From: Nitrososphaeraceae archaeon
Lineage (GTDB): Archaea > Thermoproteota > Nitrososphaeria > Nitrososphaerales > Nitrososphaeraceae
Direction of reading: 5' to 3'
DNA: 64,000 bases
Assembly: GCA_031316115.1 (NCBI GenBank)
Contig: JALDRC010000002.1
Span: 62,001 to 126,000 of the forward strand
Under the pieces are notes generated by a model, which saw only the letters and a list, made by a program, of their open reading frames with translations, was not told where the DNA came from and ran no database searches. A program made the translations under genes and the position numbers. Below are positions 1 to 64,000 of this stretch, one piece after another (positions within the stretch are counted from its first letter, which is position 1; each line of letters starts with the position of its first letter).

Positions 1-414
1 GTTACAAAAAAATTTACAAGAAAAATTCAAAAAAATTTACCAATAGTGATCAATGACAACAGTAAAGTAGAAGAACTACACACATTAAGAAAAGACTGCA
101 AGAAATTAAGATATCTCTTGGAATTGAAATTGGAACTTCCTGATAAGAATGAAGATAATCCCAATAATAATGATAATGACTACAAGGATCTCGATAAAAT
201 AATTATAAAATTAGAAGATATTCAAGACTTGTTAGGTCAAATACATGATTGTGATGCATTATTATCTTTCTTCGAAAAATTAGAAAAATTCCCCGAAACT
301 AAATCCATTATAAAGACAGAAAGTGAAAATAGGAAAGATCTGTATCAAAAATTTGTTAATAAATTTCATCAAAATACTAATCTAGATATACTTTTTAGTA
401 ATATCATAAAATAA
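1..414 (+). CDS. CHAD-domain protein, C-terminal part (cut by window edge)
   Basis: The frame is open from base 1, so the gene starts outside the window; the GTG at 46 is internal, not a convincing start. The visible ~137 residues contain the conserved pattern HTLRKDCKKLRYLLE near residue 27 and IQDLLGQIHDCDALL near residue 73. These are the helical signature of CHAD domains, which bind polyphosphate through conserved His and Lys/Arg. The acidic Asn/Asp-rich linker between them looks like a loop. A role in polyphosphate binding is inferred from the family; the pyrophosphatase and MgtC-like genes nearby would fit phosphate and metal handling. The gene ends with TAA at 412-414. Confidence 0.75.
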   Translation, partial: VTKKFTRKIQKNLPIVINDNSKVEELHTLRKDCKKLRYLLELKLELPDKNEDNPNNNDNDYKDLDKIIIKLEDIQDLLGQIHDCDALLSFFEKLEKFPETKSIIKTESENRKDLYQKFVNKFHQNTNLDILFSNIIK

Positions 415-1933
415 CATATATACCATTCCTTACTACTCAACTTGATTCTTGAGAAGTTATTAATATGAACATAAAAAATAATCATTACAAACAGGAGCTC
501 TAAAATCAAATTAGTCCAACAATAAAGCCATCAATATTGTCTTATTTAATAAGCGATATTATAAAAAATTAAGTTAAATATACAATATTTTTAATTTTTA
601 TATTTATTTTTGTAATATTTTTATCCATATTTACTTATCAAAAACATCTATTAATTTATACAACTTTGCACAAGTTTGATTAAGAAATTACCCTGTTTAT
701 AATATTCCCATAAAATGTAAGCAGAGTTATGAAGTGTTACATTATCAATATACCGATAGAAACAAGGATTGTATCCCTCATTTTCAATAGAATATATTCC
801 ATTTATCTTTTTTATCGATATGACAAAATCATAAAACCTTAATGTTTTTGAAATATTGATTAACTTTTGTCAGTATTCCTTTTTTGTATATGTGCTCTAG
901 CTAATTCTTTAAGGCAATCATGTTATACATTTCCTTATTATACCATGTACAATCATCTGTTTACATGACAGGTATTCAATACCTTTGAGCCAGTTACTTA
1001 AATTTTCCCAAAAATAAAATTTTCCTCTTCTAAAATCTAAATTCCCAGGAAAGAACTACAATGGTATAATACAGACCTATAAAAAAGGAGCATTCTTATT
1101 TAAATAGCGATTTCATCTTTAATGATGCTGTCTATAATTTTCTTTTGTATATCTGACCAGATAGAAACCTGTGAATCCTTTCCAAGAAAAAAAACAGACC
1201 TTCTATTCTCATCTAAGATAATCAATGATTAGATGGATTAATTAAAGTTAAACCAATAAATGATAGATAAAGAGAATCCATCATAATATAGGTTGATGTT
1301 CTATTTAGTTCAAATTTAATTTTATTCATCGCATAAAGAAAAAATTCAGCTGGGTTTTTAGCTACTTATATGAATATCCCAAGAGTTTTATAGATATCAA
1401 AAAAAGATAAGGGGCTTTTGTCCTTATAACATTGACTTACTTTTCTGAGATAAAATTATTACAATGGAGATAAATAGTGATTTTAGCTAAATATTTATTT
1501 AAACTGATTTTGTTTGTATCTACTCATATTGTATAACATTTGGCTTCTTTGTATCAATCAGATTGTATAACAATTAGTTTGTTTGTATCATTTTTCTGTT
1601 ATATTTATAAAGAACCTGCGATTCTTTTGTTTGTTGTTTGCTATCAGTTTAAAAAATTTTGTTAATTAAATAAAAAAAATCATTATTTTAAAGGTCATCC
1701 AAGTCAACAACGTAGCAATCTGGTTTTTTTTATATTTTTTTAACATGCGAATAAATTTATGGTTGTAGAATACTCTGCATTTTTTTTTGATTAAAACAAA
1801 TTATCTATTTATTATAAATTAAATTCTTAATGGTAAAAATGAAAATGAAAATATTTCTTATTAGACGTTGAATTTTAAAATTTGAATAAATATCAAAAAT
1901 GATTAATATAACTTATTTCCAACAATACAAAAA
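415..1933. other. Long intergenic stretch, 1.5 kb
   Basis: No convincing gene was seen on either strand. The sequence is very AT-rich with many homopolymer runs. The only recognisable content is a decayed piece of the IS6-like element listed separately at about 1128-1365. Confidence 0.5.
1128..1365 (-). mobile_element. Decayed remnant of the IS6-like element
   Basis: Short blocks match the intact element at 8641-9362 in the same order and spacing. One block is the stretch around TTTTCTTTTGTATATCTGAC (transposase N-terminal half); another is GATAGATAAAGAGAATCCAT, followed by a sequence like the 3' end of the element. No open frame survives and no inverted repeat was identified. Call made by eye from these matches only. 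Confidence 0.5.
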
Positions 1934-2533
1934 ATGGCAAAAAACAGACAAGCATCCAATTCAAACGAGGAATTTTCAAATCCATTACAGTACATGCCAA
2001 AGGGTATGTTCTTCACTAAAGGTAAGGGAATTCATAAAGATTATTTAACTAGTTTCGAGCTTGCCTTGAGAGATGCAAGAATATCAGATCTTAATATAGT
2101 AACTGTTTCTAGTATCAAACCTCCAAAATGTAAAATATTAAGTATTTCTGAAGGCAGAAAATATCTTTTACCCGGACAAATTACGTTCGCAGTAATGGCT
2201 AGGTCATCTACCCAGGAACCTAATAGGCTAATTGCTGCCTCAATTGGACTAGCCAATCCTTCTGAAGATGAAAAATATGGGTACTTATCAGAACACCATT
2301 CTACCGGAGAAACAGGTCAAAAGGCAGGTGATTATGCTGAAGATATGGCGATGGAAATGTTGGCTACAACTATGGGTTTGCCAAACGATCCTTCTTTAAA
2401 ATGGGATGATAAACTGGAGCAATGGAGATTATCAGGGAAAATTTACAAGACCCAAAATTATACTCAGTCAGCTGAAGGCAATAAGGATGGTTTGTGGACT
2501 ACAGTTCTGAGTGCAGCAGTGTTTATACTATGA
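1934..2533 (+). CDS. pdaD: Pyruvoyl-dependent arginine decarboxylase
   Basis: 199 residues matching the PvlArgDC family: the central VTVSSIKPPKCK region carries the Ser-Ser at which the family self-cleaves to make the pyruvoyl group, followed by LLPGQITFAVMARS, IAASIGLA and the conserved HHSTGETGQKAGDYAEDMAMEML block. It would decarboxylate arginine to agmatine, the first step of archaeal polyamine synthesis, in the cytoplasm. The ATG at 1934 follows an AT-rich stretch with no clear Shine-Dalgarno, so the transcript may be leaderless. The N-terminal ~20 residues are a poorly conserved extension. It ends with TGA, which shows that UGA works as a normal stop here. Family assignment is strong; the exact substrate is from family knowledge. 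Confidence 0.9.
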   Translation: MAKNRQASNSNEEFSNPLQYMPKGMFFTKGKGIHKDYLTSFELALRDARISDLNIVTVSSIKPPKCKILSISEGRKYLLPGQITFAVMARSSTQEPNRLIAASIGLANPSEDEKYGYLSEHHSTGETGQKAGDYAEDMAMEMLATTMGLPNDPSLKWDDKLEQWRLSGKIYKTQNYTQSAEGNKDGLWTTVLSAAVFIL

Positions 2534-2732
2534 TTAATTTTATTATAAATAATCATATATGTTAATAAGGTTGGAAAAATAAGAGATTCAATCAAAACAT
2601 ATCATCCACCTAAAAGATAAAATCTCCTCATTTATAATAGAAATTATAGGATGATATTTTAAGTTTAAAAGTCAAGATATTTTGTAATTCACGAACAATT
2701 TAATATTATTCAATATATAGAAAATTATAATA

Positions 2733-3203
2733 ATGGTTCTAGAATTCGTTAGTGAAAACGAATTAAAATTTCTTATTGGGTTAGGACTTTCTCTATTTGC
2801 AGGATTCCTAATTGGGATTGAACGAGAAATAAAACATAAACCTACTGGTATAGGAACCATTACATTAGTTGTAGCAGGTGCAATGATATTCACTCTTCTT
2901 TCAAATATTGTCGATCCTAATTCTACCTCTCGTATCGCCGCATCAGTAGTTACAGGTATAGGATTTTTAGGAGCAGGAATTATTTTTATTCGAGGAGGTG
3001 ATCGAGGAACTGAAGATACAAAAATAAAGAATGTTACAACAGCGGCCACCATTTGGTTTGCTGCTTCAATAGGCATGGTTATCGGTTATGGTTTTTATTT
3101 AATAGCAATGATTCTAGTAGTTTTTGCAATAACCGTACCTAGAATTCCTCATGTTACTGACTTAGATTTTTATAAAAAAAGATTTCCAAATAAAACAGAG
3201 TGA
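2733..3203 (+). CDS. MgtC/SapB family membrane protein
   Basis: 156 residues with four hydrophobic segments (about 13-27, 42-62, 68-87, 100-131). The MgtC family hallmarks are visible: GLGLSLFAGFLIGIERE near the N-terminus, then KPTGIGTITLV, SRIAASVVTGIGFLGAGIIF and VTTAATIWFAASIGM. Family members sit in the cytoplasmic membrane and are tied to growth at low Mg2+ or to phosphate/ATP homeostasis; the precise activity is debated, so no transport reaction is claimed. The short family form without a C-terminal ACT-like domain is present. It lies 200 bases after pdaD on the same strand, probably with its own promoter. Confidence 0.88.
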   Translation: MVLEFVSENELKFLIGLGLSLFAGFLIGIEREIKHKPTGIGTITLVVAGAMIFTLLSNIVDPNSTSRIAASVVTGIGFLGAGIIFIRGGDRGTEDTKIKNVTTAATIWFAASIGMVIGYGFYLIAMILVVFAITVPRIPHVTDLDFYKKRFPNKTE

Positions 3204-3411
3204 ATAAAGATTTTAATGTATATTTGATCTTTTAAAATTTATAGCCTATAAATGAATTCTTTAATTCCTAGAACTAGTGATCTCTCTTTTTTGGTAAAAT
3301 AGAATTCTCCAATATTGTATGGATTAGATTAAACATCAATCTAAATTCTCTTACCGACACCTAAGGAATAATTTTTATCTTGTATCATAGTATTACTATT
3401 GTATTAAAAAA

Positions 3412-3984
3412 ATGATGTTTCCAAATGTTATCTCTTCTGGAAACAATCCTCCCGAAGATATTAATGTCGTTATTGAAATACCCAAAGGCAGCAACATAAA
3501 ATACGAATTGAATTCTACTAATGGATTTTTGTATGTAGACAGGATACTGTCAGTTGAAATGGTTTATCCTTTGAATTATGGCTTCATTCCTCGAACTATT
3601 GAAAACTCTGAGATTGATAAATTGAACAAAGACAGCCTTGATGTCTTTGTAATCGGAGCCGATACTTTCTATCCAAAAAGTGTTATAAACTGCATTCCTA
3701 TAGGCGTAATATTCACTAAAGACCAAGATGGAATAGATTCTAAGATAATTGTAAAACCTTCGTCGAAAAGTTATCAAACAATACCAAGTGAATTAATATT
3801 TGAGGATTTTGACCAAGGACTAAATCTTCCAATTTTCAAGAAATTAATACACTTTATCGAACATCATAAAGATTTCGAAGAAAACAAGTTCGTAAAAATA
3901 AATGAAATAGGTAACAAAGAAAAAGCAAAATCAGTAATTTTGAAAGGGATAAAAAATTATGATTTAAATGGTCATTTTGAATAA
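3412..3984 (+). CDS. ppa: Inorganic pyrophosphatase, family I
   Basis: 190 residues with the soluble family I fold: EIPKGSNIKYELN (substrate-binding Lys), YPLNYGFIPRT, and a DSLDVFVIG segment corresponding to the signature usually written DxDPxDVxV. In this copy the first acidic residue of the signature reads Asn (LNKDSLDV), so one of the expected metal-ligand Asp residues appears replaced, while the later two Asp remain. The ending HFIEHHKDFEENKFVKI also fits the family. It hydrolyses pyrophosphate to phosphate and so pulls biosynthetic reactions forward. Two adjacent ATGs (3412, 3415) make the start uncertain by one residue. Function is probable, but the divergent signature suggests a paralogue with changed kinetics. 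Confidence 0.83.
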   Translation: MMFPNVISSGNNPPEDINVVIEIPKGSNIKYELNSTNGFLYVDRILSVEMVYPLNYGFIPRTIENSEIDKLNKDSLDVFVIGADTFYPKSVINCIPIGVIFTKDQDGIDSKIIVKPSSKSYQTIPSELIFEDFDQGLNLPIFKKLIHFIEHHKDFEENKFVKINEIGNKEKAKSVILKGIKNYDLNGHFE

Positions 3985-4344
3985 ATTTTTATATAAACTA
4001 TAAAATCATACAAAAGTATGCTTGTAAATTCTGTAAAATATGGTATTTGAATACGTTTTAAAAATTGATAGAAAGGAACTGTAAGAACTAATGTTAGAGA
4101 ATATAATCACGTCTATATTCCACAAACATGAACTAAAAAACATATTTTCCATTAATCAAACGACTATTAGTAAACAATACTAAACCAAGAAAAATTGTGA
4201 CAATTAAATCATTATTATGAATTTAAAACTAATACCTTCTATATAAAAATATATAGATTTAAATCTCATACAGAGTTAACTTTTCTACTAGTCAAAACAT
4301 ATAGAAAAAAGTTAAGTACAAATTATAGACTAACGTAAAACACG
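3985..4344. other. Intergenic, nothing recognised
   Basis: About 360 AT-rich bases between pyrophosphatase and the next small gene. No gene, repeat or RNA was recognised. Confidence 0.4.
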
Positions 4345-4542
4345 ATGTATATTAGAAAACAAAAGACAAAGAATTATTTTGACCTAGTAGTAATGGCTTT
4401 CATTTCGGCAATAATTTCTTATTTTGCAATAGTTGCGATCTATGATAGTTTAGTTTATGATACAACATATCGGGCTGTTAATCTTTGTGAAAGATATTCC
4501 GATCTAATTTCTCCTAGTTGTTTAAGTATAAATGAAAAATAA
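4345..4542 (+). CDS. Small membrane protein, unknown function
   Basis: 65 residues: a basic N-terminus (RKQKTKNY), one hydrophobic segment at about residues 13-34 that could span the membrane, and a polar C-terminus with two Cys (LCERYSDLISPSC). ATG start, TAA stop. The positive-inside rule would place the N-terminus in the cytoplasm and the Cys-containing tail outside, where the two Cys could form a disulfide. Not recognised as a known family; described only from composition. Confidence 0.5.
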   Translation: MYIRKQKTKNYFDLVVMAFISAIISYFAIVAIYDSLVYDTTYRAVNLCERYSDLISPSCLSINEK

Positions 4543-4577
4543 TAATTATATTTTTGAATTCTTAATTTTTCATATTT

Positions 4578-5021
4578 TTAGTTTTTTTCTTTGTTTAATT
4601 GTTCAAGAGATCTATTAATGGATTTTTGCACATCTGCTAGCAATTCTATTAGTATTTTCTCTTCTTGAGAATTATTTTTATTTGCTTCTAATTCACTGTT
4701 ATAATATTTCATCCAAGAATATGTTCTCTGAACACTTTGAAATAGTTCAAATGAAAGGAGGGATTGTTTTCCTGAAAGTATTATCGAATCCCACATATCT
4801 GTAAAAAAAGGCTTGTAATCTTTGTATTGTAAAGATTCTTCTATAAAGTGCAATCTATGTTCGAGATCGTCTTTTATAAATATGAATATGTTATTCCTAG
4901 TTTTCTTGTCGTCTTGTAATTGGCTTCTTCTATAGGCCCAGTGTTCTATATATACAGTAAACCAGATTATTCCAGCGAGTAAAAACATTTCAACGATTAA
5001 ATAGTCCCATTCTATAACCAA
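4578..5021 (-). CDS. Membrane-anchored helical protein, unknown function
   Basis: 147 residues. An N-terminal transmembrane helix (about residues 6-26, YLIVEMFLLAGIIWFTVYIE) is followed by a mostly helical, charged cytoplasmic region ending in a predicted coiled coil (EEKILIELLADVQKSINRS). It is oriented towards the preceding small gene. No known domain was recognised; the layout (one anchor plus helical body) is seen often in archaeal hypothetical proteins. Confidence 0.6.
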   Translation of the reverse strand: MVIEWDYLIVEMFLLAGIIWFTVYIEHWAYRRSQLQDDKKTRNNIFIFIKDDLEHRLHFIEESLQYKDYKPFFTDMWDSIILSGKQSLLSFELFQSVQRTYSWMKYYNSELEANKNNSQEEKILIELLADVQKSINRSLEQLNKEKN

Positions 5022-6014
5022 TTACCCTCAGCTATCATTATGTCTTTTAAGTGAAACAATCATCTTACATGTATTTATTGTTTTACTGGGATTGTTTGAT
5101 TTTTTATATGAAACAAGTTATTGTCTCAATCATTTTAGAGCCTAAATTAAATTAAAATCTTAAAGTATATTAAATATTTTCTGATATCAGATACTTAAGT
5201 TTTACATTTTGTTACTATTAATTTTTTTCTCAAGAATGATTTTAAAAATTTTGCTTATAAATTTTAAAAAATACTGCTTGATTGATCTAGACTGGATCTG
5301 GATCTAGTTTAGAAAAATTTAATTTGAGCTCAAAGAATATGATAATTAATATAATTGTTAACAGGATTTTAAAATTGACCATATCTTTTGATCATTTATT
5401 AATATTGAATCTTCTTATGTTTATTTTGAAAGTTCTAATTCAAAAGTATTAACTACAATAGATTATCTCAATAGTATTTTTGGGAATGATATATTACATT
5501 TATGAGGCTTTTAGCAGAGCTATAGGTTAAAAAATATTATCATAATTTAATGAATATATCATTTAAGATCTAAAAACTTAATTTCGGAGTATTCGAAATA
5601 CAAAAAAGAATACTCCGAAAATGACTTGTAAAGGCTATTGTTTAATTCATTATAGATTGTTGTCGTTAATTATAGTTACTAATATTTTTCTAATAGTTCT
5701 ATATTGATCTCTGAGTCAATATTTGGGTTCTTGGATTCATATATATCATACAATGGTTTAATCTTTCTGCCAAATGAGTTTTATGTAATCGTATATGTCA
5801 TCAACCTGAGACATGTCAGACTATATATGACTAGATAAACTGAATTAGATTTTTCTGCAATCTCATTTATAAAGAAAATCATTTTCAACAAGATTGTCGT
5901 CATAATCAAAATAAAATTTTCTGAACCATAAGCAAATATTACACTAGTACAATAAAATCAGCAAATCGGCCTATTAATTAAACTGTTTTTATATAATCAG
6001 ACAATACTTTAATC
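5022..6014. other. Intergenic, 1 kb, one perfect inverted repeat
   Basis: No gene was seen. The only structure found is the 13-bp perfect inverted repeat at 5582-5620, listed separately. Confidence 0.45.
5582..5620. repeat. Perfect 13-bp inverted repeat (hairpin)
   Basis: TTTCGGAGTATTC at 5582-5594 is the exact reverse complement of GAATACTCCGAAA at 5608-5620, separated by a 13-base A-rich loop. It lies far from any gene (over 390 bases to the next start), so it is neither a clear terminator nor a promoter operator. It could be a protein-binding palindrome, the core of a small non-autonomous element, or a processed hairpin. Confidence 0.6.
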
Positions 6015-6686
6015 ATGCCATGGGAGATTCGATGGTTTGATAATAATTTATCTAAATATAAGATGGCCCTGGAATGGTTTAAATGTATTGATGATAAATT
6101 TGTGCAAGAAAAAATACGAGAAGATCAATATTTTTTTCTACCTAATTGTGACAATATAGGGATTAAGCTTAGGCCTTCTAACTATAAAAATAGAAACAAA
6201 TTACTATATTCAATTGAAATAAAGTTGAGAAAACAAATCATACCTAATTTTGAACTCAAAGAGAAATCAATCTACGGTAATTTGGAAAAGTGGATAAAGT
6301 ATTCTTGGGTCCTAATGGAGGATAACGTAGTCATTAATAATAATGATAAAGTAAAGTTATCTTTTTTAAATGATATTCACATAGTAAAGGTAAAAAAATC
6401 GAGAAATTTAAGAAGATATGCTATTAAAAATAATACATGTAGATCCATCACTTCTAATAATCTAAGGATAGATGAAGGGTTGCAATGTGAATTAACTAAA
6501 ATTACTGAAAATGAACAGACATGGTGGTCTTTAGGATTTGAAGGTTTTGGAGAGAAAAATCAGGAATTAATCTTTCGTACAACAGTTGGATTCATATTAA
6601 AAGATTTTACCTTAAAACTTGATAGATCACATTCATTTGGTTATCCAAAATGGCTGAATTTTTCTTCGGATGATTTAGTCGAATAA
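6015..6686 (+). CDS. Conserved-looking protein of unknown function
   Basis: 223 residues, soluble, without signal peptide or membrane segment. The pattern alternates charged beta-strand-like stretches (IGIKLRPSNYKNRNKLLYSIEIKLRK without its full context, then GNLEKWIKYSWVL) with two Trp-rich motifs, ending in WWSLGFEGFG. Paired basic and acidic residues along strands are reminiscent of CYTH/triphosphate-tunnel folds, but the N-terminal ExExK motif is not evident, so this is only a hint. It has its own region with about 1 kb of empty DNA upstream. Good codon structure and a long uninterrupted frame support a real gene. Confidence 0.6.
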   Translation: MPWEIRWFDNNLSKYKMALEWFKCIDDKFVQEKIREDQYFFLPNCDNIGIKLRPSNYKNRNKLLYSIEIKLRKQIIPNFELKEKSIYGNLEKWIKYSWVLMEDNVVINNNDKVKLSFLNDIHIVKVKKSRNLRRYAIKNNTCRSITSNNLRIDEGLQCELTKITENEQTWWSLGFEGFGEKNQELIFRTTVGFILKDFTLKLDRSHSFGYPKWLNFSSDDLVE

Positions 6687-6859
6687 TAACTGAAAAGAGC
6701 AGATTTTTTAATCGAAAGTATTTTCTAGATTTTTTTAAAAATTATTATAGATATTGATAGATTAAGAACGTTAGATATACTATTAGAATCATATTATTGT
6801 TTTATTACTCAGTGGCTATGTTATATGGAATTTTTCATTAACTATTTTAAGTGAAATAT

Positions 6860-7399
6860 TTAATTTAACAGTTTATTAACTGTATTTTGTAGTGTCTTTT
6901 CGTCAAGTGGTTTTTTCTTGATTTGATCGTTTGTTAATCCAGGAATCATAGATTTCATTTCATATATTATATCAATTTTGGTAACAAGTAATATTTTTAT
7001 TGAGGAGTCCAAACATTTTATTTGTTTATAAAGTTGTATTCCATTGATATTGTTCATTCGGATATCAAGAATAACCAATAAGTTCTCAAGATTCTCCTTG
7101 CTATTATTGTTAAAAGAATTTATGTTTGCTTTTAAATATTTTAGTGCTGTCAAATAATCTGAGAAAGTGGTTATCTGATATTTATCATTAAGTTTCTGAA
7201 TCATAGCTTTGAAAGTTAATGCGATGTCTTTATCGTCATCAATTATTATTATTCTTGCAGGGTTTATCTTTTTATTGTTATTGCGTAATGAAAAAGCTAT
7301 ATGTTCTTTCTGTTTCTTAGATTTTGTTTTATGATCTAAAATATTGTTAGTGTAAAAATGATGATTAAACTGAAAGAAATATGAACGGCTATTTTTCAA
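6860..7399 (-). CDS. Single-domain response regulator (receiver)
   Basis: 179 residues. After a basic, poorly conserved ~48-residue N-terminal extension comes a receiver domain: acidic pair in IIIIDDDKDIA, the phospho-acceptor Asp in LLVILDIRMNNINGIQLY, Thr in LLVTKIDI and the conserved Lys in IKKKPLDEKTL. There is no output domain, so it would act by protein contact. Its start overlaps the end of the upstream cyclase gene by 4 bases, so the two are almost certainly co-transcribed and translationally coupled. The partner kinase is not evident here; the nearest one is at 22-24 kb. Confidence 0.85.
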   Translation of the reverse strand: MKNSRSYFFQFNHHFYTNNILDHKTKSKKQKEHIAFSLRNNNKKINPARIIIIDDDKDIALTFKAMIQKLNDKYQITTFSDYLTALKYLKANINSFNNNSKENLENLLVILDIRMNNINGIQLYKQIKCLDSSIKILLVTKIDIIYEMKSMIPGLTNDQIKKKPLDEKTLQNTVNKLLN

Positions 7400-8019
7400 G
7401 TTTGACTTTTCATTAGTTTTAGTAACAGTGTAAATTCATAATTATTTTTGTCTGTAATTGTGTATTCACCGCTATAAGAAAATTTGTAAATATGAGCAAA
7501 TACAGGAAATGATAAAAATCGAAGATAAAGATTTTCTCCTATATTTACCGTGTTAGGCATAGACAAGGATTTTAATTTAGAACATATATTTATTATCGAA
7601 CCAAATATGTCTATTTGATTCACTACGCCAGTTAAGGCAAAATATAAAGGACCGTAATCGATGGTTATCCTATAATTGAAAGGAGGAAGGTTTTCTTCAA
7701 TCAGATCGTCATTTAGTCTGTTTCTTCTCTGCAGAATGTCAATAAAGCATTCTAAAACTTTATTCAATTCATTTATCTTCCTTTTGTAATCTGTCTTAGG
7801 AAAATAAAATAACAAGCAATCTCCGATATTTTTCACTATTCCATCGTATTTTTTTATTATTTTAGTCGTATTATTAATAAATAACGAATAAGCTTCTAAT
7901 TTTACCTCGTCAATAATTGATAGTGCATCCGCTGTTGAATTTACCAGATCAATAAATCCGACACAACATTTTTTTGAAGTATTGATAAACCTAAACTCTT
8001 TAGTTGAAAGATATGTCAT
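7396..8019 (-). CDS. Class III adenylate/guanylate cyclase-like protein
   Basis: 207 residues covering one cyclase homology domain. Seen: FIDLVNST (first metal Asp), IVKNIGDCLLFYFP (second metal Asp in the IGD motif), YRITIDYGPLYFALTG, and DIFGSIINICSKLKSLSMP, which corresponds to the usual VN-A-RL segment with Asn of the transition-state pair present as IINICSKL. The family makes cAMP or cGMP from NTP. The second catalytic residue, usually Arg in NxxxR, reads Lys here, so activity is not certain. It is the first gene of a two-gene operon with the receiver protein overlapping its 3' end, suggesting phospho-relay input to nucleotide-signal output. Confidence 0.8.
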   Translation of the reverse strand: MTYLSTKEFRFINTSKKCCVGFIDLVNSTADALSIIDEVKLEAYSLFINNTTKIIKKYDGIVKNIGDCLLFYFPKTDYKRKINELNKVLECFIDILQRRNRLNDDLIEENLPPFNYRITIDYGPLYFALTGVVNQIDIFGSIINICSKLKSLSMPNTVNIGENLYLRFLSFPVFAHIYKFSYSGEYTITDKNNYEFTLLLKLMKSQT

Positions 8020-8640
8020 CCTAATTATGTATTATTGTAGAGATATCGAAGTATTAAAAAAATATCCAATTAGTTAACTTAGATAATATATATGATTATT
8101 CAGAAATATAGATCCTATTTGTCTATATATAAATAAATTATTTAGATAATTATAATAATAGACCAATTGTTTGTGGAATGCATTAAATTTTATTATATCT
8201 GAACCAGAAAAAAATTTAAATTACTATAATACATCATCACCCTTTCAGGTCAATTTTATGGACATTTTTTTGAAATTAAATACAAGATCAAATTTCAATA
8301 AAACTAATTAGATCCATATAGCATTAAATATTTTATATTATAAATTAAAATAAACTGGTCGTTCTGATAATATATACGGTCGCCAACTTGAATATACTGA
8401 CAAAATCCGGAGAGTAGAAAAATTATCGGTTCCTTTTCTACTTACTCCAATTTTATAATCATTAAAAATGTGAATATTATACTCTGCTTTTTTTATATAC
8501 ATAAAATATATACTGATACAGTTGATTATCACAACTGATTCCAAGACTTTTGTAAATCAGAAATATTCTTCAATGAATTTATGAGAATTTTATAATTTTA
8601 CCTGGTATTTTAAAAAAGGTGTTTTAAAAAGATATAATTT
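8020..8640. other. Intergenic, nothing convincing
   Basis: About 620 bases. A 68-codon frame on the minus strand (8338-8544) has no coding features. The last 8 bases (TATAATTT, 8633-8640) are the left target duplication of the neighbouring insertion sequence. Confidence 0.4.
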
Positions 8641-9362
8641 GGCTCTGTTAATTTAAGATAATACTCACCTCCTTTTCTAACTCAAAATGATTATTGTTTG
8701 CTATAGTATCATTGTACATAGAAATAAAGAATTGTATCTCGTTATTAACATGAAATAAATTACATTCCTCTTGTCTACATGGATAGTAATCATCAAAACT
8801 TTCTATTCTGTCTTTCAAAAACTGGTTTACTCTTTCCATCAAACTTTTCTCTATTGAAGAATGTAAATAGTGTTTTAATCCAATTACGTCACAGGCTTGA
8901 TCATACCAGGTACCACCATCTGTATAGATGGTATGTTTTCCATATCTGGATACCAGAGATCTGATAAAATTCTCTGCTACAAGCATGTTTCTATCTTCAG
9001 AGATATAGATTCCAAGCACAGATCTTTGAACTGGTTCTATACATATCCATAACCAAAAATGATGATCTCCTATTTGGATCACAGTCTCATCTATAATAAA
9101 AGCAGTTACTCTTTTTCTTTTGTAGATCTGACAAGAACCAAATCTTTGTATCCAATTCCAAACAGAAACATGACTTCGCTTTTCATTTCTAAATATTACT
9201 AATGCTTTAGATGTATTACGAATACTCAAACCAAGAAAGTATAGATAAAGAGAATACATGACAATATAATTAGGTGTTCTAGTTCTTTCAAATATGATTT
9301 TTATTCATATGATAAATGGAATGTTCTTAGCTATGGCTGTTTCTGCTTAGGTTAACAGAGCC
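8641..9362 (-). mobile_element. IS6-like insertion sequence, apparently complete (722 bp)
   Basis: The ends are perfect 11-bp inverted repeats, GGCTCTGTTAA at 8641-8651 and its complement at 9352-9362. The element is flanked by an 8-bp direct duplication TATAATTT (8633-8640 and 9363-9370), the size the IS6 family makes. It contains one transposase gene on the minus strand. A second, less intact copy is at 57556-58269, and decayed pieces lie elsewhere in the window, so the family has been active here repeatedly. The undamaged duplications point to a fairly recent insertion. Confidence 0.92.
8648..9259 (-). CDS. IS6-like DDE transposase
   Basis: 203 residues. Order of motifs: helix-turn-helix-like [13 protein letters not shown] near residue 35, first catalytic Asp in [19 protein letters not shown], second Asp in [12 protein letters not shown], and the Glu in [18 protein letters not shown]. 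This D-D-E arrangement, with the Trp-rich strand after the first Asp, fits the IS6/IS240 transposase type. The frame ends 7 bases inside the left inverted repeat. The start at 9259 may be slightly internal because family members are usually ~210-235 residues, so a short N-terminal zinc-binding part may be missing. Probably functional, but not certain. Confidence 0.85.
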
Positions 9363-9370
9363 TATAATTT

Positions 9371-9751
9371 AGAGAAGATAAGATAAAGTAAATATAAAAA
9401 ATAAAACTGTTCATAAATATTATTTAGTAAAGTTAAAAAATAAAATTTTGCGGTTAATAGTTTGGATAGAAGAGACTGAGAGAATCAGGTATATTTTGCC
9501 ATGAGAATTTAATTAATAATAAATTAATAATATATCATTAGAGGTAAAAAGTTTTAAAAAGCCTTTATCAATGAATCTAAAATAATCATCAGTGTAATAA
9601 GAAACTGAAGAATCGATTTTACCTTACTATATATCCTTAATTTCTAAATATTAACTAAAGACATAATTGTTTTTTTCTATCATCTAAATAGTCTATTGAC
9701 CTAAAAATAAAATATCTCCATTAATATTATTATCTTTAGTGATTACAAAAA
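9371..9751. other. Intergenic, nothing recognised
   Basis: About 380 AT-rich bases between the insertion sequence and the next small gene. No feature was recognised. Confidence 0.35.
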
Positions 9752-10000
9752 ATGAATATCTTAGAAGCAGAAGATCCTTTGAAAATAGAAGCTAGAACAT
9801 CAAAATATCATAGAAAAACTAATATCATCTACTCCATTGTTGAACTTTATCATAATTTATGTATTGATAAACAACAATTACTCTTTGCCCAAATAAAGGC
9901 CTGTGAAAATTTATCAAGACAAACGATAGATCTTAATGATATCTCGGCAATTCATACTGAAATTGTGAAATTAAAGCGGGCGTTGGCTTTACTAAATTAA
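9752..10000 (+). CDS. Small helical protein, unknown function
   Basis: 82 residues, soluble and mainly helical, with heptad-like spacing of Leu/Ile in the second half (QIKACENLSRQTIDL, IHTEIVKLKRALALL). It begins at an ATG after an A-rich stretch and ends in TAA. No family was recognised. Two Cys (residues ~44 and ~59 of the chain) are isolated and do not form a zinc motif. It stands alone with several hundred empty bases on each side. Confidence 0.5.
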   Translation: MNILEAEDPLKIEARTSKYHRKTNIIYSIVELYHNLCIDKQQLLFAQIKACENLSRQTIDLNDISAIHTEIVKLKRALALLN

Positions 10001-10380
10001 TCCATTAATATTATAAAAATAATATCTACTAATTCTATTTTCTTGTTAATTGAAAAGATCGCTTTTATTTATTATATTTTTTAAATCACATATTTAAAAA
10101 TCAAAATATAAAGTATCTATTAAATAAGACATTATTTTAGTTTTAAAATTAAACTAACATTAATACATACAAAACTCACTCTTGATAATACTCTTCTTTT
10201 AGAACTTAATAAAATTTAATATTGTATCTGATTGAGACTATAATTCTCTTGATGTAATTATTTTAAGGTATTATTTAGTAATGGTATAGTTTTATATAAT
10301 ATTCAAGGATAATTAATCTCTATTTTATAATGCTCTAATTATTTTCTATAATCAGTTTACTAAAAGACACTATACTAAAA

Positions 10381-10391
10381 TTTTTATATGT
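10381..10391 (+). promoter_or_regulatory. TATA box of the plastocyanin-like gene
   Basis: TTTTTATATGT lies about 25 bases before the ATG at 10411, the distance at which archaeal TATA boxes direct transcription starts. This implies a leaderless mRNA, in line with the lack of a Shine-Dalgarno sequence. Confidence 0.5.
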
Positions 10392-10410
10392 AAAATAAAC
10401 AGAAAGATGT

Positions 10411-10785
10411 ATGAATAATCAAAAGATCTTAACTATGAGTCTCATAATGACTAGCCTGTTAACAATTGGAATTTTATCCAATCCAACAATGGCATATTCT
10501 CAAATGTCCAATTCTGTAACGATTACTTTGGGGGCAGCAGATGAAGGAAATTTTGAACCTTTTTCTCCAGCCGCAATTGAAGTCTCCCCAGGCAGTACAG
10601 TTGTATGGACAAACGAGGATACAACACAACACACAGTAACGGCTGACGGAACAGGCTCACCTGCATTTGATTCTGGTCCCATTCCACCTGAAATGACATG
10701 GGATAATACCTTTGATTCACCAGGAACATTTAGCTATCACTGTTCAATACATCCATGGATGATGGGGAGAGTAATGGTTGGATAA
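10411..10785 (+). CDS. Plastocyanin-like blue copper protein, secreted
   Basis: 124 residues. A Sec-type signal peptide covers about residues 1-30 (basic MNNQK, hydrophobic core, then TMAYSQ). The mature cupredoxin domain has all four type 1 copper ligands: His in TTQHTVTAD, then Cys, His and Met in YHCSIHPWMMGRV. It would carry electrons at the outer face of the membrane; ammonia-oxidising archaea use many such proteins in place of cytochrome c. The gene stands alone behind a clear TATA box. The domain is of the short amicyanin/plastocyanin type with no membrane anchor, so it should be soluble. Electron partners are not indicated by the neighbours. Confidence 0.93.
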   Translation: MNNQKILTMSLIMTSLLTIGILSNPTMAYSQMSNSVTITLGAADEGNFEPFSPAAIEVSPGSTVVWTNEDTTQHTVTADGTGSPAFDSGPIPPEMTWDNTFDSPGTFSYHCSIHPWMMGRVMVG

Positions 10786-11078
10786 ACGAGATTATTAAAT
10801 CTACATATTAAAGGTAATCTACAAAATGATATTATAAAACCCTCAGATATTGCCTTTTTTTTAGGTAATGATATATTTTTTAATATTATTCTTTCAAAAT
10901 ATATATGCTATTCAAAATTATATGTAACTATTCTGTCATTATACTAATATTCTCATCTTAGGACAGCAAAATGAGATTTTATCTAAAAATAACATATCAA
11001 AAAATAATCTCAATACACTCACACAAACGATCATAATATTCTTATTCTATAAAAATAAATATTTTTTATCTGGTAAAA

Positions 11079-11594
11079 CTATTCATAACAATTGAATAAA
11101 CTATCTAATTCAACATTCTTTTTTAATTGCAAACTACTATGCAATATAACAAAGAATCTTTCCAAAAGAATTTTAAAATCAGATATATTATCGGTTATCA
11201 AAAAATCCATTTTGTTCTTAATAGCCGTATGTAAAATTAAAAGGTCAGCAAAATTACATTTTTTATAAGAATTATATCCAAAGATTTTTTTTAAAACAAT
11301 CGGATCAAAAGGGATTTCTTTTATTTCATTTCGGGATTCATCACAGTTTATTAAATCAGATTTAAGATACCCAACTATTTCTGATGGTAGTATTGTTCTA
11401 ATTCTCATTTGGTTTAAGATTTTATTAATCGAATTTTTCTTATGAATATCTGCAATCTTATTGATTTCAAAACGCTGTACATAGGTAATATAAAAATTTA
11501 ATATTTTTCCATTTGGTTTTGTTAATTTTGATCCAAGCCCCACTTGGTTGTTATATATATAGTCTAGAGCATTTGTATCTAGCATTATTTCCAA
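11079..11594 (-). CDS. PIN-domain nuclease-like protein
   Basis: 171 residues with PIN-fold acidic positions: MLDTNALDYIY at the N-terminus, Glu in YVQRFEINKIAD, Asp in CNFADLLILHTAIK and the LITDNISDFKILL strand near the C-terminus. Such proteins are Mg2+-dependent RNases, often VapC-type toxins. No antitoxin gene was found immediately upstream or downstream, so it may be a solitary PIN protein with another RNA-processing role. The gene is long for VapC (usually ~130 residues), due to an extended middle helical part. Confidence 0.78.
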   Translation of the reverse strand: MEIMLDTNALDYIYNNQVGLGSKLTKPNGKILNFYITYVQRFEINKIADIHKKNSINKILNQMRIRTILPSEIVGYLKSDLINCDESRNEIKEIPFDPIVLKKIFGYNSYKKCNFADLLILHTAIKNKMDFLITDNISDFKILLERFFVILHSSLQLKKNVELDSLFNCYE

Positions 11595-12896
11595 GGGTAT
11601 AAATGATCTTATCGATATGAAATAAGAGTTTTACGATATGATGGTTCTCTATATTTTATCATGTTATAACATTCTTGTTCTCTCTATTAAAAATAGAATT
11701 CTTGTATGGTAGACACAAACAACTCTTTATGTTTGTCTATTTAAATACGAGATACAAATAATCAAAATACTTTATAATTTTTATAAAGCATATGATAATA
11801 ATGTTCTTCAAATTACACAAGTTTATTACTAATAAAACTAAATCAAATATATTAATAAAAGTAACTTTCAACAACTTTTTCGAACTATGAATCTAATTCA
11901 TTCAAATTCTGATCTTCCGACGTTTTTTATTTATCTAAAAAGTATTTTATTTAGAATAAAAGTCTTTTAGATATTTTTACGATGACATTGTTTAACATAT
12001 ATTATATTCTGTCAACCCATGCCCAAAACGGCACTTGGTTCAACCGTTCATTCGATAGTAGGGCATGGGCTGATTGAAGATGGCTGGCAATGGTTGAGAT
12101 ACTACTAGTTTTATCTTATTAAACTATAATTAGCTATATATTTAAATCATATATTCTCATTTATTAGTTACTTGGTCAATTTATTAAAACATGGTTGTTA
12201 ACTTTGGTTCATTTTTTAAACTTCATGTGTAAAAAAGATGAAAATTGTATTTATCTGAATTCTGGTCCATATTAAATATTAAAAAATAAATCTTCAGTTA
12301 TCTTTTAAATGTGAATCAATTGTTGTTTTTGAGTTCAATCAAACTAATGAAATTATAGAAAATATTATTCCAATAATATTCTCAATTATAAGGATTTGAT
12401 TTAATTTGGACGATTTATTCACGTTCAGAATAAGGGATCAAACGAAAATATAAAAAATAGACTAAAAATATATTTCTAAATTTCTAAAGCTGTTTCTAAT
12501 AGCGTTTTCTTACCGCTTTCATGGATATCATTAACAAACAATACCGTTTTCCAATCTTAATCATGTCCTATTTAATTATGAACGGAGAAATCATATTATG
12601 GATAAAGTTTGCGAGTTTCTCCCTCCTTTAACCCCTGAATCGATTTAACTCTTGTTGAAGACAAATGTTATCTTGAGAGTATTTATAAAACGCTCTTAAA
12701 AATATAAACGCAATATATACATTACCACTAAAGTTAAAGTTCTATTTCTTTTGAATTTGAGTATTTTAAGTTAGAATAATACATCTATACTTATATTATC
12801 CAGTCTAAATTCAATCCTATCAATATTTGATTAAAAGATTAATATAATTTGTGACTCACTGTTTATTAGATCATAAAGAGAGGTGTATAGTGAATC
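11595..12896. other. Intergenic, 1.3 kb, with one structured element
   Basis: No gene was recognised. The GC-rich stem-loop at 12012-12073 (separate entry) stands out from otherwise very AT-rich sequence. Confidence 0.45.
12012..12073. ncRNA. Candidate structured RNA (GC-rich two-stem hairpin)
   Basis: CCCATGCCC at 12016-12024 pairs perfectly with GGGCATGGG at 12061-12069, and the stem extends to 13 pairs with one A-C mismatch (12012-12014 with 12071-12073). Inside, AACGG (12027-12031) pairs with CCGTT (12044-12048). GC-rich folded islands in an AT-rich archaeal genome are often RNA genes. It does not fold as a tRNA and matches no RNA I recognise. Strand and ends are unknown; a DNA-binding palindrome is the alternative. 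Confidence 0.35.
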
Positions 12897-13289
12897 CTGA
12901 ATCGAAATAATAAAAAAACAATTAATGTTATAGAAAAAGATAAGAATCTAAATCTATTATTTAAAATCTTTCTGGAGTACTATGATTATCAAGTTGATAC
13001 ATTCACAGATATTTCCAATGCATTATTATCATTTAAAGAAAAAAAACATGACCTTGTATTGTTAGGACTAAATTCTCGTAAAATTGACTATATTACAATT
13101 TATAGAAAATTGAAAAAAGAATACGACAGCCTTACTATTCTTATTATTACACCTGATTATAATCTTGCAGATTATATAAAAGAAAAAATTCCGGAAATAA
13201 AGAATAATTTTGTTTATGAACCTATTACATTAAGGGAATTGAAAAAGGAGATAGATGCAATGACTTCAAGGTCAAATAATAATAACTGA
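12897..13289 (+). CDS. Degenerate receiver-domain protein, possible CTG start
   Basis: The frame is open from about 12894 and reads as a receiver domain from residue 9 (INVIEKDKNLNLLFKIFLE) through HDLVLLGLNSRKIDYITIY and LTILIITPD to FVYEPITLRELKKEI. The phospho-acceptor Asp is replaced by Gly (LVLLGLN in place of LVLLDLN) and the conserved Lys of the KP motif by Glu, so it cannot be phosphorylated normally. No ATG or GTG precedes the domain in frame; the best start is CTG at 12897, about 11 bases after GAGAGGTG. An internal TTG at 13059 would delete half the domain. It could be a pseudo-receiver adaptor or a pseudogene with a mutated start. Confidence 0.55.
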   Translation: MNRNNKKTINVIEKDKNLNLLFKIFLEYYDYQVDTFTDISNALLSFKEKKHDLVLLGLNSRKIDYITIYRKLKKEYDSLTILIITPDYNLADYIKEKIPEIKNNFVYEPITLRELKKEIDAMTSRSNNNN

Positions 13290-13405
13290 CTAATAATACA
13301 AGTCTATTATCACAAAATAATAAAATTATAATTATTAAATTTTTTCCATATTATGTAAAAATTAAATTATACAAATTATTTAATAATTTTAACATAATGT
13401 AAATA

Positions 13406-13612
13406 TTATTTATTAATACCTTGTGAATTATTTTTAAATTTTGAAGATTTTGGTTTTACCCTTAATCTAGTCTTACAACAAGGGCATTTTATCCCAGACC
13501 AATATAGAAATACTTCGCAGGTATTGCAACGTTTTTGACCCGCAGAATAACGTCCTGTTCCATCGTTAGGTTTTATTGCTTTATGTTGTATGCAGTTTCC
13601 TTTACATGGCAT
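13406..13612 (-). CDS. Small zinc-ribbon protein
   Basis: 68 residues. An N-terminal Cys pair (MPCKGNCIQHK) is followed by RCNTCEVFLYWSGIKCPCCKTRLR, a four-Cys zinc ribbon (CxxC...CxCC). The tail is basic (KPKSSKFKNN). Such tiny Cys-rich proteins with a basic tail are common in Nitrososphaeria; a nucleic-acid-binding role is inferred from composition only. ATG start, stop TAA at 13406-13408. Confidence 0.7.
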   Translation of the reverse strand: MPCKGNCIQHKAIKPNDGTGRYSAGQKRCNTCEVFLYWSGIKCPCCKTRLRVKPKSSKFKNNSQGINK

Positions 13613-14717
13613 ATTATAAAATATTATGGTTTTTATAAGTATTAAAGAGTATGAATTATATTTTTACAGGCTAGAAATTATCTTCTCTCTAAGATAACAT
13701 CGTATCTAATGTTATTATAATCTCTATTAATATAAATAGTCACAAAATTATTTCTTTCACGATTTTGATAGTTATAATCAAGGAATATTATATTTTAATT
13801 CCAGTTTAAATTATTTTAAATGTATTTGATGAGTATTCAGTATGTCTAATTCAATATTCTAGATTATATTAGATCTTACTGAATGATTAGATAGTATATT
13901 GCAATTCTTATTATTTAATTTTCTTTTCTAATTATAAACACTGATCTTTATTATTACTGATATAAACTAGAAGAAAAATAATTGACCACACTTATTATGT
14001 TGTCTTTGACATTATTTAGAAAATACTACTATACTAATTATAAATGAATTGCCTGATGTTTGTTTTTATTCACATAAACATAAATTCCGAGATTGAAGCT
14101 TCTTGATACGAATAATATCCTCAAATACAATCTACTAGGTAAGATATCCATGTATGCAAATGAAACAGCGTCTTTTTGAGATGGCATTCATTATATAATT
14201 TATAATAATCAAGACTATATGTTGTTTTTGAACTGATATACATATTTACAAAGAATAATATTTGGTTTGAAACGATAAAAAATCGAATTCAAATTCTATA
14301 CATGGATATATAATCTAAATGTTTACTAGTATTCAAAACTTAATTGTTTTTCGTATGTTTATGTAATATACAGGCAGATACTATTTTCATCAAATAATAC
14401 TACATGTCTCATCAGATTATGGATCTACCTATATTCAAACTGTTTGTTATGAGTTTTACCACTTCAACTATTTTGATTTCTGTAAATTAAGGTTAGAATA
14501 ACTAAAGCATAGTATTATACTTTGTATAACTATAATAGTTTTTTTCTGATTCTAAAATTTTGATGTTTTAAGATACATATAATATATATCTATTTTTTTA
14601 CTATTAAAATAATTTCGAATATCCTTATTCTCACCAGATTTTGTTAAACTTGTATATGTAGTTCACAATATCTGGCTAACAAACTTTAATACAGTTTAGA
14701 TCTATATTACTAACAGT
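13613..14717. other. Intergenic, 1.1 kb, nothing recognised
   Basis: Very AT-rich. No gene, inverted terminal repeat or RNA-like island was seen on either strand. Confidence 0.4.
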
Positions 14718-14888
14718 ATGGTATCATTAGAGGGTGGAATCGCCTTGATAATAATTGGCGTTATATTACTGTTCATAAATCGTTTGCTTCCGTCATTACC
14801 AGGAAAAATAATGTATGTTATAGGTTCAATAATACTAGTTATAGGAATTATTCTTGTAATCCTTTCATTGGTATCTGGAATAATATAA
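14718..14888 (+). CDS. Mini membrane protein, paralogue of 19561-19734
   Basis: 56 residues starting MVSLEGGIALIIIGVILLF, then a short polar loop with Pro-Gly (LPSLPGK), then a second hydrophobic helix ending in GII. The layout is a two-helix hairpin. A second protein in this window (19561-19734) has the same start MVSLE-GI, the same length and the same two-helix plan, which strongly supports both as real genes of one family. Function unknown; small Gly/Ile-rich hairpins of this kind could be membrane stress or proteolipid-like proteins. Confidence 0.72.
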   Translation: MVSLEGGIALIIIGVILLFINRLLPSLPGKIMYVIGSIILVIGIILVILSLVSGII

Positions 14889-15314
14889 TTAATAATTAGT
14901 CAAGTATTAGATATTTTTTTCTTATATTTAATTTATCATTTCTATTATCTCTTCAGATAGGAAACAAAAAATAAATCTTAACTTCTTTTTGTGTTTTGTA
15001 ATCCATCAGATAGGGAACCATCTCTCCTTTAATAATACATTTTATTTTCATTCTCTGTGATTTCCTTATTAATATAAATGATAGCTATAGAATATTAGTT
15101 ATACCCAAAGGAGACATATATATACATCTATATATTTTCGCTAAAGTTCATAGATCTAGGTTAGTTTGTATAAATGCAATTAAATAATTCCTATTTCTAG
15201 TATCAATTTCACCGCTATTCAGATATGAAATTGCCATTTTTAATTCAGGTTAAATACTCTACTAAACTACATTTATAATGTAAGTATTTTTAGTATTGTT
15301 CATCTTTCATTATT
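14889..15314. other. Intergenic, nothing recognised
   Basis: About 425 AT-rich bases, the convergent gap between the mini membrane protein and the cation transporter. No feature was recognised. Confidence 0.35.
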
Positions 15315-16430
15315 TCATTTTAATACTTTTGATTTTTTATCAGTTCTGAAGACTGAAGGTTTCCATTTTAAACTACGAAGAGTATTGATTCTAGTTAGTT
15401 TTGATTTGTCTGCTGTATCAGAAGATGAATGAGGAATAATTGATACTTTCTCTAGAGACGGATATTTTGATCGGATAGCCATTTCTATTCGAAGTGATAA
15501 TAATTCTATATCTGACAAACGTTCATCCCCACTTGCTTCTATGTGGATCTCTGCTTGGTCGACCATTCCTGAAGAACGTAGCAGAACATGTTTGACATCC
15601 ACATCGTCGTTTTTAAAATCATTCGAGATAGTCTCTTTTATCTTTTCAGTTATTTGCGGATTTTGCCAAGAATCCACTAGTACAAGTGAGGATCTTTTTA
15701 AAGTGATATATGAAACTGAAAATATATATCCAGCAATTATCATACCTCCTATTGCATCCATTTGTATAATTCCAAACTGGGTGGCTACTAATATACTAAA
15801 GAAACCTATGACCGAGGCAGATCCGTCCTTTATTGAATTTCTAGCATCAGTTTTGAGAGATAGCAAATTATACTTATTTGCGATTTTTCTCATCTGAAAT
15901 GCTCTATGCAATGATAATCCACTAGCACCTGCTAAAACGGTCATTACCAAAATTGGTTCTTTGATCTCATGAGGTTGAATTAATGATTGATATGAATTAT
16001 AAAAAATAATTATTCCTATTACAATCATTCCTATTGCCGCCATTAATGCTGTCAAGCTTTCAACTTTGTGATAACCAAAATGGAATCTTTTATCTGCAGG
16101 TTTGTGAGCAATCCTAAGTCCTAGTAATACAATAAAAGATATCATTGCATCAGATATCGAGTCAATTCCATCGGCAAATGCAACTATACTGCCGCTAAAA
16201 TATCCAGTTAATATTTCAACAATTCCTATTCCTAATAAAGTTATTACAGATATTTTCGCAATTCTTTTACCAGCATTAATTCCCTCATTAACAAGATTTG
16301 AGGAATATGTAAGAGAATCCCGATCTTTCATTAATAAATTCTCTGTCTCATTTGATGTTTGCTTTGAAGATTTAATTTTTTTATTTTCATTTGAAGAATC
16401 TTCGGAAGGTTCTTTATCTGAATCATCCAA
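15315..16430 (-). CDS. Cation diffusion facilitator (CDF) transporter
   Basis: 371 residues. A charged, Ser-rich cytoplasmic N-terminus (~70 residues) precedes six transmembrane helices and a C-terminal ZT-dimer domain (KHVLLRSSGMVDQAEIHIEA). The metal site in helix 2 reads FADGIDSISD (Asp-xxx-Asp) and in helix 5 KTDARNSIKDG (Asn-xxx-Asp). Zn-type CDFs usually have His in one of these places, so the site here (D-D-N-D) looks closer to Mn2+-type members. It would export a divalent metal in exchange for protons at the cytoplasmic membrane. Metal choice is inference. No metal regulator gene is adjacent. Confidence 0.88.
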   Translation of the reverse strand: MDDSDKEPSEDSSNENKKIKSSKQTSNETENLLMKDRDSLTYSSNLVNEGINAGKRIAKISVITLLGIGIVEILTGYFSGSIVAFADGIDSISDAMISFIVLLGLRIAHKPADKRFHFGYHKVESLTALMAAIGMIVIGIIIFYNSYQSLIQPHEIKEPILVMTVLAGASGLSLHRAFQMRKIANKYNLLSLKTDARNSIKDGSASVIGFFSILVATQFGIIQMDAIGGMIIAGYIFSVSYITLKRSSLVLVDSWQNPQITEKIKETISNDFKNDDVDVKHVLLRSSGMVDQAEIHIEASGDERLSDIELLSLRIEMAIRSKYPSLEKVSIIPHSSSDTADKSKLTRINTLRSLKWKPSVFRTDKKSKVLK

Positions 16431-16840
16431 TTTTGTAATATAACATATAGTAAAGAGGCATTATATTTAAAGATATATCCTTTATCATTCATTCATATTG
16501 TTATAACCTTTATATATGATGATGAGTTAATATATTTAATTCAGGTAATATAAACAATTATGTGTCTCGTTCAAATTACAAAAATATGAGTTATATAGTT
16601 AGCAAATCACCAATAGTAAGTCAACATTCAGTTCATCTACTAGAACCTTTCTCTTAAAAGTAACAATATAAACAATTTTGTCTTATTCATAGAACATGTA
16701 TTTTTCAAAATTATTCATGCGAATGATCTTCTTTAAAGTATCATAAACTCTATTTGTAAATAATGTTAGTCCTATTCTTCCAGAATATAGTTGTCCTTTA
16801 GCAACAGATTTAGCTAGATAGTTACAAATTCAGAATCTAT
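16431..16840. other. Intergenic, nothing recognised
   Basis: About 410 bases between the CDF gene and the enzyme fragment. No feature was recognised; the region may be decayed continuation DNA. Confidence 0.35.
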
Positions 16841-16999
16841 CTACGGAGACATTGGAGGTTCAAATTGGTCTACATCATTTTCTATTATTACAGGTGTTTT
16901 CACTTCTTTTTTAAATGCAGAATGAATAGTCGATTGTAGGTTCTCTCGATCATCTACATGGAATCCTATGCAGCCACAATCTACAACGAATTTTAAGTA
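16841..16999 (-). pseudogene. C-terminal fragment of a thiamine-diphosphate-dependent enzyme
   Basis: About 52 codons read FVVDCGCIGFHVDDRENL..., then VKTPVIIENDVDQFEPPMSP and a TAG stop (16841-16843). The order CGCIGFHVDD, an alternating helix, then PVIIE and PPM is the usual end of acetolactate synthase/pyruvate oxidase-type enzymes (C-terminal ThDP-binding domain). No start or upstream coding continues beyond ~17000. It is therefore a relic of a deleted gene. The assignment rests on motif memory and should be tested. Confidence 0.5.
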
Positions 17000-17489
17000 C
17001 TAATATTTACAAAATATGTATTAGAGATTAAAGTATTATTCTGATACTTTGACATAATTTACGAAAAAATAATTTTTTGATTTCTATCATAACAATAAAG
17101 TAGATATTAACTCTCAAAATAAAGATCTATTAATAGATATAACCAATTCTTTTATTTGTTATATATTCGACTTCATAGATTTTTTCTAAATCATGGTTAA
17201 GCTATAGATTGAAAAATCTTGTAACAGCTTATAACGAATAATGTATACATACTCATTAAGAATTGATCTCTCGAGTTAGAACTAAAAAAATAGGATTATT
17301 TTTAGGACCTTCTATTTTCTTATGATCTTATTTTTACCAATATATAGAAAATAGCTTTGAAATTATGTTGAGAGCGAACATTCGTTTTAAAAAAATGATT
17401 CATTTTCAGGAATAAAGTACTTCGACTTTTCGGATGGAAATATAGTCGCTATCAGAGGTAACACTAATCTACGCTACATATTTATTACC
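17000..17489. other. Intergenic, nothing recognised
   Basis: About 490 bases between the enzyme fragment and the IS630 copy. No feature was recognised. Confidence 0.35.
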
Positions 17490-18595
17490 TATACTGACTA
17501 ACATAAATTCATACTATTATCTAATTATTTTTACCATAACTAATTTAGCTTCCTAACATATAGTCAGTTTTAACTAAAGTGTTAGTCAATACTACTACTG
17601 TTATAAATAATGCTTACAAGAAAGAAAAAGATAGCAATGTAAAGGAAAGAATACTGCTTGTAAGACGTGTCAAGATAGACAAACAAGAAGCAGCATCAGT
17701 AGCAGAAAATGAATTAAACAGATCAAGATGGTGGGCTTACAAATGGTTACATAGATTTGATAAACAAGGACTGGATGGACTGAAAGATAAGGAAAGAAGT
17801 GGTAGACCTCCAGATGTACTAAAGATGTAATGATAGAAATAAGACAGGAATTAGCAGATAGCAACACAGGATGGGATTTTAGACAGGTAATGAATCTTAT
17901 CTACAAAAAGACAGGAGTAAGATATCATGAAGCATATCTATCGTTTGTTACACAACTGGGGATTCAAATCCAAGGTATCAAAGAAAAAGTTTGTAAATAC
18001 TGCTTCACCTAAGGAAAAGAAGAGATTCAAAAAGAGTAAAACGTATTCTATCCAATTTAAAACAAGGTTGGACTGTAATTGTGCAAGATGAATCAATATT
18101 TGTTTATGATCATATCTTCAAGCGAAAGAAATGGATTTCTGCGGAAAAAGACCAATAGTTACAGTTACTGGTTGTCGTAAAAAGACTATTGTATTTGGTT
18201 GTCTATCAATAGAAGGTAAGCGGTTATTTTTACAATATGATAATTTTGACAGTGATACTTTCGTTGATTATCTAAAATATGTCAGAATAAATTTGGTAAA
18301 TGTATCATATTTGTTGATAGAGCAACACCACATTGTTCTAAGATATCAAAACAATATCTTTCACAACACAAGGATTCTATCAGATTAGAATATCTTCCAG
18401 TTGGTTGTCCAGAGTTTAATGCAGTAGAGGAATGTTGGAGACAAGGTTAGTATCATATACTTTCTACTTATCATAGAACATTTGACGCTCTTAAATACAA
18501 TATTTGTTGTTACTACAGGAATACAAGATTCAATCTGGATATTGTAAAGTATTTGATGAGAACAATTGATTAGCGAAATTATGTTAGTCAGTATA
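17490..18595 (+). mobile_element. IS630-family element, inactivated copy
   Basis: The 16-bp sequence TATACTGACTAACATA (17490-17505) recurs as its exact reverse complement at 18580-18595. The outer TA on each side is the dinucleotide duplicated by IS630/Tc1-mariner insertion, giving an element of 17492-18593. A frame-shifted transposase gene fills the interior. A related copy with similar ends is nested at 32250-33317, and a more distant relative is at the right edge. Confidence 0.88.
17579..18573 (+). pseudogene. IS630-family transposase, frame-shifted
   Basis: From the GTG at 17579, the N-terminal helix-turn-helix part reads SRWWAYKWLHRFDKQGLDGL and KERSGRPPD before a stop at 17828. The frame resumes in a new register (MIEIRQELADSNTGWDFRQV), then shifts again through the DDE domain: IVQDESIFVYD-like sequence near 18090, TVTGCRKKTIVFGCLS, and EYLPVGCPEFNAVEECWRQ near 18400. 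It ends MRTID-TAG at 18573. At least three frame breaks make it non-functional. Length and motif order are typical of IS630 transposases (~330 residues). Confidence 0.87.
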
Positions 18596-18881
18596 TAATC
18601 ATCTTTTATTCTATTTCTGTAACTGACAGGAGATAGATTCAATTTTTATAATATTTAACATTTCGAATAATATTTTTAATTAAAACAGGGATTTCCCAAC
18701 AATAGTTACATAACCTATTTTTTAGACAGATTGATCTAGTTTTACAACCCAAACTAAACAAATTATTCTTATTTCTCGAATTAAATCCATTAAAAATAAA
18801 GTATTAAAATGTTAAACACATGTATTATTTTTATCAATCTATAACCCTTAAATATTATTAGAATAAATCTATGTATACGAT

Positions 18882-19310
18882 ATGTCTTCAGGGAAAAATT
18901 TTTTTGAAAAAAGAGCAAGTATTTATTTATTTCTGGTGGGACTAGCTATTTTTGTAACAGGACTACCTACATTGGAAAGTTTTTCACAGTCAGAGAATCA
19001 ATCTGACAGTCAACAATCAGGACAAGAACAAACAGAAGGTATTGGCAGTATAGAACAGTTAGAAAATTTAACTGCTATGGTAAATACTACTGATCAAAGT
19101 ACTGGACTATTAGAAGGTATGGAACTATCCCAATCTGGTGAATCTGTGCCTGGAGAACAAGATGTAAACTTTGAAGGACAAGGCGATCAATCTAGTCAAT
19201 CAACAGAAGGACAAGGTAACCAATCTAGTCAATCAACAGAAGGACAAGGTAATCAAACAGAAAACAAAAGTATGTTTGAACAGCTCGGGGAAGTTTTAGG
19301 ATTAAAGTAA
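18882..19310 (+). CDS. Secreted Gln/Ser-rich repeat protein
   Basis: 142 residues. A signal peptide or N-terminal anchor spans about residues 12-35 (IYLFLVGLAIFVTGLPTLESF). The rest is low-complexity, rich in Gln, Ser, Glu and Gly, with an 11-residue unit EGQGNQSSQST repeated about three times near the C-terminus. It ends in a short amphipathic stretch (MFEQLGEVLGLK). Probably an extracellular or cell-surface disordered protein. The 33-bp DNA repeats can vary in number by slippage. Similar in style to the secreted protein at 42337-42834. Confidence 0.65.
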   Translation: MSSGKNFFEKRASIYLFLVGLAIFVTGLPTLESFSQSENQSDSQQSGQEQTEGIGSIEQLENLTAMVNTTDQSTGLLEGMELSQSGESVPGEQDVNFEGQGDQSSQSTEGQGNQSSQSTEGQGNQTENKSMFEQLGEVLGLK

Positions 19311-19560
19311 TCCTATTAACTATTTATTTTTTTGTTATCAATAGTTGTAATATATAAAAGAAATTTTAAATGACATATGATCAACATATAATTTGTATAT
19401 TTTTTACTTTTCAATAAAGACAAATAGTATAGATAATTAAGTTAATGTATTGAAATTTTTAGAATCGAACCTAAAGTTAGAATCCCATGTACTTCAACCC
19501 TAAAGAAAATAATAACTAACACAAAAACTTTATAATATGTAATATGATATAGGTATAAAA

Positions 19561-19734
19561 ATGGTATCATTAGAAGTAGGCATATCTTTAATCATAATAG
19601 GACTTGTACTTTATTTAATTCCTAAGAAAATTGCGATTCCCATTCCAATACGAATTATTGCTATTATAGCGTCTGCATTTTTTGCTATAGGAATTATTCT
19701 CATTGCGTTGTTTATTACAGGAATCATTATCTAA
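19561..19734 (+). CDS. Mini membrane protein, paralogue of 14718-14888
   Basis: 57 residues starting MVSLEVGISLIIIGLVLYL, a short basic/Pro loop (IPKKIAIPIPIR) and a second hydrophobic helix ending FITGIII. It shares start, length, two-helix hairpin plan and Ile/Gly richness with the gene at 14718-14888. A TATA-like stretch (ACTTTATAATATG) lies about 30 bases upstream of the ATG, suggesting a leaderless transcript. Function unknown. Confidence 0.72.
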   Translation: MVSLEVGISLIIIGLVLYLIPKKIAIPIPIRIIAIIASAFFAIGIILIALFITGIII

Positions 19735-19994
19735 GAACAATTTTATACTATTCTCGCTAGATAAGAAGTTGATAGTTATCGAGGTTTAATTCATTTAAAA
19801 GTTAATGAGCGTGGTTTAATTCATTTGATACTATTATTTTTTGTTCATTTTTAAGATTCATAAAACAAATGATATGAAAATTTGAATTTGTTTTATTTGA
19901 TATGAATGTCATGATCCCTTAATCAAAGATACATTTCAGATTATTTATTGTAGTGTTTATATTGTTAGATATGAATCATATTCTGTTTGTGAAA

Positions 19995-20093
19995 TTATTT
20001 GTCCAATGCATTTTTTACTAAATCTACATGATTATGGCGATCGGCTTTAATCTCATTCCAAATCCCTATAATTCGGATCTCATCGTTCTCCAT
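19995..20093 (-). CDS. Possible 32-residue peptide or gene remnant
   Basis: An ATG frame encodes MENDEIRIIGIWNEIKADRH followed by NHVDLVKNALDK and TAA. The composition looks like real coding sequence rather than random AT-rich frame, but it is very short. It could be the surviving 3' end of a larger gene. No family was recognised. Confidence 0.25.
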   Translation of the reverse strand: MENDEIRIIGIWNEIKADRHNHVDLVKNALDK

Positions 20094-20214
20094 ATTTGTT
20101 AAATTTATTTGTAGTATCATACAAAAATAGGCATTTTCCTAAATCATATAATATATTATCCGTTGAGGTATCTCAATCTATTTCTCACTCGTTATAACTG
20201 TACCTTAAACTATA

Positions 20215-20335
20215 CGCTCTGTTAAGTTAAGCAGGAAAAGTTATAGACCATAATATTCTAAATACACTATGTATAAAATCAAATTTGAAAGAAATAGGAT
20301 AACTTCTTTTATTCTAATGTATTAATAGTAAATAT
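20215..20335 (+). mobile_element. Terminal remnant of the IS6-like element
   Basis: The sequence beginning CGCTCTGTTAAGTTAAGCAG and continuing through ATCAAATTTGAAAGAAATAG to TTCTTTTATTCTAATGTATT matches, in reverse complement, the transposase-start end of the copy at 57556-58269. Only about 120 bases of that end remain, in the opposite orientation. The rest of the element has been lost. Confidence 0.65.
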
Positions 20336-20683
20336 GATATTATACTAAAGTTACTTTTTTTTAGGTTGACTCGAAATATGATAAGGTCATATAATAATTG
20401 TTATTATTCTTCATGAGGGTAGAATTCTGAGAATTAAATAATAAGTTCCATTAAAGGGATAGGTTACTATATTAAAAACATTCTTTTAAAATTTGATCAA
20501 TTTACAGAATTGTTTAGTGAATTGATATATATTATTATTAAAATTATCTTAGATTACTTTTTGTTATTAACATACTTTGCCAACTCGGGTTCTTATCTGG
20601 ATCCTCGATAATAAAAAGTTGGGGAAATCTGGATATAATATACATAACATATTTATTGTTAAAGAAAAGAATTATTATACCAA

Positions 20684-21121
20684 TCAAGTATAAATATAAA
20701 GTATATTAAATACATATTTCATAATATTGTTTACTAATTTATCAGAAAATAAATACAAACACACATAATATAGTTTGTTATCGTACAAATTTATAGGAAG
20801 TATGATTAATTTGAATTTTTCTTCGAATTCGTTACTGATAGAAAGGTACTCATATTCATTAGAATCTATATTATATAATTGGTTTTCGATGTTTGTAAAT
20901 AGATAATAAAAAACACGAGGTTCACCTAAAGCATCTATAAATTTTATATTATCATCACTTCCCATGCTGTCATCTATCCAGTTTCTATCATGTCCATCTT
21001 TTAAATTACCAACTATCAATTTTTTATCGATATCCAATATGCCTACATAAATAATATCATTTAGCTCTTTTGCTAACTTTTTTGATAGTCGTTTTAGAAA
21101 TTTTCTTTCATCATTTCTCAT
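20684..21121 (-). CDS. Hypothetical protein, about 145 residues
   Basis: Soluble mixed alpha/beta protein. The N-terminus is a basic helix (ERKFLKRLSKKLAKELN), then a strand pattern IIYVGILDIDKKLIVGNL, a Gly-Asp loop, and a second strand pair (FKLIILPINLYDNKLYYVCLYLF). The strand-turn-strand with a DxD-like start resembles roadblock/PAS-type small sensor folds seen in archaeal signalling proteins, but no certain match is claimed. The frame is intact. It stands alone, about 900 bases downstream (in its own orientation) of a histidine kinase gene on the same strand. Confidence 0.55.
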   Translation of the reverse strand: MRNDERKFLKRLSKKLAKELNDIIYVGILDIDKKLIVGNLKDGHDRNWIDDSMGSDDNIKFIDALGEPRVFYYLFTNIENQLYNIDSNEYEYLSISNEFEEKFKLIILPINLYDNKLYYVCLYLFSDKLVNNIMKYVFNILYIYT

Positions 21122-22024
21122 AATTTTAGTATTGTCTCACAATTTTTACTTGATAATTTACTTCTCATACAGATCTTTACATACAAATTTAATTTTTTCT
21201 GTTTTTGTATTTGGTATTTTACAGACTGGGTGTTATAGGTTTCTGGGATTCTTATGATATTTTCAAGATAAATAGATCTACTTAAACCTTTATCTCTTGG
21301 AATAAATATAAAATTTCTACTATTAAAATAACTAATAAGAATAAGGTATATATTTTGATAAATTTATTTATATTAATTATTATTTTAGATTATAAATTGA
21401 TTTAATTATTATTTTTTGGAACTAGAAATATATCTTTTCTTTGATGATCTCTTTATTCCAATATCTTTTAAGATAAATACTAAATTTAAAGAAAGAGAAA
21501 TATTAAAGCATTTACATCTTTATTTTTTAGGCTTATCGATAGTCTAATAATCTAAACTAAACGGCTTTCATTGTCAATCATTGAAGCTCGCAAGTTTAGT
21601 TCATTCAACATTATCATTTGATATCTAACGATACCATGTGAAAGCATTAACGATGGTGTCTAATGAAAAATTCAAGAAATTATTTATAATATTTTAAAAA
21701 TCACTATTTGATAAATATAAAAATAGACAATGACAATTTTGTTAGAAAAAAAAGTTAACAATTTTTAAAGGTAAAATTCCCAAAACTCGCTTTTAAAATA
21801 AATTCGCATATTACAACGATTCAATATTTATTTTCTATATATCATTTAAAATGTGAAGTATCTGAGTTTAACCAATAATTTAAAATTTTATTTTGAAGTA
21901 AAGATTATCTTAAAAATATTATTGATTCATCATTATTCTTATTTGAATTATATGAGGAGCAAGAATTTCATAACTTTAATGGATTAATTGAAAATTAACC
22001 ATTAATGATTTTACCATTTATTTG
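21122..22024. other. Intergenic, 0.9 kb, nothing recognised
   Basis: AT-rich DNA between two minus-strand genes. No coding or structured element was recognised. Confidence 0.35.
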
Positions 22025-23998
22025 TTATTCATCATTCTTCTTATAATCGTCATTATGTGTGTTATGCTGGTTTTGAAGTGGAATACTAAATTCAAAAGTT
22101 GCTCCTATTTCTCCAGGATTATTATATCCATTGATGGTTCCACCATGCATCTCTATAATTTTTTTAGAAATAAATAGTCCAAGGCCAGTACCTTGATCAG
22201 ATTTTGTAATGAACTTTTCAAAAATTTTATCAATAATGTCTTTGTCGATTCCTATTCCACTATCCTTAATTCTTACTAAAACATATTCATTTTTGTTTTT
22301 AGCTCCTTGTTTTTTTACTTCTTGTTTTTCGGTTGTAACAAAGATTTCTCCTTCTATATCTATAAAGTTTATCGAATTGGTAATTAAATTACTAATTACC
22401 TGACTAATTTTTGTTTCATCTGCATGAACTAAAAGCGGTTTTTTTATTTTAGGATCAAAAATAATTTTAATTTTTTTATGTTTTGTAAGGTTAGTATTTG
22501 ATTCTATTTCTTTTTTAACATTATTTATACAATCATTTAGGTTAAAGTCGGATTTCTCTATTTTAAAATTTTTACTCTCAATCCTTGTGACATTCAAAAT
22601 ATTATTTATAAGGATTAGTAGTCTTTCTGTATTCCTCTTAATTGGTTCTAAATATTTATTTAGATTTTCTGGTAAAAGCTCTATCATTTCACAATAGCCT
22701 GCTATTGACTGAGTAGGAGTACGAAGTTCGTGAGCTGCAACATTGATGAAATCTTTTTGCATTTGGTTATTTTCTTCTAGATTTTTTACTGCCAGATTTA
22801 AATCTCTGGTTCTTTCTTCAACAGTTTTTTTTAGCTTGACAGTAAAAATATTCATTAAAAATACTACAAGGATGGCTATAACTACAGTTAAAATGATCGA
22901 CCCAATAGCCAAATTCTGTTGTTGCAGAATAAGACTATCGACTTCTCTAGCGAAAATATGTGAAGTATCCAACATAAGGTAAAATATATTTTTGCCATTA
23001 ACTGAGATCGGAGAATAGGAAATTGTGGATACATTTCCACTTTTTTCTGTTATATCTACTCTTTCAGATTTTCCATTAATGATACGATTCTTTATTTGAC
23101 TCAATAGGATTTGATTTTCTTCATCAAACTGTTCATTTATTATATCTTTGTTCTTTTGCTCATTTATTATAAGACTATCTAATCCCTTATAAGATGAATA
23201 GATTAGATTTCCATTTTCATCAAATAAGGATACTGAAGATCTCTTTTCATTGATGACTTGATTTTCCAAAAACTTTATCATGGTATCAACAGTTATTCCG
23301 GCATAGACTGCACCATGTAGAAGATTTCGATCGTTTAAATTAGATTTTTTTTCTTCTACTGTTTGTTGTTGCAGAGTATTAATTTCTTTAAAAAGATCAT
23401 TACGATTATAATTTTGAAAAGTTGGAATACTATTAGGATTCATATAAGAATCAGTTTCTGACTTGGTAACTAAAATAGGAGATACAGCAAAAAGTGTAGG
23501 AACACCTGTTATAGAATGCAGAATTGGTGTAATTTGTGGAAGTAGATTATCACTTAATTTTTGAAATTGATCTGTAAAAGAAACATTAGCACTTAAAAAT
23601 TTGTTAAAAGTTGCAAGATCTGAAAAACTTGTAGCCCATTTGATATTACCTGTTTTATTTGTCCATCCATAATAAGAGGTCAATTCCTTTGTTGTATTTT
23701 GTGCAGAAACTAATAAAGTTACAGCGTTAATACTATTTGATTTTATAGCTGGTGACTCACTTATTACTCTTAAATTCGCAAAAATTGTTTCAATTTTATT
23801 TTCTAAAGATTCATCTAATTGTTTTAACAAAACTTCCGCATTTTCTTTTATATTTTGCATCGCAATGTGGTAAATTTTGTCAGCATTAGCTTGATAAAAT
23901 TGGTAAGATAGAATAGAAATTAAAATCAACAAAATTATTGTAACTGTACTTATAATTCTTACAGAAGAAAAAAAAGATTTAATTTTGTAGATTATCAT
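22025..23998 (-). CDS. Membrane sensor histidine kinase with Cache-type sensor
   Basis: 657 residues. First transmembrane helix at about 16-34; a large extracytoplasmic region (~35-360) with the strand pattern of a double Cache sensor; second helix at about 365-387 (IGSIILTVVIAILVVFLMNIF). The cytoplasmic part has a coiled stretch, then the HisKA H-box VAAHELRTPTQSIAGYCEMI (phosphorylated His), the N-box QVISNLITNSINF, the G1 box VRIKDSGIGID and the G2 box GTGLGLFISKKIIEMHGG. It should sense an extracellular small molecule and phosphorylate a receiver. The receiver gene at 24886 lies upstream in divergent orientation and is the natural partner candidate. All catalytic motifs are intact. Confidence 0.92.
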   Translation of the reverse strand: MIIYKIKSFFSSVRIISTVTIILLILISILSYQFYQANADKIYHIAMQNIKENAEVLLKQLDESLENKIETIFANLRVISESPAIKSNSINAVTLLVSAQNTTKELTSYYGWTNKTGNIKWATSFSDLATFNKFLSANVSFTDQFQKLSDNLLPQITPILHSITGVPTLFAVSPILVTKSETDSYMNPNSIPTFQNYNRNDLFKEINTLQQQTVEEKKSNLNDRNLLHGAVYAGITVDTMIKFLENQVINEKRSSVSLFDENGNLIYSSYKGLDSLIINEQKNKDIINEQFDEENQILLSQIKNRIINGKSERVDITEKSGNVSTISYSPISVNGKNIFYLMLDTSHIFAREVDSLILQQQNLAIGSIILTVVIAILVVFLMNIFTVKLKKTVEERTRDLNLAVKNLEENNQMQKDFINVAAHELRTPTQSIAGYCEMIELLPENLNKYLEPIKRNTERLLILINNILNVTRIESKNFKIEKSDFNLNDCINNVKKEIESNTNLTKHKKIKIIFDPKIKKPLLVHADETKISQVISNLITNSINFIDIEGEIFVTTEKQEVKKQGAKNKNEYVLVRIKDSGIGIDKDIIDKIFEKFITKSDQGTGLGLFISKKIIEMHGGTINGYNNPGEIGATFEFSIPLQNQHNTHNDDYKKNDE

Positions 23999-24885
23999 AA
24001 AAAATATCTTTAATAAAACAATAATTAAAGATTTGTCTTATCATATCGTGTTATCTCAAATTCATTTCTATTGTATTTTTTGTTTTAAATTGTTTTTCCT
24101 CTATCCTTTCTTTTTTTTTATTAAAAAGTCTCTAGGTCTGTAATATTGTGATGCTTAAGAGGATAGTAGTCGATATTTACTTTTTTGTCTAAGTTTATTC
24201 GTTCAGTAGGGTTATTCTGAAATCTAAATTTAACCAAAAAAAAAAACGAACGATTTGGTTATTCTACATCGAAATAACAAAACAAAAAAGACATGATGAA
24301 GTGATATTTAATCCTATGATATGATATTATCGTACAAATATTGAATAGACTTTACCCAGACTTTGACTATATGACGAATCAGAGATGGTTTGATATCAAA
24401 GATTTATCCAAAATAATTTCAATTCAGGAAAAAAATAATATTAAAATATTTTTTCAAAGACAGTAATTAATTTACTTATATGTATATTGTTTCTACCTTT
24501 AAAAAAGGTATAAGACAATGAATAATATACAACTAAAATTATTCCAATGATTATCTTGTTTGTTCAATCCATATATGCTTGTGCTCTATCTAACTAGACT
24601 AGAAAGAACTTTTTCCCATAAAACAAATTTGAATCCATGTCACAAAAAAATACATAACGATCTATAACATATTTGAAAAAAATTTTCTAGGTTTCTTATT
24701 GTCTAATCTTATAAACTTCTTCCCCCATTAATTGTAAAAAAGAAAAAAGAAGTTATAAGAATGAAGATTAATAAGAATATCTATATATTAGAACTAATCC
24801 AAAAATCAAAACATGCATGAATCATTATTTTTAATGTCAATATATCCTAGATGTTTAAAATATTAATCAAGAATTACCTTTATTA
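23999..24885. other. Divergent intergenic region between kinase and receiver genes
   Basis: About 890 bases. It should contain the promoters of both the kinase and the receiver gene. No further gene or repeat was recognised. Confidence 0.4.
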
Positions 24886-25365
24886 ATGATAAGTCTTATA
24901 TATCATGTTGTATCAGAGGTGCATAAAAGTTTAGATAAAAATACAAACTATATCCTACTGGTAGATGATGACAAAGATATACTAAACCTATATTCGGAAT
25001 TCTTAAGACTTAATGGATTTCCCGTTGTTGCCTTTGATGATCCAATAAAAGCTCTGAATTTTGCCCGCGATAATATATCTACTCTTTCAATAGTTATTAC
25101 TGATTATAAGATGCCCGAGATATCCGGTATAGAACTTATCAAAAAAATATATGACACCAGTAATGGCGATAATACGATCAAATTTATTTTGATTAGTGCT
25201 TATTTAAAAGAAAATTTTATTCATCTAGATGATACTTTCATTAATATAAGTAATAATGATGATAGATCAACAGAATTATCATTAAAAATACATAAACAAT
25301 TAGAAAAACCATTAACTTTGGAGTCCTTGAGGGCCAGCATCTATGAACTTTATAAACAATGTTGA
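24886..25365 (+). CDS. Single-domain response regulator
   Basis: 159 residues. Receiver domain from about residue 22: YILLVDDDKDILNLYSEFL (acidic pocket), phospho-acceptor Asp in IVITDYKMPEISGIELI, Ser in KFILISAYLKE and Lys in QLEKPLTLESL. An insertion of ~25 residues rich in Asn/Asp sits between strand 4 and the Lys strand. There is no output domain. The first ~15 residues before the domain are unusual, and an internal GTG could be the true start. Likely target of the Cache-type kinase encoded divergently upstream. Confidence 0.87.
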   Translation: MISLIYHVVSEVHKSLDKNTNYILLVDDDKDILNLYSEFLRLNGFPVVAFDDPIKALNFARDNISTLSIVITDYKMPEISGIELIKKIYDTSNGDNTIKFILISAYLKENFIHLDDTFINISNNDDRSTELSLKIHKQLEKPLTLESLRASIYELYKQC

Positions 25366-25545
25366 AAAAACATGTTTAAAAAAATTTAACCAAGTGTATA
25401 AAACAGTAGAATAAAGAATTTATGATAAATATAATTCTCACATGAAATATTATAGCGAATTTTTGATACCTTCGAAAAATCAGAATAAAACAAATAACAT
25501 TAGCTTTCTTATAATCTTTAAATTGTTTAATTCGTTTTTTAAATT

Positions 25546-26652
25546 GTGCGAGCAGCCATTTTTGACAAGCAAGGGTTTGAGAATCTTCAAGTCAAAGATA
25601 ATATACAAAATCCTAAAATTTCAGATTACGATGTTTTGATTAGAGTTGTAGTGGCAGGAATTAACCCTATTGATTATTATGTGATTTCTGGTTACAGGAC
25701 AATCCAATATCAACAACAAGAAAATGATCCAAAACGACTCAACAAAAAAGCACCTCTTACAAGCGAACTACCAGTAAAACCACTTCCTCATATTCCTGGG
25801 GCAGAATTTGCAGGAGTAATTGAAAAAAAAGGACTTCGTGTTAGAAACCTAAAGGAAGGAGATAGAGTGGTGATCTATAATAGACTTTTTGATAATAATT
25901 GTGAGATGTGTGTTAATGGTAATGAAATGCTTTGTAGAAATGGTGGATTAATAAGTGTAAATAATGACGGAGGTTTTTCGGAATATGTTTGTCTGCCAGA
26001 AAAGAATGTATTTAAAATTCCAGATAATATTAATTGGAATACCTCTGTAAGCTTGCCAGTATCGGGATTGACGGCATTTCATGCTTTGAAGGAAGCGCAA
26101 TTGAAGTTTAATGAGTTTTTACTTATTTTTGGCGCATCTGGGAATACCGGTATGTTTGCAGTACAGTTAGGTAAAAGAATGGGCTCTAAGGTTATTGCAA
26201 TTTCTAGGAAAAAATGGGTTAAAGCTGAATGTGGGGCAGATTATTTGATTAGCGATTATAATCATATAATAGATAAAGTTAAAGAGATAACTGATGAAAA
26301 AATGGCAGATGTAGTAATAAGTTCATTAGGAAAGGATACATGGAGAAATAGTTTTTCGTGTACTGGAATCAATGGTAGATGGATTTCGTTTGGTACTCTG
26401 ACTGGTAGTAATGTCGAGTTAAATATCCAAGAGTTATATTCAAAACAGTTAAAGTTAATTGGGTCTACTGGCGGGAATAGAGCAGATTTGAGAAAATTAA
26501 TAGAATATGTATCTTATTCCAGTAAAATTTCTAATCCATTAAAAATTAAAGTTTGGAAAAGATTCAATCTTGAAGATATTGACAAAGCTTTTGAATCTCT
26601 TATTGACAAGGAAAGAGAGGGAAGAGTACTCCTAGACATAAATAAAGAATAA
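25546..26652 (+). CDS. Zinc-type alcohol dehydrogenase-like oxidoreductase (MDR superfamily)
   Basis: 368 residues from a GTG start. GroES-like N-terminal domain (DVLIRVVVAGINPIDYY; PHIPGAEFAGVIEKKG; GDRVVIYNRLF) and Rossmann domain with the nucleotide motif LLIFGASGNTGMFAVQLGK. The catalytic zinc Cys normally after AG-C is replaced by Asn (AGINPID), as in quinone-reductase-type members. The structural zinc lobe keeps three Cys (CEMCVNGNEMLC), with the first position Asn. It probably binds NADPH and reduces a quinone or carbonyl, but the substrate is unknown. It stands alone downstream of the response regulator. Confidence 0.85.
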   Translation: MRAAIFDKQGFENLQVKDNIQNPKISDYDVLIRVVVAGINPIDYYVISGYRTIQYQQQENDPKRLNKKAPLTSELPVKPLPHIPGAEFAGVIEKKGLRVRNLKEGDRVVIYNRLFDNNCEMCVNGNEMLCRNGGLISVNNDGGFSEYVCLPEKNVFKIPDNINWNTSVSLPVSGLTAFHALKEAQLKFNEFLLIFGASGNTGMFAVQLGKRMGSKVIAISRKKWVKAECGADYLISDYNHIIDKVKEITDEKMADVVISSLGKDTWRNSFSCTGINGRWISFGTLTGSNVELNIQELYSKQLKLIGSTGGNRADLRKLIEYVSYSSKISNPLKIKVWKRFNLEDIDKAFESLIDKEREGRVLLDINKE

Positions 26653-27288
26653 TACTTAACTTGTAGAGAAAAATGTTTGAAAATACAGATAACTTCTTTT
26701 TTGATCCTTAAATGGTTCCAAAGCTTTGGACGTATTTCGTAAACTCAAACAAAGAAAGTACAAATACAAAGAATACATTACTATACATGTGTACAGGTTC
26801 TGTTTCTTTCAAATAATCTAATGACCATAGATTAAAAATACTACCTCTTATTTTATGTAAAAAAGATTATAATAATTTGCAATTATAATTATTTTCTGAA
26901 ATGTACTATATTAGCGTCTATTAATTTAACTATAAATATCAAGATTATATGTTTGATTCATTTAGGTTTTTGATCGAATAACTAATATAGTTTTTAATCT
27001 TATACTTGAAGAGTATTTCCTAATCAGAGTGAGGATTTATTCATACTACATTTCTTTAAATTAATTTTTGTTTTTATTTTTTGATTAATACTTCAAAGTT
27101 AGTCAATATCTCTAGCTCAGTGTTAAAAGACTCAATTTAACATATCAAACTAATGTTCTTTTTTGTTATAAATAATCATAATTAATTCTATTAGAGATAC
27201 ATATTTAATAATCTCATCAACTTGATGGCAGACAAATGATATTGGATTGATAATTGATTTTTCTTGATTTAAATGATTATAGAATATT
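26653..27288. other. Intergenic, 0.6 kb, contains an IS remnant
   Basis: No gene was seen. The part at about 26711-26830 matches the end of the IS6-like element and is listed separately. Confidence 0.4.
26711..26830 (-). mobile_element. Decayed end of the IS6-like element
   Basis: The block CGTAAACTCAAACAAAGAAAG followed by TACAAATACAAAGAATACAT and GTTCTGTTTCTTTCAAATAA parallels the transposase-start end of the copies at 9259 and 58142. About 120 bases of similarity remain, with no inverted repeat left. Confidence 0.5.
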
Positions 27289-28275
27289 CTAATCATAAAA
27301 CTTATTGGATTTTCTAGCGTTTATTTTCTTAAAATTATTGGGAATGATTGGAAAAACTTTCTTGATGTCTAGGAATCTTTTTCTTAAGTTAACTAGACTA
27401 ATTTCACCAGCTTCTGCAATTTGAGATTGTCTAGTATTTTCACCCTGTTCTAAGCAGGCTGCGTATAATATAGCTGTAGAGAGAGCTGCTGGATCCTTTC
27501 CCTCATACACAGAGTATTTCTTCATCTTTACCATCATTTCTGTTGCCTTTTGTACGGTGGCCATACTCAATCCCACGTTATTAGCAATCTTATTAATATA
27601 AAATCCGGATTCTATAGGATCTACTCGAATGTCGAATTGTTTTATTAATATTCTATAATATTTTCCTGTGTCAACTTTTTTAATCCCTATAGCAGTAGAA
27701 ATTTCATCTAATGTTCTCGGGATACCGAATTCCCTACAGGTAAGATAAACACATGCCGCTATAAATTTTTCTATTGATCGTCCTTTAGTTAACTTCAAAT
27801 CTACAATTCTACGATAATAATAAGCGGATTTTTCTATTATAATGTCATTCAGTGACAATTTTTCTTTAGTTCTCAAAAGAATAGAAAAGGCTGTTCGGAA
27901 GTTTCGATCTCTACTTCTATTACTCTTGGATATTTTATCCCAATGACGTAATGTTCTAGCATTAGTAAGTTGTTTAGGATTTAAAGGATAACCAGAGGCA
28001 TCGATGTTTGTGGAGGCGATGTGAGTAGAAAGGCCCTTATCATATTGAGCTAAAGAACCACCCATCACTTTGTTGATATTATCCTCACGATTAATCTTAA
28101 AACTATGATGATATACTGGAAAATCTAAATTGTCTTCTATTATCACCCCACATTGAGGACAGATTTCTTCACCTTTTTGGAAATCTGATATTAATTTATC
28201 ATTATTACATTCTGGGCAATAGTTATATTCTTCTTGACCAATAACTTTGGTCTCTACAAATGTACCCATAATCAA
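27289..28275 (-). CDS. tfb: Transcription initiation factor TFB
   Basis: 328 residues. N-terminal zinc ribbon (YCPECNNDK ... ICPQCGVIIEDN), then a B-reader/linker (LAQYDKGLSTHI; GRNF-like RDRNFRTAF), and two cyclin folds (RSIEKFIAACVYLTCREFGIPRTLDEI and GKDPAALSTAILYAACLEQG, each followed by a helix-turn-helix). It recruits RNA polymerase to TATA-TBP complexes. Archaea of this group carry several TFBs used for different promoter sets; a second lies at 55621-56613. Start ATG at 28275; four residues later there is no better option. Intact by all visible motifs. Confidence 0.93.
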   Translation of the reverse strand: MIMGTFVETKVIGQEEYNYCPECNNDKLISDFQKGEEICPQCGVIIEDNLDFPVYHHSFKINREDNINKVMGGSLAQYDKGLSTHIASTNIDASGYPLNPKQLTNARTLRHWDKISKSNRSRDRNFRTAFSILLRTKEKLSLNDIIIEKSAYYYRRIVDLKLTKGRSIEKFIAACVYLTCREFGIPRTLDEISTAIGIKKVDTGKYYRILIKQFDIRVDPIESGFYINKIANNVGLSMATVQKATEMMVKMKKYSVYEGKDPAALSTAILYAACLEQGENTRQSQIAEAGEISLVNLRKRFLDIKKVFPIIPNNFKKINARKSNKFYD

Positions 28276-28418
28276 TTAAAAAAGAATTTTAATTGAAAAA
28301 TAGTATGTTTACATAATTCGCAAATGGTATAATTTGTATACAAATTAACACATTTTTACCTGAAATTATCGATATTACAGAAAATAAAGAATAACATTCA
28401 ATATTATAAAATAATTTT

Positions 28419-28757
28419 TTAATTCTTATCAAGCATTGTTTGAGTTACATGAAATGCATCTCTACTATACTCTAGAAATGAATACAGAGTATTGGTAGTT
28501 TCATTCGCCCAATACCTTCAGCTTTTTCGTACTGGAACGGAAAATATGCTTTCAGATATTAGTGATTTTATAAATTGATAAGAATATACTAATTTCCCAT
28601 CTTTCAATGTCTTGTCCATCTTTTTTGATTCAAGATCCGAGTTATCTAGAAAATCAATACCAAATAATTTCTCATGATGTTTACCCATAGATTTTTTGTA
28701 ACATTTACATTTTACCTCTCTTGTGACTGGGGCAGATTGACTAACTGTGTTGGGAAT
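28419..28757 (-). pseudogene. Unknown protein with an internal TGA
   Basis: An open frame runs from about 28757 through VTREVKCKCYKKSMGKHH, FGIDFLDNSD and KDGKLVYSYQFIKSL, meets TGA at 28518-28520, and continues in the same frame for ~33 codons (RYWANETTNTLYSFLEYSRD...) to TAA at 28419. Coding character on both sides of the TGA argues for one interrupted gene. The earliest ATG is at 28688; no start precedes the first 20 codons. A CxC pair in the N-terminal part may bind metal. Family not recognised. Confidence 0.5.
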
Positions 28758-28950
28758 TGATAGTTATTGGTTTATTCAAATTTTATAACGTATTGTGTAA
28801 TAACCAAAGATTATTTTCTTCGTACACCAATTGAATCAAATAAAAAGAGCACTAATAATTTGTTAAAAGATAGAGCATTTGTAAAGAAAGCATGAGAATA
28901 TATTTTAGGAAAATTTTAACTCTTAAATAATTTTAAGTAAATAAAAAATT

Positions 28951-29238
28951 ATGTCATCTGATAATACTAATACTGCGTCAACTATATCCAAAGAAAAAAA
29001 AGAATTGATAAGCCTGCTTAACGAATCTGTTCATACTTCTGATGATATCGATATAGGAGACATATTTGGGATAAGCAGAAATTTCATAATAGTAAAGAGA
29101 GGTTTTATCAATATTCATTATTATTACATACCAATAAAACATGTTGGAGGATGGGATGGAAATGTAATATGGCTAAAAATTTCTGAAAGTAACGTGATGG
29201 AAAAATACGAAAGGGAAAAAATACCTGATCCTAATTAA
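28951..29238 (+). CDS. PRC-barrel-type protein, truncated by a stop codon
   Basis: 95 residues. The central part (VHTSDDIDIGDIFGISRNF, IVKRGFINIHYYYIPIKHV, GGWDGNVIWLKISES) matches the small beta-barrel repeat seen in the proteins at 41381-42070 and 40853-41338, the PRC-barrel/DUF2171-like family common in stress proteins. TAA at 29236-29238 ends this frame, but coding continues in the same register for another 70 codons (next entry), so the original protein was longer. The short form still holds a complete barrel and could be functional. A decayed paralogue is at 61544-62020. Confidence 0.75.
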   Translation: MSSDNTNTASTISKEKKELISLLNESVHTSDDIDIGDIFGISRNFIIVKRGFINIHYYYIPIKHVGGWDGNVIWLKISESNVMEKYEREKIPDPN

Positions 29239-29451
29239 TATTATATAAAGGATTATCCATATTATGGTGGTTTTGCTGGATCTGATTATTATTTACAAGT
29301 GATTCCTCCTAAATATACACAAAAAAGTGACCAACAAAGAAAATTTGAACCTACGAAACAAGTTCCAAAGTTGTATAGTTGTGCATTGTGCGAAGCAATT
29401 TTTGACTCCGAGAACGGCTTGGATGAACATATGAACAACTCAGGGAATTAA
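29239..29451 (+). pseudogene. Cut-off C2H2 zinc-finger tail of the PRC-barrel gene
   Basis: Directly after the TAA, the same frame reads DYPYYGGFAGSDYYLQVIPP, then VPKLYSCALCEAIFDSENG, LDEHMNNSGN and a second TAA at 29449-29451. The SCALC...LDEHM part is a C2H2 finger whose last His seems lost (NNSGN where an H is expected). Reading through the stop would give a 166-residue PRC-barrel plus zinc-finger protein. The decayed paralogue at 61544 shows the same order (barrel, then CVLC), so the join is ancestral. Confidence 0.6.
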
Positions 29452-29804
29452 ATAATTACTGGATTATTTTCCTTTTTAAAAATTATTCAGTTCGTTTGAT
29501 TTCAAAACTAGAGTTATTTACTATATTTTCTTTCAAATTATTCAAATGGTTTTTTTTCAGGGAATTAAATATACCTTAATAGTGTGATTTAGCATGAATT
29601 TAATAGTTTATGATTTATAAATATGGTATAAACCCATTTAAAAAATAAAATGCAGAATGAGAGGTAAATTAAAGGAAAATCGGATTGAAATAGATATTGG
29701 ATATACATAAAAATTAAATCAAAAAGAGTGAAATATAGGTAACTGTGATATTATTCCTTATTGTTTATATTATAATCTAATTATAAGGAGTGATAAAAAT
29801 AGAT
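29452..29804. other. Intergenic, nothing recognised
   Basis: About 350 bases. A Shine-Dalgarno-like AAGGAG at 29785-29790 belongs to the next gene. Confidence 0.35.
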
Positions 29805-31043
29805 ATGTCTTTAAAAGTAGCGACAATAAGGAAAATACCCATAAGATTACATTTCACGCTAATTATTGTTTTTTTTCTGATAAGTTGGACTTTAGCAGTG
29901 GGAATTATGCCTCAATTTTATCCCTATCTTACCTATTTTGACTATTGGATTGTTGGCATTTCAGGAGCAGGTATTTTATTCATTTCAGTTTTACTACATG
30001 AATTAGCTCATTCAATTTTATCTCTAAAGTACGGATTAGGAGTTAGGCAAATCCTCCTTTTTATTTTTGGTGGAGTTTCAGATATAGAAGAAGAAACAAA
30101 AGATTTTAGAAAAGAGTTCAAAATTGCAGTAGTTGGCCCATTGACAAGTTTTGCGTTAGCTGGATTATTTATATTAATCGAGTTTTTAATATCTTTCTTT
30201 ACTGGAAAATCTAACATAACTTTTCTGGATTTTATTTTATCATCTGGTAATATAGTAATTAATTCAGGGCAGGGTGATTATTTTAGAATTCTCACAATTA
30301 TAGAAGCTGTTGCAAGGTATGCAAGTACAATTAATTTGTTACTGGGGATTTTCAACCTTATTCCAGCTTTTCCTTTAGATGGAGGTAGAATTTTAAGATC
30401 ATTCTTGGTAAAATTAAAAAAAGATTATTTCCAAGCTACCAAAATTTCAGTCCAAATAGGGATTGGAATATCATATGGAATTATATTTTTCGGATTTATT
30501 TCTATACTAAATGGAGCTTTTATAGGTGGTTTTTGGTTAATAATCATTGGTTGGTTTATAAATTCAGGAGCTCAGGCATATTGGCAACAACAAGAGATAA
30601 CTAAAGCACTAGAAGGTTTAAAATTAAAAGATATTATGAATACAAATTTCATAGCGGTAGAACAAGATACATCATTGAAGGAATTAATTGATAATTACTT
30701 TAATATTTATAGAAAAAGCGCGTTTCCAGTTGTGGATAGTGACGGAAAGTTGGTTGGTATGATTTCAACCAATGAGGTTGTGAAATATCAAGACAAAGAC
30801 AAAAATTTATTAGATAAAAAAGTTAACAAAGTAATGATACCTTTTTCAGAGTTGTTGATTTTGGACGCTGAAGACGAAGTTAATCATGCATTACCTCAAC
30901 TTATAAAAAAAGGTTCAAGTAGAATATATATAAATGATTATAATGGTAAATTGATTGGGATTATAAGTAAATCAGATATCTTAAATGTTGCAAAGGAAAA
31001 ACAAGAGTACATGAAGCTAAGTAAAGGTTTTATAGATAAATAA
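29805..31043 (+). CDS. Site-2 protease-type membrane metalloprotease with CBS domains
   Basis: 412 residues from ATG 29805 (a GTG at 29790 is in frame but overlaps the AAGGAGTG ribosome site, which therefore favours the ATG). M50 family: zinc motif HELAH in SVLLHELAHSILSLKYG, third ligand in FPLDGGRILRS, six or so membrane helices, then two CBS repeats (LKDIMNTNFIAVEQDTSLKE; VNKVMIPFSELLILDAEDE). Such enzymes cut membrane-bound regulators inside the bilayer; the CBS pair probably senses adenine nucleotides. The membrane helix pattern and motif spacing match the archaeal CBS-M50 group. Substrate unknown. Confidence 0.9.
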   Translation: MSLKVATIRKIPIRLHFTLIIVFFLISWTLAVGIMPQFYPYLTYFDYWIVGISGAGILFISVLLHELAHSILSLKYGLGVRQILLFIFGGVSDIEEETKDFRKEFKIAVVGPLTSFALAGLFILIEFLISFFTGKSNITFLDFILSSGNIVINSGQGDYFRILTIIEAVARYASTINLLLGIFNLIPAFPLDGGRILRSFLVKLKKDYFQATKISVQIGIGISYGIIFFGFISILNGAFIGGFWLIIIGWFINSGAQAYWQQQEITKALEGLKLKDIMNTNFIAVEQDTSLKELIDNYFNIYRKSAFPVVDSDGKLVGMISTNEVVKYQDKDKNLLDKKVNKVMIPFSELLILDAEDEVNHALPQLIKKGSSRIYINDYNGKLIGIISKSDILNVAKEKQEYMKLSKGFIDK

Positions 31044-31299
31044 ATAATTATTAAAATATTTTCTAAATCTACATATTGAAACGAAATATTATGGATATAT
31101 GTATAATCATTAAAAAATCCCATAAACTTTGATCTCTTAGGGTAAAATTATTTTTTTGCAAAAATCCCATAAACATATTCCTAATTCCAAAGAAAAAATA
31201 ATATTTCCATATAGATTTTGATATTTTTTATTTTTGTTATTTATTATAATTAAACTAGGTCCAATTTTCGTAGCTCAAAGTGATTTTTAATGAATTATA
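31044..31299. other. Convergent gap, nothing recognised
   Basis: About 250 AT-rich bases between convergent genes. Two near-identical blocks, AAAATCCCATAAAC at 31115 and 31159, flank the middle of the gap and may act in transcription end; no stable hairpin was seen. Confidence 0.35.
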
Positions 31300-31626
31300 T
31301 CAGATCCCATTGCTATTTGACTTTGTAATTTCTATTGTGACTTTGTCACCTACTTTTAAACCTGATTCGTTATATTCCCTTATACTTAATTTGAACGCAG
31401 GAGTATCTCCTGAACCCATACCTCCAATTCCACCAGCACCTCCTAACAATTTTGATAAATTTTTCATTAGGTCTTCTGGAGAAGAAAAAGCAGTTCCCAT
31501 ATTGCCAAATGGAGACTGGGGTTGATTTCTATTTCTAGTATTAAAGTTACTAAATATTATATATACAAAAGGGGACGATTCATCTTGAGAAGCCTCAATT
31601 TTTGATACTATAAATTCACTCTTCAT
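31300..31626 (-). CDS. Conserved-looking hypothetical protein, Gly-rich centre
   Basis: 108 residues. Beta-strands at both ends (EFIVSKIEASQDESSPFVYI; KVGDKVTIEITKSN) surround a disordered Gly/Pro/Asn-rich middle (GGAGGIGGMGSGD) with a helix SPEDLMKNLSKLL. The split-barrel-like ends and flexible centre suggest a small beta-barrel with a long loop. No family was recognised. The frame is intact, ATG start, TAA stop. Confidence 0.55.
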   Translation of the reverse strand: MKSEFIVSKIEASQDESSPFVYIIFSNFNTRNRNQPQSPFGNMGTAFSSPEDLMKNLSKLLGGAGGIGGMGSGDTPAFKLSIREYNESGLKVGDKVTIEITKSNSNGI

Positions 31627-32101
31627 AATTAATATTATTACACTTACTTATTATAATTCTTAGTTTCTAGAATATTTTAAAAAAAATAAAAATTACATAA
31701 AGTGGGATAAATTTTCATTATTATTTACTGTACTGTCATTATTGCTTATGTGATGTGGTGTTATGGATATGATGACGTATAATCCCAACAAAGATGAGCT
31801 TACAAATTATTTTTGATTTGTCTATTTCTTATATCTAAAAGTTAGATACGAAAGTAAAAGATATGTAAATTTATCTTAGACAGAACAGATATGCCTTTCT
31901 ACAGATTACATTTAATTATTGAATAAAAAAATTTCAAATAAACTATTTAATCTATTTCAGTTACAATATTGTAACATGGTATTTTAAAATATTATTAGTT
32001 ATTATATTAACATATATTCCTAATAATAACTTGTTTGATAGTTCAACATAAATGCTAAAAATAAGATTTTGTTTTGTTATAATTAGCTGTTGTACTTTCA
32101 A
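31627..32101. other. Intergenic, nothing recognised
   Basis: About 475 AT-rich bases leading to the composite insertion. No feature was recognised. Confidence 0.35.
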
Positions 32102-32249
32102 AGATAGGTAACAGATTCACTTACCAACAGGGGTAACACTTTTTACCTGCTTGATTTTCTTGCTACCATTCTGATTATTTAATCTTCCTTTCATAAGAAA
32201 CATTTCAGATGGTGTGTGACTATTGATACTACCATGTTCTCTTTCTTTA

Positions 32250-33317
32250 CTGAATAACATTAATCAGTAGACCTTGTAAGATACTTTAAAACATCTAGAT
32301 TAAATCTTCTTGTTCTATAGTAACTAGAAATTGCATCCTTTAAAGAATCAAATGTAGGATAATAACAAGAAAGTATGTTGTACTTTCCCTGTCTCCAACA
32401 TTCTTCAATTACATTAAATTTTGGAGAGCCAACAGGTAAATATTCTACTCTTATGCTATCTTTATTTTCAGCCAGATATTTTCTAGTTATCTTAGAACGA
32501 TGGGGTGTTGCTCTATCAACAAATATGATGCATTTACCAAATTTATTCTGTATATATTTTAGATAATCAACAAATGTACTACTGTTAAATTTATCATATT
32601 GTAAAAATAATTGTTTACCTTCTATAGATAAACAACCAAATACAATAGTCTTTTACGACAACCTGTAACTGTAACTATTGGTCTTTTATCTGCAGAAATC
32701 CACTTCTTTTCTCTGAAGATATAATCATAAACAAATATCGATTCATCTTGCACTATTATATCCCAATCCTTATTGTTTTTATTTCTGTTATTGAGAATAT
32801 GGTTTACTCTTTTTTGAGGCTCTTCTTTTCCTTTGCAGAAGCAGTATTTACAAATCTTTTCTTTGGTACTTTGGATTTGAATCCCCACTTGTGTAACAAA
32901 CGATAGATATGCATTTCATGATATCTTACTCTTGTCTTTTTGTAGATAAGATCCATAACCTGTCTGAAATCCCATCCTGCATTGCTTTGTGCCAATTCTT
33001 GTCTTATTTTTACCATTACATCGTTTGGTACATCTGGAGGCCTACCTGTTCTTGATTGGTCTTGCAATCCTTCTAATCCATTTTCGTTGTATCTTTGTAC
33101 TCATTTGTAAGCCCATGCTCTACATCTGTGTAATTCTTTGCTACATTTTCTATGTGTTGTTTATCTTGTGTACGCCTTACTAGTTGTATCCTTTCTTTAA
33201 TATCTGCATTAGATTCATGGTTGTAAATCTTATCTAGTTTAGTATAATGACGCAATTATGATATGTGTCGGATACCGGTTAGCTAAAAATGTATCTACGA
33301 AGTTTAGTTAGTCAGTA
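32250..33317 (-). mobile_element. IS630-family element nested in the IS481-like element
   Basis: Ends TACTGAATAAC (32250-32260) and GTTAGTCAGTA (33307-33317) correspond to the inverted repeats of the IS630 copy at 17490-18595, with one mismatch, and carry the TA dinucleotide at both borders. The IS481 reading frame resumes on either side, which fixes the borders independently. The interior is a frame-shifted transposase related to the first copy. Confidence 0.82.
32274..33255 (-). pseudogene. IS630-family transposase, several frameshifts
   Basis: Fragments in order from 33255: ADIKERIQLVRRTQDKQH; RTGRPPDVPNDVMVKIRQEL and NAGWDFRQVMDLIYKKTRV; WGFKSKVPKKRFVNTASA; DIIVQDESIFVYDYIF; KRPIVTVTGCRK; then, near 32400-32550, a stretch with VDRATPHRSK and EYLPVGSPKFNVIEECW. 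These are the N-terminal HTH and the D-D-E catalytic parts of an IS630 transposase, lying in three registers. It closely parallels the copy at 17579-18573 and is likewise dead. Confidence 0.82.
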
Positions 33318-34128
33318 TTCAATGTAGCTTTTACGAACATAGCATATCTTCTCTTTCTATTTTCTAGATTAGGCATATTTTTACCGATAGAAACTCATTC
33401 TTTACTATCTTGTTATATGCTTCTATCTTTCCCTGGAGTTGCGGATATCTGCCAGGTAAGGATTTATCTTTAATATTGTTACGTTTGAGAAAATGTCTGA
33501 AAATTTTGGATGTAAACTGTTTACCGTTATCGTGCATTACCTTTTCTGGTTTACCATTTTCTATTATGTAATCTTCACACATCTACATCTACACTTCTTT
33601 TCCTCTCAGTTCATTCACTTGTTACCTTTCTTGAACAATCGTCTTCATAAATGATAAAATAGTTCTTTTGAGCACGATGGTTCAAAATAAAATGGTCCCA
33701 AGATAGCCATCTGTATGATTTGATTGGGTTTTTTCAGTGCAAATCTTTTCCATTTTTTATTTCGGATTTTAAATGAAAGGATATTCAGACCATGTCTTTT
33801 CACATTGTATATGATTCTTGTATTGAGCGATATTTCCTTTAAACGCTTTAACCTGAATTTTATACGATTGCATCTAAATCTTTTGGTTATATGTAAATAC
33901 AGTATTTCTTCTTCTATCTCTTTTGTTACCTTTATTGGTTGGGTATTATGTGGTTTTCGACTTTTATCCTGCAGACTTTCTATTCCATACTTTAGTACTG
34001 TTCTTCCACTTGTAGTATGTCTTCTGGATATATCGTATATAGTATAGATATCAGTTACTGTATCTCCAGTGCATTCTTTTTCATGAATTAAATTATATTT
34101 TGTTGTAATTCTATTTTTGTATACACTC
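33318..34128 (-). pseudogene. IS481-like transposase, N-terminal and core part
   Basis: Reading from ~34128: a helix-turn-helix region (TDIYTIYDISRRHTTSGRTV, LQDKSRKPHNTQP), then KEIEEEILYLHITKR, a degraded middle, and the integrase core end MCEDYIIENGKPEKVMHDNG, KQFTSKIFRHFLKRNN, GRYPQLQGKIEAYNKIVKNE. DNGxxF and the QxxGKxE motif are typical of rve-type integrase domains (IS481/IS3). The C-terminal ~50 residues lie beyond the nested IS630 at 32140-32249. Several frame breaks plus the insertion make it non-functional. Confidence 0.78.
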
Positions 34129-34445
34129 CCTAACAGAACCAGAAAGTGTTACCTATGTGTGTAAATGAAGTTGTAACCTATCTATGTAAGTATTACATAT
34201 AATCATACAATAATTTAAATTTCTTATTCATCTTCACTAGCAACTTAATACTAAATTATAAATACATTAGTGAAAATTTTCAATTAGTTAGTTTTTATTT
34301 TAGGTTGATGTATTAAAAAAATCTTAAATTAAAAATATATCAAAGAATATTTAGCCTCAGTATTTGGAGTCAATTATATCATTTGTATAAACAGATCTCT
34401 ACATTGTCAAAAATACCTAATAGCTAAAAATTGTCAAAATATCTA

Positions 34446-34490
34446 TAAAAAAAATAAAAAAATAGATAAAGAAATTTTTTTCTTTTATCT
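34446..34490 (-). terminator. Hairpin plus T-run after amoC
   Basis: On the minus strand, 25 bases after the amoC stop, AGATAAAAGAAA (34479-34490) pairs with TTTCTTTATCT (34464-34474), followed by a run of about 16 bases that are nearly all T (34447-34462). This is the shape of an intrinsic terminator; archaea also stop at T-runs alone. Confidence 0.55.
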
Positions 34491-34515
34491 GTTTGTTTGT
34501 TTTTCTGCTTTTGTT

Positions 34516-35078
34516 TTAAGGAATAGATCTGCTGTATAGTTTTCCTTCTAATGCTAGTTTGTACATCTCTGCTACATATGGGTTCTTTCCTGGTGTTTCA
34601 GCACCAAGTTCTACCAAACGTGCATACACTCTTACTACATATGCAAGAGCACCCATGAAAGCTACAACTACTCCCATGTTGAACATCCAGTGGTTTGGTA
34701 CAGCAAATATTTCTTCTACGAACCAAAAGTGCCACATTTCATTAACACCTATGGTAAACATTGTAGCCAAGTAACCGATTATGGTTATCTTTAATCCTGT
34801 GTTCATAGAGTTGTTTGGACCTCTAAGTACAGGTACTCTTCTGTCATACATCGCTTACAAACTCATCCTAATGGTAATGCAATAAAGTGGCTGTATAACC
34901 ACCAATGGGCAGGTGTAAATGCACTATCTCTAATAGCTGTTTGATGTAATGAACCATCAACAAAGTTGTCTACTTCTACGGATGCAGCAATAGAACCTAG
35001 CATAATTACCATTATGTAGATCTTTTTTAGTCTTTGAATTTCTACTTCTTTCGGTATGAGTGCAGGCATCTGAGCCAT
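34516..35078 (-). pseudogene. amoC: Ammonia monooxygenase subunit C, disrupted copy
   Basis: The N-terminal half runs from ATG 35078 (MAQMPALIPKEVEIQRLKK) through SVEVDNFVDGSLHQTAIRD and HWWLYSHFIALPLG, then meets TGA at 34863-34865. Fourteen bases later the frame, shifted by one, resumes at MYDRRVPVLRGPNNSMNTGL and is perfect to the normal end KLALEGKLYSRSIP. Archaeal AmoC is ~190 residues with a Trp-Gly segment exactly at the break, so 14 bases stand where 15 are expected. AmoC is a membrane subunit of the enzyme that oxidises ammonia to hydroxylamine. No amoA, amoB or amoX is nearby, so this is an extra copy. It is either a recent pseudogene or a sequence error. Confidence 0.85.
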
Positions 35079-35110
35079 TTTTATCAATAACCCTTCTTTA
35101 AAGTAACATT

Positions 35111-35127
35111 TAAGTATATATTAAAAA
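35111..35127 (-). promoter_or_regulatory. TATA box upstream of amoC
   Basis: On the minus strand TTTTTAATATATACTTA lies about 40 bases before the ATG at 35078, implying a transcript start near 35095 with a short leader. A well-formed promoter in front of a broken gene suggests the break is recent or not real. Confidence 0.5.
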
Positions 35128-35418
35128 GAATGAACAAAATTAAAAATTATAGATAAAAACAGATAATTATTGTAGAATATATATTATTTACGGATAATTG
35201 TTATGAGATTTATTATAACAATAGAATAATCATTAATGATTATCATTAATGATAAACTAATTATGTAAAAAAAAGAAAATATTATCAATTCTAACTCGAT
35301 AAAGATTATTTTGCATTTAAATTTAGAAAATTATTATCTGATTTATTCAATAACAAATTCAAAACACAAATTATACTCCAATGGTAGATCTAAGAGGAGA
35401 GGAGGATGTAATCATACT

Positions 35419-35862
35419 GTGGTCATAACAAATAAGAAGAAACAAATCGCTGATCTGTATGAATCATACAATAAAGTTCTTTTAAAATTTACTACTATCC
35501 TGATTTCTTCTCAGATCATACATCTTATCTGGTTAACATATGTAGCAACAATTCCATACTTTCTATTTCAAGAGATTTGGTATATTCCAGAAAATTTTCT
35601 TTTTGCCGCTATCGATTATCTTGAAATTCCAGCTTTAACATTGACATCATTGTATTATTTTGTAAACTTATCAAAAAAGAATATCTTGCTCTTAACTGCT
35701 ATTTTTCTACAATTCATTCATATCGCATGGATAACCGATACATTTATCTTAGAAAATGCTCATGACATAGGCTTTGCCATCTATATAGTTATTTTAATCG
35801 ATTATTCTGAGATTCCGGTAATTATAGATTTTATAAAAAAATCTTTAAAGAAAAAACACTAA
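35419..35862 (+). CDS. Four-helix membrane protein with internal duplication
   Basis: 147 residues from GTG 35419; the frame extends upstream to TTG 35311, but that part does not look like protein and a purine-rich AAGAGGAGAGGAGG precedes the GTG. There are four membrane helices in two repeats. Repeat 1 has SSQIIHLIWLTYVA and AAIDYLEIPALTL; repeat 2 has LQFIHIAWITDTF and ILIDYSEIPVIID. Each repeat thus contains H-x-x-W and DY-x-EIP in the membrane, giving paired His, Asp and Glu residues that could bind a metal or a quinone head group. It is divergent from amoC with ~340 bases between the starts. Family not recognised. Confidence 0.7.
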   Translation: MVITNKKKQIADLYESYNKVLLKFTTILISSQIIHLIWLTYVATIPYFLFQEIWYIPENFLFAAIDYLEIPALTLTSLYYFVNLSKKNILLLTAIFLQFIHIAWITDTFILENAHDIGFAIYIVILIDYSEIPVIIDFIKKSLKKKH

Positions 35863-36126
35863 GGATTAAATTTTTTTTTAGTAAAATTGAAGTATTTATT
35901 AATTAAATACTGGTTTTAAATCTTTAAGAATGATTTTGATATAAGATCATTTTGCATATGTAACTTGTGTTATAGAATTTTATGATTTTATTTACTAGAC
36001 AAATAACATATTTTTAAATCCTATTATTTTAATATTTGATAGAGATTTATTAAAGATACATATTGAAAATTCTAAAATTTTTCCAAAATATATAATATTT
36101 AAGTATTTTAATTATCTAAAAATATT

Positions 36127-36300
36127 ATGGAAAAGGAAAATAGAACACATGAAGTAAGAGGTTCAGCTCCTAGAGAAGAAGAATCTCGTCTTAAGACACA
36201 AAAAAAGATAAGCTCAGAAACAACCGACGGTGATAGAAAACATGAAGTAAGAGGTTCAGCTCCTAGAGAAGAAGAAGTTAAACAAAAAAATTCTTCGTGA
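36127..36300 (+). CDS. Small acidic/basic protein with a duplicated 12-residue motif
   Basis: 57 residues from ATG 36127 to TGA 36300. The segment HEVRGSAPREEE occurs twice, at residues 8-19 and 39-50, separated by a Lys/Thr-rich linker, and the two DNA copies (CATGAAGTAAGAGGTTCAGC and following bases) are identical over about 38 bases. The protein is very hydrophilic and probably disordered. The TATA-like TATATAATATTTAAG lies 25-35 bases upstream. It could be a short linear-motif protein binding a partner. No known family was recognised. Confidence 0.65.
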   Translation: MEKENRTHEVRGSAPREEESRLKTQKKISSETTDGDRKHEVRGSAPREEEVKQKNSS

Positions 36301-37087
36301 ATCAAGAAATTTTAATATTGATGTAATCTCAATGAATATAGACCAATATATCTAGAAATTTCACAGAAAATATAGAACTATACAATATAATGACTCGAAA
36401 CCTATAAGATAGAATATCTAATTTAGCATATTTAGCTAATAATAAAATCTTAGGAGAGAATTGTTACAATTCTGTAATACTATTTATTGTATCTGATGGT
36501 ACCGACTAACCAGACAAAGCTGCAAACATCTATCAGAGTTCATTGATGGCTCACATATACAACAGCTAGCACATACTCCATTCAAAAAGCTAGACCTTAT
36601 CATATAAGGAGTTAGGTAACACGTAACAAGGAGTTAGTCAGTTGGATAAGAGAATAAACAACAGGAAAAGACTTTTACATGTATTCAACAAGTCATTTTA
36701 TATAAGACATATTAGCAAATTAATATTTTTAATAGAAGTGTTAAATTAAAGATCTAACTTCAGTTTTTATATATTTAGTATTAATCATATGAACATAAAA
36801 TTAAAAAGAAAATTATGAGATTTTATTCTACTGTCAAAGATGTGGTGAAATATATCCAACTCAATAACTCTTGGTAGAAATCCCAATATTATTGACAATC
36901 ACTAATGCTGTTTGTATCACCATCTTAATTCAAATCGACAAAAAATATTTTATTAATAATGTTATTTCCACAATAGGAAAAGTACAAAGAGGAATAATAA
37001 AACAATTGATATTCAAGATTGTTATTAATGTAACGTGAGTACAATTGAAGGCATCTTGCAATCTCACGTGTTGTCTGCGGGCTTTAT
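36301..37087. other. Intergenic, 0.8 kb, mostly empty
   Basis: A 10-base direct repeat AAGGAGTTAG (36607-36616 and about 36629-36638) is the only structure noticed. No gene or insertion-sequence end was recognised. Confidence 0.35.
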
Positions 37088-37264
37088 ATGACAACAGATG
37101 GATATTACGTCGAGTTTGAATTTATTGATGATATATTTATTGCTAAAATCACATATGAGCCTTATGAAACCGGAAACTTTTGTTTTGATATTATAGATTT
37201 TAGAATTGGTAAGTTAAAGAGTAAGATTGGTTTAATCAAATTGAATTTGTATATTCTTACCTAA
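37088..37264 (+). CDS. Possible small beta-rich protein
   Basis: 58 codons from ATG 37088 to TAA 37264: MTTDGYYVEFEFIDDIFIAK, ITYEPYETGNFCFDIIDFRI, then a basic tail. Alternating hydrophobic/polar residues look like beta-strands, and the GC content is slightly higher than the flanks. It could be a real small gene or a relic. No family was recognised. Confidence 0.35.
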   Translation: MTTDGYYVEFEFIDDIFIAKITYEPYETGNFCFDIIDFRIGKLKSKIGLIKLNLYILT

Positions 37265-37367
37265 ATTCAAAGACATAAATTTTTCTAATTTTAGGAAAGA
37301 ATAATAAAAATTATAATTCTGGTAAAATTAACCCCTAGTAGTAAAGGAAATAGTAGAAAATAATTCA

Positions 37368-37724
37368 TCATGTAACTTTTTTGTCCAACGAATTAATGAT
37401 AAGTTTTTTTAATTTTGAAGCATTTAGTAATAAATATCTTTCAAACTGTTTTATTTCATCATCGGTTATAGGGTTACCATCATTAGAACAATATAATATA
37501 AATTTATAACAAATAAACGACATGACAGAACCTAAGATAAAATCATCTATCGAATTAACAATATGTTCTAATGCTTGAGATTCTAATTGATATGTAATTC
37601 GCGAAATTTCATCAGAGACTTCAGATATTACTTGTTGTAAATTTTTGTATTTTAACTCATTAAATTCGAGTGTTCGAAATCCTTGAACTATTTCAGATTT
37701 TAGATTTTCTGTATCTTTGTACAT
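37368..37724 (-). CDS. Helical hypothetical protein
   Basis: 118 residues, soluble, almost entirely helical. Heptad pattern in LKSEIVQGFRTLEFNELKYK and NLQQVISEVSDEISRITYQL, then a less polar helix (SIDDFILGSVMSFICYKFIL) and an acidic/basic tail with a possible short helix ending KKLIINSLDKKVT. No domain was recognised. ATG start, TAA stop; intact. Confidence 0.5.
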   Translation of the reverse strand: MYKDTENLKSEIVQGFRTLEFNELKYKNLQQVISEVSDEISRITYQLESQALEHIVNSIDDFILGSVMSFICYKFILYCSNDGNPITDDEIKQFERYLLLNASKLKKLIINSLDKKVT

Positions 37725-38149
37725 TTAATCATTCGTAATGTAGTTTAATACAATTTAAATTTAATTTAATTCTGCAAAATATAAATTTCCAATAAACAAT
37801 TCTACACTAAAATCAAAAAATATTTTTATTTTTACCTTAATTCTCATTTAAAAAACAAAGTTTTTGGATATTGCAGTTAGAATTTCCTATTATTGCTTTT
37901 ATATATCTGCGAGTACTAGACGTGTTATAATATAGCTCTTGTTTAGTTCTTATCATTGAATTATTATTTATTATTAATCCTGCAGTCAACTCTTTTATAG
38001 TCATCTTAAAGAGGAATTAGATTTGAATTCCCTCTGAAAATTCTATATTTAGCATCTGGAATAAAAAATTGAAAAAGAAGATATCAGCTTTACACAGATT
38101 TATCTTTAACTTTACAAATCCTTAATACTTTAGTTAAATAAATAATAAC
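37725..38149. other. Divergent gap, nothing recognised
   Basis: About 425 AT-rich bases between divergent small genes. It presumably holds their promoters; no specific site is claimed. Confidence 0.35.
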
Positions 38150-38410
38150 ATGTCTGAAATAAAAAATAAATGTTCTAATTGTGGCGCTCCTGTAACCAAC
38201 TCAATATCTATTAAAATAAAAGATGATAAGTTTGTGAAACTAGGAAAATTTATTAACCAAACTTGGATCTGTGATGACTGTCTTTTGAAAAAACAAGGTA
38301 TAAAATCAGATACTGTTTCGTATTCAACGGAAATTAAAGGATCAGAACCAAATGATTATGCAACTTCTGCGGATGTTTCTCCAAATACACCTCCTGCTGA
38401 TAAAACTTGA
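38150..38410 (+). CDS. Small zinc-ribbon protein with disordered tail
   Basis: 86 residues. CSNCGAPVTNSISIKIKDDK near the N-terminus and WICDDCLLKKQG form a CxxC...CxxC zinc ribbon around a short beta-hairpin. The last ~35 residues are Ser/Thr/Pro/Asp-rich (SADVSPNTPPADKT) and probably disordered. Such one-ribbon proteins may bind nucleic acid or protein partners; no function is assigned. ATG start, TGA stop. Confidence 0.65.
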   Translation: MSEIKNKCSNCGAPVTNSISIKIKDDKFVKLGKFINQTWICDDCLLKKQGIKSDTVSYSTEIKGSEPNDYATSADVSPNTPPADKT

Positions 38411-38667
38411 CATCATAAAGAAACTGAGATAAGCATTCCTATCTAAAATAATTCAAGATATAACGTATATATTAAAAATCAATAAAGAGTTTATGTCTCA
38501 TCTATTGTTTATTATATATTGCATATTACAAATGAAAATCTTTCAAATATACTGAGATTAAAATCTTTATATTATTTAAGTTAGAGTTTTTCAGTTACGT
38601 GACCAAAATACAGTTTGTAGAAAGTAATATGTAGATTATTAAATTCTAAAATACTTTTTTTTATTGT

Positions 38668-39816
38668 TCAGAATGTTGATTGATCATCCTCACTTGTGGT
38701 ATCATAAATTTTATAACTATCTACAATTCGTGGAGTCGTTAGATCTATTTTAGATTCTTTAAATAGATTATATACATTTGCTCTCAAATCTGATTTTATC
38801 TGAATTGATAGATTAGCCCTATCTGTGTATGCTATAAGATCATATATTGCAGCGAAATCACCAAGCTCTTTGAACAATACATAAGGTTTCGGTTCTTTTA
38901 ATACTCCAAATGTATTTTTAGCTGCTTCTAAAAGCAAGTATTTTACATTTTCTTGATCTTCATTATATCCAGCCGAAACCTGAATTGATATAGCCAAGAA
39001 TTTATATCCGCTGTAATTTGTTATTTGATTTTGCAATAATACTTGATTAGGAATTGTTATCATCTCGTTTCTTATAGTTTTTATTTTTGTGTAAATTAAA
39101 GCAATTTCAATTACATCGCCTACTACTTCCATATTTCCTGCTTGAATTCTATCTCCAAGCTTAAATGGTCTAGAAGACAGTAAAATAAGGCCCGCAATGG
39201 CATTACTAATGGTATTCCTAGACGAAAAACCAATCACAGATCCTACTCCAATACTGATAAATCCTGCAACAGTAGCACTAATTGTTGAAAATTGAAACAA
39301 GATAATAATTGCAGATATCACAATTAACATCGTTTTTAGTAGTGAATCTATGCCCTTTATACGCCGTTCCTTGATTTTTAAAGAATCTGCAGATCTTTTT
39401 AAAACGTAATGAATAATAAAGTAAATAGAAACTGACGAAAGAAGGACAATAATTATTACAATCAGATCATCAATATAGTTTTCTATATCAAAAGAAAATG
39501 GATTAGCAAATGAATCTGTCAATGATGTAGTATTACTGTGATCATTTGTAGATAATTGTTCACCTGGATTGGAAGATGAAATTGATTCAGAAGGGTTTAT
39601 TTCGTCGGTCGAAAATGTATTTGATAATTCTCCTTGTTGTTGTAATCCTTGTTCGTCTATTTCTGATCCAGATGTAGAGCTATCTTCTGGTATAATTGCT
39701 GGTTCGGATTCGATAATGTTGTTAAGTTCTGGCGGAATAGTAGAACTCAAATCTGTACCAGCTAAATTTTCCACTTGACCATATGCATGAGTATTATTTA
39801 AAAATTTTTGGAGCAT
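38668..39816 (-). CDS. MscS-family mechanosensitive channel
   Basis: 382 residues. The long N-terminal ~110 residues are acidic and Ser-rich outside the membrane, with little hydrophobic character. Three membrane helices follow (about 116-140; 157-178; 181-205), the last with the MscS pore pattern ATVAGFISIGVGSVIGFSSR. The beta domain (GDRIQAGNMEVVGDVIEIAL; TIPNQVLLQNQITNYS) and the alpha/beta C-terminal part complete the fold. It opens under membrane tension to release solutes during osmotic downshock. The extended external N-terminus is unusual for MscS. It sits just downstream of the universal-stress gene on the same strand. Confidence 0.88.
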   Translation of the reverse strand: MLQKFLNNTHAYGQVENLAGTDLSSTIPPELNNIIESEPAIIPEDSSTSGSEIDEQGLQQQGELSNTFSTDEINPSESISSSNPGEQLSTNDHSNTTSLTDSFANPFSFDIENYIDDLIVIIIVLLSSVSIYFIIHYVLKRSADSLKIKERRIKGIDSLLKTMLIVISAIIILFQFSTISATVAGFISIGVGSVIGFSSRNTISNAIAGLILLSSRPFKLGDRIQAGNMEVVGDVIEIALIYTKIKTIRNEMITIPNQVLLQNQITNYSGYKFLAISIQVSAGYNEDQENVKYLLLEAAKNTFGVLKEPKPYVLFKELGDFAAIYDLIAYTDRANLSIQIKSDLRANVYNLFKESKIDLTTPRIVDSYKIYDTTSEDDQSTF

Positions 39817-39895
39817 TACTAGTCTATTAAATAATAAATAAAATATTTTTCTAAATTAAAGTTTTATTTATCGCGTAAAATTATTTTTTAAATTC

Positions 39896-40474
39896 TTAAT
39901 TTACTATCATTACTGGAATATTGATATTCCCTATGATTTTTCGTGCATCACTGAATAGAGATTTCATCCAAGAATCTATATGTCTACTCTTTAATATAAC
40001 CAGACTATAATTTCCATTCTTTATCTCATTGACTATTTCATGTACGGCATTACCTGTTCTAAATTTATAGGAAATATGATTTTCACATCCTGCATGTTGG
40101 CATGCCTTGATTTTTTGTTCCATATCATCCAGAATATCTCCTTCTACCTTGTGTTTCAGATCTTCATCAACAATAGGACCATCTTCACCACGTTCAATAG
40201 ATTCTACAGTGATATTTTCCATACTTTCAACATTTTCTAATATACGTAATATTGTTATTTCTGCTCCAGAAAGTTGAGATATGGATATTGCATGGTTTAG
40301 TACATTATTTGAGTCATTCTTACCATCATATAAAGCTATGATTTTACTAAATTCAGGTAAATTATTTTTTGAAATATCAATATTTTGAGAGTCGATATAA
40401 TCTTCTTCAATTTGGGCTTCTCGAACTGTTGAATTAGTTGTAGTTGAATCAATAGAGTTCTGATCTGATTGCAT
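39896..40474 (-). CDS. Universal stress protein (UspA-like)
   Basis: 192 residues. A ~42-residue acidic N-terminal extension precedes the Usp domain: SKIIALYDGKNDSNNVLNHA (strand 1 and helix 1), EITILRILENV, a variable acidic loop, HISYKFRTGNAVHEIVNEI, YSLVILKSRHIDSWMKSLF and NINIPVMIVN at the end. The ATP-binding signature G-x2-G-x9-G(S/T) near the end reads KSRHIDSWMKSLFSD, lacking the Gly residues, so this is a non-ATP-binding type. It is 80 bases upstream of the MscS gene on the same strand, so the two may share a transcript in a stress-response unit. Confidence 0.85.
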   Translation of the reverse strand: MQSDQNSIDSTTTNSTVREAQIEEDYIDSQNIDISKNNLPEFSKIIALYDGKNDSNNVLNHAISISQLSGAEITILRILENVESMENITVESIERGEDGPIVDEDLKHKVEGDILDDMEQKIKACQHAGCENHISYKFRTGNAVHEIVNEIKNGNYSLVILKSRHIDSWMKSLFSDARKIIGNINIPVMIVN

Positions 40475-40852
40475 AATTGATATTTATACAATAAGTAATT
40501 TAAAGCTTATAATTTTTTGAGAGTAATTAATTACTAAAGTATAGAAAATAACTCTTTTCAGTATTGTCTTTTTGAAACTTAATCTTTCATAAATATTAAC
40601 TATTTAAAAAAGTTTTATTCTATTATTAAATTAAAAAAATAAAATAACAAAATATCAATTAGATGTATATACAGAATAAATCATAAAAAAAAGTGATAGA
40701 ATTAGATTTATTTATCTTTAAAAATATTTGTTATCTATCTTTGTAAAGTTATTATTTTTGAGTTAAACAACTTTGATTCTAGATGGTCTAGTTAATCACA
40801 GTTAGACTTCATATAATTTTGAAGAAATAAGAAGGAACGACAGCCTAAGCAT
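40475..40852. other. Intergenic, nothing recognised
   Basis: About 380 AT-rich bases. No feature was recognised. Confidence 0.35.
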
Positions 40853-41338
40853 TTATTTTAGATCACGAATATTTTTATAATTCTCAATTACCCGTACTTT
40901 GTTTTCTCGGTCCGCGTTTTCGGTAAAGTCTTTTGCAGTAGGTGAATTTTTGAATAAATCAAAATCCTTTAAAAATCTCTCCTGAGTCGGCTTTTCATCT
41001 TGATAATAATATTTTTCCTTTATTTCATCTTCACTGACTAGTAACCACAGTATTTTTCCGTCATACGCATCACTGAGGAATTTAGGAATCCATAATCTAT
41101 GTTTATTTAAAGTTCCTTTTTCTGTCAAAAAACAATTTTGGGATATTTCTTTAATTTTGCCCAGGTCTTCTCCGTCATTAGTGTTTACTGTTTTGTCTTT
41201 TAACATTCCCCATAACATTGTTGGTCCTTCAGTATTTGAATCACTTGTTATATTTTGTCTATTTTCAGTAGAAGAATAAGAACCATGCGTTTGTGTATTT
41301 ATAACTGTATCATCTTCATTGTTAGATTTTGCTATCAT
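40853..41338 (-). CDS. PRC-barrel-type protein, one repeat
   Basis: 161 residues. After a ~40-residue disordered N-terminus, one barrel: MLKDKTVNTNDGEDLGKIKE, ISQNCFLTEKGTLNKHRLWI, PKFLSDAYDGKILWLLVSED. The C-terminal ~50 residues are helical and charged (ERFLKDFDLFKNSPTAKDF). It is divergent from the two-repeat relative at 41381 with only 42 bases between the starts, so they share a compact bidirectional promoter and are probably co-regulated. These barrels occur in stress and cell-surface-associated proteins; no partner is known here. Confidence 0.78.
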   Translation of the reverse strand: MIAKSNNEDDTVINTQTHGSYSSTENRQNITSDSNTEGPTMLWGMLKDKTVNTNDGEDLGKIKEISQNCFLTEKGTLNKHRLWIPKFLSDAYDGKILWLLVSEDEIKEKYYYQDEKPTQERFLKDFDLFKNSPTAKDFTENADRENKVRVIENYKNIRDLK

Positions 41339-41380
41339 TAAATCATTATATACTTTAAAGTATATAACAATATTAATAAT

Positions 41381-42070
41381 ATGAATGAAAATAATTTAAA
41401 TTCTATTTCATGGAATGAATTAACAGGTAAGGATGTTAAAACGAATGATGTTGAAAAGTTGGGAGAAATCAAATCCTTAGGTCCAGATTTCATAGAGATA
41501 GAAAGTGGACATGTTTCCAAGTCAAGATACTATATTCCAAAATATTATTCTAAATTCTATGATGGTGATGATTTGTATATAGATTTAAGTAAAAAAGAAG
41601 TCAAAGAAAAATTTGAACGAGAGCAGCCACCTTTACCAAATGAATTAGAAACACAAGAATATATAGATAGAAAAACTAAAATGGATAAAGAGTTTCCTCA
41701 ATTCGTGGACGGAGTCCCATTTATGGCTAAAGAACCAGACATTGTATTAACATTAGATCCAAATAAAAATGAACAATTGAAAATTCCATGGAATGAGGTT
41801 GTTAATAAACATGTCAGGAGTAGCGATAATGTAGATATCGGTGATATAGAACAAGTAGGAAATGGGTATATTGTAGTTAGGGAAGGGGTAGCAAAAATTC
41901 GTAAATACTATATCCCTACGTCATTCATAGAAAATTATGATGGAAGTAGTTTTTTTGTAAAATCCCCTAGTGGCTTGATTAGTCCCAGATTCGAAAGAAC
42001 AACTGAACCATCACCTGAAGAGCTACGTCTTTTACAGGAAGAAAAGCCAAAAGAGGTTCCTAAAGTATAA
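41381..42070 (+). CDS. PRC-barrel-type protein, two tandem repeats
   Basis: 229 residues. Repeat 1 (about 9-75): WNELTGKDVKTNDVEKLGEI, SGHVSKSRYYIPKYYSKFYD. Repeat 2 (about 142-210): WNEVVNKHVRSSDNVDIGDI, VREGVAKIRKYYIPTSFIEN. Each repeat ends in a charged helix with an ERxxPP-like sequence. The linker is Pro/Glu-rich. The short divergent gap to the one-repeat gene suggests joint control. The tandem duplication is ancient (about 35-40% identity by eye). Function unknown; family members often respond to osmotic or oxidative stress. Confidence 0.8.
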   Translation: MNENNLNSISWNELTGKDVKTNDVEKLGEIKSLGPDFIEIESGHVSKSRYYIPKYYSKFYDGDDLYIDLSKKEVKEKFEREQPPLPNELETQEYIDRKTKMDKEFPQFVDGVPFMAKEPDIVLTLDPNKNEQLKIPWNEVVNKHVRSSDNVDIGDIEQVGNGYIVVREGVAKIRKYYIPTSFIENYDGSSFFVKSPSGLISPRFERTTEPSPEELRLLQEEKPKEVPKV

Positions 42071-42336
42071 AGTTTATTTCTTGAGATAAAATCAATTTTA
42101 TTTCTTTGATATCTGTTTTAGTAATAAGCTACTATAGTTTTATCTATCTTTAAACAATGTAATTATATTTTTAAATAATAACCGGTTACAAATCTCAAGT
42201 ATATATATAGAGTAACATCAAAATTTATTTTTTTAGATGGTAGAATTGTATCTACTTTTTATTCATCATATTATTTATACAAATGACTCTATATAATAAT
42301 ATAATCGTTATATACTTTGATTCTATTACATATTTA

Positions 42337-42834
42337 ATGAGAAACATAAAACACTCATTTATTTGGGTTCTCGGAACGCTTATAGTAGGTCTAGGTATTC
42401 TTGGATCAACACAAATAGGATATGCACAACAAGGAAATGAAAGTCAATCACAACAAGGTAATGCTAGCCAATCCTCATGGGGATCAGGTGGAACAGGAGA
42501 ATTATCCATGATGGCCCTCGATTTAGATAATATAGAAGAGCATATAACAGGGGCACAAAATGCAATAGCGGATGCAAATACTGTAGCAGCATTAGACCAT
42601 TTAAGCCAGATTGAAAATCTCATGGCAACATTAGAAAAGCAACCACAAATCATGAATGATATTAAATCAATCAAGGATTCATTATCAAACAATGATTTAG
42701 AAAAGGCAACAGAAGACATCACAAAAATACAGAGTCAAATTTCACAAGTAAAGACACAAAACCCTCAACTTTTAAATGATGGACAAGATAACGACGATAA
42801 CGACGATAACGACGATAACGAAGATAACGAGTGA
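42337..42834 (+). CDS. Secreted helical protein with acidic repeat tail
   Basis: 165 residues from ATG 42337, chosen over ATG 42283 because a normal signal peptide starts there (MRNIKHSFIWVLGTLIVGLG, then GSTQIGYAQQ). Mature part: Gln/Ser-rich linker, then two or three helices (LDLDNIEEHITGAQNAIADA; ALDHLSQIENLMATLEK; SIKDSLSNNDLEKATEDITK), ending in a run of Asp/Asn (NDDNDDNDDNEDNE) encoded by four 9-base AACGACGAT-type repeats. It resembles small extracellular proteins frequent in Nitrososphaerales. The acidic tail could bind Ca2+ or Mg2+; function not known. Confidence 0.68.
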   Translation: MRNIKHSFIWVLGTLIVGLGILGSTQIGYAQQGNESQSQQGNASQSSWGSGGTGELSMMALDLDNIEEHITGAQNAIADANTVAALDHLSQIENLMATLEKQPQIMNDIKSIKDSLSNNDLEKATEDITKIQSQISQVKTQNPQLLNDGQDNDDNDDNDDNEDNE

Positions 42835-43579
42835 TACGATAAAATAATAGAAATCAACAATATAATTTTTTTTTGTAAGATAACTTTATAATATAGATAA
42901 TAAATCAAGAAGAAATATATATTTATATTTTTAATGATTATTAAAACAGAAATTAATAATAATATTTTGCTAAATCATATTAGAAACAATTTTTATATGG
43001 AAATAAAAATTTGAATTTAGTTGTTTTCATGATTGTTGTATTAGTCTAATACATTAAATAATAATCATGAGATAATAATCAAGAGATCATTCAACTCTCT
43101 ATTAGATAAAACCGTATGTTTAATCTCACTGCCAAATCCCATATGTATTGATAGTCTATTCATATCATTTGTAACCAAACATCTCATGAATTTTTCTGCA
43201 ATTATCATGTTTATCCTGATCTATAAACTTCCAGTTTAGATTATATTGTCTGTCCGTCTCAGTTTAAAACTAGAGATATTAAACACCGATATCATCTTTT
43301 TTAATCTGTCAATAATCCCTAGATAATTTCTCTAATCTGTAATCTAAATCATTAAATACATTTAGGCTCTGTTGTGATTTTCAAAAGAACAAGACCTTGT
43401 ATGTATTCATCGTATTGGTACTAAAGCATATAAAAGGATCACGAAAACAGACTGAGTGTATTGTCTTAATCTACAAAAATATTCATAAAATCTAAATAGA
43501 CAAGTTACAGTTAGTTTTTTGTTTATTTTAACACAGGAATTTCCTGTAGTTATTCTAATAGTTCTAATCTATCATACTC
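42835..43579. other. Intergenic, 0.75 kb, holds a decayed IS
   Basis: No gene was seen. The stretch at about 43105-43480 is a remnant of the IS6-like element, listed separately. Confidence 0.4.
43105..43480 (-). mobile_element. Decayed IS6-like element
   Basis: The block TTTGTAACCAAACATCTCATGA followed by ATTTTTCTGCAATTATCATG matches the middle of the copy at 57838-57900. A terminal-repeat-like TTTAGGCTCTGTTGTGATTT occurs at about 43361-43380. Order and orientation suggest a scrambled, internally deleted copy. No frame survives. Confidence 0.5.
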
Positions 43580-44743
43580 TCAATCCATATTAAATATTAC
43601 TTTTGTTACATCTTCTTTCTTATCAAATATTTCATAGGCCTTAGGTGCTTCATCAATTCTCATTCTATGACTAATTATTGGTTCGGGTTTAATTCGTCCT
43701 ACTTCTATTAAATGTAATAATTGTTCATTATATTTTTTAACAGGACAATGACCTAGTCGAATTTGAAGCTCTTTATTGAATATTTGTCCTAAAGGAAATT
43801 TATCATAGCTAGAGGCATATACTCCTGGTATAGAAATGGTAGAATATTTTTTTGCTGTCTGACAAATCCAATTTATTACTTGTAATGGATTAGCAGGTTC
43901 ATAGGCAGGGTCAGTCAATTTTGAATGTTCGTGGCCATTATAACTTTGCTCATCATCTTTTGTTGACATATGACCTACTGCTTCATATCCAACTGCATCA
44001 ATACAAATAGTTCCTTTCCCATTCGTCTCTTTTTTTACAACTTTAACAGGATCATCATCATCAAAATTGATTATTTCAGCGCCAAGGTCTTTAACTTTTG
44101 ATAAACGGGATGGCCAATGATCTATACAAAATACTCTAGCTGCACCTCTTAAAAATGAACTTAATACTGCAAAGTACCCAACAGGACCTGCACCGAACAC
44201 CGTTACATCATCTCCTGGTTGAACATTTGCAATATCTGCCCCAAAATATCCTGTAGGAAGTATATCACTCAAAAATAGTGCTTGTTCATCATTAGAAATA
44301 CTATCTGGAAGTCTTAATGCTCAAGTATTTGCAAATGGTACTCGGACATATTCTGCTTGTCCACCATCGTATCCTCCCATCAATTGTGTATAGCCATAAG
44401 CTGCACCAAACTCTGCATGGGGGTTTGATCTATCACATTGGGACCATAATTCATGCCTACAGAACCAACAATTTCCACAACTAATATTAAATGGAATTAC
44501 AACGCGATCACCTTTTTCGACCTCGTTAACAGATGATCCAGTCTCTTCTACAATTCCCATAAATTTATGTCCCAATGTTTGTCCAGGTTCCATACCTTGC
44601 ACTGTCCCATGATAGAGATGCAAGTCTGATCCACAGAGAGCAGTAAATGTTACCTTTAAAATAATATCTTTGTCTTTTATTTCTTGTTTTGGTTTATCAT
44701 CTAATCTCACATCTTTTGGACCATGATATACTAATGCTTTCAC
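43580..44743 (-). pseudogene. Zinc-dependent alcohol/formaldehyde dehydrogenase, one internal TGA
   Basis: The gene starts at ATG 44743 and reads the GroES-like domain with catalytic Cys (ALCGSDLHLYHG), GHKFMGIVEE, structural zinc lobe CGNCWFCRHELWSQC and QAEYVRVPFANT, then TGA at 44321-44323. The same frame continues (ALRLPDSISNDEQALFLSDI, GYFGADIANVQPGDDVTVFG, AGPVGYFAVL) to the end at 43580. Only one codon interrupts an otherwise complete ~387-residue protein of the type resembling glutathione-independent formaldehyde dehydrogenase. All zinc ligands and the Rossmann GxGxxG are kept. It may be a fresh nonsense mutation, a sequence error, or a read-through gene. Confidence 0.8.
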
Positions 44744-45142
44744 AATATACAGCTATGCAACATTAATAATAAGCCTTAATGGAAATAAATCAATATTTTA
44801 ATAACTAATACTACAGATACAAAATATATTCATAAACTAAGTTGGAAAAATGGAAAATAATTGATACTGCTTTGATTGATTAAAGAAAATATTAAGATTT
44901 CTGTTTAAGATTTTTATAAATTAGATCAAGGGGATATGTCCATAGTAATTGTACTAATATCAATGGTCTATCGTTTATTCATCTAGTTCCACTGAAATAT
45001 ACGTCATGATATTCTAACTTTAGAGATAGTATGGCTAATGATTAGAGATTATGAATAAAAGCAATTATTTTTTAGGGTGTAGAATTTAACAAAAATAAAA
45101 TGTATTAACCTCTTTTATAAAATATTGACTACTTTAGTAGTA
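44744..45142. other. Divergent gap, nothing recognised
   Basis: About 400 AT-rich bases between the dehydrogenase and the Cys-rich gene. No specific site was identified. Confidence 0.35.
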
Positions 45143-45496
45143 ATGAGTAAGAATATTCGAACTGTAAGTGCTTTTCATAATCCAAAATATGCGGAATGTA
45201 TAGAAGCGTGCAATCATTGTGCAAATGCATGTGAATATTGCGGTTCCTTCTGTTTAACAGAAGAGAATATTAAAATGATGTTAAAATGTATTGAACTTTG
45301 TATTTACTGCGCAGATGTTTGTAGATTTGCTTCAAAATATATGTCTTGTGATAGTACTTATTCAAAAGAGATTTGTGAAACCTGTGCAAAAGTATGTAAG
45401 GCATGTGCTAAAGAATGTGAAAAACACGATATGGATCATTGTAAACAGTGTGCACAAATATGTTATGAATGTGCAAAAGTCTGTAGCAACATGTAG
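45143..45496 (+). CDS. Four-helix Cys-rich copper-storage-like protein
   Basis: 117 residues from ATG 45143 (an in-frame TTG at 45125 is a weaker choice). About 20 Cys are spaced on helices: AECIEACNHCANACEYCGSF, KCIELCIYCADVCRFASKYM, ETCAKVCKACAKECEKHDMD, HCKQCAQICYECAKVCSNM. This is the DUF326/copper-storage (Csp) pattern, in which Cys line the inside of a four-helix bundle and hold many Cu(I) ions. There is no signal peptide, so it would store copper in the cytoplasm, useful to an organism whose ammonia oxidation and NirK need much copper. It stands alone. Confidence 0.87.
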   Translation: MSKNIRTVSAFHNPKYAECIEACNHCANACEYCGSFCLTEENIKMMLKCIELCIYCADVCRFASKYMSCDSTYSKEICETCAKVCKACAKECEKHDMDHCKQCAQICYECAKVCSNM

Positions 45497-45699
45497 TAAA
45501 TTTAAAAAACTCTTTATCTATTGATAGTGTTCATCAAAGTATTCAAGGTAATCAGGAATTTCATTTTTCTTTTAACCAGAATTTTCTCAAATTTTAATTG
45601 TATCTATATTTACAAAATACGAGATGATTTGCCTGGAACTACTATGAATCTAGAATTGTATACAGTTCACTTGCCATATTTAGATATATCTCATAAAAT

Positions 45700-45850
45700 T
45701 CTCTGTCATACTTAACTCCCTTTCTAAAGACCAACATGATCTCCTATTTTGAGTCTTGAAAGTTCCGGTACTTTTGAATGCACTTAGAATAAGAGCAAGA
45801 ATGTACAAATACAAAGAATAGAATGCAAGATGAGTAAAAGTTTTGTTTCA
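45700..45850 (-). mobile_element. Decayed end of the IS6-like element
   Basis: AAGAATGTACAAATACAAAGAA and the neighbouring sequence parallel the transposase-start end of the copies at 9230-9262 and 26730-26770. Heavily mutated, no repeat ends kept; recognised from order of short blocks only. Confidence 0.4.
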
Positions 45851-46096
45851 GATAAATCTTACTGTCATATATTGTCAGAGTAGAACATACATAGATTTAG
45901 ATCTATAGCTAGGTTTCTAACTAAAGATCTTTATTTTCTTGTTTTCAATATTTGTATATCTCTGTACATCTTCATGATGTATGAATTCATTTTTTTATAG
46001 TTAGTTAGTTTAGTTCTTATAACCACAAGTAATTTTTATTTGAGAATATAACCAAAAAGTTTACACAATATATTAACATACCTATACCTAGAAAAA

Positions 46097-47128
46097 ATGT
46101 ATAAGATAATATTATATGATAAAAATGGGTTTCAGATCACAGACAAAATTGATGATTTGAAAAAAGATAGCTCAAAAAAAAAGTGGATAGACCTCATAGA
46201 TCCTACACAGGAAGAAGTAAAAAAAATAAAACAAATTTTTGCATTAGATTCTGATGCATTGGAACAGTATTTTAACGGTTCGAAAAAACCTGATATTAGA
46301 GTATTAAATAATCAAAGATTTATTATTCTGATAGATTTAAATTATAAAAAATTAGATATACTGGAAAAAGAAGGATTGTATATATTCCAAGGTCTAGATT
46401 GGCTTGTTACTATTCATTCCTCTACATTTAAATTATTTGAAGGTATTACCAAGAATTTAAAACATAAAAATCAAATAATTCAATCATCGATAAATATGCT
46501 TTTTATAAATATTGTATTATTAATGATAGATAAATATGAACAAGTACTAATGGCCATTGAAATATCTACTTCAGAATTCAGTAAGAAAGCTTTGCTTTCA
46601 AAGTCTTCAAAAAAAATCTTAATAGATGTTGATACTTTGTCAAGACAAATTATCATTTTACGACGATATTTTTGGCAGATTAGAGACATTATTGACTATC
46701 TTTTAAATACAATAGAAGAAGAAGATAAAGAAGGTATTAAATTTTTAAAAATTGTCCATGATGATATTAACCAATTAATGCTGATGGTAGACTCTCATAA
46801 AGAATCGATTAATGCCCTTAGGGAACTATATATAGCAAATATTTCTTTGCAATTAGATGATACGGTAAAAACTTTAACAATATTTTCGGCTATATTATTG
46901 CCATTAACTTTTTTGACTTCTTTGTATGGAATGAATGGATTAAATTTAGAACAGATTGGGGATATTCCTGCAGGATTAGGAATTATTCTATCAATAATGG
47001 TAGGTACATTGGCAGGTTTGTTGTTATTTTTCAAGAGAAAACAATGGATATTTGTTAAAAATTTAACTGATGAGAAGGAAGTAAAACAAGATGAAAAAAA
47101 TAAGAATAAACATAAAACTGTATCTTAA
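46097..47128 (+). CDS. corA: CorA-family divalent cation transporter
   Basis: 343 residues. An N-terminal alpha/beta domain (KWIDLIDPTQEEVKKIKQIF; LYIFQGLDWLVTIHS) is followed by long helices that form the funnel, then two C-terminal membrane helices. The signature GMN occurs in LTSLYGMNGLNLEQIG between helix 1 (TLTIFSAILLPLTFLTSLYG) and helix 2 (LGIILSIMVGTLAGLLLFF). The tail is basic, ending KRKQWIF plus Lys/Asn-rich residues. It imports Mg2+ (or Co2+/Ni2+) as a pentamer. With the MgtC-like gene at 2.7 kb this window holds two Mg2+-related genes. Length and motifs are typical. Confidence 0.92.
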   Translation: MYKIILYDKNGFQITDKIDDLKKDSSKKKWIDLIDPTQEEVKKIKQIFALDSDALEQYFNGSKKPDIRVLNNQRFIILIDLNYKKLDILEKEGLYIFQGLDWLVTIHSSTFKLFEGITKNLKHKNQIIQSSINMLFINIVLLMIDKYEQVLMAIEISTSEFSKKALLSKSSKKILIDVDTLSRQIIILRRYFWQIRDIIDYLLNTIEEEDKEGIKFLKIVHDDINQLMLMVDSHKESINALRELYIANISLQLDDTVKTLTIFSAILLPLTFLTSLYGMNGLNLEQIGDIPAGLGIILSIMVGTLAGLLLFFKRKQWIFVKNLTDEKEVKQDEKNKNKHKTVS

Positions 47129-47337
47129 ACCATACAAGTAATTAAAAGAGAAAATTTGTTCTCTAAAAACTTTTACTTAAATTTATACATAATTGTTTTT
47201 TTGAGATTTAATATTTAGCTTCAAAATCCTTGACTGATTTTATTTTTTGCCTCTTTCTTTCATTAAAGACATATTACACACAGATTATAACTGAATAATT
47301 ATTTAATATTTTTATAGTTTGGTGACTTTATTACAAT

Positions 47338-47466
47338 ATGGGATCAGATCCCGGATTTGATTATAAAGAACCTAATTTGAATCCATTATTTTGTGATATC
47401 TGTAAACAGAAATTTAAAGACCTGAGTAAATTAGGAGAGCATCAAAAGTTAAAACATCAGATGTAA
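47338..47466 (+). CDS. Single C2H2 zinc-finger mini-protein
   Basis: 42 residues from ATG 47338 to TAA 47466. A short acidic N-terminus leads into FCDICKQKFKDLSKLGEHQK and LKH, a complete C-x2-C-x12-H-x4-H finger with the usual Phe and Leu core. One finger is the whole protein. Archaeal single-finger proteins are thought to bind DNA or protein. TATA-like TAATATTTTTATAGT lies about 30 bases upstream. Related fingers are at 52099, 58661 and (broken) 29239. Confidence 0.75.
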   Translation: MGSDPGFDYKEPNLNPLFCDICKQKFKDLSKLGEHQKLKHQM

Positions 47467-47644
47467 TATTGATAGAATAAAACCTCTCTAAAATAGATGA
47501 TATTTTACTTTAAAGGTTATTGACATACAAATATCTGATTTTAGGGGATATCAACTCATTTAATTGAAAATACTTAACGTTTGTAATTATAGGTTAATAT
47601 AACAAGATACAAAGAATTGTATCTGATTATGTCAATAAAATATG
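47467..47644. other. Intergenic, nothing recognised
   Basis: AT-rich gap between the zinc-finger gene and a decayed minus-strand gene. Confidence 0.3.
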
Positions 47645-48010
47645 TCACTTAAGCGTACCTAGGGTTTTTCCTTGATAAATAATATTCATCAAAATTTCTC
47701 TTTTATATTTGAAATTAAATTTTACCAATTTTAATATATTATCATTTTTTAACTTGACGTCCAATTTTTTATTCTTTTGATAGTATTGTTTAATCTGGAT
47801 TATATGGTACTGTATTGGAGGTATATCCTCATTACTACATCTTCCGTTTATTTGTATAATAATTGAAATTATAATCTTGTTTATCCAATAATCTCATTAA
47901 TGAAACATGAGATATAGATTTTCATAATTATTTTTCCTTGAACCATTTTTTTCAATTCTAAATCCCAGTTATCAATAACATCAAAATCAAGTAATACATC
48001 TTGGCTCTGT
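47645..48010 (-). pseudogene. Decayed gene of unknown type
   Basis: Two pieces of plausible coding sequence lie in different frames: SQDVLLDFDVIDNWDLELKK near 48000-47940 and SNEDIPPIQYHIIQIKQYYQ, DVKLKNDNILKLVKFNFKYK and EILMNIIYQGKTLGTLK near 47830-47650, ending in TGA at 47645-47647. The pieces are in the same orientation as the dead glycosyltransferase upstream, so this could be an associated gene. Function cannot be named. Confidence 0.35.
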
Positions 48011-48141
48011 TTACCAATATTTTTTATACTTATTTCAGTTCCAATTTATAACGACTAGCTAGAATAGAATAACCAAATTTGTTAGGAATAAGAAGTTGTA
48101 CAACAAGACATGCTCTAGCAATTTAATATCTGTATAAAAAA

Positions 48142-49349
48142 TCAATTGGAGGTTTGTCTCAATATAGATTTCTTATTCTCTAAAATATCATTATAGATAT
48201 TAATATGAGCAAATGCATGATAATCCCACTTGAGATTATTTTTAAATCTATCTACAGTAATAAAATATTGTTTATAATTTCTGTCAATTTGCACTAATGC
48301 TTTTGCAAATTTCTCTGCATTTCTTTTTACACATATCCCCAAACCTTTTTTAGAAAATTCTTTGAAGAAATCTAAATCAGAAGCAATAAAAGGTAATCCA
48401 TGTGCTAATCCATCAAACATGACACCAGATCCCGAAGTTACTTTGTAAGGAAGTAATTACATCAGATGCATATAGTAACAAAGATAATTCTGTATCTGAA
48501 AGATAGCTCTTATTCAAGTTAATTATTTTATCATTTTTTGCCGTTATATCATTTGTAACAGTATTTATACTAATTAATTCACGACTATAATGAGATCTTG
48601 AATGATTCATCACTATACTCCAGTTATCTGGAATATTCATTTTCTTGATAATATCCCATCCTTTTGTAGATGTTAAAAATCCATTTAGTACCGCTATCCT
48701 TCCATTTTCTGGTAAACCCAACTTTCTTTTAGCTTCTTTTTTATCTATTAATTGAATACAAGGTTCTGCCCCATGATATATCACTTTACAACCTGGAATT
48801 AGATTTGCCATATAGTGTGAAAAAACTATTCCTGTATGACTCTTTTTCATTATATAGTTGTTATAATCATGAAAAGATCTATAGTTTATGAGATGTTTCC
48901 AATATTTTGATAACAGTTGTAAACCAATATCTAACTTGTTCATTTTTTTCCCTGATTGTTCCTGAGTAGGATAAATTAAATTCATCCATTGTTTGAAAGT
49001 ATAGGAAGAATGAAAAGTAGTAACTATTGGTACTTTGCACATATCATAGAATTTATCAATTGTAGAGTTTAATTTTATTTGGGACTAGAGGATCTATAAA
49101 TAGACCGTTAATCCATGTTCAAGTTGAATATGAACAATATCAGGATCTTGTTGTTTTACAATATCTAAAAGTACATCTGAATTATTGATATTGCCAGGGA
49201 AAAGTCCTGTATATACCATTTCCTGCTTGGTTGGATACAGTTGATATGTCTATATTGTGGTTCTTTAAATGGTTTGTGAGATTGTAAGTATATCTACCTA
49301 AACCTCCTAACATTGGAGGATATTCTGTACAAACCATAAGGATTCTCAA
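48142..49349 (-). pseudogene. GT4-type glycosyltransferase, multiply frame-shifted
   Basis: From TTG 49349 the N-terminus reads MRILMVCTEYPPMLGGLGRY (donor-loop GG motif). It shifts frame near 49215 (NNSDVLLDIVKQQDPDIVHI, QLEHG), again near 49090, continues KVPIVTTFHSSYTFKQWMNL, VIYHGAEPC, KRKLGLPENGRIAVLNGFLT and LSLLLYASDVITSLQSN, and shifts a final time near 48430 into SGSGVMFDGLAHGLPFIASD to the end at 48142. All blocks of a retaining GT4 enzyme are there (E-x7-E region as SGSGVMFDG), but three or four indels break it. It would have made surface glycans. Confidence 0.75.
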
Positions 49350-49845
49350 AATAATTTAATTCCCTCCTCATGTTCTTTTACAAACGATGAGATTAAAAAT
49401 TGGGGTTCTCCTTTATAATAAAAAGATATTATGAAACTTACTCTAAACATCTAATATCAGTATATTATTAATAAACACAGATATAAACAATAAAAACAGA
49501 AAATGTATAACTCAATCTTAGATGTTTTAATATATTTGAGATTAGATGAAGATTTAAAATTTATTTATTAAAAATCAACACCTCAATTTAGAAGTAGCAG
49601 TAGATAAATGTTAAAAGGGTTAATTAGAGAATTTTGGACATATAGTATTATTTCCAATTAAACAAATTTCTATTTAGTTTGTGAGTTTGAAATAACTAAA
49701 AAAGTACTTACATGATCTTTACCCATAGGAATTTAGAAATTAGATTTTTGAATTTTTCAAGTCTAAATAAACAAGATATCATAGAAGGTATATGAAAAAC
49801 AAGAAGACAATAAAATAAAGAAAAAATATGTTTGGTTTTTATTCT
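49350..49845. other. Intergenic, nothing recognised
   Basis: About 500 AT-rich bases between two minus-strand genes. No feature was recognised. Confidence 0.35.
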
Positions 49846-50400
49846 TTATCTACTATACGACCTTTCAATTTTTTTTGCATAGTTAAAGTTATTCTGCAAA
49901 ATATCGTTGTAATATCTCTGTGTAAGTTCTAATGAGTGGCTATAATGTTCAATACCACCAACGGTTATTTCATTTATGAAATTTGTTAGGTTATTTGTAC
50001 CATCTTGTATATTCTTATTGACTCTATTATATGATTCAGAATATCTTTCTGGAATATTGAAATTTTGCCAATATGATCTATATGTATTATCCAAGAATTG
50101 ATTATATGATGATTGATATGTATTAAAGAAATTTTTTTGCAACTCTGCTACGTTATTTGATATTTCTTGTGTTCCTTTGATAATCTGCTCTTGGAATTTT
50201 CTGAAAGTTTCGGTATTCTTTTCAAATATTCTAGGGCTTTCTCTTAAAAATCTGTTTACGTTTTCATCGATATTATCTGTAGTTTCTGTTATGTTAGAAG
50301 TTGTATCTTTAACTAGTTGTTTTTGTTGTTCTAGATTTTTATCTGTAGTATCTTTTGCTTTATTGATACTTTCTTTTATTTCCTCTTTTTTTGAAGACAT
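49846..50400 (-). CDS. Phasin-like helical protein
   Basis: 184 residues, almost wholly helical and hydrophilic. The first 50 residues are Lys/Glu/Thr-rich (KEEIKESINKAKDTTDKNLE), then amphipathic helices with many aromatic residues (FRKFQEQIIKGTQEISNNVA; LQKNFFNTYQSSYNQFLDNT; ELTQRYYNDILQNNFNYAKK). This layout resembles phasins or PhaE-like proteins that coat polyhydroxyalkanoate granules, which Nitrososphaera-type archaea can make. No PHA synthase is in the window, so the name is tentative. The frame is intact. Confidence 0.55.
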   Translation of the reverse strand: MSSKKEEIKESINKAKDTTDKNLEQQKQLVKDTTSNITETTDNIDENVNRFLRESPRIFEKNTETFRKFQEQIIKGTQEISNNVAELQKNFFNTYQSSYNQFLDNTYRSYWQNFNIPERYSESYNRVNKNIQDGTNNLTNFINEITVGGIEHYSHSLELTQRYYNDILQNNFNYAKKIERSYSR

Positions 50401-50867
50401 GTTAATCTATACCTGTCTCAACAAAGAGATAAATAAATCTTGGCTTTTTTTGTGACGCTTTTTCAGATCTATCATATAGAATGTAGATTTAAAGTAAGAA
50501 TGTGAAACGAGATTATATGGATTATATATTAAATCATATATAGTTCAATGTTTATAAACAAAAAAATATTTGATTTTATTTGAATTTGGTATTTCAACTG
50601 GAAGTGTCTTCTTGCATAATTCATCATGTCTAACACATTTAGCTATTCCATAGTAGTCATATTATGTGAATTGGAAAAAATATAAGGAATTACTCTTGTA
50701 AGAAAGAGATGGAGTATTATTTGATTTTAAATTTATGCAAAGATGGAATTCTGAATGAGAGGAAATGAATTAATGCAAAAAGCCATATGAATCCAATATT
50801 CTGATTTGTATATCAAATTTTTGAAATACATGAACATTTATTTTCATTTATCATAATATTAAATTAG
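50401..50867. other. Intergenic, nothing recognised
   Basis: About 470 AT-rich bases ahead of an insertion sequence. No gene was recognised. Confidence 0.35.
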
Positions 50868-52035
50868 TTGAGATTGGATCATAATTATTCTATTTTCATA
50901 AAAAATAAAGCTAGTTTATTAGTGTACGATGTTTTAGTGAAACAATATACGAACCAACAAACTAACAGTACAAAATAGATCTAGATCCATTCTAATTAGC
51001 ATTTTGTATTTGATAGGTTTGATTCGTTGGCCACATAATAATAAACCAGGACCTGGAAGACCATATGTATATTCTCCTACTGTTATTCTGAGATGCTTTA
51101 TAGTACGTATATGGTTCCGATTAGACTCCAATAGAGCATTACATGAATACCTTGCAATGGATTTATCGTATAACAAAAAGATAATGAAAGGATGTGGGGT
51201 ATCAAGAATACCGAGTAGAAGAACATTTGATAGACGTCTTGCTACAATATCTAGAGATATCAAACACAGAATAACTACAATGGGTGAACTTTTTGTACGT
51301 GATAAAATAATTGATCCATCTGTTCTTTCAGCAGACAGTACCCTTATGAAAGCCAAAGGCTTTGTATGGCACAAATCCTCTATGGAACAAGGATTAGTAC
51401 CACGTTCTGGTATCGATACTGATGCAAGATGGGGATTCAGTCATACAAAGGGATAGATATTTGGATATAAACTGCATATGATATCAAGTACTGGTTCTAT
51501 TATAGTACCATTGTCAGCAGATTTTACAACTGCCAACATACCTGACAACCATATGTACAGTATATTGACAGCAAGTCTACCTGTTACAATAATTAAAAGA
51601 ACATTATACATGTCTGCAGATCCTGGATATGATGATCATGAATTGTATGATCTCAGCAATAGCATGGAATTTAGATTGGTATGTCCTGTACAGAGATATA
51701 AAAATACACCTCCTGACCGGATAAAATTGATAGAATTTTATGAATCAAATGTTGGACAGGATATCTATTCTCTGAGAGGAATATCAATTGAACCGTTAAT
51801 ATGGCATATCAAATCAGTGTTCAGAAAAGATCCATTACCTGTTAGTGGATATTTTAAGAGTTGTGCAACAGTGTTACTATCAGTTTTACTATACCAAATA
51901 CTTGTATACTACAACTGTAAGACCTATAGAGATAATCCTATGGCAATCAAATACATGCTAGGAACATAAAACTAGACGTTACACTATAATGCAAACATTA
52001 GAATATTTGTTAATTGAATTATGACCCCGTCTCAA
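50868..52035 (+). mobile_element. IS4/IS5-type insertion sequence, copy A
   Basis: The ends TTGAGATTGGATCATAATT (50868-50886) and, in reverse complement, TTGAGACGGGGTCATAATT (52017-52035) form a 19-bp inverted repeat with three mismatches. A transposase frame of the DDE_Tnp_1 kind fills the element. A second copy with matching ends is at 60306-61467 in the opposite orientation. No target duplication was certain. Confidence 0.78.
51004..51969 (+). pseudogene. DDE transposase of copy A, one internal TAG
   Basis: From TTG 51004: MYLIGLIRWPHNNKPGPGRP, VILRCFIVRIWFRLDSNRAL, GVSRIPSRRTFDRRLATISR, then the first catalytic Asp in IDPSVLSADSTLMKAKGFVW and WGFSHTKG, followed by TAG at 51454-51456 where copy B has TGG (Trp). 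The same frame continues IFGYKLHMISSTGSIIVPLS, second Asp in LYMSADPGYDDHELYD, and Glu in LIEFYESNVGQDIYSLRG, ending LGT-TAA at 51969. A single Trp-to-stop change separates it from an intact gene. Domain order fits IS4/IS5-like (DDE_Tnp_1) transposases. Confidence 0.8.
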
Positions 52036-52098
52036 ATATTTAACTATTTATTTATTTTTTGTAAACAAATATTAGCTTGAATCTCATATTATGGTATA

Positions 52099-52233
52099 AT
52101 GTTCGGTTTCGGAATATATCTAATGCGTTTAGTAGATTATCTTCAGGAGAAAAAATATAAAAAATGCAATATATGTAATAAAACTATTCAAGGTAAAGAC
52201 AAACTTGAAGAACACATGTTAAAAGAACATTAA
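52099..52233 (+). CDS. Single C2H2 zinc-finger mini-protein
   Basis: 44 residues from ATG 52099 to TAA 52233. After a short hydrophobic/basic lead (FGFGIYLMRLVDYLQEKKYK) comes KCNICNKTIQGKDKLEEHML and KEH, a complete C-x2-C-x12-H-x4-H finger. The start lies only 64 bases outside the insertion sequence, so its promoter may partly derive from the IS end. Related to the mini-finger at 47338 in size and layout. Confidence 0.7.
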   Translation: MFGFGIYLMRLVDYLQEKKYKKCNICNKTIQGKDKLEEHMLKEH

Positions 52234-52702
52234 ACCAATACATCATAGTAATTTTAAACCATTCTAATTATTTTGCTTCAGTTATTTATGATAAAAGATA
52301 TATTTTGATTCTAGTTTAGTTGAAAGAGATTTCACCAAAATAAATATATAAATAAACTCTTCTTTTTGTTTGTAAAATTAGATTAGTTATGATAATCTTC
52401 TATTAATTATCTCATAAAATACTGGCATATAATTTAGAAGGAAAAATGAAAACACATTACTATTAGATATAAATCCATAAAACAAAAAAATCATTACTTA
52501 ATCCTTTAAATATTTCATTTGTCTAGTATTACGTTATCGATATCAGAAAATAATCTAATTGAAAATTATAAATAAAATAGTGTATTTTATTCCCTTATTA
52601 TACATTTAATTATTAATTATTATAAATGATAAAATAAATTCATTCTATTATAAAAGTGAAACAGAAATCCTTTAATTCACATTGTTCTATTAAATTATAT
52701 TA
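52234..52702. other. Upstream region of nirK
   Basis: About 470 AT-rich bases. The TATA box at 52645-52656 is listed separately; nothing else was recognised. Confidence 0.35.
52645..52656 (+). promoter_or_regulatory. TATA box of nirK
   Basis: CTATTATAAAAG lies about 50 bases before the ATG at 52703, giving an expected transcript start near 52680 and a leader of ~23 bases. Matches the archaeal TATA consensus well. Confidence 0.45.
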
Positions 52703-53803
52703 ATGAATCGAATCACGATTTCACTAAGCGTGATACTGACAACTGCGATTCTAATATATTCGCAAACTACTGAATTCTCGATCTTTCAGGAAGTAAATGC
52801 ACTTCCTCCAGATCCTCTAGTATCCCCAGACGCGCCAGTTAAAAATGTATTATTGATTGCTAATGAAACAGTCGTACAAGTAGCTCCAGATAATCCACTA
52901 CATCCAGGTGGGATCACATATGCCGCTATGACATTTAACAATACAATTCCAGCGCCTGTAATTGGTGCAGACCAAGGTGATATTTTAAATGTAACACTAA
53001 AGAATGCTGGTAAAGTAATTCATAGCATGGACTTTCATGCTTCAATAGGTCCAAGTAAGGTATTATCAGGAAATATTGCACCAGGTGAAAGTAAAACTTG
53101 GGAAGTGCCTTTACCCAATCCTGGTGTGTTCCTATATCACTGTGGTGCTGATGCACTAAACGGTGTTTGGGAACACATTGCTAATGGAATGTATGGCGCA
53201 ATAGTAGTACATCCAAAAATGGAAAAACCTGCTAAAGAATTCTATGTAGTCTTTAGTGAGATATTCAACACTGCTGATCAAGGTGCATTCAAGGGGACCA
53301 ATGGTACAGTTGGAACTTTTGATATAGCTAAATTCCTAGATAATAATCCTGATCTAGTACTAACTAATGGTATGGCTCACAAATATGTTCCTTCTGTAGG
53401 ACAACAAGCAAAACTTACTCTTAATCCTGATGCAGAAGTTTTCAAGGTAAAGCCAGGTGAACTAACAAGATGGTATATAGTTAATCCAGGACCTAATGGA
53501 TATACTGCATTTCACTTTATATCTGGACAAATGGATGTCAGGGATGGTACTAATGCCGCTAGAGATGACTATGGAACACTATTACTAAATGAGGAAACCT
53601 ATACTATCCCTCCAGGATCTGCATCTGTAATTGAAGCTGTATTTCCAGAAGAAGGCACGTATGTTGCTGTCGACCATGCTATGGATAGAGTTGTAAAAGG
53701 AGCTGCCTTTGCAGTCGTAGCTACTCCAGATGCAAGTGACGATGATCATCCTGTAGGAACTGCAGTGGCGCCAAAAGGCAGTCCAACCGTGGCTGCACCT
53801 TAG
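52703..53803 (+). CDS. nirK: Copper nitrite reductase-type multicopper oxidase (NirK)
   Basis: 366 residues. A signal peptide covers about 1-33. Two cupredoxin domains follow. Type 1 Cu ligands: His in GKVIHSMDFHA, Cys in LYHCGADALNGVWEHIANGM with its following His and Met. Type 2 ligands: the second His of SMDFHA, the His before Cys, and His in TAFHFISGQMD of domain 2; the catalytic Asp (MDFH) and His (FHF) are also present. NirK reduces nitrite to NO and is abundant in ammonia-oxidising archaea, where NO takes part in ammonia oxidation. The gene is clearly less AT-rich than its neighbours, fitting strong expression. The C-terminus has a ~25-residue Asp/Pro/Ala tail. Confidence 0.92.
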   Translation: MNRITISLSVILTTAILIYSQTTEFSIFQEVNALPPDPLVSPDAPVKNVLLIANETVVQVAPDNPLHPGGITYAAMTFNNTIPAPVIGADQGDILNVTLKNAGKVIHSMDFHASIGPSKVLSGNIAPGESKTWEVPLPNPGVFLYHCGADALNGVWEHIANGMYGAIVVHPKMEKPAKEFYVVFSEIFNTADQGAFKGTNGTVGTFDIAKFLDNNPDLVLTNGMAHKYVPSVGQQAKLTLNPDAEVFKVKPGELTRWYIVNPGPNGYTAFHFISGQMDVRDGTNAARDDYGTLLLNEETYTIPPGSASVIEAVFPEEGTYVAVDHAMDRVVKGAAFAVVATPDASDDDHPVGTAVAPKGSPTVAAP

Positions 53804-54232
53804 GAGAAGGGTCACCTCTAAGAATCTGAAACAGTTGTCCAAGAAGCCTTATGATTTGCAACTGAAGGTAAATATACAAATCCTATACAATAAACATAGA
53901 GATTTATAATCTCCTCATTTTTTTAGAAAGATAAAAAATATGTACATTCTATAAACTTTTTCTGATTTATTAAACACCATATGGAAAAAAATTTGTATTA
54001 TATAAATGCCTATAAAAGATTTATAATTTTTAAAATAGATGTCTTTCCTTTATTGTTTGACATTTGTTTAATTACTAAATATTTATAAAAGATTTTGTAT
54101 ACTGTGGTTCTCAATCAAATGATTATATAATTCATCATTTTATTAGATATATTGTACTTCAAATAAATTGTTTTTAATAATATTAATTGTAGGTAACCAA
54201 ATGAAAAATATCTGAAATTATATGATAATATG
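53804..54232. other. Convergent gap, nothing recognised
   Basis: About 430 bases after nirK. No clear terminator hairpin was seen; T-rich stretches at 53917 and following may end transcription. Confidence 0.35.
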
Positions 54233-55047
54233 TTATACTCTAATCGCTTCTTGTATTTTTTTCTTTTTTTGCCAATCAGAAATAAATAAAGCTAATCCTT
54301 TGTCTGTTAGATGATGAGATATTAATTTTTCAAGAATATTAGGAGGTAAAGTTACAATATCTGCTCCTATTTTGCCAGATTCTATGAAATGAATAGGATG
54401 ACGTATACTCGCAACAAGTAGTTTTGTGTCATAATCATAATTATTAAAAATCTGTTTTATATCATGAATTAACGTCATTCCCTCATAACATATATCATCC
54501 AATCTTCCAATAAATGGACTTACATATGAAGCACCAGCCTTAGCTGCTAATAGATCTTGATTAGCAGATAAAACAAGTGTAACATTTGTATCTATTCATT
54601 CTTGTTTGAGTTTTTTAACAGCTTTTGATCCTTCATGGATCATAGGAACCTTAACGATGACATTTGTACCATATCCATTAATAATACATGCTTCTTTGAT
54701 TATATTTTTACCTTCAGTTGTGATGACTTCTAAACTAACTGGTCCTTCAACGATCTTGGTTATTTCCTTTATGATACCTTCTGGATTGCCTTGTTCTTTT
54801 GAAAGAAGAGTAGGATTTGTAGTTAATCATGCTTTGTTGCACAACTATGAAAATCGATAATATGATATGGAATTTTGCCAGGAACAAATTGCAAATATAA
54901 CTTCTCTCCTTTACTGTGGATGCATTTTTTTAGTCAAAATCTACGAAAATCATAGTTGTGCAACAAAGCAGTTAATCAATCTATTAATCCTAAATCGTTA
55001 TAATGGTCAATAGATTCAATATTAACAGTATCTAGAAATATTTTCAT
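54233..55047 (-). pseudogene. tal: Transaldolase, two nonsense codons and a MITE insertion
   Basis: From ATG 55047: MKIFLDTVNIESIDHYNDLG, LID, then TGA, then the 141-bp insertion at 54830-54970, then TTNPTLLSKEQGNPEGIIKE, the Schiff-base Lys in NVIVKVPMIHEG, a second TGA at 54596-54598 (KQE[17 protein letters not shown]), [18 protein letters not shown] and a normal end at 54233. In the small (MipB/TalC) transaldolase family, both stop positions are Gly in the motifs DGVTTNP and EGI-TN. The enzyme links the pentose phosphates to glycolysis intermediates. The insertion with an 8-bp duplication proves real decay. Confidence 0.85.
54830..54970. mobile_element. 141-bp MITE, copy 1, inside transaldolase
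   Basis: The element begins TGCTTTGTTGCACAACTATG and ends with the reverse complement of that sequence (21+ bp perfect inverted repeats). It is flanked by the 8-bp duplication GTTAATCA (54822-54829 and 54971-54978). It has no coding capacity. A copy that looks identical throughout is at 61808-61948. No autonomous element with these ends is in the window. Confidence 0.92.
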
Positions 55048-55620
55048 TTTTAATAATATGTTTTATTATATTTCCTACTTTTGTGTGTTTTGCTCTTTGA
55101 AAACTTAATTTTGTATTTATGTTATAAACTTTTAATAATTTAAATATTATATATTAGGTATTATATATAATTAAAAATATGTACAATTAATTCTAACATA
55201 TATCAGTAGAAACCAACATAAAAGTATTTATTATGATATGTTAAGTAATGCATAAACTTCATATAAATAATATCGAAACTCAAAACAAAAAAATATCTTA
55301 TCTTAATGGATATGAAAAAATAAAAAATAAGGAAAAAAAGAAAAATAATTATCATAACTAGAATATGTCATATATCATATATCTCGTAAAAAATTATTTA
55401 ATGATTAAAATTAATATTCAATAAATTAATTATTATTAAACAAAAACAGACTCATTTGAAATAATTTTATTTAAACTATATCAAATGTACTATAATTGAA
55501 CTTTAATTGGATTAAATATTTGATAAAAACTTAGCTCTTATTTTGTTCTTATTATTTACAGGAATATTTTATAAGATGACGGACGCATCAAGATGAAAAA
55601 AATAAGGTTTATAGATTAAT
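55048..55620. other. Intergenic, nothing recognised
   Basis: About 570 very AT-rich bases. No feature was recognised. Confidence 0.35.
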
Positions 55621-56613
55621 TTATTTTATCAAATCAAGATTCAGATTATCAACTATATCATTGTACCACTTTCTCAGTACGCTATCTGATATTCCTACAG
55701 ATTTGGCAATTTCTATCTGTGTAGTTTTATCTATATTTGCTTCATCAAGTTTATATGCTGCATATATTGTAGAAGCAGCAATTACCATTGGATTTTTTCC
55801 TTCATGAATTTTATTTTGTTTCACTTTTGTCATAATTTGAATTGCTTTACGTTTAACACTCTCATTTAAATCAGTATTATTTATTATTTTTGTGATGCAT
55901 TTGATTGGATCTATAACGGGCACTGTTCGTAAACCAAATTCAATTACAAGAATCCGGTAATAGTGAGAAATAGTTTTTATCTTGACATTGGATACTTTTG
56001 AAATTTCTTTTAATGTTTTAGGAGTTTCAAATTCTTTACACGCTAAATATATCGAAGCTGATACTATACCATCAATTGACCTACCACGAATAATTCCCAA
56101 TACTTGAGCTTTTCTATAAAAATAAAATGATTTTTGGATTATGCTATCTGAAATCCCTAGTTTATATTTTAATTTAGTCATTTGTTCAAAAGCATATTTT
56201 AAATTTCTATCAGCTGAATTATTGTAACGTGTTCTTTTCTCTAATATTCTTAACTTTTCCATAATATTTTCCATATCTGATCCAATTTGTCTTCCGGTAG
56301 CATCTACATTAGTTCTTCCTATTATGGTAGGGGATTCTATATTATAAGGAACTGCACTTGATGAGTTCTGAGACTTTAAATCATACCTAGTTCCTGATTC
56401 AGAACCCGCAACATTAGTTATTTCTTCATTAATACGATTGTTAATACATTGCTCATTTTGATCCGATAAAACTTGTCCACATATAGTACAAATAACTTCT
56501 CTTGTTTCTGGATCAGATATAACTTTATAATTATTATTGCAAATTAAACATAAAGACTTTTTGTTTTTAAAATTATCAGATTTATCGGAACTCAATATAT
56601 TAATTAATAACAC
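55621..56613 (-). CDS. tfb: Transcription initiation factor TFB (second copy)
   Basis: 330 residues. Zinc ribbon CLICNNNYKVISD ... VICTICGQVLSDQ, B-reader/linker (VAGSESGTRYDLKSQN; RNLKYAFEQM), and two cyclin folds (RSIDGIVSASIYLACKEFET, LGLRTVPVIDPIKCITKIIN, GKNPMVIAASTIYAAYKLDE) with C-terminal HTH (AKSVGISDSVLRKWYNDIVD). It differs widely from the TFB at 27289, so the two probably serve different promoter sets. ATG 56613 is the first good start; the ~15 residues before the ribbon are variable. Confidence 0.92.
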   Translation of the reverse strand: MLLINILSSDKSDNFKNKKSLCLICNNNYKVISDPETREVICTICGQVLSDQNEQCINNRINEEITNVAGSESGTRYDLKSQNSSSAVPYNIESPTIIGRTNVDATGRQIGSDMENIMEKLRILEKRTRYNNSADRNLKYAFEQMTKLKYKLGISDSIIQKSFYFYRKAQVLGIIRGRSIDGIVSASIYLACKEFETPKTLKEISKVSNVKIKTISHYYRILVIEFGLRTVPVIDPIKCITKIINNTDLNESVKRKAIQIMTKVKQNKIHEGKNPMVIAASTIYAAYKLDEANIDKTTQIEIAKSVGISDSVLRKWYNDIVDNLNLDLIK

Positions 56614-56974
56614 TATAAGATAATAAATACTTAAAATCGTAAATACACTTATTTTTAATTATTTTAATTAAATTCAAATGGTTATATAATAAACGCAATT
56701 TAGTAATAATCTAGTTTACAATCAAATGATAAACGAAATATTCAACATTTCTTAAAATATAGGTAATCCATATAGAAAATTAGATAAAATAGGAATTCTA
56801 AAAAGAAGAACGACCATCTTTACATTTCGATTTAATCTCAATAAAAAGTAATTCGTTTGGAAAAATATCTCTAGGTTGGCATGATGATAGTAAGCTTAAT
56901 GAATAAACAGACTAGTGTTACCTATTTCCATAGATCTAAATATATAAAAGTAATGTTGTGCAAGATGATATATC
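56614..56974. other. Divergent gap before the CHRD gene
   Basis: About 360 bases. A short frame ATG 56900 to 56989 (MNKQTSVTYFHRSKYIKVML) sits in another register upstream of the CHRD gene and may be its displaced N-terminus. Confidence 0.35.
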
Positions 56975-57472
56975 TTGAAATTTTCTGATACTAAAGATGA
57001 AAATGCTGATAAATATGAAAATGAGAAGGAAAAGAAGGAAAATGTTGAATTTGCAGCAATTCTAACAGGAAAGGAAGAAGTACCAGAAGTATATACATTA
57101 GATACTGCTTTAGCCACATTTCAATCCAATAATAAAAATGCTAACGATAAAAATGAAAAGGATGAAGAATTGAAATATTCTGTAAAGATAACGGATATGG
57201 AAAAGGTAAAAAAAGTAAGCATTGATGTAGGGAAATCACCATCAAAGGAAGAAGATGTGGCAGATTTGTATAAAACTAAAAATCCGACAAAAAAAGTTGA
57301 TGGAAAATTATGTGAAGGCAAAATTAATTCTACAAAACTAAAAGGTACTTTACAAGGAAAGAAAACCAAGGAATTAATCCAAAAAATAGAAAAAGGAGAA
57401 GCTTATGTTAATATATCTACTGAAGATAAACCTAAAGGCAAAGTTAGAGGGAAAATAACAAGATTAAAGTAA
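56975..57472 (+). CDS. CHRD-domain protein without visible signal peptide
   Basis: 165 residues. Domain features: EFAAILTGKEEVPEVYTLDT, ATFQSN, ELKYSVKITDMEKVKKVSID, CEGKINSTKLKGTLQGKKTK and GEAYVNISTEDKPKGKVRGK. This is the order seen in CHRD domains, beta-rich folds in extracellular proteins of microbes. The first ~28 residues are a charged Lys/Glu/Asn helix starting from a TTG preceded by an in-frame stop, so the export signal expected for this family is missing; a frameshift may have removed it (see previous entry). No partner is adjacent. Confidence 0.72.
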   Translation: MKFSDTKDENADKYENEKEKKENVEFAAILTGKEEVPEVYTLDTALATFQSNNKNANDKNEKDEELKYSVKITDMEKVKKVSIDVGKSPSKEEDVADLYKTKNPTKKVDGKLCEGKINSTKLKGTLQGKKTKELIQKIEKGEAYVNISTEDKPKGKVRGKITRLK

Positions 57473-57555
57473 TATTTGACAAGAATCAAAAAAATTTGAC
57501 TACATCTATAAAATATTTTGTGTGGTATAAAACTATTAAATATGAATGTTTTGAA

Positions 57556-58269
57556 GGCTCTGTTAAGATAAGATAATATTCACCTCCTTTAACCAAAAAT
57601 TATTGTTATTATTTACTATTACATCGTTATACATAGAAGTAAAGAATTGTATCCAGTTATGAACATGAAATAGATTACATTCAATTTGCTTACATGGATA
57701 GTAATCATCAAATGATTCAATTCTATCCTTCAAATACTGGTTTACTCTTTCCATCAAACTTTTTTCTATTGAAGAATGTAGATAGTGTTTTAATTCAATT
57801 ACATGACACGCTTCCTCGTACTACGCCATCTGTATAGACAGTATGTTTTCCATATTTTGTAACTAATGATCTAATGAATTTTTCTGCAACAAGCATGTTT
57901 CTCTCTTCAGAAATATAGATTCCAAGCACCGAAGAGTTAATTGGTTCTATACATATCCATAACCAAAAATGTTGACTACCAATCTGAATAATTGTTTCAT
58001 CTATAATAAAAGCAGTTACCCTTTTTCTTTTGTAGATCTGACAGGAACCAAATCTTTGTATCCAATTCCAAACAGAAACATGACTCCTTTTATCATCTCT
58101 AAATACTACCAATGCTTTAGATGTACTGCGTAGACTCACCAAGAAAGTACAGATAAAGAGAATACATTACAATAAAAGAAGCTGTTCTATTTCTTTCAAA
58201 TTTGATTTGATTCATATGATAAATATAATGTTCTTAGCTATATCTGTTTCTGCTCAAGTTAACAGAACC
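57556..58269 (-). mobile_element. IS6-like insertion sequence, second copy (714 bp)
   Basis: Ends GGCTCTGTTAA (57556-57566) and, in reverse complement, GGTTCTGTTAA (58259-58269), one mismatch. The element is flanked by the perfect 8-bp duplication GTTTTGAA (57548-57555 and 58270-58277). It is closely similar to the copy at 8641-9362, but its transposase has indels. The intact duplication shows it entered here as a unit. Confidence 0.9.
57563..58142 (-). pseudogene. IS6-like transposase, frame-shifted
   Basis: The N-terminal part (58142-57795) has STKALVVF-like sequence, [13 protein letters not shown], first Asp in AFIIDETIIQIGSQHFWLWI and YGKHTVYTDG with the second Asp, then a break near 57830. 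The C-terminal part (57757-57563) resumes with [20 protein letters not shown]. The catalytic Glu region (SSIEKSL) lies in the shifted part between. A small deletion at the break removes the residues around GTWYDQAC seen in the intact copy. Non-functional as it stands. Confidence 0.83.
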
Positions 58270-58277
58270 GTTTTGAA

Positions 58278-58660
58278 TACTATCGAATAAATATGGTAAG
58301 ACATTTCAAAATTGATCTATTCTCCTTATAGTTAAATTGGAAAAATATTAAATCAACAAAACCTGACAAGTATATTAACTAAAATAAAAAAATAATATAA
58401 AACCTTGGTTTGGGAAAATTACAATAATAAATATTATTAAATGTAGTTTTGTTATTATTCTAAAGATAGTATCTCATTTTTATATTTACTAACATCTTTT
58501 AAAAATTAAAGCTACTCAATTGATTTTGAGTAATAAAAAATAATCTGCTCGCATTTCCGATTATATTAAACTTTATATTACATAGATTTTTTTTGAAGAG
58601 ATGTTTAATATTCTTGGAATATCTACTTATCTATTATTTTACTTGTAGATACATTTTTTC
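58278..58660. other. Intergenic, nothing recognised
   Basis: About 380 AT-rich bases between the IS and a minus-strand gene. No feature was recognised. Confidence 0.35.
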
Positions 58661-59245
58661 CTACACACTTTTACTCAATTCTTTTTCTATCTCTGTCATA
58701 TCTTTATATTTTTTCTTCGGAAGTCTGTTATAGATTTTTAATATATCACTTTGAATATCTTTATTCATTTTAAATATATTTTCCTTTAAATATCTATTTA
58801 TGTTCTCTTTAGACTGAGGTAAATTAATTCCAGATAAAGATCTTGCCAATGTGGCTGCTGAAATCGAATACTTTGCAGCACTTTTTCCACCTTTCTTACC
58901 TGGTGATAACAATGATTCAGCTTCTTTGGAACTTTTAACTTTTTTACCATTTTTAATTTTTTTGATAGCTTGTGCTATTTCAGCTGAATCTCTATATTTT
59001 CGATTTGGGAGACTGCTAACTAAATTCAGTAATTCATTTTTTAGGTTTGGGATATGTTGAGAATTTATGAAATTCAATATTTCACTTTTAGATTTAGGAA
59101 ATTTAATACTAGCTAACAATTTTTCAACATCAGCAATAGAGGGTGCAGGTTCTGGATGAGATGTTAACATGTGTCTGTGTAACCTTGATTTCTGTTCAAA
59201 ACCTTGGTTACAAATTTTACAAGTAAATTGTGAATTTGATGACAT
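58661..59245 (-). CDS. C2H2 zinc finger joined to two DUF2795-like repeats
   Basis: 194 residues. N-terminal finger FTCKICNQGFEQKSRLHRHM and LTSH (C-x2-C-x12-H-x4-H). Then two ~55-residue helical repeats: VEKLLASIKFPKSKSEILNF ... LPNRKYRDSAEIAQAI (about 40-92) and LARSLSGINLPQSKENINRY ... LPKKKYKDMTEIEKEL (about 132-192). The pattern of a Pro-Ser/Lys helix cap and a LP-x-K-Y turn is like DUF2795 domains. Between them is a Lys/Gly-rich hinge (SPGKKGGKSAAKYS). The layout suggests a DNA-binding protein. Role unknown; intact and well formed. Confidence 0.75.
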   Translation of the reverse strand: MSSNSQFTCKICNQGFEQKSRLHRHMLTSHPEPAPSIADVEKLLASIKFPKSKSEILNFINSQHIPNLKNELLNLVSSLPNRKYRDSAEIAQAIKKIKNGKKVKSSKEAESLLSPGKKGGKSAAKYSISAATLARSLSGINLPQSKENINRYLKENIFKMNKDIQSDILKIYNRLPKKKYKDMTEIEKELSKSV

Positions 59246-59695
59246 TATTTATTTTTACTCCTATACTTGATTATGTTCATTATTCGAAAAAAAAGGTTTC
59301 AAAATTAGTCTATTCACGTTAAAAAGACTTAAAAGTATATTTAGTTATTGAAGATTAAAATAAAATAAAATAAGAAAAATTTTTGATTAAATATAATAAT
59401 TTTTAGAATTCTAATTTCTTGATTTGAGATAGAAAGAATAGATACTGGATTAGAAAATGTATCAACATTAGGAAAAGTATTAAAAACTCAAAATAATCAA
59501 AAAGATCATACAATTTATTATTTAACAGAAAGATCATTATGTTAATTAATTACTAAAATCAATTATTATTATTGAGATTTGGTAAGGAAATACGTAATGT
59601 ATTGATGCTTTTTTTCTTCTTATCAATAATATCTATATTATTTTTCTCTCAAAAAATGATTTGATCAACTCGCTTGAAAAAATTTATCATTTCAC
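59246..59695. other. Intergenic or decayed N-terminus
   Basis: No clear gene. The part from about 59600 (FFLLINNIYIIFLSKNDLIN) may be the shifted N-terminal region of the following pseudogene. Confidence 0.35.
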
Positions 59696-60305
59696 ATGAT
59701 TTTTGGAACATTTCATTTTTTTTAGTATTGGAGCAGAGCTTCAGTGTTGATTAGCGAATCGATATTAAAGATTCTTAACAAGACTTTACTTCTACAAAAT
59801 TTAAGTGAAAATGAATTAAAGACCAAGAATATTTCTTTTTTTTCTTTGGCGAATACAATAGTTAAAAAGTGGAAATCACTTTTAAAAATTATCTTTTCAT
59901 TAAATAATTATCCCTTGATATGGATTTTCATATCTGTCTATATTATGATTTTTTGGCACATTCAAGATTTGTTCAATTTAGCGGTTCTTGATAATTTTAC
60001 ACACATCTTACAGCATCTCTCATTTATTATTGTTGGTGCATCATCATTTATGGCTATCAGAAATTTTGGTGAATCATTCAATTTGATTTTATTGATATCT
60101 TTAATAGGTGTGATGGGAATGGGCGGAGTGTTGTTTAGTGTCATAGAGGATAATATTTATTCTGTGTATAATATTGAACAACATCATGAAGCTGGCTTCT
60201 ATATGGTTTTAACTTCTTTTTTTATTTTGGTGTTGATTCTACCTTTTTATTTGATAAAAAAGGCAATGGTTCATATTAAATATAGTAATCAAAAATCTAA
60301 TTATC
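59696..60305 (+). pseudogene. CtaG/DUF1404-like membrane protein, truncated by an IS
   Basis: Frame from ATG 59696 (HMIFGTFHFF) hits TAG 27 bases on, then reads from about GTG 59744: LANTIVKKWKSLLKIIFSLN, FWHIQDLFNLAVLDNFTHIL, QHLSFIIVGASSFMAIRNFG, GVMGMGGVLFSVIEDNIYSV and YNIEQHHEAGFYMVLTSFFI, then YLIKKAMVHIKYSNQK. Conserved His in FWHIQ, HILQHLSF and QHHEAG fit the multi-helix CtaG/DUF1404 membrane family. The open frame continues to 60391 only because it runs into the end of an insertion sequence at ~60306. Both ends are damaged, so it is dead. Confidence 0.65.
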
Positions 60306-61467
60306 TGAGGATGGGTTATAATTTATTTAACAAATATAGTAATATTTGCATTATAGTATCGTCAAGTTTTACGTTCCTAGCATGTATTTGATTGCCATAG
60401 GATTATCTCTATAGGTCCTTTACAGTTGTAGTATACAAGTATTTGGTATAGTAAAACTGATAGTAACATCGTTGCACAATCCTTAGAATATCCTCTAACA
60501 GGTAATGGATTCATCCGGAAATTATTTGATATGTCCAACAACGGTTCAATTTATTCTCTCAAAGAATAAATAACCTGTCCAATATTGGATTCATAGAATT
60601 CTATCAGTTTTATCCTTTCCTCTGGTATTTTTATATCTTGTAGAGACACAACAATTGAAATCCCATATCTAGTACTTAGATCATACAGTTCATGATCATC
60701 ATATCCAGGATCTGCAGACATGTATGATATTCTTCTAATAATTGTAAATGGAAGACTTGCTGTCAATATACCGTACATCTGGTTATCAGGTATCTTAGCA
60801 GTTGTAAAATCCGCTGCCAATGTACCACAATGGAACCAACAGCATTTCTGATATCAATGGGAAGCTCATATCCAAATATCCATCCCTTTGTATGACTGAA
60901 TCCCCATCTTGCATCAGTATCAATACCAGAACGTGGGACTACCCTTGTTCCATAGAGGATTTATGCCAGACATAACCTTTGGCTTTCATACATACTATCT
61001 GTTGAAAGAACAGATGGATCAATTATTTTATCATGAACAAAAAATTCACCCATTATACTAATTCTGTTTTTAATATCTCTAGATATCGTAGCAAGACGTC
61101 TATCAAATGTTCTTTTGTTTGGTATTTTGATAATCCACATCTTTTTCATTACCTTTTGTTATACCATAGATCCATTGCAAGATATTCATGTAATGCCCTA
61201 TTGAGTCTAATCGAACCATATACGTACTATAAAGCATCTCAGAATAACAGTAGAGAACATACATATGGTCTTCCAGGCCGTGGTTTATTCTTATTATTAT
61301 GTGGCCATCTAATCAAACCAATCAAATACAAAATGCTAAGCCTGAATGGATGTAGATTCATTTTGTACCGCTAGTTTGTTGGTTTGTATATTGTTTCACT
61401 AAAACATCGTACACTAATAAACTAGCTTTATTCGTTATGAAAATAGAATAATTATGACCCAGCCTCA
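60306..61467 (-). mobile_element. IS4/IS5-type insertion sequence, copy B
   Basis: Ends TGAGGATGGGTTATAATT (60306-60323) and, in reverse complement, TGAGGCTGGGTCATAATT (61450-61467) form an inverted repeat with two mismatches and match the ends of copy A at 50868-52035. The orientation is opposite to copy A. It interrupts the CtaG/DUF1404-like gene. Internal sequence is like copy A but with more frame breaks. Confidence 0.78.
60370..61340 (-). pseudogene. DDE transposase of copy B, decayed
   Basis: Pieces in order from 61340: the LIRWPHNN-like start, IPNKRTFDRRLATISRDIKN and IDPSVLSTDSMYESQRL (61149-60961), then a WGFSHTKGWIFGYEL-like piece near 60890 that keeps the Trp codon lost in copy A, then DFTTAKIPDNQMYGILTASL, RRISYMSADPGYDDHELYDL and RIKLIEFYESNIGQVIYSLR (60820-60551), and a tail near 60400. 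Several indels break the frame. Domain content is the same as copy A. Confidence 0.76.
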
Positions 61468-61543
61468 TTTAATTAATTATATTATATAGAAGATTAATCA
61501 ACTTTTTAAAATTTTTAAATACCTTGTTTATAATAAACTTATT

Positions 61544-62020
61544 ATGACTAATTTAAATAACAAAAAACTTACTAAGCGAATTTATTAATGAACTTATACC
61601 TACAAGTGATGATGTTGATCTCGGTGAAAATTATGGATCAAGTAAAAATTCTACAGTAGTCAACAGAGGTTTTATAAATATTCATTATTTTATACCAATC
61701 AAACATATAGAAGGATGGGATAGTTTTGTGCTGAGTTTGGTAAAATGAGTTCCTAAATATACTCCTACAGACAAAAGAATCTAGTTCAGACAATCTATAT
61801 AATTGTGTGCTTTGTTGCACAACTATGAAAATCGATAATATGATATGGAATTTTGCCAGGAACAAATTGCAAATATAACTTCTCTCCTTTACTGTGGATG
61901 CATTTTTTTAGTCAAAATCTACGAAAATCATAGTTGTGCAACAAAGCATAATTGTGTATTATGCAGAGAGGCCACAACAAATGGAGATGCCTTGACCGAA
62001 CAGCAGCGGATCCGAATACT
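61544..62020 (+). pseudogene. Decayed PRC-barrel plus zinc-finger gene, with MITE
   Basis: Starting near ATG 61544, pieces in shifting frames read NELIPTSDDVDLGENYGSSK, VVNRGFINIHYFIPIKHIEG and WDSFVLSL, closely like the barrel at 28951. Then VPKYTPTDKRI-like sequence leads to YNCVLCREATTNGD, which matches the CxxC of the finger tail at 29239. The MITE is inserted just before the CVLC codons. Multiple frame breaks plus the insertion make it dead. It confirms that the barrel and the finger belonged to one ancestral protein. Confidence 0.68.
61808..61948. mobile_element. 141-bp MITE, copy 2
   Basis: Reads the same as copy 1 at 54830-54970, including both inverted repeats. It is flanked by the 8-bp duplication TAATTGTG (61800-61807 and 61949-61956). 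Identity of the two copies means recent movement, so an active transposase acting on these ends should exist elsewhere in the genome. Confidence 0.92.
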
Positions 62021-62029
62021 ACCATCCTT

Positions 62030-62305
62030 TAGAATCATCTTATGTTGATTTAACCGTACAAGATCCTAGAAATGTTACAACTGAAAATTTTTCAGGTTTA
62101 ACAGACGAAAAGGGATTTTTCACACACACATGGAATATAAATGAAAATGCCTAAATTGGAAAATATATGATTTATTAGATATAATTGTTCCAGGATACAA
62201 ACCATTAGCAAAGTCAAAAATATTTACTTTTACTTCTGGAAATACTACTGAAAACGCAACGAATCTTGGAATATTTTTTACTATTTGTAATCGTGTACAG
62301 CAATA
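62030..62305 (+). pseudogene. Fragment of a secreted beta-sandwich repeat protein
   Basis: Coding-like pieces SYVDLTVQDPRNVTTENFSG, LTDEKGFFTHTWNINENA, then after stops and a shift DIIVPGYKPLAKSKIFTFTS and GNTTENATNLG. The strand pattern with T-DE-G-F-HTW is like the Ig-like repeats of large secreted archaeal proteins. It has stops and at least one frameshift. No start or full domain is left. The call is tentative. Confidence 0.4.
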
Positions 62306-62330
62306 ATGCTTAGTTATTTATGCTTTATTC

Positions 62331-62437
62331 CTATAAAAACACTGATTTTTCCTCATAACATCAGTTATAATCTATAAAAACACTGATTTTTCCTCATAAC
62401 ATCAGTTATAATCTATAAAAACACTGATTTTTCCTCA
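62331..62437. repeat. 41-bp tandem repeat, about 2.6 copies
   Basis: Units start at 62331, 62372 and 62413 with CTATAAAAACACTGATTTTT followed by CCTCATAACATCAGTTATAA. The first two are identical; the third is cut after 25 bases. Each unit holds ACTGAT/ATCAGT as a small inverted repeat. There are no spacers, so it is not a CRISPR array. Confidence 0.85.
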
Positions 62438-62970
62438 TGATAGTCATTTCAAAACAAATCTTGATGGAGTTTGGTGATAGAATTTAAGATTTATTGTTAA
62501 AAAAAACCAAATGCTTAAATTAGCTTTAGGTACAACGATACATATCAACAATTTAAAACTATCGTGATTTTTTTTATAATTTATAAAAAATATGCAATAA
62601 CAATTAAGGTAAGATATTTTATCTAGCTGATCGTTCCTTATAGTCTAAGCTAATTCTTTATTGTCAACGAGATAAATTGAATGGAATAATTCGTATAACT
62701 CACTAGTTAAATAAGCGATGTTTTCACCTAATTTACTTTTGGTCGAAATTTGTAATGATAAAATACAAAAGAAAAAATGAATCAAAAGATGTAAAATAGG
62801 AGATTATAATATCCAGATATATTTATAAATGTAAAATCTTAGCATATTTTCAATTTACCATTTATTATACCAATTAGCATATATTTTCTAATCATAGTTT
62901 ATTATAATCCTATCTCATATGGAGTAAAGTTATCTACCATCACGTTTATTCAGTAATATCACAACTGTGT
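62438..62970. other. Intergenic, nothing recognised
   Basis: About 530 AT-rich bases up to the transposase fragment. No feature was recognised. Confidence 0.35.
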
Positions 62971-63600
62971 ATTCAGAAAATGAATTGATTAAATTATACA
63001 ATAAGGAAGCGAATCCCAAGGTAAAGGAAAGACTACTTTTTGTAATAAAAGTAAAATAAGATAATATTATTCCTGTTTATGCTTGTGATGAATTACATAG
63101 AAGTAGACCTTGGGACTCATTTGGTGGGATAGATTCTCAATAGAAGGAGTGGAAGGATTAAAAAACAAACTAAAAAGTGGTAGAAATCCCGATATATCTA
63201 AAGAGACATTACATGAAATAAAAAATGAATTAACATCCAGCAAACAGGGTTGGACTACAAAACAGGTAAAAGATCTGATAATAAGAAAAAGTGGAATAAA
63301 ATATCATTTTGCGCATATATACAGACTCATGCACAAGTGGGGATTCAAACAGAAGGTACCAAGAAAAGTTCATATAAACACAGCATCAAAAGAAGAGAAA
63401 GAAGATTTTAAAAAACAGCCAGAAAGATACTGGATACTATCCAACAACAAAAAGAAGAAGAAGGTTTCACAGTAGTATCTACAGATGAATCATTCTTCTT
63501 CTATGATTCCCTTGTAAGAAAAGTATAGATAGTAAAGAATGAAAAACCAGTTGTAAGAATCACAGGATCCCATTCGCAATCAGTAGATCTCTTGTGCAAT
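62971..63600 (+). pseudogene. IS630-family transposase, truncated and frame-shifted
   Basis: From about GTG 62971: NELIKLYNKEANPKVKERLL and FVIKVK, a TAA, then YACDELHRSRPW, a frameshift near 63113, WWDRFSIEGVEGLKNKLKSG, TLHEIKNELTSSKQGWTTKQ, HFAHIYRLMHKWGFKQKVPR, then a shift near 63470 into the DDE start STDESFFFYDSLV and PVVRITGSHSQSVDLL. The sequence stops near 63600, where unrelated transposase DNA begins. It is a distant relative of the other two IS630 copies. The C-terminal half of the catalytic domain is missing. Confidence 0.72.
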
Positions 63601-63649
63601 AGAAGCGCTTACAGCTATATTCCTCTTTTTTAGCAGTTATTTCATAGAT

Positions 63650-64000
63650 TTGCTAAATTACAATAGATTATCTAAAAAACCATTATTGTTCAGATCATTT
63701 ACAGGATTGGAATTATCGGAATTTGATTCTATTTGCAAGGAGGTAGAATCAAGATATCCAAAATATGAGATTAAACGATTATCTAAAAGGAAGAGAAAAA
63801 GAAACATAGGTGCAGGAAATCATTTCAAACTGAAAGTGAGAGATAGATTTCTCATGCTTTTAGTATACTACAAACTATACATAACACATACACTTGCTGG
63901 TTTTCTATTTGATCTGGATCAAAGCAATGTACGTAGAGATATACGATATATGGAACCTGTAGTATCAAGTTGCATTCCACTACCTCAAAAGTTATACAAT
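63650..64000 (+). CDS. IS5-like transposase, N-terminal part (cut by window edge)
   Basis: The frame is open from about TTG 63650 to the window end (117 codons): NYNRLSKKPLLFRSFTGLEL, SEFDSICKEVESRYPKYEIK, RLSKRKRKRNIGAGNHFKLK, VRDRFLMLLVYYKLYITHTL, AGFLFDLDQSNVRRDIRYME. The GLDQSNVSR-type helix-turn-helix before the DDE domain is characteristic of the IS5/DDE_4 transposases. No frame break is seen within the window. It starts directly after the truncated IS630 gene, so it may have inserted into it. Catalytic residues lie beyond the edge. Confidence 0.7.
   Translation, partial: MLNYNRLSKKPLLFRSFTGLELSEFDSICKEVESRYPKYEIKRLSKRKRKRNIGAGNHFKLKVRDRFLMLLVYYKLYITHTLAGFLFDLDQSNVRRDIRYMEPVVSSCIPLPQKLYN

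Follow-up and report, generated by a model that had tools for sequence, protein, structure and literature searches.

Small membrane proteins with two homologous halves in Nitrososphaeraceae and bacteria, with a predicted place in the iron regulon of one Chloroflexota clade

The window analysed here is a stretch of 64,000 nucleotides from the genome of a Nitrososphaeraceae archaeon. Here, we focus on a gene in this window for a membrane protein of 147 amino acids, which lies close to an extra copy of amoC (table 1). The open reading frame (ORF) begins with GTG, about 14 bases 3′ of the purine-rich stretch GAGGAGAGGAGG; a longer in-frame alternative starts at a TTG (35311), but the homologues start near the GTG instead. 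Both halves of the protein contain the motifs QxxHxxW and DYxE[I/L/V]P, and the paired H-x-x-W and DY-x-EIP motifs described in the initial annotation are found where it placed them, with IHLIWLT at residues 34–40 and IHIAWIT at residues 100–106. Further along the same strand, a 57-amino acid ORF (36127–36300) contains two occurrences of HEVRGSAPREEE; this genome has one further copy of the ORF, 80% identical (G000:C12:153321-153485), and no copy was found in 40 related genomes.

Table 1. Features at the locus, with positions in the window.
Feature	Position	Strand	Basis or remark
amoC copy, extra, outside the system	34516..35078	-	frameshifted near 34855-34866
purine-rich stretch GAGGAGAGGAGG, possible ribosome-binding site	35393..35404	+	read from sequence, putative
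twin-motif membrane protein gene	35419..35862	+	147-aa ORF, GTG start; homologues and model
repeat 1, helix 1 motif QIIHLIWLT, residues 32-40	35512..35538	+	ORF translation, family alignment
repeat 1, helix 2 motif DYLEIP, residues 66-71	35614..35631	+	ORF translation, family alignment
repeat 2, helix 3 motif QFIHIAWITD, residues 98-107	35710..35739	+	ORF translation, family alignment
repeat 2, helix 4 motif DYSEIP, residues 128-133	35800..35817	+	ORF translation, family alignment

The AlphaFold2 model, built with 26 homologues, is all-helical with four helices of membrane length (mean pLDDT 85.6, pTM 0.78), in keeping with the four-helix membrane protein first proposed; a first model built from 13 sequences was weaker. 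The two halves of the protein are homologous. Comparison of the N-half profile with the C-half profile gave a score of 79.6 (E 1.5e-16); the highest score among 100 column-shuffled controls was 19.9, and a reversed half scored 8.3. The duplication of the motifs is thus more than chance. Since each repeat contains two helices, the repeats should be parallel. Lysine and arginine residues, summed over 26 members, number 60 in the N-terminus, 16 in loop 1–2, 100 in loop 2–3, 5 in loop 3–4 and 139 in the C-terminus; this abundance of positive charge in the N-terminus, middle loop and C-terminus, and its rarity in the outer loops, places both termini inside. With cytoplasmic termini, HxxW would end and DYxE would start toward the outer half of the bundle.

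Sequence comparison places the protein in a real family that has no name as yet, made up of small membrane proteins with an internal duplication. A scan of genome contigs with the single sequence found no relative, but an alignment query did. Of 400 Nitrososphaerales genomes sampled, 20 contain a relative, and every one of these belongs to the window organism's own family, the Nitrososphaeraceae. One of the 20, G002, belongs to the same genus as the window organism and carries a degenerate remnant with several stops (G002:C368:30496-30839, within locus L109), which suggests that the gene is dispensable there. Bacterial relatives occur in contigs named Chloroflexota, Saccharimonadia, Peregrinibacteria, Microgenomates and Nomurabacteria, and also in 6 of 350 genomes of the phylum Chloroflexota and 17 of 380 of the phylum Patescibacteria. 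One relative is carried by a closed genome of 2,833,868 bp (G016, at C1:944142-944597), and a search of viral contigs and plasmids returned none. A maximum-likelihood tree separates archaea from bacteria (support 100/99) and groups the window protein with the G011 copy (94/91), on a long branch (2.62) that leaves its exact placement unsure.

No known family or fold accounts for these proteins. The window protein has no match above the curated cut-off in Pfam or NCBIfam, and comparison of 26 members with both collections gave nothing convincing, the best hit being UNC-50 (E 0.0062, in two members). A family profile search of PDB sequences had no match at E 10. Foldseek returned nothing below E 2 against PDB and viral structures, and its best PDB match (E 3.2) is far from the value of at most 0.001 that we took to indicate a known fold. 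We found no literature on this family.

The motifs are far better conserved than the remainder of the protein. Forty-two aligned members, drawn from Nitrososphaeraceae, Chloroflexota and Patescibacteria, share only 30–41% overall identity with the window protein, and all 42 keep the Q, H, W, D, Y, E and P residues of the two motifs without exception. The invariant residues are Q32, H35, W38, D66, Y67, E69, P71 and Y80 in the first half, and Q98, H101, W104, T106, D107, D128, Y129, E131 and P133 in the second. Homologues without the His, Asp and Glu residues, which the initial annotation had named as evidence against its proposal, were not encountered among these 42 members.

The position of the gene beside amoC had suggested a link to ammonia chemistry, and the two genes are indeed neighbours, divergently oriented in this one genome. 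The neighbour, however, is a frameshifted extra copy: its DNA is 98% identical to an intact amoC (G000:C15:274181-274741), including approximately 180 bp upstream, and the duplicated block ends near 35268, about 150 bp before the 147-amino acid ORF. A third copy (G000:C15:270414-270967), likewise broken, lies 3.4 kb from the intact one. The three copies in the genome are nearly identical and two are frameshifted at almost the same position, which could stem either from a recent duplication whose products are decaying or from consensus errors made where near-identical repeats were collapsed. Near the window copy, minus-strand fragments at 32622–33582 resemble, by eye, broken IS630-type transposase ORFs. 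If the protein served the archaeal ammonia monooxygenase (AMO) as an accessory subunit or a partner, linkage to amo genes and conservation across ammonia-oxidizing archaea would be expected, as with AmoX, AmoY and AmoZ, which are also small helical membrane proteins of these archaea and are highly conserved in them (PMC10030591). The family, by contrast, is sporadic and shows neither feature: amoC is missing from every other family locus searched, most carriers are Chloroflexota or Patescibacteria, and the gene occurs in only a small minority of the Nitrososphaerales genomes. A role as an AMO partner is extremely improbable for this protein and is refuted for the family; the refuting condition named in the initial annotation, homologues never near amo genes, speaks against the link. 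The adjacency is most likely incidental, the gene being unrelated to the ammonia gene next door.

In one Chloroflexota clade, a gene for a DtxR-type repressor lies directly downstream on the same strand in 7/7 loci (L026, L031, L036, L038, L101, L102 and L103). The domains Fe_dep_repress, Fe_dep_repr_C and FeoA were found in all three repressors tested (L026, L036 and L038), and in 6/7 clade genomes this is the only gene with Fe_dep_repr_C (PF02742). Upstream genes differ among L036, L038 and the L026 group, and it is thus the pair of family gene and repressor gene that is kept. A palindrome, TTAGGCGCGCCTTAACC or a variant, stands upstream of the family gene in the clade loci. Measured against TTAGGYGYRCCTAA, it has 0–1 mismatches in L026, L031, L102 and L103, two in L036 and three in L038; none of 100 mononucleotide shuffles of the stretch concerned reached the observed match at the first five of these loci, and 3/100 did at L038. 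In the remaining genome (G605, locus L101), the contig ends at the family gene, and a copy with one mismatch is found at the edge of an adjoining contig; the first gene there is similar to the one that precedes the family gene in L026.

The same palindrome, extended to TTARGYGYRCCTAACCCTCAGGGT, occurs at one fixed position before a gene for a solute-binding protein, in all four genomes in which that protein was found (G401, G404, G605 and G673). Among solved structures, its closest relatives are proteins that bind ferric iron (8k7n, E 7.8e-36; YfuA, HitA and FbpA), and the alignment with them keeps a stretch HYY, which we take to hold the iron-ligand tyrosines known from FbpA; the nearest NCBIfam models, phosphonate binders, fall far below cut-off. 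In G404, the sequence downstream reads as one MFS gene followed by an FbpB-type permease-like ORF. Genome-wide, TTAGGYGYRCCTAA-type palindromes at one mismatch are no commoner than their reversed control, so the weight of the palindrome rests on its position and not on its number. A candidate operator common to the repressor gene and an iron importer predicts, at the level of sequence, that the family gene in this clade belongs to an iron (DtxR) regulon. The association is limited to one clade and may represent a single evolutionary event.

Metal genes also adjoin or lie near single relatives elsewhere in bacteria: in L037 the family gene is followed after 31 bp by an Nramp gene (PF01566, E 3e-79) of the same strand, in L087 it shares 10 bp with an overlapping CorA gene, and in L027 a VIT1 gene lies approximately 3 kb upstream. 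Most Patescibacteria members adjoin housekeeping genes, such as those for RluB or RRM proteins; in two genomes the neighbour encodes a DUF1761 membrane protein (L088:847-1266 and L089:5487-5918). The neighbours of archaeal members are mixed (PsbP-like, cupredoxin, wybutosine-type radical SAM and NIF3-like proteins): metal genes do not recur beside the family gene in the Nitrososphaeraceae loci, and no DtxR-type box was found upstream of the archaeal members or the window gene. A palindrome site with two mismatches in L092 was reached by 1/100 shuffles, a result expected about once among some 50 loci. A weak match elsewhere in the window organism's genome (G000:C14:209625, E 0.03), to an ORF resembling the iron permease FTR1, was judged to be chance.

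Taken with the neighbouring DtxR, Nramp, CorA or VIT1 genes, the duplicated, invariant His, Asp and Glu residues in a membrane bundle point to metal handling. We give roughly even chances to the reading that this membrane protein, with its internal duplication and a buried site of His and carboxylate residues, handles Fe2+ (or Mn2+). The two halves would insert in parallel, both termini and the middle loop being cytoplasmic, and two His, two Asp and two Glu residues would face each other within the bundle; from the symmetry of the repeats, we infer that these six residues converge on one site. This set would coordinate the ion of a transition metal, Fe2+ or Mn2+, and the protein may import, export or sense that ion. 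In the Chloroflexota clade the family gene would head an operon with the DtxR-type repressor gene, and it and the ferric-iron ABC importer would probably be repressed together by metal. The same biochemical role is assumed for the archaeal protein by homology alone. A bolder version, which we hold only tentatively and think probably goes too far, sees a new family of minimal, duplicated membrane iron proteins with a buried His2/carboxylate4 (di-iron-like) centre built by the two QxxHxxW/DYxEIP repeats, acting in Fe2+ transport or redox chemistry in iron-regulated bacteria and carried by ammonia-oxidizing archaea, probably via inter-domain transfer.

Known metal proteins offer partial parallels. 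UPF0016/GDT1 and other duplicated Mn2+/Ca2+ transporters have two homologous halves, each with an acidic helix motif, and a pseudo-symmetric cation path. The family resembles them in its two homologous halves with an acidic helix motif, but their motif is ExGD[KR][TS], they have more helices and they show no sequence match to the 147-amino acid protein. Nramp, CorA and VIT1 probably share the class of cargo, but they are much larger, have other metal motifs and lack sequence similarity to the family. Di-iron carboxylate four-helix bundles (ferritin-like) likewise combine four helices, two His and four carboxylates with duplicated halves; their ligands are E and ExxH, whereas the family has QxxH and DxxE, is embedded in the membrane and gives no fold match.

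The invariant residues could also serve other chemistry. The initial annotation had left the choice between a metal and a quinone site; the metal option gains from the invariant His, Asp and Glu residues and the bacterial metal-gene neighbours, and a heme or quinone site has no specific support. It is unlikely that the protein is a membrane redox protein in which the invariant His of helices 1 and 3 ligate one b-type heme or form a quinone site, as in a ferric reductase accompanying iron uptake. The two symmetric invariant His and Trp at equal repeat positions would fit such a role, as would the iron-regulon context for a ferric reductase; however, the invariant Gly or Arg/Lys usual around b hemes are missing, the invariant DYxE pairs are left unexplained, and neither a cytochrome b family match in Pfam or NCBIfam nor a fold match was obtained. 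Four helices with buried His, Asp, Glu and Trp would equally suit a small membrane enzyme or lipid binder with an acid/base site unrelated to metals, like the EXPERA/EBP-type isomerases with four transmembrane helices. We regard this as improbable: nothing EXPERA-like appeared among the Pfam matches of the 26 members or in the PDB fold search, and the metal-gene context would stay unexplained.

The strict pairing with the DtxR-type gene allows for a membrane partner of the metal-dependent repressor, a sensor or stress protein without metal binding of its own. This is quite doubtful, given that the motifs are equally invariant in clades without a DtxR-type neighbour.

The placement of the family gene in a predicted iron regulon provides a function that can be tested and shows which residues to mutate, and the false lead to ammonia monooxygenase is removed. 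With at least 17 residues invariant in two domains of life, a family that the searched releases of Pfam and NCBIfam do not contain must have some specific task. If it does move iron, its members would rank with the smallest metal transporters that have an internal duplication, and even the tiny-genome Patescibacteria carry them.
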